A DNA stretch of 35,829 nucleotides, taken from positions 1 through 35,829 of IMG/VR virus record IMGVR_UViG_3300042462_000212; one strand, 5' to 3'. Numbering within the stretch: the first letter of the stretch is position 1; each line of letters opens with the position of its first letter. This DNA comes from a virus. Of the stretch, positions 1-35,829 are shown one piece after another. The notes beneath the pieces were generated by a model. The model did no database searches. It was not told the DNA's origin and saw nothing but the letters and a program-made list of their open reading frames with translations. Position numbers and translations under genes: made by a program.

Positions 1-420
1 CTGCATTTCGTGTTGAGTAACCCCCATCGCCCGTAGGAATAAATCCTGTTGCAAATCTTTTATTGCCCATTTGGAAGTTAGGTCTATTGCCTACTGCCAA
101 CTCCATTTGTGCTAATATCGGTGCAAATCTTTCCGTTGCCCTTGCTGTGATAACTGATTCACCTCTTGAAAGTTTAGCATCTATTGAATCACTTGTTGCC
201 GTTCCCGCCCCATCTAATCCGATAACACCTGTGGCAAATGCTGGCTTTGGTGGCGCAGGCTGTGAAGCTATAACTGCTATTTGTGCTGCCCCTGTTGCCG
301 CTGCAAGTGCCGACAATATAGCCCCCGCAAATGGCACTGGATTGGCAAATTGAGCAATTACCGCCTGAGCTGTATTAATTATGGTTTGAATTATTGACGT
401 CGCTTTATTGGCTTGAAATT
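1..420. repeat. Terminal redundancy, left copy
   Basis: These 420 bases match 35410-35829 at a constant offset of 35409 with no indel. By eye there are nine mismatches, at 74, 92, 98, 110, 134, 212, 287, 290 and 293. Both copies lie inside the tape measure gene. Eight of the nine differences are synonymous there; the one at 212 changes Glu to Asp. This looks like the overlap left by assembling a circular or circularly permuted genome from coexisting strain variants, not like a functional terminal repeat. Confidence 0.93.
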
Positions 421-2668
421 GCTTTAACTGAATTTGATATTTAGCGTTTGCAGCATCACGCTCAGATTTTTGTATTCTTATTGCTTTTTCTTCTTCACTT
501 AATGTGCTTTGATTAATCGCATCTATTTCGGCATTCTTTGTATTGTCAATATTGTTCAATCTAGTTTCATAAACCATGTTGATAATACCCGCTATCGCTT
601 GTACTGCTTTACTTACCTCCTCTAATGATTTTTGCGCTTCTTTTGTGGCTTCTTCATTTATACCTAAAGCGTCACCTAATGTTGCATCTCCCTCTTTAGC
701 TTTTAAATTATCTTTAGCTTTTGCGATAGCTTGTTCAATCGCTTTAATGCCTTGTAACTGCTCTTTAGTTTGCGAACCTTCTGGACCTAAAAATTGCTTA
801 GTTAATCTTAATTGTTCTTCAAGTGCCGTTAATTGTATTTCTGCTTTGCGCCTTTCTTTTTCTTTTTCAGTTCCAACGGATAAATCAACTGCACCTAATT
901 CTAATTCTAATTGCTTTTGATTAAAAGCGATTTTATCATTGAACGCTTTAGCATTGTTAGCTATTATTTCGGATTCAATTTTCTTTTGGTTTTCCTGACG
1001 TTTCTTTTCAGCCTCTTCGTCAAACTTTTCAAGTGCTACTAATTTTTCTTTTTCAATAGCGTTTCTTAATTCAACTTCTTTTTTGCTATTGCCAGTTATT
1101 GATTCAAATTTAACTTCAAAGCTACGTTCTAATTTTTCCCGCTCTGTTAATAAAAAAGCATCCGATAAAGCCGTTAAATTATCTGCATACTTTTGTTCCT
1201 CTGCTAATTGTTTTTCCCTAGCCTTTTTATTTTCCTCTATAGCTCCTTTTTCTTCTTTATTCAATAATTTAATAAGCGATAATTGTTTATCCTTACCAGC
1301 ATCACGAACTTGTATTAACTCTGCTTCAAGGTCTTGCAATTCTTTATTACCCTTTCTATCTGTAATGTTTTGTGATTGTGAAATTTTTAATGCTTGTATT
1401 TTTTTACTTACAATATCTTCTTCGAGTTTTTGTAAATTCGCAGTATTTCTAAGTATTTCATCTGTTGCTGCTTTGCGTTCTTTTGCTGTAGAACTTGCAC
1501 TTTTAGCAATGATTAATAATTCAGTTTCTCTACTTGCATTTTGCGCTCTACGCTTTGCTATTGCGCCCTCCAAGTCTTCAAGTTCCCTTTGAATCTTAAC
1601 TACCTCTTGACCTTTTTTTGCAGCATCGCCTATAAATTTGCTTGTATTCTTTGCTGCATTTTGTATTTTGTCTGATAGATTAGTTACACCAGTTCCAATT
1701 TGCGCTATCCCATTTGCAAGTTTCTTTGGGTCACGTTCTAATATGGCATCCAAAACAACTTTAAACCCTTCTAGTCTATTAATTAAATTGTTTTTTAAGA
1801 AGTCCACTAAATCAGTGATAGCCTTTTTAGGATTGCTGAAAACATTTATTAATTCAACGCCTATTTTTTGCGCTTCACCAAATAATGCTTTAAAAACGCC
1901 TGTCACATTTGCCAAAGCATCTTCCAATAAATCAGCCCCTTTTTCTGTTGAAGCAAATGCAGCAACTAACGAACCTAATAAGACAACAAATGCACCGACC
2001 CCAGTAGCAATCAAAGCTAACCTTAGCACCCCCATTGCGGCACTTAATCCGCCTGTTGAAAGTATAGACAGCTTTGTCGCTCCATCAGCTGCTTTTTGCC
2101 CTGTTATATATGCTGCTAATTGAACTTTAGCATCTCCAAGTGCAGCTTTATAAGTATTAAACGTTGTATTCAAACTTCCTAAAGAAACCCCAAATATTTT
2201 GATTTCGCTTACTGCATTTTTTAGCGCACCCTCATAATTACCTACATTTCTGCGATTATCGCCTAATGCCTTTTCTTGGTCTTTTAAAGTATCGCTTAAT
2301 ACTTTTACTTGTTTAGCAACTTCTTGGCTCGGGTTTCTTAGTTGTTGAGCATACAAAGCATTATACAACTTTCGATTTGTTTCGATTGTATTGCCTTGTA
2401 AATTAGTTATGTCGATATTTGCCTTAGTAGCTTTGTCGAGTTCGCCTAATCCTTTTTGTTGGTTTGTCAATACATTAGTCAAAGCGTTTACTTCTTTGCT
2501 TAATACATTTATTTCGGATTTTGCTCTTATTGCATCCTCTGAATATTCGCCCTGAGCCTTTTTTGTTTCTTGGTAATTAGCCCTTGCTTTCTCTAATTCA
2601 GAACCTAACTTAGCTAATTCACTTACTACTGGTTGTATGTCTATTTTAAATACTTCTACTTCTGCCAT
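1..2668 (-). CDS. Tape measure protein, N-terminal and central part (continues at 35409)
   Basis: The protein sets tail length and is threaded through the tail tube. The gene starts with ATG at 2668 (MAEVEVFKIDIQPVVSELAK) and stays open to base 1. On the 35,409-bp circle it continues from 35409 to the stop at 35267, giving 936 residues in one frame. The N-terminal third is helical coiled coil rich in K, E, Q and N, with the phrase KVLSDTLKDQEKALGDNRRN typical of Bacteroidetes tape measure proteins. It is followed by a hydrophobic segment (ALIATGVGAFVVLLGSLVAA) and further long coiled coil in which EKEK/EEKA-type runs dominate. A second Ala/Gly-rich hydrophobic region lies near the C-terminus. 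It is the last gene of the terminase-to-tail series, 1 nt of overlap after the baseplate-like gene. Family membership is clear from size, architecture and position; no domain search was possible. Confidence 0.9.
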   Translation of the reverse strand, partial: MAEVEVFKIDIQPVVSELAKLGSELEKARANYQETKKAQGEYSEDAIRAKSEINVLSKEVNALTNVLTNQQKGLGELDKATKANIDITNLQGNTIETNRKLYNALYAQQLRNPSQEVAKQVKVLSDTLKDQEKALGDNRRNVGNYEGALKNAVSEIKIFGVSLGSLNTTFNTYKAALGDAKVQLAAYITGQKAADGATKLSILSTGGLSAAMGVLRLALIATGVGAFVVLLGSLVAAFASTEKGADLLEDALANVTGVFKALFGEAQKIGVELINVFSNPKKAITDLVDFLKNNLINRLEGFKVVLDAILERDPKKLANGIAQIGTGVTNLSDKIQNAAKNTSKFIGDAAKKGQEVVKIQRELEDLEGAIAKRRAQNASRETELLIIAKSASSTAKERKAATDEILRNTANLQKLEEDIVSKKIQALKISQSQNITDRKGNKELQDLEAELIQVRDAGKDKQLSLIKLLNKEEKGAIEENKKAREKQLAEEQKYADNLTALSDAFLLTEREKLERSFEVKFESITGNSKKEVELRNAIEKEKLVALEKFDEEAEKKRQENQKKIESEIIANNAKAFNDKIAFNQKQLELELGAVDLSVGTEKEKERRKAEIQLTALEEQLRLTKQFLGPEGSQTKEQLQGIKAIEQAIAKAKDNLKAKEGDATLGDALGINEEATKEAQKSLEEVSKAVQAIAGIINMVYETRLNNIDNTKNAEIDAINQSTLSEEEKAIRIQKSERDAANAKYQIQLKQFQANKATSIIQTIINTAQAVIAQFANPVPFAGAILSALAAATGAAQIAVIASQPAPPKPAFATGVIGLDGAGTATSDSIDAKLSRGESVITARATERFAPILAQMELAVGNRPNFQMGNKRFATGFIPTGDGGYSTRNA

Positions 2669-4656
2669 TACAATAATTTTATAAGTTCTACTACACTGCT
2701 ATTTTTAGATGTATAGTCAAATTTTATTTTGTTCACATAAAAATAAGTATCCAATTCTCTGATATAAACAGGCTTTAAAAAATCCAAATTCGATACATCG
2801 CTTAAATTCAACCTGACATTTAATTCAATTATTTTATACTTATCTATAACACTAATTATGTACGTGTAATAATTATTAAATATGTTAAATCCAAAGCCTA
2901 GGTTATTTGTATAAATAGTATCAATGAATCTTGTAAATGGAACATTGGAAACTATCTGATAGGAACTCCCTGAAAGCACATCGGAACTATTCCTAACAAA
3001 CATTGGAGAATTCCTTAATTCTAATATCAATATTCTCATATTAACATCATTGGCAATGTCTCCATTTTCGTAAATCTTAATTTGATTAACTGGGAATGTA
3101 TAAGAAAACCTATTAACATTTTCAGTAGCGGAAAAATCTACAGAAATCAAATCTTTATTTACAGTAAGATTTTCATTTTGAATTACAGCGTTGTAATCCG
3201 TACCAACTGGCTTTATTACTGAATCATCATCTTTATATTTTAAAAAATTGTTTTGCGCATAATCCAATTCAAAATCAGTAATGTAGTCATCTGTAAAATC
3301 AACTTTGCCACTCCAGTCAATTGCATTATTTATATTATTTCTAATGTCGTTAAATTGGTTTAATTTGACCACTTTAGTATTTTCATCCACTGTTATCACA
3401 CCTGAAAATAACTTCAAATAATTTTTGATAAAATCAGCCTGCTTTAAATTAGGTAGCATAGTTGATGGGGTCAAATATCTAAAGCCTCCAAATTCTCTTG
3501 CCTGTTGTTTTGTTCTTATGTCTAAAGGATTAAGTATAGTGCAACTTGTGATGTTAAAGTTTGTAGCGGAATCCATATATAATGATATTGCGCCCCCACT
3601 TTGAGTAGAAAATCTTATGCTCATTCCGCATTCACCATTCCCCCCCTTTTTTACTTCTATAAAATCAGTAATTGAATAGGTTGTGATTCCTAATGGTATA
3701 TTTCTTGTATATGTTTTTGTTTGGCTACTTGTTATAACTTCTATTAATAAAACAGCCCTTGAAGATGGTGCTACTTTAAAATTCAATGTAAAATTTATTG
3801 ATACTTCATCTGCAAAACAAAGATTTCTAAAATTATATGGTGCAGTAAAATTGCCCATTACTGTTCTCGGTCTTGTAGTTACAGTTGAATCAATCCAATA
3901 TGTTTTTGAGGTTAATGGAGATGCAGCGTAATCAAATCTATAAAAAGGGTCAAAAGTAAATGTTAATGGCACAGTTGCGGGTCCTCCTGTCAATGGTAAA
4001 AATCTTCCTAAATATTTACTCCCGTCATAATCCCTTACTTTTTTACCATTGCAAGGGATTATAAGATTTGGCGTTTGTATGTTATTTTGCAATGTGTATC
4101 CTGCAGCATTACATATTTTATTTAGTATTGAATTTACTTTAAACGCTGGTAACATTGTTTCGCTACTCATTGTAGCTCCAACTGAAACGTAGGCATTTGG
4201 ACTGTCTTTGTTGAAATCTACAATAGGGAATACTATGTCATTGTTATTGGTAGTGCCTATCCTTTCTGCATTGTAAAATCCATTGTAATCTGAATAGTTT
4301 AAAGCCAAAAGGGATTTGTCTTTTAGTAAATCAAAAAAACTAACATTAGTTCCGTATGTTCTTATATTATAATATCCATCGACTTTTTCTAAAGTACAAA
4401 ATCGCATATTCATATCAACTCCATCAACATATAAACGGCAATCAAGTCTTTGATATGGTATATTTGATGCGGAGGTGGCTACTTCACAGCTTTGAAAAAT
4501 GGCTCTATTGTTTGCCGTCTTTGGTAGCTTAAATGAAATTGACCTCGCACCTACTCTTTTTGATATATCCCCTATCGGTGCAATAGCATACTCACCAATA
4601 ATAGTTTCAGTTTGCAGTACGTCCGCATCAACTCCATTTATTACTAATCGAATCAC
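2668..4656 (-). CDS. Large tail/baseplate protein, 662 aa
   Basis: Encoded directly upstream of the tape measure gene: its stop shares base 2668 with the tape measure ATG. It overlaps the preceding gene by 4 nt (ATGA-type coupling), which supports the start. The sequence is beta-rich with few charged clusters and many Asn, Ser, Thr and Tyr residues. It opens with MIRLVINGVDADV and has GARSISFKLPKTANNRAIF at about residues 36-54, a pattern I associate with tail/baseplate proteins encoded next to tape measure in Bacteroides and Flavobacterium siphophages. No enzymatic motif was seen. A role as tail-tip or hub component is inferred from position; an exact equivalent such as distal tail protein or Tal cannot be assigned from sequence alone. 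Confidence 0.6.
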   Translation of the reverse strand: MIRLVINGVDADVLQTETIIGEYAIAPIGDISKRVGARSISFKLPKTANNRAIFQSCEVATSASNIPYQRLDCRLYVDGVDMNMRFCTLEKVDGYYNIRTYGTNVSFFDLLKDKSLLALNYSDYNGFYNAERIGTTNNNDIVFPIVDFNKDSPNAYVSVGATMSSETMLPAFKVNSILNKICNAAGYTLQNNIQTPNLIIPCNGKKVRDYDGSKYLGRFLPLTGGPATVPLTFTFDPFYRFDYAASPLTSKTYWIDSTVTTRPRTVMGNFTAPYNFRNLCFADEVSINFTLNFKVAPSSRAVLLIEVITSSQTKTYTRNIPLGITTYSITDFIEVKKGGNGECGMSIRFSTQSGGAISLYMDSATNFNITSCTILNPLDIRTKQQAREFGGFRYLTPSTMLPNLKQADFIKNYLKLFSGVITVDENTKVVKLNQFNDIRNNINNAIDWSGKVDFTDDYITDFELDYAQNNFLKYKDDDSVIKPVGTDYNAVIQNENLTVNKDLISVDFSATENVNRFSYTFPVNQIKIYENGDIANDVNMRILILELRNSPMFVRNSSDVLSGSSYQIVSNVPFTRFIDTIYTNNLGFGFNIFNNYYTYIISVIDKYKIIELNVRLNLSDVSNLDFLKPVYIRELDTYFYVNKIKFDYTSKNSSVVELIKLL

Positions 4657-5351
4657 TGACCTTGTATGTTTAACTCTTTAGCTATCAAAAATCTAAATGT
4701 TCTTTCAACTATTCTTTCTCTTGTATCTCTAACAATCATGCTCTCTCTGTCAACTATAATTGGAGTGAACCTATCCTCAAAGTTTAAATAGTCGGGCAAC
4801 TCTTCATCGTAAACCCACGCTTGTATTGAATTTCGCAAAGATTCTAACACTGATAATAGCTCGCTATTTATTACCCCTGTATTTACTACTACGGCTCTGT
4901 AAACATCTTTTAAACTTGAATTTTTTAAAGTTAAATTTTGAGTTTTAAATGTTTCAGCCTCTCCATCATTTATTTCGTAAATCGCTCTTTTGCCACCAAA
5001 TAAAAAACTTTGATAACCGCCCTCTCTATTTAGCCAAACAATATTTAATCCAGTACAGCATTCAGGTGTATAAGATATAACTGCTGGTGCGCATACACTA
5101 CCCTTATTAATAATTATAAGATATTCTATGCCGTCTGCTGAAAATCCTATTACAGTTGTTCCTGTAGTTACCGAAGCCATGTTAAATGTATAGCTTGTTC
5201 CTGTCCATGTAAACCACGCTGGCACAGTTACATAAGCACTCCCAGTCCACCTGCCTAATAATGTACGTGGCGTATTAGTAAAAGCATCTAATGGCTCACT
5301 AACAACTCCATTTGTAGCACAAAGATTATATGACTTGTAAACTATTTTCAC
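4653..5351 (-). CDS. Putative distal tail/baseplate structural protein, 232 aa
   Basis: The N-terminal half is rich in Thr, Ser, Gly and aromatic residues and looks like a beta-sandwich. It is followed by a Cys-Cys segment and the phrase NIVWLNREGGYQSFLFGGKR at about residues 103-122. That phrase resembles a motif I recall in tail proteins of Bacteroides phages. The C-terminal part is more mixed, with many acidic residues and DRESMIVRDTRERIVERTF. It overlaps both neighbours by 4 nt, so the block 5965-2668 is probably translationally coupled. Function is inferred only from position between fibre-like and baseplate-like genes. Confidence 0.5.
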   Translation of the reverse strand: MKIVYKSYNLCATNGVVSEPLDAFTNTPRTLLGRWTGSAYVTVPAWFTWTGTSYTFNMASVTTGTTVIGFSADGIEYLIIINKGSVCAPAVISYTPECCTGLNIVWLNREGGYQSFLFGGKRAIYEINDGEAETFKTQNLTLKNSSLKDVYRAVVVNTGVINSELLSVLESLRNSIQAWVYDEELPDYLNFEDRFTPIIVDRESMIVRDTRERIVERTFRFLIAKELNIQGQ

Positions 5352-5965
5352 AGTTCAAGTACTTGGTAAGTAATAAATATAATTAAATCAGAATCTCCTG
5401 CGGTGGGATTGCCAGTTTCTACTGTAAATAACATTGCACCGTCTGTCATAAAATCACTACCAGATGTTTTTAATACATCCGAATTTGCCCTTGTTAAATC
5501 AATATCAACTACAGTACCCTCGTCTGATAGCACTATTATGCCGCTTGTATTTGTTGCATAAGGTGTAGTATTATAATCAAATCTATAAACTATGCTAATC
5601 GGGTCAATGTAAAATCCTGCTGGTGGTGCAGGTATCAATTCAACTGGTGTGTCGTAAGCATCTAATATTTCTGCACTCGTTACAGTTACTTTGATAGTTT
5701 GGATTTCAGCAACTGGGGTTTCAGTTAAAAAATACTTCCATGCAGTCCCGTTATAATATCCGTACTTTGCCAAATCGGTATTGTAAACTAACAATCCGTT
5801 TGTTGGCGTTAAAGCTGTTATTTCAGCCGTTGTAAGTTGCTGTATCTCTTCTTGGTAATCATCTATTAAAGCGTCATTAAATGTCCTTAAATCGGCTGGA
5901 GTTATATCCGCTCCAACGTCACTAAATAAACTGTCCGATAATGCTTGTACTGCTATTTTACTCAT
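5348..5965 (-). CDS. Fibre-like structural protein, 205 aa
   Basis: The N-terminal region is helical and acidic. It is followed by NGLLVYNTDLAKYGYYNGTA at about residues 55-74, a form of the 'LVYNTD..KYYYYNGTAW' unit common in Bacteroidetes phage fibres and adhesins. The C-terminal half is Thr/Val/Ile-rich and predicted mostly beta. It sits in the tail operon with 3 nt to the upstream gene and 4 nt overlap with the downstream gene. A part in the tail tip or a short fibre is likely. No enzymatic motif was seen. Confidence 0.5.
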   Translation of the reverse strand: MSKIAVQALSDSLFSDVGADITPADLRTFNDALIDDYQEEIQQLTTAEITALTPTNGLLVYNTDLAKYGYYNGTAWKYFLTETPVAEIQTIKVTVTSAEILDAYDTPVELIPAPPAGFYIDPISIVYRFDYNTTPYATNTSGIIVLSDEGTVVDIDLTRANSDVLKTSGSDFMTDGAMLFTVETGNPTAGDSDLIIFITYQVLEL

Positions 5966-5968
5966 TGT

Positions 5969-6802
5969 TTATGTATTTAAAAATCTTGAATTAAATCTGT
6001 CGTTAAAGGCTCTTCTTGGTAGTGGTGTATTAGAAAAAATTCTGCCTGTAACTAAACTTGTGCCGCTAATTAAAGTTACAAAGTTGGTTTGGCAAGTTGA
6101 GTTCGCTATTGATTCTCCCAAATATTGTTTTGTGCTTATATATTTTGAAAACAATTCCTCTGTATCAACTCCCGCACAAAGTCCTCTATGTATACTCGTG
6201 AAAGAACCAAAGAATACAACTCTAAACGGCATATATAAATTATATCCATTGTCAATATTAAACTGATTCCCTTGTTTTGGCGGTACTATTGGCAATAATG
6301 CAGATTGAACATATCCTGAAATATTAAATTCAAAAAATCCATCTTTATTTCCTTCAGGTGAAAAATCCGAAACTTTTAAATAAGGATATGGATTCGGACT
6401 AACTCCAACTGGCACTTCACTTGTTTGCCATCCTTTAAAAACCGAAAACACAGGCGGTTGCATATACTTTATTTCTCTTGTTCCACCACCATCATTAGTT
6501 GTAAACACTGTGTTTATTGTGTAGGTAACTGAAACCAAAGCGCCAAACATAAAGCCGTATGTGATAACTTGTTTAACCGTGTGATAGCCTTTATAAATTC
6601 CTGTTGTAATGTAAACTAAATCACCTGTTTTTAATAAAGTAGTGGAGTTCATGAATATCCCTGAAAATATTTGAACATTCCCACCGTTATTAGTAAATGC
6701 ACCATTTTCAGTTGGTGCATCAAATAAATAGTTAATAGGCTGGTAAGCACTTACCCACTGTCTTGGCATCCTTAATTGTCTATAATTCTTTTGAATTGGC
6801 AT
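5969..6802 (-). CDS. Tail-region structural protein of unknown function, 277 aa
   Basis: An aromatic- and Asn/Gly-rich protein with little charge, starting MPIQKNYRQLRMPRQWVSAY. The first residue overlaps the last base of the upstream connector-like gene at 6802. Residues 50-110 contain a small beta domain (LKTGDLVYITTGIYKGYHTV) resembling SH3-like or KOW-like barrels. The C-terminus ends in a basic stretch (LPRRAFNDRFNSRF). No recognised family. Position between a gp10-like connector and fibre-like genes supports a virion component, possibly a tail or neck protein. Confidence 0.45.
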   Translation of the reverse strand: MPIQKNYRQLRMPRQWVSAYQPINYLFDAPTENGAFTNNGGNVQIFSGIFMNSTTLLKTGDLVYITTGIYKGYHTVKQVITYGFMFGALVSVTYTINTVFTTNDGGGTREIKYMQPPVFSVFKGWQTSEVPVGVSPNPYPYLKVSDFSPEGNKDGFFEFNISGYVQSALLPIVPPKQGNQFNIDNGYNLYMPFRVVFFGSFTSIHRGLCAGVDTEELFSKYISTKQYLGESIANSTCQTNFVTLISGTSLVTGRIFSNTPLPRRAFNDRFNSRFLNT

Positions 6803-7266
6803 TATGCTGCTATTTTTAAAACATCACTTGTAACCTCACTTGCAATCAAATTGTAAAAATCATTTTCAATTTCTTTTGTCAACGCATCATTGAATATTCC
6901 GCTCACCAAATCAGTTCCGCCTTGTTGCCAAATTGTAGTTCCCTCTTCGCCTATTTTTCTTTGAATAAGAAATGCTAATGAATCTTTGCTTATTCCATTT
7001 GGTATAATTCCTTTTTCATCTATCCACTTTCTTATTACATCTCGTGGCGGTCTTTTGCTCGGCTTTCTACCAAACTCTAAAGCACCGATATATTGCTCGG
7101 CATAAACAGTTAAAGTAGAGTTCTTGACATCGTAACGAACCGACTTAGCCAAACGACCTGAAGCATTAACAGCTCCATACTTGGTCACTCTTTTAGTCTG
7201 AATATCTTTAACCAACCTATCGGTTAACTCCAGTCCTAATTTATTTAAGTATTCGTTGAAGTCCAT
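6802..7266 (-). CDS. HK97 gp10-like head-tail connector / tail completion protein
   Basis: This 154-residue protein has the hallmarks of the HK97-gp10 family: a helical N-terminus (MDFNEYLNKLGLELTDRLVK), then SGRLAKSVRYDV, then YIGALEFGRKPSKRPP at about residues 60-75, the typical 'E-x-G-x-x-P..RP' turn before a C-terminal helix. Such proteins form part of the neck and close the head-tail junction. It lies 1 nt downstream of a second tail-completion-like gene. The start at 7266 is favoured by the tight spacing. Confidence 0.7.
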   Translation of the reverse strand: MDFNEYLNKLGLELTDRLVKDIQTKRVTKYGAVNASGRLAKSVRYDVKNSTLTVYAEQYIGALEFGRKPSKRPPRDVIRKWIDEKGIIPNGISKDSLAFLIQRKIGEEGTTIWQQGGTDLVSGIFNDALTKEIENDFYNLIASEVTSDVLKIAA

Positions 7267-7267
7267 T

Positions 7268-7708
7268 TTATACTATTTCAGTTGGTAAACAATCGACAAC
7301 TGTTGAAATTACTTTAGCGTTAAACCTCACAAACATACCGCTTGTTATACCGTTGAACTGCTTAAAATACGGCTCTGCTTGGTAACCTGTATATTGAACA
7401 TTCTTAGCAATTAGCCATTGCTCTAATCTTCTTTGCATAATATCCGCTTGCTCGATTATCTCGAGTCTTTCTTCATCATTGGTGTGCGGAGTATCTTGAA
7501 AAATTAAAGCTATTAAGACGTTAGGAATAGTATCAACTGCTTGGTTTTGGTCGGCTCTGCTAATTGTAAAAGGATATAAATGTATTTGTGGCAAAGATTG
7601 TTTTTCAATAGCTAAGTTTGCATCCGATACTCTGCCATGATAAAAAGTACCATTCGGATTTATATCAAAGGCTATCTCTTTTATGGTATCGACAAAATCT
7701 TTGTACAT
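7268..7708 (-). CDS. Putative tail terminator / head-tail joining protein, 146 aa
   Basis: Mixed alpha/beta protein starting MYKDFVDTIKEIAFDINPNG. The order long N-terminal helix, beta strands (LPQIHLYPFTI), helical region (DEERLEIIEQADIMQRRLEQ), and a final strand pair (FVRFNAKVISTVVDC) resembles the tail terminator fold (lambda gpU-like). It directly precedes the gp10-like connector, the usual position. Its ATG lies 1 nt downstream of a promoter-like element (7710-7720), so the transcript could be leaderless. The assignment is structural pattern plus context and remains tentative. Confidence 0.5.
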   Translation of the reverse strand: MYKDFVDTIKEIAFDINPNGTFYHGRVSDANLAIEKQSLPQIHLYPFTISRADQNQAVDTIPNVLIALIFQDTPHTNDEERLEIIEQADIMQRRLEQWLIAKNVQYTGYQAEPYFKQFNGITSGMFVRFNAKVISTVVDCLPTEIV

Positions 7709-7709
7709 T

Positions 7710-7720
7710 GGACAAAAGTA
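7710..7720 (-). promoter_or_regulatory. Promoter-like TAnnTTTG box (TACTTTTGTCC) before the tail operon
   Basis: On the minus strand this reads TACTTTTGTCC and matches the Bacteroidetes -7 consensus TAnnTTTG. The same TAnnTTTGTCC string precedes genes at 19143, 20517, 22109 and 32010. No good upstream TTTG box was found at the expected spacing, so strength is uncertain. The 10-mer TAAGGCTAAC lies just upstream (7755-7746). Confidence 0.4.
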
Positions 7721-7752
7721 ATCAATTTAAATAGCGTTTTATTTTGTTAGCC

Positions 7753-8019
7753 TTATTTTTTTTGAAGCATCCGATACGCCTCCTCAAGGTCTTTTTTGTA
7801 CATACTTTCCTCAAAGTCCATTAATAAGACTTCATATATTTCCTCCGCTGGCAAAGCCATTACTTCACCCATTGTTTTGTGATACTTTTCACCAATGGTT
7901 TTAATGGTCATTTTAGCCCCAAACTTTTTAAACCTATCTACATCTGCCAACACCTCCGCTTGCGTGGGCTTATAGTCGTTTAATCGCTTGTACTTGTCAA
8001 AAAATCGTGATAACTGTTC
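7753..8019 (-). CDS. Tail assembly chaperone, -1 frame extension (GT-like part)
   Basis: An open frame of 88 codons that continues the upstream 148-aa gene in the -1 frame. Its first in-frame GTG (7953) would give only 66 aa; no ATG precedes it. Joined at the T9 run, the protein reads ...ISYPLAAFFFEQLSRFFDK and then KYKRLNDYKPTQAEVLADVD, followed by RFKKFGAKMTIKTIGEKY. That is a smooth helical continuation, giving a 224-residue fusion. Known biology: siphophages commonly make a short and a long tail chaperone by -1 frameshifting (lambda G and GT). Here the pair lies after large terminase, not directly before tape measure. The assignment is inferred from the two-frame layout and helical composition. 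Confidence 0.55.
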   Translation of the reverse strand, partial: EQLSRFFDKYKRLNDYKPTQAEVLADVDRFKKFGAKMTIKTIGEKYHKTMGEVMALPAEEIYEVLLMDFEESMYKKDLEEAYRMLQKK

Positions 8020-8426
8020 AAAAAAAAAGCAGCCAAAGGGTATGAAATGGTAGTTGGTAGCTTTGAATAGTCCACATCCGTATATACTTTTAAAATAGGT
8101 ATCATTGCTTTAAATGGTTTTTCGGCTGCAATTAAATGAGCCTTTGCAACTTCAACTTTACCATAGGATTCTTTTCCAATATCCATTTTATTCTCTTCAG
8201 CTACATAGGCATCGGGCAATTCACTCATAAATGAAGTAGCTAACATAATCGAACCTAAAGATTCGCTATTGAGTCGTTCTAACTGGTCTTTTGAAACATC
8301 GAGTAAACAACTAACTTGCTCCAATGCTGTTTCGCAATCCATCCAGTTAATAAATCTTTCGAACGGCACGTCATGCCATGAAGTTGGTATTTGAATTATT
8401 TGAGTTCCAATACTTGAGGTTATCAT
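7980..8426 (-). CDS. Tail assembly chaperone-like protein (G-like short form), 148 aa
   Basis: Starts with ATG overlapping the terminase stop by 4 nt. The N-terminus IIQIPTSWHDVPFERFINWM has the 'IPxSWxDVxxxxF' phrase seen in many Bacteroidetes phage proteins with a chaperone-like role. The rest is largely helical, acidic and Leu/Ala-rich. The reading frame ends 12 codons after a T9 run. At that run a -1 shift enters the 88-codon extension described separately. I take the 148-aa product as the short form of a G/GT-like pair. An alternative is that the run should hold ten T and there is a single 224-aa protein. Confidence 0.55.
   Translation of the reverse strand: MITSSIGTQIIQIPTSWHDVPFERFINWMDCETALEQVSCLLDVSKDQLERLNSESLGSIMLATSFMSELPDAYVAEENKMDIGKESYGKVEVAKAHLIAAEKPFKAMIPILKVYTDVDYSKLPTTISYPLAAFFLNSYHDFLTSTSD
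8019..8025 (-). promoter_or_regulatory. Candidate -1 slippery heptamer T TTT TTG
   Basis: On the minus strand, codons TTT (8024-8022) and TTG (8021-8019) of the 148-aa gene are preceded by T, giving the canonical X XXY YYZ pattern. After a -1 slip the next codon is GAA at 8019, which enters the 88-codon extension. The heptamer is the end of a 9-T run (8028-8020). No stimulatory structure was computed. Confidence 0.5.
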
Positions 8427-9570
8427 ATTAGTGAATTTCGTTTTATAGTAGTAGCGTATTTTTGTTTGGTCAAATGTTGAAAACTATATCTAAGGGAGTC
8501 AATTCCGTGATTAAATGCATCAACTGGTATTCCTGCTTTTTTATCATTCCAAACATAATTAGATAATTCCTTTTTTAAGTTATGGCTTCGTTCGGTTATT
8601 ATTAGTCGATAATCTTGCATTTTAGTAATGCCAGCACTTACTGAGCCTTGCCCCTTTTCGCATCCAATTATATTTAATCCTTTTCGCTTTAAATCGTCAA
8701 TTAGTCTCGGCTCTGAATTATCTCCGATAATCAAATCAGTTGGTTTGCTAATCAGTTGTTTATTCGCTTGTAAAATAGCCTCCGTTCCCATCCCTTGACT
8801 TGAGTAAAGTAACTCGTCTGCAAATATAGTTTTTGTTTTTTCATCAACAGCAACTTTTATTAACGTGGTCGGGTCAATGCTAAACCCGTAATCCTGTCCA
8901 TAAGCATAAGGTAGTGAATTGTTAAAATCTCCAATAGTCCAATTCGTAAATATTGAACCCTCCCTTGTTGCTCTTTCTCCAGAGCCATAAATTTTCCACC
9001 AATAATCATTGTGCTTTCTGCTTTCAATATCTTCTATTTGAGCGGCTGTTAAATAGGGGTTGTCTTTATAAGTAGTTATGAGCGGAGGGTATTTTTCAAT
9101 ATAAGGGTCGAGCCAGTGTTCTAATCCTAATGCAGGGTTGTAGTCGCAAATTATCTTATGCCTTGTTCTCGGAAATAGTTGGTCTATTGTTTCCTGTGGG
9201 AATTGGTGCGCCTCGTTAATCCAAATGAAATCTCTTGACCTACCATGTATCTTTGCAGGTGTGTCCGCTCCATAATAGCTTATTAAGTTACCATTCAAGT
9301 TATAAGTGTGCTCACTTTTGTTATGGTGCATGTCGTTATACAATTCGCATTCAATTAATACGTCTTTAAAATCCTTCCATGCCGTTGCCCTTAATGCTGT
9401 GAATGTATCTCGGCAAATATCAATGTCTAGTCCCGAGTAGTTTTCGCATAGCCATATCAAATAATAAATAATTGAATATGATTTTCCGCTCCGAGTTCCC
9501 CCCTGCAAAAGGGTTATTCGTTGTTCGGGAACTTTTTTTTTAAATAAAGAAAATTAGGGTTTGCTTTCAT
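8423..9570 (-). CDS. terL: Terminase large subunit, with a -1 frame break near the N-terminus
   Basis: The packaging ATPase and nuclease. In the main frame (361 codons, 9508-8423) the Walker A motif GGTRSGKS comes almost at once, followed by a Walker B-like IWINEA at about 96-100, CDYNP (motif III) at 121-125, and a nuclease domain with likely metal ligands D206 (YGQDYGFS), D263 (IIGDNSE) and D337 (NHGIDS). The only start in that frame is TTG at 9508, which would remove the beta strand before the P-loop. The expected N-terminus (MKANPNFLYLKKK) is encoded from ATG 9570 in the 0 frame. That frame reaches a stop at 9514, but a -1 shift at the A9 run leads into VPEQRITLLQGGTRSGKS, giving 382 residues. 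The ATG overlaps the small terminase gene by 17 nt. Function is certain; how the two parts are joined is not. Confidence 0.92.
9532..9538 (-). promoter_or_regulatory. Candidate -1 slippery heptamer A AAA AAG in terL
   Basis: In the frame set by ATG 9570, codons 12 and 13 are AAA and AAG, preceded by A, giving A AAA AAG, the same heptamer as in E. coli dnaX. It is the end of a 9-A run (9541-9533 on the minus strand). A -1 slip makes the next codon GTT (9532), exactly the terminase frame. Without the slip, translation stops after 18 codons. Confidence 0.5.
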
Positions 9571-9862
9571 CGTCTAACCATTCAGGTAGTTTCTTTTTAC
9601 TTACTGATACATCCATAGTTTGCTTTGCCTTGCCGTACGCTCTATCTAATAGCACTTCTGCTGCTCTTACGTCCCCTTTAGCAGCCTTTGCTCGTAATGC
9701 CTTTAGTATCACCTCCCCTGCGCTTATGCCGTCTTTTTCTTCGCCAAGCACATCAGCCAATAGTTTATCCAACTCGGGTAGCTTTTTAGGTCTGCCGTTT
9801 GGGTTTCCGCTTTCGCCTTTTTTAAAAGGCTTTAGGTTTTCTAATGTCGGTTTCTTTGCCAC
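9554..9862 (-). CDS. Putative terminase small subunit (DUF5681-like), 102 aa
   Basis: Contains the phrase FKKGESGNPNGRPKKLPELD at about residues 13-32, the signature of DUF5681 proteins that usually precede terminase large subunits. A helical part (LKALRAKAAKGDVRAAEVLL) and a basic tail follow. Its position immediately upstream of terL supports a DNA-recognition role in packaging. It ends 16 nt inside the candidate terL start and begins 13 nt after the glycosyltransferase gene. Confidence 0.75.
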   Translation of the reverse strand: MAKKPTLENLKPFKKGESGNPNGRPKKLPELDKLLADVLGEEKDGISAGEVILKALRAKAAKGDVRAAEVLLDRAYGKAKQTMDVSVSKKKLPEWLDDESKP

Positions 9863-9875
9863 TGTTATGCCTCTG

Positions 9876-10616
9876 TTAAAGATTTAGTTCAATAGTAAAT
9901 TCATTGGCTTTTCTTTTTGCCGATTTTATCATATTAGGATACATATTAATTAATTTTTTAATTGCTTCCTTTTCCATAGCAATTGTTCTATAATCTTTAC
10001 ACCCCCCATCTTTGCCCCAATGGTCATTCTCCCAATGCAAATACCTTAATCCTAATATGCCCCCATATTTTACTATGTGCCTTAGACATATCTCATAATC
10101 CTCTTTAACTTTAAACGTTTCATCAAAATAAAACTCCCCATCGTTAATAATACCCATGCACGATGCGGTTAAATATGTTTTTGTTAATATAGGCTTATAT
10201 GGGTAAACGCTTCTTGGTGCTGATTCAGTTTTTAGTCCCCACATTTTATAATTTAATTGTTCTGTTATGTCAAATGCCTTTATAAACTCCTCACCCCAAA
10301 AACCCTCATCTCTTATTTCAATTCTCTTTGATTGTGTTAGTCCTAATTTAGTGTACCCGCAAAACTTCACATCATCGTCAATAAATACTACTCGCCTTTC
10401 TTGTGTATTTTTTAATATCCAATTTCTTGTGGGTGTTATGCCTTGTACATCCTTAGGCACTGAAACTATATTTTTATACAGTCCTTTGTATTGATGTATT
10501 TCACTTTCGGGAACGTACCAAGTTGCCAAATTTGGCAAAACCTTTTGGCTTGTTGTTAATCCTGCCCTCCCCTTACTTGGTATCGCTATTAGCACTAATT
10601 CTTTTTTTAAAATCAT
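9876..10616 (-). CDS. GT-A glycosyltransferase, TAGT-like (possible DNA base glycosyltransferase)
   Basis: This 246-residue protein starts VLIAIPSKGRAGLTT (residues 8-22), the usual first strand of this family, and has a DDD triad in RRVVFIDDDVKF at 80-82, the metal/nucleotide-sugar site of a GT-A fold. GEFYFDETFKVKEDYEICLR around 160-180 fits the catalytic acidic segment. The overall pattern matches the phage family named TET-associated glycosyltransferase (TAGT), thought to add sugars to modified DNA bases. The gene lies between a ParB-like gene and small terminase, a neighbourhood I recall for this family. Its ATG overlaps the ParB-like gene by 44 nt, unusually long here; GTG at 10595 (Val8) is an alternative start. 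The substrate is inferred. Confidence 0.65.
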   Translation of the reverse strand: MILKKELVLIAIPSKGRAGLTTSQKVLPNLATWYVPESEIHQYKGLYKNIVSVPKDVQGITPTRNWILKNTQERRVVFIDDDVKFCGYTKLGLTQSKRIEIRDEGFWGEEFIKAFDITEQLNYKMWGLKTESAPRSVYPYKPILTKTYLTASCMGIINDGEFYFDETFKVKEDYEICLRHIVKYGGILGLRYLHWENDHWGKDGGCKDYRTIAMEKEAIKKLINMYPNMIKSAKRKANEFTIELNL

Positions 10617-11199
10617 CCCAGTTCAAAACCCTTTCAAGCCCAACTGCATTAAATGGACTTCCTTTTTTATACCCTCCCTTAGAAACCATTTTTAGTTTCA
10701 ATGTTTCTTTGATCTCCTCCCATTCTATACTATTCGGTTCTGCCATAATTAAAATATATTCTTTTGGGGGCTCAAGTTGAACGCTTTGCGGTATTTCTAT
10801 TTCATCGCCATCCTCCAAATTATCTATTTGCTCATCAATTGGCACATCCAACCCCCATTTATCCAAATCATCTGCTTCGTAATCGTTGGCTAACATATTC
10901 CAATCCCATTCGCCACCACTTACGTTATCTTTAATAATAAACTCCTTTTGCTGTTCCTCTGTCAAATCCTCTGCCATAATTATCGGGACTTCTTTTAACC
11001 CTGCTTCTTTACAGGCTCTTAACCTCATATTGCCACCGAGTACAATCATATCAGCATTAACTACTATCGGACGTATTTCGAGCATCTTTGGGAAGTCTTT
11101 TATTGACTGCACCAACTTAGCAAATTTGTCATCCTTTATTACTCTCGGGTTGTTTGGGTTTGCTTTAATCTCTGATATTTTTACTTTTTGTGACTTCAC
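10573..11199 (-). CDS. ParB/sulfiredoxin-fold nuclease-like protein, 208 aa
   Basis: The N-terminal ParB domain is clear: VKISEIKANPNNPRVIKDDK at 6-25 (NPR box), IRPIVVNADMIVLGGNMRLR at 42-61 (the GGxxR phosphate-binding motif), then AGLKEVPIIMAEDLTEEQQK. The C-terminal part is acidic (DEQIDNLEDGDEIEIPQSVQ) and may be a protein-binding tail. Phage ParB-like proteins act in DNA binding, nicking or base-modification systems; genes of this type often sit beside modification glycosyltransferases. It overlaps the previous gene by 4 nt and the following glycosyltransferase by 44 nt. It is not likely to be a plasmid-type partition ParB because no ParA is present. Confidence 0.75.
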   Translation of the reverse strand: MKSQKVKISEIKANPNNPRVIKDDKFAKLVQSIKDFPKMLEIRPIVVNADMIVLGGNMRLRACKEAGLKEVPIIMAEDLTEEQQKEFIIKDNVSGGEWDWNMLANDYEADDLDKWGLDVPIDEQIDNLEDGDEIEIPQSVQLEPPKEYILIMAEPNSIEWEEIKETLKLKMVSKGGYKKGSPFNAVGLERVLNWDDFKKRISANSDTK

Positions 11200-11552
11200 A
11201 CGTATTTTTTAGTAAATAATGATTCTCGGTTACTTAGTTTGGTTTCTTCGTAGATGTATTTTTCAGTTACCTTTGGGTTAAGGTAGCATTTTCGATAAAT
11301 ACCGCTTAAAGTTATATTATATCTTTGCGCCCTACCTTGTTTGTTCCAGTCTTGACCAAAATCAGTTACTTTGATATTTTTTTTATCTGTAAACTTTTGA
11401 AAGTCAAGATTAAGATAATTAGGTGCAATGTTTTTATAACTCAACTGCAAATCGACAACTAAAGCATCTATCCATAATCTCATTTTAGCAGCCCATGAAA
11501 GGCTGTCTACTTTATTGACTATTTCTGGCATATTAATTATTTCTTTGTTCAT
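11196..11552 (-). CDS. Conserved-type phage protein of unknown function, 118 aa
   Basis: I start it at ATG 11552, 1 nt after the stop of the SSB-like gene; the longer frame back to 11570 would overlap that gene. It has helical segments (LSWAAKMRLWIDALVVDLQL), a more polar middle, and a basic C-terminus. No motif recognised. The ATG-stop overlap of 4 nt with the ParB-like gene suggests joint translation. Located among DNA metabolism genes, so a role in replication or modification is possible but unproven. Confidence 0.55.
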   Translation of the reverse strand: MNKEIINMPEIVNKVDSLSWAAKMRLWIDALVVDLQLSYKNIAPNYLNLDFQKFTDKKNIKVTDFGQDWNKQGRAQRYNITLSGIYRKCYLNPKVTEKYIYEETKLSNRESLFTKKYV

Positions 11553-11553
11553 A

Positions 11554-11787
11554 TCAGAATGGCAAGTCATCTTTCACTGAATCCGTTTCTTTCTTAGCCT
11601 CCTTTTGCATTGGTTCTGTTAAAGCAGCTCCAAAGTAGCTAACTCCGTTTTTGTCTTTGCGAACCCAAAGTCCGATGTCTTTTACTTTGCCGTCTATTTT
11701 GATTTGACCTTTGTAGTCAGGGTGATTGTCGGCTGACTTTTTTGTGTTTTTGAAAATTAATCCTGAATTGTCCTTTGTGATTTCCAT
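11554..11787 (-). CDS. Small putative single-stranded DNA-binding protein, 77 aa
   Basis: A short beta-rich domain (SGLIFKNTKKSADNHPDYKG at 8-27, then IGLWVRKDKNGVSYFGAALT) is followed by an acidic tail ending DDLPF. That ending resembles the C-terminal tip of bacterial SSB (DDDIPF) that recruits repair and replication proteins. The domain is shorter than a full OB fold (about 110 residues in SSB) but resembles small phage ssDNA-binding-like proteins. It sits near NinG and the primase-helicase. The role is inferred mainly from the tail and context. Confidence 0.5.
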   Translation of the reverse strand: MEITKDNSGLIFKNTKKSADNHPDYKGQIKIDGKVKDIGLWVRKDKNGVSYFGAALTEPMQKEAKKETDSVKDDLPF

Positions 11788-11796
11788 AGTGTTTAA

Positions 11797-12084
11797 TTAA
11801 ATAAGTGAATCTAAATTGTTTATTATTTCATTAGCCCAATTTGGGTAGATATTTGACAAAAAAGTATCGTCTTCACCATAATAGTCAATATGCAAAACCC
11901 CATTTCTGAAATTAATAGTGAGTTCATATTCTATATTTTCAGCGTATCCATATTCTCCAAATTCAGGACTTTTTACTATTTTGCCTTTTGAAGTTAAATC
12001 TATTCTTGTTGGTAAAGATAGTGTATTACTATCAAATACAAATGAATCGTTTTGGTCTTCTTGGTTTGTGAACTTTGTTTTCAT
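11797..12084 (-). CDS. Hypothetical protein, 95 aa
   Basis: An acidic, mainly beta-type protein (IEYELTINFRNGVLHIDYYG) with C-terminal NWANEIINNLDSLI. No recognised family. It lies between NinG and the SSB-like gene, with a 9-nt gap to the latter. The start is an ATG following an A-rich leader. Confidence 0.5.
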   Translation of the reverse strand: MKTKFTNQEDQNDSFVFDSNTLSLPTRIDLTSKGKIVKSPEFGEYGYAENIEYELTINFRNGVLHIDYYGEDDTFLSNIYPNWANEIINNLDSLI

Positions 12085-12119
12085 TATTGTTTTTTTAGTT
12101 AGTGAATTTAGCTACAAAT

Positions 12120-12671
12120 TTAATAATTTTTTAAATAGTTAAGGTATTTTTTTTTCATTTCAATTAATTCATCTTTGCTCCATGCCTTTGTTCTTTGCGT
12201 TTCTGATAGCCGTTCCAAATTTTCAACGTATTCAATACCATACCTTTGAATTAATCCTTTTCGATATTCAGTTAAGTTTCCGCTCAAGTACTTATTGCAT
12301 TTTGAATTGCATTGTTTATGGCAATTAGTTTCTTCAAATATTAATCCAGTAAAAGGATATGCGCTAAAGTAGTGACCACCTGCCCATTGATTCGATTCTT
12401 TGCACCCGCAACTTATGCAAGGTTGGTCAAAGTCTCTTTTCCTAATCCAAAGTTGAAATACTTTTTTAGCATCTTTCAGATAATCAGATTTCTTTTTGAG
12501 TGATTCTTTGCGCTCTGATTGCCTTTTTTTAGATTCCTTAGCCTGTCGTTCAGCTAATTTACCCTTTGCATAGGTCAAAGCACATTCATAGCCACAAACC
12601 GATTGTAATGGCTTTTTAGGCTCAAACTCTATTTTACAAACTTTGCATTTTTTGTTGGCTTTTACCGACAT
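12120..12671 (-). CDS. ninG: NinG/Rap-like Holliday junction endonuclease, 183 aa
   Basis: It opens with a Cys4 zinc ribbon (C9, C12, C26, C30), then a Lys/Glu-rich linker helix, then the NinG core: FQLWIRKRDFDQPCISCGC, QWAGGHYFSAYP and ETNCHKQCNSKCNKYLSGN. In lambda, NinG (Rap) is a structure-specific nuclease that cuts recombination intermediates. Here it belongs with the ERF annealing protein and the exonuclease at 17.6-18.9 kb. A 9-A run near its 3' end (12155-12147) is read normally without a frame change, a useful contrast with the three frameshift sites. Confidence 0.85.
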   Translation of the reverse strand: MSVKANKKCKVCKIEFEPKKPLQSVCGYECALTYAKGKLAERQAKESKKRQSERKESLKKKSDYLKDAKKVFQLWIRKRDFDQPCISCGCKESNQWAGGHYFSAYPFTGLIFEETNCHKQCNSKCNKYLSGNLTEYRKGLIQRYGIEYVENLERLSETQRTKAWSKDELIEMKKKYLNYLKNY

Positions 12672-12730
12672 TTGCTTTTATAAGTTATTGATTATCATTA
12701 GAACTTCTCTTAGCCAATAGTTGTAGGCAA

Positions 12731-12943
12731 TTACTTGCTTTTAAATGACTGTAATGCTTCACCAAAAGTAATATCAGCTTCTATGTTGTATTCTCTTTGA
12801 ATGTGTTCGAAAAAAGCAAGCAACTGTTCGCTTCGCCCTACAACACTAAATAACCGCAATATGTGAGGAAGTGCTTCATCAGGGCTTAATACCTTTTCTC
12901 GAACTAAATCGAGTATTTCAAGTGTTTTGTTTTCTATTTCCAT
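12731..12943 (-). CDS. Hypothetical small helical protein, 70 aa
   Basis: A short, mostly helical protein (LEILDLVREKVLSPDEALPH, EQLLAFFEHIQREYNIEADI). No family recognised. It is the first gene after the 136-nt non-coding stretch downstream of the primase-helicase gene, and is followed by NinG after 59 nt. Context suggests an accessory replication or recombination factor. Confidence 0.45.
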   Translation of the reverse strand: MEIENKTLEILDLVREKVLSPDEALPHILRLFSVVGRSEQLLAFFEHIQREYNIEADITFGEALQSFKSK

Positions 12944-13079
12944 ACTGCGTTTATTATTTTACGTTATCTGAATGACTTTTTATGCCTTATCTCTTATAAT
13001 TTAGGTTAATGTATGATATATCATCACACATTGTTATCCAAATACTGAATCCCTATCCTTAAATCTGCTTATCCATAAC
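12944..13079 (-). other. Intergenic stretch with DnaA-box-like sites; origin candidate
   Basis: The 136 bases between the primase-helicase gene and the next gene are AT-rich. They hold TTATCCAAA (13034-13042) and TTATCCATA (13069-13077), each one mismatch from the DnaA box TTATCCACA; the second just reaches the ATG-distal edge of the region. Two weaker sites, TTATCTGAA (12964) and TTATCTCTT (12987), are in the same orientation. A perfect 12-bp palindrome, ATGATATATCAT, lies at 13013-13024. The phage encodes a stand-alone DnaA domain IV protein, which could bind such boxes. Alternatively this is only a promoter/operator region. Confidence 0.4.
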
Positions 13080-14879
13080 TCAAAAGCACCAGTCTGGATA
13101 ATCTTCATCTTTTTTGTTTTCAATTAGTTTTGCCATAGGGTCTCCACTTTCAAATACAAACCTCCTAAATCCTCTGTGAAGATTAAAAATAGCAATTCCT
13201 TTTTTACCTACTACTTTTTGCCGTCTTATTTTTTTAGTGTGAAATTCGCAGACTGTTGAATCAGGATTCTTTTGGTGTTCTGGTCTGTGATATACCAATA
13301 TGTTATCCATTTTATTATTCCACATCGCTCCATCTGCAATATCAAAGACATCTGGGCATGGATAATTGCCAGTTGAATCCTTAACCATCATTTTTGGGTG
13401 CGCTACAATAAAAAAGTAAATATTGTTTTGTTGAGCAAATCGACTGCAATCAGCTAAAAAAGTTTCTAAATATTTATCAGAGCGACCTCCGCTTTTTGCG
13501 TATTCATTTGTCATTTGATTAAAAGGGTCAATTATGCATCCGCTAACCTTTTCCTTAATCACTAATTCCAAAAATCTCTCTTTGATGTATTCAGGGGTCG
13601 GACTTATTTCTTTTGGATATACATAGAAAAAATGCTTTGATAGTTCGTCATAAATCCGCTCGTATTCACTTCTGCTAACTCTGTAATTTGAATCTGGTGT
13701 TAATTTCATTCCACAATATATTTCTACTAAATCATGGTAAAATTCATGAGCGGGGTTATCCTCTGGAGAAAACAATGCAAATTTTTCCTTATATAGAATA
13801 ACCCTCATAAGCATATACCACTTCAAAAAAGTTGATTTGCCATAGTTTCCTATTCCAGTCAATAAGGTTATTTCACCTCTTTTTAGCTTAAAATGACTAT
13901 CAATATCCTCAACTCCTATTCCATAAAGCTGTTCGTAACCGCTATCATAAATCTTTAAAGCATCTGCCTTTACATCTTCTCCAAAAATTACATCTTTAGG
14001 TTTTATGTCAGGGTTAAATATATCAGCGTCAATTTCTATTTCTTTTCGATTAACCTTTTCAACAAGCACTTCTCTTTCAAATTGAGCCGTTCCATATTTG
14101 GATTTGTTTTGTCTGTATGCAGATTTTACTACTCGTTCCAATTCTGAAAATGGAAAAGAATCACCACCGATTTGAAATTCAAAAGCGCATAAAGAAATTG
14201 TATCGCTTTCACCTATCCCAAACCTACAGCAAGCTCCCGCAAGTTTAAAAAGGAATATATTTCTTTCACCAGTTGCAAATGCGTTCCCCTTGTTTATTTG
14301 CCATTTTAATAACTTTTGGAAACTTTCTGCATAATTGCTACGCTCATAAGTTGTTTGTTGCTCTATTGCATTAATTTTGCGAAATACGCTTGGTTTTTCA
14401 GCTATGTATATTTCGGGGTCGTAGCTTTCATAACATACTCTGCTTTCGTTTATTCCTGAATTGTCTATTTCAGGAAATAATTCTTTTAATGCCTGAAAAT
14501 GCTCACGATGCTTTTTGCCGTCTGCTATTTTTACAAGCGCCTTTAATCCGTTTCCACTTGGTGAAATCCAACAAGCATAAATAAACTCATTAGCACACAA
14601 TAAAGATTTTTCATTATTAACATCCTCTAAATTATCGAAGTCTAAACAAATTAGATTTGAATGATTAATCATTCCAATATCCGTTCTTTCTTTAAATTTG
14701 CCTGAAAAACAAACACTCGGTAGGTTCTGTTTCAACTTATTGCTACGCTCTTTGTCAAGTTGCGTTCTGATTTCATCAATCTTTTCTTTTGACTTACCAA
14801 TTCTTATTCGCTCCAAAGCCTTTTGAACTGGAATGTAATTTGGTGTTTTGTCAAAAATGTTTCTGTAAATAGTTACCAT
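13080..14879 (-). CDS. Primase-helicase fusion (BT4734-type N-terminus, DnaB-like C-terminus)
   Basis: A 599-residue replication protein. The N-terminal part carries the BT4734/VirE-N-like domain: INHSNLICLDFDNLEDVNNE at about 71-90 with D80 and D82 as likely metal ligands, then WISPSGNGLKALVKIA. A middle helical segment (ERNIFLFKLAGACCRFGIGE at 205-224) resembles the primase C-terminal helical domain. The C-terminal domain is a RecA/DnaB-type ATPase: Walker A GIGNYGKST at 342-350, Walker B GCIIDPFN at 447-454, and FFIVAHPKM at 489-497. It probably unwinds and primes phage DNA. It overlaps the loader-like gene by 7 nt. A full DnaG TOPRIM was not seen, so primase activity is inferred from the BT4734 domain. 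Confidence 0.82.
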   Translation of the reverse strand: MVTIYRNIFDKTPNYIPVQKALERIRIGKSKEKIDEIRTQLDKERSNKLKQNLPSVCFSGKFKERTDIGMINHSNLICLDFDNLEDVNNEKSLLCANEFIYACWISPSGNGLKALVKIADGKKHREHFQALKELFPEIDNSGINESRVCYESYDPEIYIAEKPSVFRKINAIEQQTTYERSNYAESFQKLLKWQINKGNAFATGERNIFLFKLAGACCRFGIGESDTISLCAFEFQIGGDSFPFSELERVVKSAYRQNKSKYGTAQFEREVLVEKVNRKEIEIDADIFNPDIKPKDVIFGEDVKADALKIYDSGYEQLYGIGVEDIDSHFKLKRGEITLLTGIGNYGKSTFLKWYMLMRVILYKEKFALFSPEDNPAHEFYHDLVEIYCGMKLTPDSNYRVSRSEYERIYDELSKHFFYVYPKEISPTPEYIKERFLELVIKEKVSGCIIDPFNQMTNEYAKSGGRSDKYLETFLADCSRFAQQNNIYFFIVAHPKMMVKDSTGNYPCPDVFDIADGAMWNNKMDNILVYHRPEHQKNPDSTVCEFHTKKIRRQKVVGKKGIAIFNLHRGFRRFVFESGDPMAKLIENKKDEDYPDWCF

Positions 14880-15475
14880 CCTGTATCTCCTTCTAAAATT
14901 GATTTTGCAATATTGCTTTTCGGTTGTTGTGCGGTTAATTCGTCATTCCACCTTTGATTATTAAAATATGTTTCTGGATTTGGCTGATATTTTTTATCAG
15001 TTATGTTTTCTAAAAACAAAGGCAAAGTATCAATTATTTTTTGACGTTCAATATCTTTCAGCGCAATCCATTTTTTTTCACACTTGTTTTTAGCTCCTAT
15101 CTTTTTATCATACAAATCCCAAAACACACCAAAAGAGATATTTATTTCTTTTTTATTATCACTATCATTATCACTATCATTATCACTATCGGCTTTTTTG
15201 GGTTTCTCTGGGTTTTTTTTACTTGGTCTACCTCCGTTTAATCCATTCTTTTTATTGCGCTCAACTACATTGTTATATGTCTGTAAGTCCCTATCGAATT
15301 GACTTTTAAAAGGATAAAAAGCCAAATTAACCAACTGGGTTATTTGGGTTTCTTTGGGTTTCTTTGGGTTATGATAGTTATAAATTAACCTAAATAATTG
15401 ACCGCATTGTTCATCAGTCAATTCATCTAAAATACCCAAACTATCTACGTGAATTATAAATGATTTTTTACTCAT
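14873..15475 (-). CDS. Replication initiator / helicase-loader-like protein (DUF6291-like), 200 aa
   Basis: The N-terminal 80 residues (SFIIHVDSLGILDELTDEQC, LFRLIYNYHNPKKP, FYPFKSQFDRDLQTYNNVVE) fit the DUF6291 pattern seen upstream of phage replicative helicases. A linker follows with GRPSKKNPEKPKK and the repeat DSDNDSDNDSDN (about 97-108). The C-terminal half (FGVFWDLYDKKIGAKNKCEK ... YFNNQRWNDEL) matches the C-terminal domain of phage initiator proteins. The direct overlap with the helicase gene supports a loader or lambda O/P-like role. The linker DNA contains 12-bp tandem repeats described separately. Confidence 0.65.
   Translation of the reverse strand: MSKKSFIIHVDSLGILDELTDEQCGQLFRLIYNYHNPKKPKETQITQLVNLAFYPFKSQFDRDLQTYNNVVERNKKNGLNGGRPSKKNPEKPKKADSDNDSDNDSDNKKEINISFGVFWDLYDKKIGAKNKCEKKWIALKDIERQKIIDTLPLFLENITDKKYQPNPETYFNNQRWNDELTAQQPKSNIAKSILEGDTGW
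15155..15190. repeat. Three tandem 12-bp repeats inside the initiator-like gene
   Basis: The unit ATTATCACTATC is repeated three times without error and encodes the DSDN repeats of the linker. A second set, GGGTTTCTTT repeated at about 15347-15370, encodes KPKE-type residues in the same gene. Tandem iterons inside the initiator gene are known from the lambda origin in gene O, so an origin function is possible. A simple low-complexity linker expansion is the alternative. Confidence 0.6.
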
Positions 15476-15840
15476 ACCTTTAATTTATCGTGCAATAAAA
15501 CAAACTTTTCCAAACTTGAACTTACACCATGAAACATGATATCATTTATCAAATGTGTAAGGATTTGTATTTCTTTAAACTTTTTATTCTTTTGGAGTAT
15601 CTGAAAAATAGTCTTTACATCCTCAATCTGAATTGTTATTTCAGTATGGCAATTTTCGCACAATGTTATTAAATACTCGTCTGGGGTTTCAATAGGATTT
15701 TTAGAATACAAAATATGGTGTACTTGTAATTGCTTGTCTGTACTTTGACAATTTTGGCAAGTGAAATTATCACGCTCAAATATTAGCAACCTTTTCTTTT
15801 GCCAGTTTGGGTGCTTTAACTTATAAGAATAATTTTCCAT
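15472..15840 (-). CDS. HNH endonuclease, 122 aa
   Basis: The HNH fold is plain: HPNWQKKRLLIFERDNFTCQ with zinc ligands C28 and C31, VHHILYSKNP with H41-H42, then EYLITLCENCHTEI with C61, C64 and H65. The DNA-cleaving core is complete. The C-terminal 50 residues are helical and unassigned. It could be a stand-alone homing-type nuclease or a recombination/packaging nuclease. It overlaps the initiator-like gene by 4 nt, so it is translated with it. The long structured leader upstream (15843-15961) is unusual for this genome. Confidence 0.8.
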   Translation of the reverse strand: MENYSYKLKHPNWQKKRLLIFERDNFTCQNCQSTDKQLQVHHILYSKNPIETPDEYLITLCENCHTEITIQIEDVKTIFQILQKNKKFKEIQILTHLINDIMFHGVSSSLEKFVLLHDKLKV

Positions 15841-15842
15841 AA

Positions 15843-15961
15843 TGTAGAGTTTTTATATATAAAAGAGGGGTTTCAGGAAACTCTACTAACCCACAGCCAA
15901 AGATAGCTATGTTTTTCACCCCTCTATTTAATTTTAAAAATGTCATGTAACGTAGAGTTTT
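15843..15961 (-). promoter_or_regulatory. Structured leader with alternative hairpins
   Basis: In the 141-nt gap before the HNH gene, GTAGAGTTTT occurs at 15844-15853 and 15952-15961. Its inverted complement AAACTCTAC occurs once between them at 15878-15886. AGAGGGGT (15864-15871) pairs with ACCCCTCT (15918-15925). The central AAACTCTAC can therefore pair with either outer copy, while the second pair interleaves with the distal alternative, giving a pseudoknot-like or switch-like arrangement. No known riboswitch class was recognised. Confidence 0.45.
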
Positions 15962-15981
15962 ACAATTGCAATACTACAAAA

Positions 15982-16254
15982 TTATTTTGATTCTTGCAAA
16001 TTTTTATCCAAAAAAGATTTATAAATAATTGAATATCCTGCTAAGTCTTTCAACGTATCTGATATGCTTTCATTCTTTGCTTCTTTACCTTGCAAATTTC
16101 GCAGCCTTGCAACTTTAATAGCTATCATTACCATAAAGACCTTTTCCACGTCTATTTTGGCATAATCCGCAGCAAATTCAAATACTTCAAACTCTTTTCC
16201 GTAATCGTGAGATTTGGATAGTAAAGTTTCTTCAAGTTCTTTTAGTGCTTTCAT
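15982..16254 (-). CDS. Nmad1/DUF1599-like protein, 90 aa
   Basis: An all-helical protein with LLSKSHDYGKEFEVFEFAAD at 11-30, EKVFMVMIAIKVARLRNLQG, and the closing ISDTLKDLAGYSIIYKSFL. This matches my recollection of DUF1599, also called nucleotide modification associated domain 1, frequent in Bacteroidetes phages. The fold resembles all-alpha NTP pyrophosphatases, though the acidic metal site is not complete here. A part in nucleotide metabolism or DNA base modification is possible. Its ATG overlaps the upstream gene by 4 nt. Confidence 0.65.
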   Translation of the reverse strand: MKALKELEETLLSKSHDYGKEFEVFEFAADYAKIDVEKVFMVMIAIKVARLRNLQGKEAKNESISDTLKDLAGYSIIYKSFLDKNLQESK

Positions 16255-16487
16255 TGTGTTAGGTATTCAAGTTCTTTAATCCGATTCTCGATAGTGTTTC
16301 TTAATCCGCTCGAAAATTGAAACTTAGGCAGCATTTGGCGCAGTCGGTTACAATCTGTAACTTCTGATAGCTTAACTCCTTTTAAGTCCGCAAAATCAAA
16401 AACAAAGTCAGATTTAAGATTCTCGATTTGATTGCCAGTATCATCGTAGGCAATTAGTTTGTTAGATAGTCTTTTTACTTTATACAT
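16251..16487 (-). CDS. Hypothetical protein, 78 aa
   Basis: A small mixed-fold protein starting MYKVKRLSNKLIAYDDTGNQ with a basic, helical C-terminus. No recognised motif. It overlaps the HTH-like gene upstream by 13 nt and the Nmad1-like gene downstream by 4 nt, so it belongs to the same translationally coupled set. Confidence 0.5.
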   Translation of the reverse strand: MYKVKRLSNKLIAYDDTGNQIENLKSDFVFDFADLKGVKLSEVTDCNRLRQMLPKFQFSSGLRNTIENRIKELEYLTQ

Positions 16488-16720
16488 TTTTTCAATTTTT
16501 TTCTGTCATTAGACCTCATTTGATACTCAAAGTAATAACCAGATGTTCCGTATCTTGTCTTGAACTTAATTAATTTTCGGTTGCAATAAAATTTGTGTTT
16601 CAGCTCCAGTTCATCTATTCGAGTTGGTAGCTTGACAGTTCCAAATTCTTTCACTCCCTTTAAAGTTGTTAGAACTTCGCCCGAAAGTAAGGCATTAAAA
16701 ATCGCTTGTTTTTGTGTCAT
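16475..16720 (-). CDS. Small helix-turn-helix DNA-binding protein, 81 aa
   Basis: Starts MTQKQAIFNALLSGEVLTTL, then KEFGTVKLPTRIDELELKHK, and ends in a basic tail (RSNDRKKLKKCIK). This is the usual pattern of short phage winged-helix proteins in which the second helix carries the 'FGTxxLxxRIxEL' recognition segment. It may act as a transcription regulator of the early region. No operator could be identified. Confidence 0.55.
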   Translation of the reverse strand: MTQKQAIFNALLSGEVLTTLKGVKEFGTVKLPTRIDELELKHKFYCNRKLIKFKTRYGTSGYYFEYQMRSNDRKKLKKCIK

Positions 16721-16798
16721 TTTAATTGATTTTATGGGTTAAAAATATTTCAATTCCTAATTTTTCGGATGCTAAAAAGTAGTTATGTGCTATAATAA

Positions 16799-17113
16799 CT
16801 ACCTCCTATTGTATGCAGGTTTAAAATGATTGATATAGAACCTTTCTGATTGACAATTTTCCGTATGTGTTAAATATTCACATAAATACACTTTGTCAAA
16901 ATCCCTACAATTTTTCCATCCAGATAACCTAAGTCTTAAATTTGTGCTTCTGCCTACATATATTATTTCCTCATTGTGTGTAAGCATATAAACAAAGTTT
17001 CTATATCTTACCTGAGCGGGTATTTTGGGTATTTCCTGCTTACTAATTACAGCACATAACAGCACATTGCCAAAAGTGGGGGGTTCGTGTTTCAAATCAA
17101 CATTTGTGGTCAT
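16799..17113 (-). CDS. GIY-YIG nuclease domain protein, 104 aa
   Basis: The core is recognisable: FVYMLTHNEEIIYVGRSTNL at about 41-60 (VYM in place of GIY, YVG in place of YIG), a following Arg-rich helix (LRLRLSGWK), and SERFYINHFKPAYN at the C-terminus with the conserved Glu and Asn. The N-terminal 35 residues are unassigned. It is the minimal length for this fold and has no DNA-binding extension, so it could be a homing remnant or a small structure-specific nuclease. It is separated from neighbours by 66 and 78 nt, consistent with an inserted unit. Confidence 0.7.
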   Translation of the reverse strand: MTTNVDLKHEPPTFGNVLLCAVISKQEIPKIPAQVRYRNFVYMLTHNEEIIYVGRSTNLRLRLSGWKNCRDFDKVYLCEYLTHTENCQSERFYINHFKPAYNRR

Positions 17114-17179
17114 ATCAAATTCAGTTTTTCAATTAAACATTAATGGTACAAAGCCCCACCTTCGGCAATCTGCAAAACG

Positions 17180-17614
17180 TTAATTAATACTCGCCACTAT
17201 CTGACCAATATAATCCCTAATCTTATCGGTGTATTTCCCATCGAATTTCAAATCTGCAGTTATCCTATCCCTCCCATGTATTACACTCGAATGGTCACGA
17301 TTGTTTATTTTACCGATTTCTTTAATAGTCATTCTACAATATTTACAAGCTAAATAAAAATGGATATGTCGCACCATCACAATATCAGTTAGTCTTGAAT
17401 TACCTTGTATTTTCTCCATTGTAATGCCAGTAAATTTAGAAACTAATTTCAAAAGTTCCTCATGCTTTACGCCATAATTGGTTATGTCTTTTGGCTCTGG
17501 TTTCTTTTTGCCTACCATAAAATGAATATATGAAAATGTCTTAGGCTCATATTCCTTTTCGTAGAATCGAGTAAATGCAACTTGTTTACGTCTGTTTATA
17601 ATTTGCATACCCAC
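17180..17614 (-). CDS. Stand-alone DnaA domain IV-like protein, 144 aa
   Basis: Residues 53-125 match the DNA-binding domain of DnaA: LVSKFTGITMEKIQGNSRLT, VMVRHIHFYLACKYCRMTIK, and NNRDHSSVIHGRDRI, the last being the DnaA signature. The AAA+ ATPase domain is absent; the N-terminal 50 residues are basic and unassigned. It could bind DnaA boxes in the phage origin or titrate the host boxes. Candidate boxes lie at 13034 and 13069. Its start overlaps the exonuclease gene by 19 nt. Confidence 0.85.
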   Translation of the reverse strand: MGMQIINRRKQVAFTRFYEKEYEPKTFSYIHFMVGKKKPEPKDITNYGVKHEELLKLVSKFTGITMEKIQGNSRLTDIVMVRHIHFYLACKYCRMTIKEIGKINNRDHSSVIHGRDRITADLKFDGKYTDKIRDYIGQIVASIN

Positions 17615-18327
17615 GCTGTTTTATCGTTAATAATTACTTCTCCATCCCAGTTCACCCAGTTAATGTCTTTTAGTTTTTGATACCTTTTTTTGCTCACAAA
17701 TTGCATGTAGAAAAATTCATCTTCATCCATTATTTTGGCGTTCCTTAATAGTTCATCTGCAACTCCGATTAAAGGATATTTTTCTTCGCAAGTCGCTAAA
17801 ATCTTATCGCACGTTTCTTCATCTTTTGGAATCTCATGAATAAAATATCTTTCTTCAAGTGGAAAAGGATACTCGCTCCAGTCATCCTGTCCAAACTCTT
17901 CAGGTTTAGTTAAGTAGTTAATCAGATAACCATAATCAACTTTCAATGCCATCATTTGCACCTGTAATTGTAAATAATACTTTTTAGCCAGTTTATCGCA
18001 TTGTTCAAAGTAGTTGAATATTGAGTATTGACATTTGCTGTCAGCTACCCATTTGCCGTCTAAAATAGCATCAGGAGTAGCACCAAGTTTATCATTGACT
18101 TTATAGAAAGTTTGATTTGGCTCGCCTCCATAAATAGAGGTGAGTATTTCAATTGCCGTCACTTCGTTAACTATACCATGCAACATTGGTTTTGTGCTAA
18201 CTTCTTTTTTAAGTCCGTTTAAGTTTTCGGCTATTTCAAAGATATAATTGAGTGCGGTTTTGCCCGTTCCTGCTGCCATCAAATCTCCAATTCTACTTGC
18301 CGTAAACATCCCATTCCTATTTTCCAT
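17596..18327 (-). CDS. YqaJ/lambda-type exonuclease, 243 aa
   Basis: A PD-(D/E)XK recombination nuclease. Expected elements: N-terminal TASRIGDLMAAG at 9-20, HGIVNEVTAIE at 50-60 with acidic helix residues, GATPDAIL with D86, ADSKCQY with D97-x-K99 as the catalytic pair, and YYLQLQVQMMAL at 117-128 (the Q helix). It would process double-strand ends 5'-3' so that the ERF protein encoded just upstream can anneal strands. The two genes overlap by 11 nt. Confidence 0.85.
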   Translation of the reverse strand: MENRNGMFTASRIGDLMAAGTGKTALNYIFEIAENLNGLKKEVSTKPMLHGIVNEVTAIEILTSIYGGEPNQTFYKVNDKLGATPDAILDGKWVADSKCQYSIFNYFEQCDKLAKKYYLQLQVQMMALKVDYGYLINYLTKPEEFGQDDWSEYPFPLEERYFIHEIPKDEETCDKILATCEEKYPLIGVADELLRNAKIMDEDEFFYMQFVSKKRYQKLKDINWVNWDGEVIINDKTAWVCKL

Positions 18328-18865
18328 TTAGTTCAATTTTACGTTTAGTGAATAATGCTTTTGATTTGTTTTGCTCAACTGAAAGTAAAGAATCGTATAA
18401 TACACCTAATTCGTCAAGGTTATTGCATTTAGATAACTTCTTTTGAATGTCTATTAATATAGGGTCATTTGCTGGCATAGATGCTTTATTGCCATCATCA
18501 TCATCCGCTCCAACATTTAAGAATGATTGCATTCCGTAACGTCTTGCATAAGTGATTCCGCTACCTTGCGATTGCGCATCGTTTACTTTTGAATAGATTA
18601 TTTCAGTTTCACACGATAGCCATTCGCCACTCTCATGAATCAAAATAGTTTCTACATAGTTTCTACCATCAATACAAATAGTAGGCTGCAATAGTGTTAT
18701 CTGATTAGCTAATAATGCTGGCATACACGCTTCTCTAATTGCGTTTAAGTCTGCATATTTACTTTTAAAGAATGGATTTGCAGCACCTTTAGATGCCGTT
18801 CCCATTTCAGATTGAGCCTTTAATAAGGCGGTTGAAATTTTGGTGATTGTTTGACTTGTTTTCAT
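18317..18865 (-). CDS. erf: ERF-family single-strand annealing protein, 182 aa
   Basis: Carries the ERF hallmarks: NPFFKSKYADLNAIREACMP at 27-46 and the SQGSGITYARRYGMQSFLNV block at about 99-118 followed by an acidic GADDDDGN. ERF proteins anneal complementary single strands in phage recombination. Pairing with the exonuclease downstream forms a Red-like system; NinG would resolve the products. The start at 18865 follows the leader AAATAAACCAAATG. Confidence 0.88.
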   Translation of the reverse strand: MKTSQTITKISTALLKAQSEMGTASKGAANPFFKSKYADLNAIREACMPALLANQITLLQPTICIDGRNYVETILIHESGEWLSCETEIIYSKVNDAQSQGSGITYARRYGMQSFLNVGADDDDGNKASMPANDPILIDIQKKLSKCNNLDELGVLYDSLLSVEQNKSKALFTKRKIELNGK

Positions 18866-18882
18866 TTGGTTTATTTAATTTG

Positions 18883-19143
18883 TTAAGAATTTTGTTCGTG
18901 GTATTTCATGTCGTCAATATCTAATTCGTCCATTTCTTGCATCTCTTCAATCTCTGCTTTGAACTTGTCGGCTAAATAATTTTCAATAAGATAAATTCGC
19001 TGTAAATCTGTTACTGGAATTAATTCGTCATCAATGTTTGATTCAAGTAATAATTCTGTTACTGATACTCCATTTGGATATATCCTAAAAGTAGCCATAA
19101 AGTTGTACCCCTCAAAGGTGAATTCGTAGTCTGTGTGTTTCAT
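18883..19143 (-). CDS. Acidic early protein of unknown function, 86 aa
   Basis: First gene after one of two near-identical promoters (19173-19203). N-terminal part is beta-like (YEFTFEGYNFMATFRIYPNG); the C-terminal half is a strongly acidic helix (FKAEIEEMQEMDELDIDDMK). Such small acidic proteins are often DNA mimics or inhibitors of host factors, but nothing here proves that. The ATG follows the leader AACAAAAACAAATG. It is 17 nt upstream of the ERF gene, so the recombination genes are probably under the same promoter. Confidence 0.5.
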   Translation of the reverse strand: MKHTDYEFTFEGYNFMATFRIYPNGVSVTELLLESNIDDELIPVTDLQRIYLIENYLADKFKAEIEEMQEMDELDIDDMKYHEQNS

Positions 19144-19169
19144 TTGTTTTTGTTATTTGGTTAATAATA

Positions 19170-19203
19170 GGACAAAAATACATTTAATTTCGATAATCAA
19201 AAA
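19170..19203 (-). promoter_or_regulatory. Promoter with -33 and -7 boxes, early recombination operon
   Basis: Minus strand: TTTTTG (19203-19198), 17-nt spacer, TATTTTTG (19180-19173), then TCC. Both boxes fit the Bacteroidetes consensus (TTTG, TAnnTTTG). A near copy with the same 17-nt spacer precedes the gene at 20517. The expected start of transcription is about 20 nt upstream of the ATG at 19143. Confidence 0.7.
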
Positions 19204-19209
19204 TAAATA

Positions 19210-19446
19210 TCAAACTTTTTTTTCAGTTAGCACTTCATGCTCTTGAATGTCGATGTAATGCATGATAATATTAAGGTTGGTAGCTTGTGTAAGTTGTTGG
19301 TCGTTGTTATCCAACCAGCGTTGCAGAGTTCCCTCGCTGCATTCATTAGCGACCATTAATTTGAGTTTTACGCTTCTGTTTTTTCTGATTAAAGAAATTG
19401 TCTTTGCGCTCAATTCGAGCATTTTTTCTGGAGTCTTTTTTTTCAT
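19210..19446 (-). CDS. Small putative HTH protein, 78 aa
   Basis: A basic N-terminus (MKKKTPEKMLELSAKTISLI) is followed by KLKLMVANECSEGTLQRWLD, which has the spacing of a helix-turn-helix, and QATNLNIIMHYIDIQEH. It resembles short Cro-like or excisionase-like proteins. It is the best candidate for an early regulator in this region. The prediction rests on the pattern alone. Confidence 0.45.
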   Translation of the reverse strand: MKKKTPEKMLELSAKTISLIRKNRSVKLKLMVANECSEGTLQRWLDNNDQQLTQATNLNIIMHYIDIQEHEVLTEKKV

Positions 19447-19490
19447 TGTTTAATTTTTAGATGATTTGATACGTTAATATACGATTGTGG

Positions 19491-19688
19491 TTAATTTAAT
19501 TGGTGATGAAAATGCTCAACCTCATTGATAGGCTGTATTTCTAAGGTTTCTTTTCCGTACAGATAAGCCATTTCGCTAAAGGTATCAATAAGTTCTTTGC
19601 CTTTGAGATAGGCTGCGACTATTACTTTTGAGCCTTTTTTTGATGTCCTTACTATTTTAGCCAGTCCATTGATTTCTCTTTTTTTCAT
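19491..19688 (-). CDS. Hypothetical small protein, 65 aa
   Basis: The start at 19688 is chosen because its ATG overlaps the stop of the upstream gene as ATGA. The longer frame from 19724 would overlap by 40 nt. The N-terminus is very basic (MKKREINGLAKIVRTSKKGS), then beta/alpha (KVIVAAYLKGKELIDTFSEM). No family recognised. Part of a run of small early genes. Confidence 0.5.
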   Translation of the reverse strand: MKKREINGLAKIVRTSKKGSKVIVAAYLKGKELIDTFSEMAYLYGKETLEIQPINEVEHFHHQLN

Positions 19689-19894
19689 TTTGTGCGATTG
19701 TGAGAGTGAATATAATTTGCCCATGTATTGAATTCTAATTGTTGTGAATTTTCACACGTTTTAGTTCCCATTGGTTCAAGTTCCGATTTATCGCATTCAC
19801 GCAATTCAATTAGAATTAACTTAGTGAATAATGCAAGTAAAGAGCCAAAAACAATGGTTAAAATGATTCCGAAAATAATGTATTGTGCTGTCAT
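19685..19894 (-). CDS. Small membrane protein, 69 aa
   Basis: One clear transmembrane segment at about residues 5-29 (IIFGIILTIVFGSLLALFTK), preceded by a short N-terminus and followed by a polar tail. The leader AAAACCTAAACAAATG is of the type used throughout this region. Function unknown; small early membrane proteins often act in superinfection exclusion or host takeover, but that is only a possibility here. Confidence 0.5.
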   Translation of the reverse strand: MTAQYIIFGIILTIVFGSLLALFTKLILIELRECDKSELEPMGTKTCENSQQLEFNTWANYIHSHNRTK

Positions 19895-19905
19895 TTGTTT
19901 AGGTT

Positions 19906-20064
19906 TTAATGGTTAATTTCTAAATGGATTAAAATGCTTTTTAGCGTACCCTCCAGCATTCCGATTATTTTGGCGTGAGATTCTTCATTTTCCCACATAT
20001 TTTGCGAAGTGCTTAAATTGGTTTCAATGTACTTGATTAATTGGTTTCTTTCTTCGTTTGTCAT
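19906..20064 (-). CDS. Small helical protein, 52 aa
   Basis: Frame MTNEERNQLIKYIETNLSTS onwards to a stop at 19906. The start is supported by the leader AAACCAAAACAAATG, shared with the genes at 20246 and 20517, and by the absence of any other frame in this stretch. The protein is a single helical unit with ESHAKIIGMLEGTLKSILIH. No function assigned. Confidence 0.5.
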   Translation of the reverse strand: MTNEERNQLIKYIETNLSTSQNMWENEESHAKIIGMLEGTLKSILIHLEINH

Positions 20065-20075
20065 TTGTTTTGGTT

Positions 20076-20246
20076 TTATTTAATGTAAATGTGAACTATT
20101 GATTTATAAAGAGCGGCAGATGTGTACATACAAACATAATAAGGTTGCGTTGCGGTCGGCTCATTAATTATCTCTAAACAGATTTCCAAGTCTTTATCAA
20201 ACTGGTCTTGCGTTAAGTGTACTTTTTTTGTTGCTAATGCTGTCAT
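20076..20246 (-). CDS. Small protein, 56 aa
   Basis: Frame MTALATKKVHLTQDQFDKDL to a stop at 20076, 11 nt before the next ATG. The start carries the leader AAAACCAAAACAAATG, near-identical to its neighbours. C-terminal half is aromatic (PYYVCMYTSAALYKSIVHIY). Unknown function. The shared leader suggests duplicated expression signals in a moron-like block of small early genes. Confidence 0.5.
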   Translation of the reverse strand: MTALATKKVHLTQDQFDKDLEICLEIINEPTATQPYYVCMYTSAALYKSIVHIYIK

Positions 20247-20304
20247 TTGTTTTGGTTTTTAGGTTTTAAAAAATGCAGTGTAGGATGCTGCGCCCCATAA
20301 TGTT

Positions 20305-20517
20305 TTATAATTGGTATCCTGATTTTAAAAATCCATCGCCATCTATTACTATTTGGCTACCGTCCGACATTATCTTAGTATCAAAAGTATTTGTTAGCAA
20401 TTTGCCATAAAAAGAATAGCTTATTTTCACTAATTGAAAAGCTACGATTCCTAATGATAAAAGTTCTGCATCTGGATTTTCTACTCTTTGCAATTTTACT
20501 ATTTCTAAAGTTTTCAT
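20305..20517 (-). CDS. Small early protein of unknown function, 70 aa
   Basis: First gene behind the second early promoter (20548-20578). Starts MKTLEIVKLQRVENPDAELL, then alternating hydrophobic strands (GIVAFQLVKISYSFYGKLLT) and a Gly/Asp-rich end. The leader is AAAACCAAAACAAATG. An overlapping frame at 20381-20590 spans the promoter and is not taken as a gene. No family recognised. Confidence 0.5.
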   Translation of the reverse strand: MKTLEIVKLQRVENPDAELLSLGIVAFQLVKISYSFYGKLLTNTFDTKIMSDGSQIVIDGDGFLKSGYQL

Positions 20518-20544
20518 TTGTTTTGGTTTTTGTTGTTATTAATA

Positions 20545-20578
20545 GGACAAAGATATACCTATTTTTGATATTCAAAAA
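20545..20578 (-). promoter_or_regulatory. Promoter with -33 and -7 boxes, small early gene operon
   Basis: Minus strand: TTTTTG (20578-20573), 17-nt spacer, TATCTTTG (20555-20548), then TCC. Besides the boxes, the bases upstream (TATTTATTTTTG versus GTATTTATTTTTG) and the following TCCTATTA also match the promoter at 19170-19203, so one is probably a duplicate of the other. Confidence 0.7.
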
Positions 20579-20647
20579 TAAATACAGCAATTATTTTGTT
20601 AAAATTTTTAGAATTGGCTGAAAGCCTTGCAGCAGTAGGGAAGAAAT

Positions 20648-20866
20648 TTATTCCCCTAAGTACTCTTCATCGGTTTCGGTCTCGTATATCTCTACTAATT
20701 TAAGAGCATCATTCACATTTGACCACGTCTTTAAATAAGGTATGCCCATCCCTTTTATCTTTGTAATAGCATTTGGATAGGTATCACTCATAACAGTTAT
20801 ATTGATTCTTTCGCCTGAATCGTCCTCTACAAAAAATATCCAACAAAAATTAACTGCCAAAATCAT
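20648..20866 (-). CDS. Hypothetical protein, 72 aa
   Basis: The ATG at 20866 lies inside the last codons of the metallophosphoesterase gene and overlaps it by 17 nt. The longer frame from 20890 overlaps more and is less likely. Sequence MILAVNFCWIFFVEDDSGER, then NITVMSDTYPNAITKIKG, acidic end (ETETDEEYLGE). Small alpha/beta fold of unknown function, probably translated together with the upstream gene. Confidence 0.5.
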   Translation of the reverse strand: MILAVNFCWIFFVEDDSGERINITVMSDTYPNAITKIKGMGIPYLKTWSNVNDALKLVEIYETETDEEYLGE

Positions 20867-22109
20867 AGTCTTTTGGTTTTTGCCAGTCAAAATAGAAAGT
20901 TGTTAATCCTTTTTCGTTTTCATTCAAATTGACCTCCATAATGTTGAATCCAGAGCGACCTTTGCTAAAGTTAGTTTGAACCCACTCACTTGCAGGGCTT
21001 AAAGCCAAATAATTATTGTAATCGCACCCCTCCATACTCATTGAATCAATTAACTGCAAGTGAGTATCGCCCTTTTCAAACGTGCAGTAATATCCATCTA
21101 AATTGTGATGTTTGATATACTCTTTTATCTTGTCTTTTTGCTTTGCATCCAATATTGGTTTAAAGCCGAATTTAAGGTTCTTTGAATCTTTGCCATGTGA
21201 TAGGATAAAAGCGTGTTTTCCTATGATGTAATGCCCTATAAATCGCTGATAAATGTTATACTCTATTTTTCCGTACTTAGCTTTCAGAATCTCTTTAGCT
21301 GAATAATTTACGATATAATCAAAGTCATTCGAGTGGTTTGAATTAGTAATCGAATGAACTACTACTTTAACCCCAAATTGAGTAAGTGAATGATATAACT
21401 CGGTCAAGAATTGAACACCCACCCTAAACGCTTTTTTATTATCCATATTTTGAGGCAGGTTATGACCACGTCTAACGGTCATGCCATCCCATCCATCCAT
21501 AAAGTCACCCAAATTAATTAAGTGAATTTCTTTGTACGTTTCACATTTCGTGAACTGTGAAATACGGTCTAAAATTATTTGCATTCTCCGCATTAATACG
21601 CTTTCATTCCACACCTCACCATATAACCCATTGCCGTCTTGATTGGTTTCCATTCCAACGTGTACATCTGTGAATACAACTCTTAAAATATGATTACTTT
21701 TGCTTTTTAAAGGCTTTAAAGGTGTTTTATTTAGGTGTTTAAAATCTAATTCTTTGAAAGCTTCTTTGATGTCCTCAATAGTAATTTCTTTATGTTTCTC
21801 GGGTTCAGCTATTACCCATTGTTGCTGGGTGTTTAGGTTGGTAGAAATTCGCTTAATTTCAAAGTTTTCAGGGAAAGGAATTATATCAGAAACGCTTTTT
21901 TCAACTTGAGATATTATTTCACCGTTCTTTCCAAGTTTGCGCTGTGTGGCTTCCCAACGCTTTTTTGATTTTACAAGATTCGTTTTAACTGATTCAGGAT
22001 TAATATTAATTCCATCCCTAAATGCTAAGTCGGCAATTCTGCGACCATAAGCCATTAAAGATTCAGTTTCTAACTTTGGAAACTTAGTAACGTAGTCACG
22101 AATTAGCAT
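20850..22109 (-). CDS. Calcineurin-like metallophosphoesterase, 419 aa
   Basis: The C-terminal 280 residues carry the metallophosphoesterase motifs in order: TDVHVG with D148 and H150, NLGDFMDG with D202 and D205, TNSNHSND with N258-H259, and AFILSHGKD. The N-terminal 130 residues are helical and basic (VKTNLVKSKKRWEATQRKLG), likely DNA-binding. This could be a Mre11/SbcD-like nuclease without an SbcC partner, or a phosphatase acting on nucleotides. It starts 21 nt after a TAnnTTTG box and is the first gene of the early block. Confidence 0.8.
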   Translation of the reverse strand: MLIRDYVTKFPKLETESLMAYGRRIADLAFRDGININPESVKTNLVKSKKRWEATQRKLGKNGEIISQVEKSVSDIIPFPENFEIKRISTNLNTQQQWVIAEPEKHKEITIEDIKEAFKELDFKHLNKTPLKPLKSKSNHILRVVFTDVHVGMETNQDGNGLYGEVWNESVLMRRMQIILDRISQFTKCETYKEIHLINLGDFMDGWDGMTVRRGHNLPQNMDNKKAFRVGVQFLTELYHSLTQFGVKVVVHSITNSNHSNDFDYIVNYSAKEILKAKYGKIEYNIYQRFIGHYIIGKHAFILSHGKDSKNLKFGFKPILDAKQKDKIKEYIKHHNLDGYYCTFEKGDTHLQLIDSMSMEGCDYNNYLALSPASEWVQTNFSKGRSGFNIMEVNLNENEKGLTTFYFDWQKPKDYDFGS

Positions 22110-22126
22110 ATTTTAGTTTTTGGTTA

Positions 22127-22137
22127 GGACAAAAGTA
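22127..22137 (-). promoter_or_regulatory. Promoter-like TAnnTTTG box before the metallophosphoesterase gene
   Basis: Minus strand TACTTTTGTCC followed by TAACC, the same string as at 7710-7720. It lies between the stop of the anchored lysis-region protein (22141) and the ATG at 22109, the natural boundary between late and early genes. The upstream box is weak. Confidence 0.5.
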
Positions 22138-22140
22138 CAA

Positions 22141-22764
22141 TTATTTTCCTAATCGTATCTTTTCGCTGAATCTTATACCAATTTCAGGCTGTAAATTATT
22201 GTTTATACCGCCATTTAAACCGATTAAATGCTTATCTGATATAATCGCATCAAAAGCTACTCCGCCCCTGTAATTTGCCAGCGTTTGCCCTTTTAAAGCC
22301 ACTCCCCCATAAAGTCCTGCATAAACTTTCACTAAAGATTGTTTCTTTTCGATTGTATTAGTCCGTTCAACTATCTTAATCACATCAGGTTTAAGATTTT
22401 TGAACTCCACTGCAACATCTATTATTTCATTTGCCGTTACCGTTGCTGTCATTCTTGCTCTAAATGAATCAGGATGAAAACTAAAGGTTTCAAAATAATT
22501 AGTGTCAAGACAATTGACATTATTTGTCAAGACATTATTTGTCAAAGTATCCGTAAAAGGTTTAGTTTTTACTTTTGTTGGTTTGCCTTTTATTAAGGTT
22601 ATAGTAATCGTATCTTTCACTACTATCGAATCTCTATACTCAACCTTTGAATAAACAACAGAATCGCATATTTTAAGCTCATTTGTGATATAAGCACCCA
22701 ATAACAAGCCAAGTAATAAAGTAATGCCTAATAAGGCTAAAAGGTCGTAATTTAATCTACGCAT
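22141..22764 (-). CDS. Membrane-anchored periplasmic protein, 207 aa (spanin-like candidate)
   Basis: N-terminal signal-anchor at residues 8-27 (LLALLGITLLLGLLLGAYIT), then a Thr/Lys-rich extended region (DTITITLIKGKPTKVKTKPF), and a C-terminal Gly-rich beta part (VYAGLYGGVALKGQTLANYR, LIGLNGGINN). It is coupled to the endolysin gene by 8 nt overlap. Location next to endolysin and holin candidates suggests a role in disrupting the envelope or bridging to the outer membrane, but the family (possibly DUF6808-like) is not certain. Confidence 0.5.
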   Translation of the reverse strand: MRRLNYDLLALLGITLLLGLLLGAYITNELKICDSVVYSKVEYRDSIVVKDTITITLIKGKPTKVKTKPFTDTLTNNVLTNNVNCLDTNYFETFSFHPDSFRARMTATVTANEIIDVAVEFKNLKPDVIKIVERTNTIEKKQSLVKVYAGLYGGVALKGQTLANYRGGVAFDAIISDKHLIGLNGGINNNLQPEIGIRFSEKIRLGK

Positions 22765-23263
22765 TTTGTTTGTGTTTGGTTTCTAAATTTGAGCCTTTAT
22801 AATTGATGTAGGTAGTTTTGCCAAAGGTATTCTTTTTCGCTATCAAAACCTCGTTATTCAAATTCGTTTCATCGTATCCTATGTGTAACCAACGTGGATT
22901 ATTGTCATCGCCAAACTCCCAAATCAATTTAGACCATTTTAATCCTGACTTCAAAAGCCATTTAAAGACTTCACCACTAATGTTTACTTTGTCTTTAATA
23001 AAGGTTTCATCAAATGCCTGACCTCGTAAATGTTCGCTCTTTGATGCCCCGCCTACCTTATCATTTGTTCGTTTGCACCTGTAAGCTACTGTCGGACTGA
23101 ATGAGCCAAATTTTGCTCTAATTGGCTCGGCTAAGTTTTCTGCTAACTTTTTTAAATTATTAACTACTTCCAAAGGTGGATTGTACTGCTCGGCAAACCC
23201 GTACTTCATTGCCGTTTCTGAAGTTAAAAATTCCGATAAAGAAAAATTTGTAGTTAATTTCAT
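22757..23263 (-). CDS. Peptidase M15-type endolysin, 168 aa
   Basis: Zn-dependent peptidoglycan peptidase of the M15 (D-Ala-D-Ala carboxypeptidase/VanY-like) group. Motifs: SEHLRGQAFDETF at 77-89 giving H78 and D85, and PRWLHIGY at 123-130 giving H127, which together make the zinc site. N-terminus FSLSEFLTSETAMKYG is the typical first helix of phage M15 proteins. There is no signal peptide, so release depends on a holin, probably one of the two small membrane proteins encoded upstream. Confidence 0.88.
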   Translation of the reverse strand: MKLTTNFSLSEFLTSETAMKYGFAEQYNPPLEVVNNLKKLAENLAEPIRAKFGSFSPTVAYRCKRTNDKVGGASKSEHLRGQAFDETFIKDKVNISGEVFKWLLKSGLKWSKLIWEFGDDNNPRWLHIGYDETNLNNEVLIAKKNTFGKTTYINYKGSNLETKHKQNA

Positions 23264-23297
23264 TTTCTTATATTTGTCCTTTCATTTGGTTTTTGGT

Positions 23298-23555
23298 TTA
23301 GGATTGGGATTCCACATCGGAGTCCCTTTTCTTTTTCCCAAAACTCAAAACAGCGTAAACCTTTGGAAAGCATATTTGCTTTTCCTTTGGCATATTTTCT
23401 CCAAATAATTTAGTTTCAACTTTAGTTATTCGATTTTCAAAATCATATTGCCTGCTCGAAATTTCTTCTACTTTGTTATAAGTCTTTACTAAAAAAAAGC
23501 TAATAATTGCCAACAAAATTGACGTTGGTATATTTACTTCATGACTGGTTTTCAT
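23298..23555 (-). CDS. Small membrane protein, 85 aa (holin accessory candidate)
   Basis: Start at ATG 23555, 17 nt inside the preceding gene; the longer frame from 23609 lies mostly within that gene and is unlikely. One transmembrane segment (SILLAIISFFLVKTYNKVEE, from about residue 11), then a coiled-coil-like stretch and a polar basic tail. Position just before the endolysin supports a lysis function such as holin or antiholin. Confidence 0.55.
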   Translation of the reverse strand: MKTSHEVNIPTSILLAIISFFLVKTYNKVEEISSRQYDFENRITKVETKLFGENMPKEKQICFPKVYAVLSFGKKKRDSDVESQS

Positions 23556-23814
23556 TCGTGTCGTTTTTTTCTTTTCGCAATAAAAATGAATTGTACGCCC
23601 CATAGCCATACAATGTCGAACTTAATAAAACAATAGAACCAGTGTCAAATCCATTTACACACGCCACGCAACAAAGTCTTAATGTCGCATAAATTACAAT
23701 TATCAATGTCGCACTTGTAAAAGATACAAACCGCTCAATTTTCTTTGAACTTAAATAACTTTTTTCTGTTGAAAAAGTCGCATATAAATCATTCCACAAT
23801 TTCATATTAAACAT
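23539..23814 (-). CDS. Holin-like membrane protein, 91 aa
   Basis: Two hydrophobic segments at about residues 30-50 (VSFTSATLIIVIYATLRLCC) and 58-76 (GSIVLLSSTLYGYGAYNSFL) with a charged C-terminus (RKEKNDTNENQS). Size, topology and location two genes ahead of the endolysin fit a class II holin. ATG 23805 (residue 4) is an alternative start lying just behind the stop of the preceding gene. Confidence 0.6.
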   Translation of the reverse strand: MFNMKLWNDLYATFSTEKSYLSSKKIERFVSFTSATLIIVIYATLRLCCVACVNGFDTGSIVLLSSTLYGYGAYNSFLLRKEKNDTNENQS

Positions 23815-25018
23815 TATAACTTGCTACTATTGCACCAACACTTTGAACACTTGCAGGATTAGTTGGTATTAAATCTGTTTTGGCTTTTATTTCAGATGAC
23901 TTAGCGTCTACATTATCTTTGATTAGTTTTCCAAAACTTCCAGCTGTATTAAAATCCGAATCGCTTAATAATTTAGTGAATATTTCTGTTGCAATTAATG
24001 CAGGTGTAGTTGAATATGTTCCTACTGTGTTATCAGTTTGCACGCCTGCTACTACGTTACTTGGATTTGGTACAATTAAAGTTCCTGTTAATTCACTTGA
24101 TGCTCCGTATGTAGTGCCATTCCTTACATCGGTTGTTGCTGGATTTCCTAATGCTGTTCCCGCTGAATATAGAATTTTATTACCTCCACTATTATTTTGA
24201 AAAGTCCATTGAACTGTATCGGATGTGTATAATCTAAGAACTGGAGAAAAAATAGCCATTACATTATTATTATTAATGGCTTGTCCTGAAAAGGTCAATG
24301 AAGCTGATGTACTTGATAAAGAAACGGCTGCAATTGTATTAGAGGACGTAACAATACCTTTAACTGTAACAATTGATGCAAGGGCACTTGATATTCCAGC
24401 AGATACTTGTGATGTAACATTGCCAGTTATATTAATTGTAGCTGCTACTGTTGTATTATTAATCCCAGCACCAGTTCCTGTTCCACCTGTTACATTTCCC
24501 GTTACATTTAAAGTTGCACCTGCTGTTATTGATACACCATGACTACCACTTATACCGCCCGTTATGTTTCCTGTTATATTTACAGTTGATGTAGATGTAA
24601 CTAATAAAGCGAATCCAGAATTATCTACACCTAATAAATTTCCATTAATAACTAAAGTAGTTGCTCCTGATAATACACAAGCTCGTGTGCCAGATGCTGT
24701 ACCACCTGTTAAATTTGAATTTAAAGTAGTTGTTCCTGTTGTAGCCGTAATTAATAATGCACCTCCATTTGTACCCGATAATATTCCACTTGAAGTGCAA
24801 TTAATAGTATAACCACCAGTATTAATAGTAAATGTACCCCCTACAGTCCCACCACTTCTTTGAGTAGTTCTAATTGATAAAACAGTTACATTTTGGTCAA
24901 TTACAACAGCTTTGCCGTCAGCAAAAACATCGTCAGATGATGTAGGTAAAGTTCCTCCATTCCAGTTAGCAGCTGTTGACCAGTTCCCACTTGCTGCTGT
25001 GTACCATTTATCTGCCAT
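23807..25018 (-). CDS. Beta-helix adhesin-like tail protein, 403 aa
   Basis: The N-terminus WYTAASGNWSTAANWNGGTL is a common opening of Bacteroidetes phage fibre or surface proteins. Residues 60-260 consist of short repeats of the form 'INITGNVTGG..G' (for example LNVTGNVTGGTGTGAG) expected to stack as a right-handed beta-helix. The C-terminal region (ALIATEIFTKLLSDSDFNTA ... VQSVGAIVASYNV) is less repetitive. Likely a receptor-binding or side-fibre protein. Its ATG overlaps the stop of the upstream 58-aa gene (TAATG). Confidence 0.6.
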   Translation of the reverse strand: MADKWYTAASGNWSTAANWNGGTLPTSSDDVFADGKAVVIDQNVTVLSIRTTQRSGGTVGGTFTINTGGYTINCTSSGILSGTNGGALLITATTGTTTLNSNLTGGTASGTRACVLSGATTLVINGNLLGVDNSGFALLVTSTSTVNITGNITGGISGSHGVSITAGATLNVTGNVTGGTGTGAGINNTTVAATINITGNVTSQVSAGISSALASIVTVKGIVTSSNTIAAVSLSSTSASLTFSGQAINNNNVMAIFSPVLRLYTSDTVQWTFQNNSGGNKILYSAGTALGNPATTDVRNGTTYGASSELTGTLIVPNPSNVVAGVQTDNTVGTYSTTPALIATEIFTKLLSDSDFNTAGSFGKLIKDNVDAKSSEIKAKTDLIPTNPASVQSVGAIVASYNV

Positions 25019-25194
25019 TATTCTATAATTATAAAGTCTTTAGCTAATTGAAAACATTCATCTAATGTAATTTGTGTTTTTATTTCAGATTTCACATCTA
25101 CTCTATTGCCATCGGTATCAATATACCAACAAACCATTACTAATGAATAAAGGTCATTATTGCTATTGCATACGAAAGAATATTTATAATCCAT
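25018..25194 (-). CDS. Small protein between the two fibre genes, 58 aa
   Basis: Frame MDYKYSFVCNSNNDLYSLVM to the stop shared with the next ATG (TAATG). It contains a beta-type half (MVCWYIDTDGNRVDVKSEIK) and an acidic helix (LDECFQLAKDFIIIE). Ten nt separate it from the large fibre gene. Possibly a fibre chaperone or capping protein by position; no family recognised. Confidence 0.55.
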   Translation of the reverse strand: MDYKYSFVCNSNNDLYSLVMVCWYIDTDGNRVDVKSEIKTQITLDECFQLAKDFIIIE

Positions 25195-25204
25195 ATTTTT
25201 ATTT

Positions 25205-27535
25205 TTATGTGTAAGTTACTGTTAATCTATCTGTCCATTTTACATTGGTAGCTGATAATGTAGTGACCGTTCCATCACTTGCTACTTGTATTCTATATAT
25301 TGTCCACACCGATGCTGATTCTGCTGAACCATTTGGAGCTGAACCGCAATAAGAATAAGGTGCTACCCAGTCATTTCGCCTTTCAGAATTTAATTTATTA
25401 ACTATTGGACTGGTTGCCGTTCCTGTAATTGATATATTTGTACCTGCTGAAACAGAAGTAATAGCGCCAATGTCTAAAAGTGTTTCTGCTCCTGTTCTAA
25501 ACTTAATTATACCGTTATCAGACACTAAAAATTTATCTGTATCTGTAGTAGCTCCATTTATTGTATCTATCTTTAAAGTTCCTGTAAATCTACCACTTCC
25601 ACCAACTTGTAAAGAACTTGTAGTATCATCCGTAACAATAGAAGTGCCTAATAAAGTTCTGCCATCATTTAATATTCTTAATCTTGTTCTAATAATAGCA
25701 GTTGTTCCTGCCGTTCCAGATGTAGAAGTATTTAGCTGAATGTATCCATTAACTGTATCTGCTTGGAATTGTGCCCCAAAACCTGATTTATCATATATCC
25801 ATTGTGTGCCATTATATCTTAAATTGCTTCCAAATATAAAATTAGAAAAAGCAGTTTGAATAAAACCGTTATTCCATCCTGTTTGCTCAAGTTTAACATA
25901 CCCACTAAGACCTATATTAGAAACTAAATATTTATTTGTATTATCCCAAGTAAAATCAGCAGAACCAGTTTGTGTTGCAGTACCATTCCAATAAGCTATC
26001 TGACCGCTTGTTCCACTACCACCTACTTTGCCATTAAAAGTTGTCCAATCCGCTGAACTCAAAGCACCTCTATTTGTAGCACTTGCTGTTGGTAAATTAA
26101 ATGTATGCGTTGGACTTATTGAACTAATCGCAAAATCAGTTCCGCTTGTACCAACCGCTAAATTTTGCACTTGGTCAGTTAATCCATTTAAAGCCGTTAT
26201 GCCTGTTGAAAATGTAGTAATAACTTGGCAAAGGTGATTATTTTCAGTGTGCAAAGTAATCGTGCGACCGCTATTGTTTACATATATCCTAACTGCTAAC
26301 CTATCGGTTGCTAATAATGCTGTTTGTGGAACTGCTAAAGCACTTATATATAAATCAGTAACTGTACCATTTGTAATGCCTTCAGGATTTGCTGAATTAG
26401 ATGCAATTAAAGATAATGTCGTTCCGTTCCATTTGTATAATTCTAAATAAAAAGAAGGCGAACCCCCTCCACTCGAAGCACTAAAATAAGTTTCAAAGTT
26501 CCAATTTCCTGCTGGTATTTCTAAAAGGTTTGGAACGCCTGCATCCGTTATAAAAGATTGAATATACCCGTTTGTGTTTATTGTAAAGTCAGTTCCTGTA
26601 CCCAAGATAGGCGTTCTGTCCATTTCTTTAAATGCTATTCCTCCAAAAGTACCTTGCGAAACCGAACCATTCAAATAAAATGATTGTGAAGCACCTCCGC
26701 CTGTTGATGCTGGAAAATTAGCTAACGTACCATCTCCCCTTACATATTGACTAACTAACCCTGCACCCGTTACCGCTATGTCTCCACTTGAAGTAATAGG
26801 ACTATTTGCGACAGTAAATGCACTTGGCATAGTTAACCCTACTGAAGTGACTGTCCCATCAATAATTTCACCCCAAACGGCTGCGCCTGTTGTCGCATCA
26901 GAGCAAACATAAACAGTTCCATCGTCTAATATCCATCTGCTATCTTGAACAAAGCCTTTAGTATCATCATCATTTACTGTTGGTGTGACTGAAAAATTAT
27001 GGCTCACTTCACGAATTGTAAAGCCGTCTTGCTGCATTATATATTGCCTACCCGCTTCCCATTTTAATTCGTAATCTATTGAGCAAACTAATGCTACGCC
27101 TTTTTGACCTCCTAATTCTGCATCTGTTGCCCCTTTGCGTATCCTTGCGTAATTATCAAATTGTATTTGGTCACCGTCTGAAATTGAAATATCTTGCCCG
27201 TCTGTTTCATTGTCCTCCGCAAGTACTTCATTAAACGTTGGCGTGTTAACTATTGGATTTGCAGGGTCTGTATTGTCTACTAAGTCACCAGTTACCGATT
27301 CTATCCCTCCGCTATTATTTTCAATGTAGTCTATTAAATCGGTTTGGTTTTCAATATCGCCTGTAATATAACCCCACTCACCGCCACCGCTTTGAGTTGA
27401 CCCTCCAAACTGCAAAGCACCAACCGCACTAACTCGAACTTGGGTAGTTTTAAAATCAATATTTATTTCAGATATTGAATTAGCTTCGATATCTAAAATC
27501 TGATTTGAAAAATTAATATTAATTTCTATAATCAT
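25205..27535 (-). CDS. Large tail fibre protein, 776 aa
   Basis: N-terminal 50 residues are beta-rich and acidic, a likely attachment domain. Then come fibre signatures: DGTVTSVGLTMPSAFTVANS (around 230), SSGDIAVTGAGLVSQYVRGD, GGSGTSGQIAYWNGTATQTG, and VTSVSAGTNISITGTATSPI-type phrases near the C-terminus (GAITSVSAGTNISITG), a pattern shared by many Flavobacterium and Bacteroides phage fibres. The final region (NDWVAPYSYCGSAPNGSAES) looks like a small receptor-binding tip. It overlaps the upstream gene by 4 nt. Host recognition is inferred from composition. Confidence 0.75.
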   Translation of the reverse strand: MIIEININFSNQILDIEANSISEINIDFKTTQVRVSAVGALQFGGSTQSGGGEWGYITGDIENQTDLIDYIENNSGGIESVTGDLVDNTDPANPIVNTPTFNEVLAEDNETDGQDISISDGDQIQFDNYARIRKGATDAELGGQKGVALVCSIDYELKWEAGRQYIMQQDGFTIREVSHNFSVTPTVNDDDTKGFVQDSRWILDDGTVYVCSDATTGAAVWGEIIDGTVTSVGLTMPSAFTVANSPITSSGDIAVTGAGLVSQYVRGDGTLANFPASTGGGASQSFYLNGSVSQGTFGGIAFKEMDRTPILGTGTDFTINTNGYIQSFITDAGVPNLLEIPAGNWNFETYFSASSGGGSPSFYLELYKWNGTTLSLIASNSANPEGITNGTVTDLYISALAVPQTALLATDRLAVRIYVNNSGRTITLHTENNHLCQVITTFSTGITALNGLTDQVQNLAVGTSGTDFAISSISPTHTFNLPTASATNRGALSSADWTTFNGKVGGSGTSGQIAYWNGTATQTGSADFTWDNTNKYLVSNIGLSGYVKLEQTGWNNGFIQTAFSNFIFGSNLRYNGTQWIYDKSGFGAQFQADTVNGYIQLNTSTSGTAGTTAIIRTRLRILNDGRTLLGTSIVTDDTTSSLQVGGSGRFTGTLKIDTINGATTDTDKFLVSDNGIIKFRTGAETLLDIGAITSVSAGTNISITGTATSPIVNKLNSERRNDWVAPYSYCGSAPNGSAESASVWTIYRIQVASDGTVTTLSATNVKWTDRLTVTYT

Positions 27536-27885
27536 GCTATTGCAACAAGTTCGCCTATTTCGGTTTCTGTTAATATTAATCGCTCAAATCCACTATCAAA
27601 GTTTTCATTTGGCACATCTACTGAAATCTGAATAAACAATTTTCCAATAGGTATATTAGTAATGCTTTCTTTTGCCAAAAAACATTGGCATTGCCCATTA
27701 ATAAAAGACGTTATTTCCACTTCATTATCAGATAGCAAAAAGTTAGCTAAAATATTGCTTTTCATTTGATAGACTTTAACTTCAATTTCTTCAACTTCAG
27801 TTAAATCTAACGGCTCTGAATTTACTGCTAAAGCAAACTTCAAAGTGTGGTCTGTGCCAATTGGTATTCTTATTTTATCTGCCAT
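27532..27885 (-). CDS. Structural beta-sandwich protein, 117 aa
   Basis: Starts IRIPIGTDHTLKFALAVNSE and has alternating strands through the whole length (EIEVKVYQMK, EITSFINGQCQCFLAKES, GKLFIQISVDVP). It resembles the N-terminal domains of baseplate upper/fibre adaptor proteins. Located between a connector-like gene and the fibre gene, with overlaps of 11 and 4 nt, so it may join fibre and virion. Confidence 0.5.
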   Translation of the reverse strand: MADKIRIPIGTDHTLKFALAVNSEPLDLTEVEEIEVKVYQMKSNILANFLLSDNEVEITSFINGQCQCFLAKESITNIPIGKLFIQISVDVPNENFDSGFERLILTETEIGELVAIA

Positions 27886-28507
27886 TTCCTATTCCTAATA
27901 CTGTGAATTGATTTCTTTTCTTTCTCGCTCTGCATAATTCAACTTCATATTTAACTCCGTCAAATGTGCTTTTAACTCTGTCTAATTCGTTTAACATTCT
28001 TGTTCTGTAAACATCTGATTTTCCTTTAAAGTTTTGCAACATTTCAGCACGTCTTTTATCAGATACTTGTCCGAATCCCTCTTGAGTATATTCCTCTAAT
28101 CCGAATTGAGTAACGTGCAATCCATGAAAAGGCAAATAACGTACTACAGTTGCCGTTGCTAACCATTTTTTTACAAAGTTGTAATAGAAATCCATTAACT
28201 CATACGAAGTCCAAAATTCAGCATCTTCTGGACTTGTTGTTGTTTGTTCTAAAGCTATGTAATAAGCAGAATTATAAAATACTTTCGCACCCTCTTCATA
28301 AGTACGACCATTTTTAAATTGAGAGTAATTAGCTTTTACTGCTTCGTTTATCGCTTGGTATAATTCAATTTGAATTAAGTTTTGCAGCTCGATTTCCTGA
28401 GCATCTATAACGTGAAGTTTCAAATCACTTTCATCCGTATTTGGCGAAAGTGCAAGAATCGGAGTTATATCCGTAATCCCAATCCATGCAAATAAATTGT
28501 TTATCAT
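27875..28507 (-). CDS. Head-tail connector (adaptor) protein, DUF6712-like, 210 aa
   Basis: N-terminal helix-rich region with DAQEIELQNLIQIELYQAIN typical of gp6/gp15-like adaptor proteins, an inserted segment GAKVFYNSAYYIALEQTTTS resembling a carbohydrate-binding motif, and a long helical C-terminus ending in basic residues (RARKKRNQFTVLG). It is coupled to the portal gene by a 4-nt overlap. The adaptor ring under the portal is the expected role. Confidence 0.6.
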   Translation of the reverse strand: MINNLFAWIGITDITPILALSPNTDESDLKLHVIDAQEIELQNLIQIELYQAINEAVKANYSQFKNGRTYEEGAKVFYNSAYYIALEQTTTSPEDAEFWTSYELMDFYYNFVKKWLATATVVRYLPFHGLHVTQFGLEEYTQEGFGQVSDKRRAEMLQNFKGKSDVYRTRMLNELDRVKSTFDGVKYEVELCRARKKRNQFTVLGIGNGR

Positions 28508-29634
28508 TTTACAATGTCTTTAGTTATACCAAATTCAGAAATAGTCCAGTCTATTTGACCGCCAAACATATTCCTAAACGCTTGCGTTATTAATCTTTGA
28601 ACTGGATTAACTGTTTGCCTAAGCATTGCCATTGCCTGCTTAATAGCGTTATCATTGCCTAAAACAGCCGCCTCTGCATATCCTAACAAAACTGGATGCA
28701 CTCCCCAAAGTCTACAAACGGCTCTCTCTATTATATCTCTTTTTGAATTACTTGCTTCTAAAATTGGTTTAGGGTCATTGCCTGAAAATATTGGTGCTTG
28801 TTCCGCCATTTCAGCAAAGTTCACCAATACTGCAAAACGTGAAGTTAATCCGTCTTTGTTTTTCTTCATGCCTGTGAACTGCACCATTTCGCCCTCTATT
28901 CTTTGCCTATCCGTTAATCCGTCTTCGCCTTTTTCGTTGTCATCAACGCCAAAGAAAGTCATAACACCACCTAAATTAAAACCATTTAGAACCGCTTCAT
29001 AATCCATTTTAGAAAGTTCTGATGAAGTCTTTACATCTTCAATACTCGCTAAAAAATCAGGTATTGCATAAACATCCGAATCAAAAGGATTGCCGTCAAA
29101 CACATAATAAATTTCGCCATTAGAATTGAAGTCTGTGATGTTCTTAGTCATGGCTTCAAAACTTGCTACTTCACCCTGAAAGTCTTGCAACTTAATCCAT
29201 GCGTTTTTATCTAACTTCTCAAGTCCAATAGTTGGATTATACATCCAGTTACCATCTAAAGACTTTCTAATCTTTTGGAACGGCATTAAGGTAGCTTTTC
29301 CAACTCGCCCATTGCCTAATCTCGAAATATGAAACACCGCACAATCCATATAAGCAAAAGACAAAGCAGATTTTGAAAGTAATTTATCAGCTGTTTCTTT
29401 TTCATTCACTTTAAAAAAAGATGCTTGCTCACTTACGAACCCATCGGACTCTATATACTCTGCATATTTTTTAGCTGCTTTTTTTGCCGTTCCTGAATTG
29501 TTTATAATGTCGATTATCTCTAAAGGCAAGTTATCATTCCACCCAAATTTATGGTAGCCTAATGCTTTGTTCTCGAATGTAGTAGGGAGTATATTCCTAA
29601 AATGTACTTTTGATGTTTTTTTGAATTTACTCAT
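28504..29634 (-). CDS. Portal protein, 376 aa
   Basis: The pattern fits phage portal proteins: LGYHKFGWNDNLPLEIIDII at about 26-45, KKAAKKYAEYIESDGFVSEQ, ENGRV-type stem region, then IERAVCRLWGVHPVLLGYAE and AMAMLRQTVNPVQRLITQAF in the C-terminal half, the latter typical for the helix that lines the channel. It is shorter than lambda B or HK97 gp3 (400-530 residues) but in the range of other Bacteroidetes phages. Located 19 kb from terminase, an unusual separation. Confidence 0.8.
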   Translation of the reverse strand: MSKFKKTSKVHFRNILPTTFENKALGYHKFGWNDNLPLEIIDIINNSGTAKKAAKKYAEYIESDGFVSEQASFFKVNEKETADKLLSKSALSFAYMDCAVFHISRLGNGRVGKATLMPFQKIRKSLDGNWMYNPTIGLEKLDKNAWIKLQDFQGEVASFEAMTKNITDFNSNGEIYYVFDGNPFDSDVYAIPDFLASIEDVKTSSELSKMDYEAVLNGFNLGGVMTFFGVDDNEKGEDGLTDRQRIEGEMVQFTGMKKNKDGLTSRFAVLVNFAEMAEQAPIFSGNDPKPILEASNSKRDIIERAVCRLWGVHPVLLGYAEAAVLGNDNAIKQAMAMLRQTVNPVQRLITQAFRNMFGGQIDWTISEFGITKDIVK

Positions 29635-30296
29635 ACAATATTCTGATAGTTTACAAACTTTTCTTTAATAGTTGAAACACCTTGTGGATGTATCACCAAT
29701 TTTTTATTCGGCTTAATGCAAAGATATTGTTTTTGGTAGTCAATATACATAGCATCTACTATTTTGTTAGCCTTACTTAATAAATTAATTAAATTGTTAT
29801 ATGCTCTCTTATGCACAACGTAAGCAAATGCGCCCCATGTGTAGACTTGTTTGGTAAAAAACTTGTCATAATATTGCGGAGGTCTACCAAACGAACCGCC
29901 TAAATAAAGGATATGGAAATTATCGGGAAGTTCCGATAAATACACTTGAAAATCTTTACTAAAACTATCAGTAAAAAGCACATCATCCTCAAATATAGCT
30001 ACGCACTCAAATCCTTGTTTCTTTGCATATTTTAACGCCTTTAAATGCGATTGGATACAAGCGTACTCATTATCAGTAACGCCTGCTATTTGGCTTTTAA
30101 TCTCTTTGCCGTCAATGGCTTGTATTATTTCGATTTCGGTGGTCGACCCGCTTTCTTTTTCGTAACCAAAACATCCCTTTTGTTTGGCTGCGCTGGCAAA
30201 GAAAGATTTTCGCCTGTCGGAACTTCGTTCAAGGTTGATAACGACTCCAGCGACTGGATAGTTAAGGGGTTGTCTTTTTTTTTGACTGCACTTAAT
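29631..30296 (-). CDS. GT25-like glycosyltransferase without a start codon (reached by -1 frameshift?)
   Basis: Open from just after TGA at 30299-30297 to the stop at 29631 (221 codons). It encodes a full family-25-like (LPS biosynthesis) transferase: VVINLERSSDRRKSF, EIIQAIDGKEI, ACIQSHLKALKYAKKQGF, FECVAIFEDDVLFTD with the DD metal motif, HILYLGGSFGRPPQYY, and WGAFAYVVHKRAYNNL. The frame holds no ATG, GTG or TTG before a GTG at 29981 that lies behind the catalytic DD. The upstream 107-aa structural gene runs through the first 170 bases in another frame, and its A9 run offers a -1 slip into this frame. The product would be a structural-protein/transferase fusion of about 272 residues. Rare-codon initiation or a missing base are alternatives. 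Confidence 0.65.
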   Translation of the reverse strand: MKCSQKKRQPLNYPVAGVVINLERSSDRRKSFFASAAKQKGCFGYEKESGSTTEIEIIQAIDGKEIKSQIAGVTDNEYACIQSHLKALKYAKKQGFECVAIFEDDVLFTDSFSKDFQVYLSELPDNFHILYLGGSFGRPPQYYDKFFTKQVYTWGAFAYVVHKRAYNNLINLLSKANKIVDAMYIDYQKQYLCIKPNKKLVIHPQGVSTIKEKFVNYQNIV

Positions 30297-30448
30297 TCAA
30301 CAAAACAATGCCCATAGTTATAAAGTTTGGCAATTTCTACCTTTTCATCTGTGATATTATCAGCAGTAATATTGATAAGACTCCAATTGCTATCTCTAAA
30401 ATTAAGTTCACCAATGCCGTCTTTTAGTTTGTACTTTGAAAAATTCAT
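30125..30448 (-). CDS. Small structural/connector-like protein, 107 aa, overlapping the GT25 frame
   Basis: Starts MNFSKYKLKDGIGELNFRDS, a pattern I associate with small head-tail region proteins of Bacteroidetes phages, followed by ITDEKVEIAKLYNYGHCFVE. After the KKK encoded by the A9 run (residues 56-58) the sequence becomes low-complexity and ends TKKKAGRPPKSK. The last 170 bases therefore encode both this tail and the N-terminus of the GT25-like protein in the -1 frame. It lies between the GT7-like gene and the portal. Confidence 0.6.
   Translation of the reverse strand: MNFSKYKLKDGIGELNFRDSNWSLINITADNITDEKVEIAKLYNYGHCFVELSAVKKKDNPLTIQSLESLSTLNEVPTGENLSLPAQPNKRDVLVTKKKAGRPPKSK
30275..30283 (-). 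promoter_or_regulatory. Candidate -1 slippery site (A9 run, A AAA AAA)
   Basis: In the 107-aa gene, codons 56-58 are AAA AAA AAA followed by GAC, so A AAA AAA is in the correct phase for a -1 slip. After the slip the reading is AGA CAA CCC..., the frame of the GT25-like protein. The upstream limit of that frame is a TGA 14 nt before the run. Confidence 0.45.
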
Positions 30449-30456
30449 ATAATTAA

Positions 30457-31065
30457 TTAAATGTTTACTAAAATTCTTTCAACTCCAAATATAGTATCTC
30501 TTTTCAATATTTCATAATTCATGCTATTTAAACCACTTTTTAGCCATGTTTGTCCTGTTGCTAACACTAAGTGTTTATTTACTTTATATTGGTCTGTAAT
30601 AGGCTGTTTTTCGTGTGCTAAAGAAAAGTATCTATGTTGCTCAAATTTAGTTTCTATTCCTGCTAAAATAGTTCTATTGAATAAGTCATCATCTTCACCA
30701 CCCCATCCCCAAAAATCATTGCTGAATCCGTTGCATTTTAAAAATGAATCTGAATCAAAAGCAGTAACCCCACCAAAGCAAGTTTCATAAGGTACTTTAT
30801 AATTAAATTGCTCACATAAACCTGAAAAGTGATAAGCCCCTTTTATCGGTTTTGAGTAATGGTCTAAATTATGAGCTAATAAATCCACATCGTGAAAACA
30901 AACAAGTGAATCTTTTGTTTCATTAAAACCGATATTAAAGAGTTTTCCTCTGTTAAATAGCTTTTTATTAGCTTGTTCTACTACCAATATATCAAAGCCC
31001 TTGTAATGGTCTACAAACCGCTTTAAATGCGATTCTCTGTTTCTATATGGTATGATAATTTTCAT
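30457..31065 (-). CDS. Beta-1,4-galactosyltransferase-like glycosyltransferase (GT7), 202 aa
   Basis: Matches the B4GalT family closely: IIIPYRNRESHLKRFV at 3-18, NRGKLFNIGF at 38-47, LVCFHDVDLL at 54-63 (the DVD metal motif), YETCFGGVTAFDSDSFLKCN at 93-112, and FWGWGGEDDDLFNR at 118-131, the family signature. Such enzymes transfer galactose or GalNAc onto GlcNAc or related acceptors. There is no signal peptide or membrane anchor, so it acts in the cytoplasm on a phage or host target. It overlaps the neighbouring transferase by 4 nt. Confidence 0.85.
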   Translation of the reverse strand: MKIIIPYRNRESHLKRFVDHYKGFDILVVEQANKKLFNRGKLFNIGFNETKDSLVCFHDVDLLAHNLDHYSKPIKGAYHFSGLCEQFNYKVPYETCFGGVTAFDSDSFLKCNGFSNDFWGWGGEDDDLFNRTILAGIETKFEQHRYFSLAHEKQPITDQYKVNKHLVLATGQTWLKSGLNSMNYEILKRDTIFGVERILVNI

Positions 31066-31700
31066 CGGTTAATTAATGCCCATTCATAACACCTGTCTAT
31101 TCTTTCAGTTTGCGCTACATCTTTGCCATATTCTCTGCTATACCATGAATGTATGCCCATCGGTTTGTCATTAATCTTAATTACAGTACTGACCCCATCC
31201 GTACTTTCTATATCAGTGAAATTAGCACTCACAAAGTTATCATGCAGCCAATATAAAAACCCTGCAAATGGCTCGTTTAAGTTTCCATTCTTTTCAACTT
31301 TATTTGCGTACTGATATTGTTTTGAATTGTCGAATGAAGCTATTTTAGTTTTAATCAAATCCACATTAAACACATTGAAAAAAGGATTAACATTGAAAAC
31401 AGAATTATTTCTGTGGCTAATTATACCGCCATCAGGAACTCCGCAATATGCATAACCTTTTTCAACCATTGTGTTTATTACATTGTCTAATAAATCTTCA
31501 TTCACAATAAAAAAATCTTCATCTGCATTTACTATAATGCCTGAAAAGTTATGAGTAAACAAATGCAAAAGATAATCTAATGCACCGTTATAGCCTTGAA
31601 ATTGTTTACACTGAATAAAATTATTATCGCTTTGCCAAAGTCCTTTAGCAAGTGTGTATAATTTTTCATTTGCCGAGCGTGTTACTATTGTTTTAACCAT
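31062..31700 (-). CDS. GT-A-type glycosyltransferase-like protein, 212 aa
   Basis: Contains FSGIIVNADEDFFIVNEDLL at about 52-71, with a DxD-like D60-E-D62, AYCGVPDGGIISHRNNSVFN, NPFFNVFNVDLIKTKIASFD and IGIHSWYSREYGK-like MGIHSWYSREYG near the C-terminus. The order of strands and the acidic motif fit a nucleotide-sugar transferase, though the family was not pinned down. Adjacent GT7 and GT25-like genes support a shared glycosylation pathway. Confidence 0.6.
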   Translation of the reverse strand: MVKTIVTRSANEKLYTLAKGLWQSDNNFIQCKQFQGYNGALDYLLHLFTHNFSGIIVNADEDFFIVNEDLLDNVINTMVEKGYAYCGVPDGGIISHRNNSVFNVNPFFNVFNVDLIKTKIASFDNSKQYQYANKVEKNGNLNEPFAGFLYWLHDNFVSANFTDIESTDGVSTVIKINDKPMGIHSWYSREYGKDVAQTERIDRCYEWALINR

Positions 31701-32010
31701 TGATTCTATTTTTTATCCATTCGCAAATCTCAAAGTGTTCTGATTTTTGAAACTCAATAAGTGCTAATTTCAATTTGTACTTTTTATGCTTTTCGTATTC
31801 AGCATTTTCGACATCAAACTTACCAATATTTTCCCGATAATATTTTTTTATTGACAAATGAGCATCTATTAAACAACTGCTGCATTTAGTGTTTAATTCT
31901 TTACTATAAATTTCTTTATAATAAAATGCTAACTGTGTAATTGGAACGTCATAATATGACTTACTAACAACGTCTTGATAAACCTTTTCTAAGAATTGAA
32001 TTGTTACCAT
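31693..32010 (-). CDS. Hypothetical protein heading the glycosyltransferase cluster, 105 aa
   Basis: Start at ATG 32010, directly behind the promoter-like box at 32012-32022; the longer frame from 32034 would run into the terminator hairpin. The protein is helical and Lys/Tyr-rich with a CSSC motif (ELNTKCSSCLIDAHLSIKKY). It may bind a metal or act with the transferases; no family recognised. It overlaps the next gene by 8 nt. Confidence 0.55.
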   Translation of the reverse strand: MVTIQFLEKVYQDVVSKSYYDVPITQLAFYYKEIYSKELNTKCSSCLIDAHLSIKKYYRENIGKFDVENAEYEKHKKYKLKLALIEFQKSEHFEICEWIKNRING

Positions 32011-32011
32011 A

Positions 32012-32022
32012 GGACAAAAATA
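32012..32022 (-). promoter_or_regulatory. Promoter-like TAnnTTTG box of the glycosyltransferase/portal operon
   Basis: Minus strand TATTTTTGTCC, ending 1 nt before the ATG at 32010, so the message may be leaderless. It begins where the T-tract of the upstream terminator ends. The upstream box was not recognised. Confidence 0.45.
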
Positions 32023-32052
32023 AAAAAAGCCCACAATAATGTGAGCTTTTTT
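32023..32052 (-). terminator. Intrinsic terminator after the tail tube gene
   Basis: Minus strand AAAAAAGCTCAC, loop ATTATT, GTGGGCTTTTTTT: a 12-bp stem with one T-G pair followed by a T tract. It is symmetric enough to work in both directions. It separates the highly expressed capsid/tail genes from the glycosyltransferase operon. Confidence 0.85.
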
Positions 32053-32068
32053 CTATCTAAATTAAAAA

Positions 32069-32638
32069 CTATAGTACTGGAGCAGAAATAGCATTCAAAT
32101 AAGCTATCGAACCCGCCAAATCAGTAACTAAGAAATAGTCAGGAAGTGTAGTTTGGTCACCCGCTGCTGTGAAAGTTATCGAAGTGTCATCTTGTAAAGC
32201 AGTTCCAGTTCCGCCCGCAAGTGCCGACATCTCCATTCCTTTGTCCAATCCGTAAACAAGTATTTGCCCATTTTCAGTTTGCAAAAATGCTACCATTTCA
32301 TCGGCATTTACTAAAGTTTCGATTGCTGTTTTTTGTGTTGGAGTTTCAGGATAAATTTTGAATACAACTGTATGCTTAACAAGGTTTACATTATCACCTA
32401 CTACTCCTTCGATTGCTCCGCTGTTTTTGTTTTTCTTTGAAGTAATAGTTGCTAATTTATAAGTTGTCGAACCATTAGCAGCCATTGTGATTGTGTTCAC
32501 ATATCCATTACCATCTTTTGTATAAGATGAAATTTGTTGCTTTTGAGTAAGCCAAATTCTTTTGTCTACTCCACCAACTTGATTTTCAGCTTCACAACTG
32601 ATTCCTATGCTTCTTATATCGTCTACGCAATTTGCCAT
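32069..32638 (-). CDS. Probable major tail tube protein, 189 aa
   Basis: A beta-rich, weakly charged protein with GGVDKRIWLTQKQQISSYTK at about 23-42, NGYVNTITMAANGSTTYKLA, and FLQTENGQILVYGLDKGMEM near 138-157. This order of strands resembles tail tube proteins of Bacteroides phages. It follows the major capsid gene and is closed by a strong terminator, as expected for an abundant virion protein. An alternative is a capsid decoration protein. Confidence 0.55.
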   Translation of the reverse strand: MANCVDDIRSIGISCEAENQVGGVDKRIWLTQKQQISSYTKDGNGYVNTITMAANGSTTYKLATITSKKNKNSGAIEGVVGDNVNLVKHTVVFKIYPETPTQKTAIETLVNADEMVAFLQTENGQILVYGLDKGMEMSALAGGTGTALQDDTSITFTAAGDQTTLPDYFLVTDLAGSIAYLNAISAPVL

Positions 32639-32661
32639 TTTATTTTATTTTATAAGGTTAA

Positions 32662-32680
32662 AGGGGGCTATTAACCCCCT
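32662..32680 (-). promoter_or_regulatory. Hairpin between capsid and tail tube genes
   Basis: AGGGGG (32662-32667) pairs with CCCCCT (32675-32680) over a 7-nt loop. On the minus strand it follows the capsid stop but is followed by only a weak T tract, so it may be a partial terminator or an mRNA stabiliser that sets the capsid-to-tail ratio. Confidence 0.6.
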
Positions 32681-32689
32681 ATTAAATAT

Positions 32690-33685
32690 TTAGAATCCCG
32701 CGATTACGTTATAGAAACCAAAACGGTATACATAGTCAACCATTGCAGATGCAGGGCTGTAAACTACGTCGTCTTTTCTGTCATAGAACGGGTCAATTGC
32801 TTCAAATCCTGTTCCATCTAACATGATGTCATGGTTTGCACCGATTGTAAGAATAACTCTGTTTGGACTTACTGTTGATGCAGGTGAACCTGTAGTATCA
32901 AACAATTTCAATCCTCTGTCTACAAAATCCACTACATAAAAAGGAATTCCGTTGTAAGAAAGTTCGTTGATTCCTTTAGTGATGTAATCAGTTTGGATTA
33001 TAGAAGTCAAACCAGTTTGAGTTTGCAAATAACGCTTCCATGCTTTCGCTACTGAACGTGTTACAACTAATACTTTTTGCTCATCAGGAATTTGCAACAA
33101 CTCATCTGTTTGTGCATCGTAGATTTTGAACATTGTAGCTTCGATGTTTGTTGGTAGCAAATCATTGTCAGTAATAGTTCCCGCATCAACTGTGCCATCA
33201 TTTGCTGATACACCTGCTAAAAGTGATGCATAAACTCCGTTAGCGCCTGAAAGAAATGGAGTTGCGTTGCCTGAAGATGCTAAGAATGTTCTAAGCAACA
33301 AACCATTGTTAAGAGAGTTTGATTGCTTTTCAACTATTCGAGAAATTAATTCAGGATACAATTCGCCTTTTCTCCAACCGTCAGGAAGTTTGTCACCAAA
33401 TACAGACTTAACAAAGTCAGTGTAACACTGTTGAAAAGAAAGTTCAATTTCAACTGGCGAAAGTGATTTTTTATTAATTGGAGTTCCCTCTTGATATTCC
33501 CATCCACAAGCCTCTTTCAAAGTTGGGTTAGCTGTGAAAATAGAATCGAAATACAATTCTTTTCCAATTTTACCAATGTGAACATTAAAAGGAAGTGCGT
33601 TTACTTTTGGGTCATTCAAAAGCGGTGCATAAAATAGCTCGTATGCTATCGAGTTGTTTTCGGGTAATGATGTAACTGCGTTCAT
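32690..33685 (-). CDS. Major capsid protein, 331 aa
   Basis: Position after the protease/scaffold gene and overall architecture fit an HK97-fold capsid protein of the Bacteroidetes type: N-terminal arm (MNAVTSLPENNSIAYELFYA), elongated E-loop region (FNVHIGKIGKELYFDSIFTA), central VLVVTRSVAKAWKRYLQTQT at about 205-224, and P-domain/A-domain end FDTTGSPASTVSPNRVILTI ... YRFGFYNVIAGF. The length is in the usual range for this fold. The leader consists of six ACAA repeats right before the ATG. Maturation site not predicted. Confidence 0.75.
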   Translation of the reverse strand: MNAVTSLPENNSIAYELFYAPLLNDPKVNALPFNVHIGKIGKELYFDSIFTANPTLKEACGWEYQEGTPINKKSLSPVEIELSFQQCYTDFVKSVFGDKLPDGWRKGELYPELISRIVEKQSNSLNNGLLLRTFLASSGNATPFLSGANGVYASLLAGVSANDGTVDAGTITDNDLLPTNIEATMFKIYDAQTDELLQIPDEQKVLVVTRSVAKAWKRYLQTQTGLTSIIQTDYITKGINELSYNGIPFYVVDFVDRGLKLFDTTGSPASTVSPNRVILTIGANHDIMLDGTGFEAIDPFYDRKDDVVYSPASAMVDYVYRFGFYNVIAGF

Positions 33686-33711
33686 TGTTTGTTTGTTTGT
33701 TTGTTTGTTTT
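33686..33711. repeat. (ACAA)n microsatellite leader of the capsid gene
   Basis: Six TTTG units on the plus strand, read as ACAA on the mRNA, ending directly at the capsid ATG. Unstructured A/C-rich leaders of this type replace the Shine-Dalgarno sequence in Bacteroidetes, so this is likely a strong translation enhancer. A similar AACAAACAAAAATG precedes the internal start at 34275. Confidence 0.7.
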
Positions 33712-33717
33712 AAAAAT

Positions 33718-34275
33718 TTATTTCTTTGATTCTCTTTCTGCCTTTTTCTTTTCTGCTAAAAGTTCCATTGCTGTTTTAGCAACTTCTTCTTTTGCTGGTT
33801 TGCGACCGCTATTTTGGTTGCCCTCTGCTTTAAAGTTTTGTCCCGTTACTAATAACGCTTCAAACTTTTTGATTTCACCCGCAAAGTTTTGCAACTCTAC
33901 TTTGGTTTCATTTAGCAAAGTTTCTTTTTCGTTTACGATTTCATCTTTAGCAACTAATGCCGCTTCCAATTCTGCTATCTTAGCGTTCAAAGCCTCAACG
34001 TCTGCTGGCTCTTCTACTGCAATGATTTCAACAACTACACCGTCTAACACAACAAAGGTGCTTTCACCTACTGTGTGATTGCCGTCAGGTGCTGGTACTG
34101 TCATCGCTTCATCTGTGAATAAAGCCGTTCCAACTTCTACAGCATCCGCATCGAAGTAAACTGTTACCCCATCTGTTGTTTCTACCATAGCGTTTTTAAA
34201 TAGTTTCTTTGTAAGTTTTGCAAGGAATCCTTTTATCCCTGTTAACTCTGCTTGTAATTCTTTTGTGTCTGCCAT
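33718..34275 (-). CDS. Internal in-frame start: separate scaffold protein, 185 aa (candidate)
   Basis: Met199 of the protease gene (MADTKELQAELTGIKGFLAK) is preceded by AACAAACAAAAATG, the same type of leader as the capsid gene. Translation from here would yield only the scaffold part: a small beta domain (DGVTVYFDADAVEVGTALFT) and a coiled coil (ALNAKIAELEAALVAKDEIV). Lambda makes Nu3 this way from within gene C. This is inferred from the leader and the domain boundary. Confidence 0.55.
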   Translation of the reverse strand: MADTKELQAELTGIKGFLAKLTKKLFKNAMVETTDGVTVYFDADAVEVGTALFTDEAMTVPAPDGNHTVGESTFVVLDGVVVEIIAVEEPADVEALNAKIAELEAALVAKDEIVNEKETLLNETKVELQNFAGEIKKFEALLVTGQNFKAEGNQNSGRKPAKEEVAKTAMELLAEKKKAERESKK

Positions 34276-34869
34276 TTTTGTTTGTTTATTGTTAATTAAA
34301 TATGCCGCTATCTTGTATTTTGTGAATGCCTTTACTTCTCCACCAGCTACTTCATCTGCAAATCCGTTTTCGATTGCCTCTTTAGCTGAAAGTGTTGTTT
34401 GTCGGTCAAGTAATGGAGTTAAATCCTCCACTGATTTTCCAGTTATTTCAGCGTAAAAGTTTTTAATCTTGTTTTCTGCTGCTTTCAAATCCTCATGCAA
34501 TAGTTCTAAATCTTTCGCTTCCATAGGGTCGGGTGCTGTCGGTTGCCAAAATGGATTGTGTACAAAAAATTCAGAGTTTGAGTACATATATCTTTTGCCC
34601 TTTTTACCCGCTTGGTAAATAACAGTAGCAATAGAACCACACATACCATTCACATAAGTATTTATCGTGCCGTCAAAAGCCATTAAGCGGTCATATATTG
34701 CGAATCCCTCAGTAACAGAACCGCCACCGCTATTAATAAAAACATCAATTTCTGTTGCGCTGCTTAAGTTATCTAACTTCTGGTTTAAGTCGGCAAGTGA
34801 AAATGATGATTCATTAAAAAAGGAATCAGAACCTATATAACCGTTAATGTAAATTTTTTCTTTTTTCAC
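33718..34869 (-). CDS. ClpP-like head maturation protease fused to a scaffold, 383 aa
   Basis: Residues 1-190 form an S14-type protease: INSGGGSVTEGFAIYDRLMA at 45-64 (oxyanion region), NGMCGSIATVI with nucleophile S79, SEFFVHNPFW with H104, and LDRQTTLSAKEAIENGFADE with D155 probably completing the triad. After Met199 a scaffold part follows, with an acidic coiled coil and a basic tail (MELLAEKKKAERESKK). It cleaves scaffold and perhaps capsid arms during head maturation. The start is GTG at 34869; there is no ATG in the first 60 codons and no in-frame upstream alternative was found. Confidence 0.85.
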   Translation of the reverse strand: MKKEKIYINGYIGSDSFFNESSFSLADLNQKLDNLSSATEIDVFINSGGGSVTEGFAIYDRLMAFDGTINTYVNGMCGSIATVIYQAGKKGKRYMYSNSEFFVHNPFWQPTAPDPMEAKDLELLHEDLKAAENKIKNFYAEITGKSVEDLTPLLDRQTTLSAKEAIENGFADEVAGGEVKAFTKYKIAAYLINNKQTKMADTKELQAELTGIKGFLAKLTKKLFKNAMVETTDGVTVYFDADAVEVGTALFTDEAMTVPAPDGNHTVGESTFVVLDGVVVEIIAVEEPADVEALNAKIAELEAALVAKDEIVNEKETLLNETKVELQNFAGEIKKFEALLVTGQNFKAEGNQNSGRKPAKEEVAKTAMELLAEKKKAERESKK

Positions 34870-34873
34870 AATA

Positions 34874-34893
34874 CAAAAATATTGCTATATTTG
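34874..34893. promoter_or_regulatory. Divergent promoter-like boxes between protease and plus-strand genes
   Basis: TATTTTTG on the minus strand (34881-34874) faces the protease gene and TATATTTG on the plus strand (34886-34893) faces the small plus-strand operon. Upstream boxes were not recognised for either. With the minus-strand box only 5 nt before the GTG, the capsid message would be leaderless. Confidence 0.45.
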
Positions 34894-34905
34894 TGAAGTA
34901 TTTTG

Positions 34906-34941
34906 ATTAAGGCTAACTATTTAAAAAACAATTAAGGCTAA
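34906..34941 (+). repeat. Direct repeat ATTAAGGCTAA, operator candidate
   Basis: ATTAAGGCTAA occurs at 34906-34916 and 34931-34941, 25 bp apart, between the plus-strand -7 box and the ATG at 34947. The core TAAGGCTAAC is also found at 7755-7746 and 29775-29766 on the minus strand. The ribbon-helix-helix-like product encoded 170 bp downstream could be its binder. Confidence 0.45.
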
Positions 34942-34946
34942 AAATT

Positions 34947-35117
34947 ATGAAGGACTCTATTAAGTATCTTATAGGCTATTACATAACCTTTTTTTCGGTA
35001 GCTTACTTCACTTCATCTTTTATTTCATTTAGTCCTAATCCTTTGGAATGGGGCGAAATTTCACGACTTTTGTTTCTTGTTATACTTTCGGTAGCAATCA
35101 AAACAAAACATGGATAA
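34947..35117 (+). CDS. Small membrane protein on the plus strand, 56 aa
   Basis: One of only two plus-strand genes. Frame MKDSIKYLIGYYITFFSVAY to KTKHG. It has two hydrophobic segments (residues 7-26 and 41-52, RLLFLVILSVAI), so it is probably a small inner-membrane protein. The ATG follows AAGGCTAAAAATT and lies behind a TATATTTG box. Its 3' end overlaps the next gene by 8 nt. It could act in lysis timing or superinfection exclusion; the sequence alone does not decide. Confidence 0.55.
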   Translation: MKDSIKYLIGYYITFFSVAYFTSSFISFSPNPLEWGEISRLLFLVILSVAIKTKHG

Positions 35118-35283
35118 AAAGAAAAACCCAAACTTTTCTAAACAAAGAAAAACTACATTGCCCCCTTATTGGGATTCTAAACTCAACTTTATTATTTTCA
35201 ATACAGGAATAAAAGAAAGTGAGTTTATTAGAAAAGCAACTATCAAAGAAATCGAACAAACAATTTCTAAAGTTCCGAAATAG
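35110..35283 (+). CDS. Ribbon-helix-helix-like regulator, 57 aa
   Basis: Starts MDKKKNPNFSKQRKTTLPPY with a basic N-terminus, then a strand KLNFIIF and the helical phrase GIKESEFIRKATIKEIEQTI, the usual pattern of an Arc/CopG-type DNA-binding protein (GxxxSEFIRxA). Its stop lies 17 nt inside the end of the tape measure gene on the other strand. It is probably co-transcribed with the membrane protein and may regulate the divergent promoter region. Confidence 0.6.
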   Translation: MDKKKNPNFSKQRKTTLPPYWDSKLNFIIFNTGIKESEFIRKATIKEIEQTISKVPK

Positions 35284-35829
35284 CAACGGACTTATCCACG
35301 TTTGTTTCAAAGTTTCTAAACTCCTCAAGTACTAATTTTTGTGCTGGCATAGCAGACACCGCTTGCATCATTGCTTTTTCAGTTGCATTGCGTGCCATTA
35401 AATCACTACCTGCATTTCGTGTTGAGTAACCCCCATCGCCCGTAGGAATAAATCCTGTTGCAAATCTTTTATTGCCCATTTGAAAGTTAGGTCTATTGCC
35501 CACTGCTAACTCCATTTGCGCTAATATCGGTGCAAATCTTTCGGTTGCCCTTGCTGTGATAACTGATTCACCTCTTGAAAGTTTAGCATCTATTGAATCA
35601 CTTGTTGCCGTTCCCGCCCCCTCTAATCCGATAACACCTGTGGCAAATGCTGGCTTTGGTGGCGCAGGCTGTGAAGCTATAACTGCTATTTGTGCAGCTC
35701 CCGTTGCCGCTGCAAGTGCCGACAATATAGCCCCCGCAAATGGCACTGGATTGGCAAATTGAGCAATTACCGCCTGAGCTGTATTAATTATGGTTTGAAT
35801 TATTGACGTCGCTTTATTGGCTTGAAATT
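35267..35829 (-). CDS. Tape measure protein, C-terminal part
   Basis: Continuation of the gene that starts at 2668, here with 187 codons. It contains the Ala-rich hydrophobic segment (PFAGAILSALAAATGAAQIA), then IASQPAPPKPAFATGVIGLE, the motif RGESVITARATERFAPIL, and the C-terminal FRNFETNVDKSVAISEL. Bases 35410-35829 duplicate the beginning of the window, so this copy and that at 1-420 encode the same residues apart from one Asp/Glu change. The last 17 nt overlap the plus-strand regulator gene tail to tail. Confidence 0.9.
   Translation of the reverse strand, partial: FQANKATSIIQTIINTAQAVIAQFANPVPFAGAILSALAAATGAAQIAVIASQPAPPKPAFATGVIGLEGAGTATSDSIDAKLSRGESVITARATERFAPILAQMELAVGNRPNFQMGNKRFATGFIPTGDGGYSTRNAGSDLMARNATEKAMMQAVSAMPAQKLVLEEFRNFETNVDKSVAISEL
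35410..35829. repeat. Terminal redundancy, right copy
   Basis: Second copy of bases 1-420, with nine substitutions and no indel. Trimming either copy gives a 35,409-bp circle in which the tape measure gene is continuous. The differing bases are probably alleles of two coexisting phage strains. Confidence 0.93.

Follow-up and report, generated by a model that had tools for sequence, protein, structure and literature searches.

Phage proteins that are extended through a change of reading frame are already known. In lambda and many other tailed phages the tail assembly chaperone pair G/GT comes from a well-known -1 change of frame late in a small morphogenesis gene, which gives a minor, extended product; both parts are assembly factors and neither is found in the virion (PMC5009743). 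In T3/T7 10B, Lactobacillus phage A2 and the Listeria phages PSA and A118 it is a fraction of the protein that gains a C-terminal domain from another frame, with the extensions described being mostly Ig-like (PMC5009743); known frameshift extensions of phage structural proteins as a whole are mostly these or other non-enzymatic domains. A conserved run of about nine A's or T's within overlapping ORFs has been described for Thermus dnaX, for IS elements and for Shigella spa13; the slip in spa13 comes after 58 codons and gives the protein a C-terminal extension overlapping with the start of the next gene (PMC5009743, PMC1088944). In retroviral Gag-Pol an enzyme that is needed in small amounts is attached by frameshift to a minor fraction of a structural protein (PMC5009743). 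Finally, glycosyltransferase genes of the mycobacteriophage Maravista have been proposed to glycosylate a capsid protein (PMC11256854).

Here we describe a viral locus that shares features with each of these systems, in which a glycosyltransferase of the GT25 type is very probably expressed as a -1 fusion to a small protein through a homopolymer. It lies in the window, that is the whole stretch of 35,829 nt that was analysed (IMG/VR record IMGVR_UViG_3300042462_000212). On the minus strand a 107-aa gene is followed by GT25, in the -1 frame relative to it, and then by the portal gene (Table 1), with the portal ATG overlapping the GT25 stop codon (ATGA; stop at 29633-29631), an overlap also present in relatives. 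The GT25 frame is open back to a TGA at 30299-30297 and has no ATG, GTG or TTG ahead of its DD motif, the first GTG (29981) being the codon directly after that motif. Within the 107-aa ORF the A9 run is read GTC AAA AAA AAA GAC, so that an A_AAA_AAA in phase with this ORF begins 14 nt past the TGA of the GT frame. On both points, the missing start codon and the phase and place of the heptamer, the reading of the frames bears out an earlier note on this DNA. A -1 slip on the run would join residues 1-58 of the 107-aa protein to GT25, giving a fusion of 272 aa with the predicted junction ...AVKKK/RQPLNYPVAGVVINLER.

Table 1. Features of the window at the three junctions and beside them
Feature	Position	Strand	Description or basis
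107-aa 0-frame gene	30125-30448	minus	small folded domain (residues 1-52) and flexible basic tail ending GRPPKSK
Candidate A9 slip site	30275-30283	minus	A_AAA_AAA in phase with the 0 frame; every relative has A9 or A10
GT25 glycosyltransferase, -1 frame, without standard start codon	29631-30296	minus	Pfam, ORF reading
Doubly coding overlap of small-gene tail and GT25 N-terminus	30125-30274	minus	dual-coding comparison
Portal gene	28504-29634	minus	ATG overlapping GT stop
GT7-type glycosyltransferase, just upstream	30457-31065	minus	PF02709 E=1.4e-24, PF13733 E=3.6e-13
Large terminase start, ATG frame (MKANPNFLYLKKKFPNNE, then stop); short dead end without a slip	9514-9570	minus	
Candidate A9 slip site at which a -1 shift joins MKANPNFLYLKKK to VPEQRITLLQGGTRSGK of the terminase	9533-9541	minus	
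Large terminase body, -1 frame	8423-9553	minus	PF04466 E=2.5e-17
Tail assembly chaperone G-like gene, 148 aa	7980-8426	minus	by anatomy
Candidate T9 slip site (coding strand), from G to a -1-frame T extension ending near 7753	8020-8028	minus	

The GT frame is matched over its residues 19-178 by the Pfam family PF01755 (60.3 bits with a cut-off of 24, E=3e-16), and the N-terminal part that has no start codon therefore belongs to the enzyme. Both the N-terminal INLxRS motif and the acidic EDD motif by which GT25 proteins are recognised are present, in agreement with the earlier description of the frame as GT25-like with a complete N-terminal motif. The five lineages in which the locus is found score between 45.2 and 66.2 bits against the same cut-off; one relative from each further lineage is 34-67% identical to the protein of the window, and in the alignment of all five INLERS and EDD are invariant down to 34% identity. 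An AlphaFold2 model of the frame was unusable (mean pLDDT 36.8) and the family assignment rests on Pfam, from which the frame is predicted to encode a sugar-attaching enzyme. A separate 212-aa gene at 31062-31700 (minus strand) lies beside the GT7 gene and is kept in lineages A to C; it matched no clear family and may be another glycosyltransferase.

A search of IMG/VR with the GT protein gave six contigs, all of the same design, and DNA patterns (the GT motif, and an A run followed by that motif) brought in more members, among them a lineage whose small gene differs in sequence and the distant locus L033; three further loci from the pattern scan, L031, L036 and L046, were chance matches without GT25. 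As pattern searches might favour the A run, an unbiased search of IMG/VR was made with the portal protein alone, which gave 25 loci, 24 of them reaching the junction region, and revealed a new fifth lineage. The lineages are A (the window and L001-L004), B (L005 and L006), C (L030 and its kin), D (L033) and E (L091-L095); they are of shared ancestry and comparisons between them are hence not fully independent. The same arrangement is found in 24 of the 24 loci that reach the region, across all five lineages, and every one of them has A9 or A10 at the junction. In 23 of them the GT frame lacks a standard start codon from its upstream stop to the motif; the lone exception (L112, on the same contig as L001) has a TTG in this frame, ahead of the run. 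An ATG for GT25 is absent from all the relatives examined (24 portal-family loci). The earlier note had named two findings that would speak against a fusion, a normal ATG in a relative and a run length by which the two genes are separated, and neither was found in the relatives. The window and its relatives together hold 16 distinct GT25 junction sequences with the A9 or A10 always in the same place, and in lineages B and E the stop of the GT frame lies at or just before the run, which means that there the frame change must occur on the run itself. Two non-identical copies of the small gene/GT25 junction (L042 and L044) are found on one contig, IMGVR_UViG_3300034061_002014, and are perhaps overlapping ends of different strains.

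The 107-aa gene is kept in lineages A to C and E, and its C-terminal GRPxKSK is retained in all four though the GT residues encoded by the same DNA differ. Constraint on this tail was assessed with a null model that kept constant both the GT sequence and the background rate at which synonymous changes occur, the similarity of the 0-frame tails being compared with 5000 simulations; the tail of lineage D (L033) differs and is not comparable. None of the 5000 simulations reached the observed similarity for the window and L005 in either direction or for L030 against the window, and the window against L030 gave P=0.0024, so that four of the six comparisons, the four involving the window, have P<=0.0024; the two between L005 and L030 (lineages B and C) are weaker (P=0.083 and 0.036). 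An earlier null of random synonymous recoding had been dropped as too generous, the codons not being saturated. Both frames are constrained in the overlap, in keeping with the remark in the earlier note that both look meaningful there; the doubly coding stretch has a length of about 150 bp instead of the 170 bp first given, which is reached by counting from the upstream stop.

These comparisons also bear on whether the frame relation is real and functional. It would seem most improbable that it reflects a sequencing or assembly error in the homopolymer, with a true run one base longer or shorter that would give one in-frame fusion or two ordinary genes: whilst homopolymers are error-prone and all the sequences are metagenome assemblies, 26 contigs, the window among them, share the frame relation, their 16 different junction sequences offset the difference between A9 and A10 by neighbouring substitutions, the 0-frame tail after the run is conserved and, short of fusion, the GT would still have no start codon at any other run length. 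The lack of a start codon could equally be taken as a sign that GT25 has decayed and that the frame relation is a relic of a gene insertion, yet this can practically be set aside given a full-length GT25 with both motifs invariant even in its most divergent relative, a GT frame that is open in every locus covering it, and a small-protein tail that is conserved over that frame.

Junctions of the same design occur elsewhere in the genome. The large terminase is split at an A9 run in nine genomes from three lineages (the window and eight relatives), and in L048, L049 and L115, where it is split, there is no standard start anywhere before the Walker A motif; four relatives (L050, L056, L057 and L116) have an uninterrupted terminase of the MKANPNFDYLHEKVNDQRITLLQGG type with a normal ATG and no run. 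Terminase is essential for phages, and its splitting argues that slipping on A9 works in the hosts of these viruses. The gene that follows encodes a protein without a match in Pfam or PHROG that by its position and anatomy is a tail assembly chaperone, and T9 or T10 is found at its junction in lineages A, B, C and E. A fourth A9 run, at 12147-12155 (minus strand), lies near the C-terminus of a NinG/Rap-like gene (12120-12671) and is also found in L079 and L080; a slip there would alter just the last residues of the protein.

An independent start for GT25 at an ATT, ATC or ATA near the N-terminus, with the A run being incidental, is a further explanation, and an ATC is indeed present at the Ile of INLERS in every locus checked, with an ATT or ATC further upstream in most. 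However, initiation at the ATC of the motif would leave out the start of the enzyme's first strand, and the near-cognate codons ahead of the motif are not conserved (they are absent from L090, and in the window the sole one is an ATT that sits right after the stop and before the run). Neither the conserved A9 or A10 at the -1 junction nor the identical design of the terminase and chaperone junctions would be explained. We therefore regard an independent start as very unlikely.

The length of the runs bears on the step at which the frame changes. In a junction search that accepted runs of at least 7 nt (the entry L031 in its list is one of the chance matches) the run is always 9 or 10 nt long in 34 distinct junctions, 16 from GT25, 6 from the terminase and 12 from the chaperone. 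Such runs of A are otherwise avoided: among 341 genes and 70,051 codons of eight genomes, with the expectation taken from codon shuffles, coding sequences hold 11 runs of at least nine A's where 25.7+-3.9 are expected, most of the 11 being GT25 junctions, and a single run of at least ten where 11.7+-2.7 are expected. Runs of at least nine T's are not depleted (11 observed, 6.7 expected) and seven of these are the chaperone junction. Slippage in bacteria typically needs about 8-9 A's (PMC1088944, PMC6260861), the E. coli polymerase does not slip on fewer than eight A's or seven T's (PMC6260861), and in a large share of bacterial genomes selection against slippage-prone runs is evident at nine A's or T's (PMC1088944). 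A conserved homopolymer of at least 8-9 nt at a junction of overlapping ORFs, together with the depletion of long A runs elsewhere, is what would be expected of slippage. No consistent RNA structure was found downstream of the junction in eight sequences (z about -2.2 to +1.3, one near -2; folds without pseudoknots) and no Rfam family matched. The uniform run length, the depletion of A runs and the lack of a conserved RNA structure thus favour transcriptional slippage, which on this sequence evidence is probably how the frame is changed. That two more genes of the window have junctions of this design, which the earlier note had not seen, points the same way.

The same fusion could be made at a different step, by -1 ribosomal frameshifting on A_AAA_AAA or U_UUU_UUU, both of which are also ribosomal slip sites. 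A heptamer of the X_XXY_YYZ form is present in phase in every lineage as A_AAA_AAA, lineage E additionally has an in-phase A_AAA_AAG, the best site in E. coli, and every shift is towards -1, like that of lambda G/GT (PMC5009743). Yet a heptamer requires just seven A's and would leave the 9 or 10 nt of all 34 junctions without a reason, the stimulatory downstream structure is not seen, and the junction sequences have no conserved Shine-Dalgarno-like element upstream. Ribosomal frameshifting as the main route would seem rather unlikely, although it may contribute alongside slippage.

For the small protein the predicted structure has a pLDDT of about 90 over residues 1-50, falling to 50-60 in the tail. 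A variant in one further lineage reads MIPQKFKL...GRPFKSKD, and in lineage D the small domain forms part of a longer protein, where (L033, 2335-2814) an in-frame fusion joins it to what is likely a homologue of a 113-aa gene that stands separately in the window (31693-32034). Neither Pfam and profile searches nor structure comparison placed the 107-aa protein in a family; Foldseek against a viral structure library gave one weak match, to an uncharacterised phage protein, and matches in the PDB were judged meaningless. Its position between a tail-tube-like gene and the portal gene suggests that it is a virion component.

With respect to the host, two scans of bacterial genomes found no relative, and the phage collection contained no relative, and so no cultured one, of the small protein, the portal or the capsid. 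Similar terminases occur in phages of Bacteroides and Flavobacterium, among others, and a Bacteroidota host is likely from this resemblance. The plus-strand ORFs 63-353 and 35496-35762, one near each end of the window, share a coding sequence that is probably part of the tape measure gene; the extreme ends are not an exact match, and the repeat suggests a circular or terminally redundant genome. A TAGT-type glycosyltransferase (PF20691, TET-associated glycosyltransferase) at 9876-10616 (minus strand) adjoins a ParB-like gene at 10573-11199 and is possibly linked to DNA modification.

The fusion of residues 1-58 to a complete GT25, as first put forward in the earlier note, is strongly supported by its recurrence in five lineages, by the absence of an ATG in any relative, by the dual constraint and by the like junctions elsewhere. 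We propose that, in copying a homopolymer of 9 nt or more, the RNA polymerase would insert A (net +1, or +4), and that normal translation would then enter the GT frame. The main product would then be the small protein with its basic tail and a minority would be the small domain joined to GT25, the latter being made solely as this C-terminal extension; the same device would serve the tail chaperone and, in many genomes, the large terminase. Slippage in spa13 affects spa32 (PMC5009743), and because the portal ATG overlaps the GT stop, portal translation could likewise depend on how often slippage occurs.

As to what the fusion is for, the leading reading, akin to the delivery of the enzyme to the virion suggested in the earlier note, is that the small domain may act as a tether that keeps a restricted number of GT25 molecules at the head-neck assembly, where together with the adjacent GT7 they would glycosylate virion proteins; we offer this role tentatively and would put it at somewhat short of an even chance. 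More simply, slippage might do no more than set the dose of GT25, with no targeting role for the fusion. More doubtful still is the widest form of the tethering proposal, in which several morphogenesis genes (chaperone, terminase and the GT fused to a head-neck protein) would be set by RNA polymerase slippage on runs of 9-10 nt, slippage would fix the number of copies of a capsid-proximal protein that carry the GT, and the enzyme, held in the particle or an assembly intermediate, would glycosylate the virion in place.

If slippage does govern the terminase, standard annotation is truncating or calling broken an essential gene that works, and gene prediction goes wrong across a whole phage group. 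The locus also makes a link between the fidelity of the host RNA polymerase and virion assembly directly testable. A search of the literature outside subscription papers gave no report of such a GT fusion, and the abstract of the Maravista report describes none made by a frameshift, in a phage of other hosts (PMC11256854). The locus is like lambda G/GT in the -1 change near the end of a small gene and in the minor extended product, but it has an enzyme as the extension and a homopolymer of 9-10 nt as the slip site. As in T3/T7 10B, A2, PSA and A118 it is a protein of the virion region that would be extended, but with a glycosyltransferase in place of an Ig-like domain and on a small protein that is placed in the virion region by its position. 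The run of about nine nucleotides in overlapping ORFs is shared with Thermus dnaX, IS elements and spa13, whereas the genes differ, and slippage is proposed here for two or three genes of a single virus, including the terminase. Whilst the proteins are unrelated to Gag-Pol, no RNA structure was found and the frame change is probably transcriptional, a conserved enzyme extension would show a phage following the same logic, dosing an enzyme and placing it on its own particle, and it is the enzyme as the extension that would be new.
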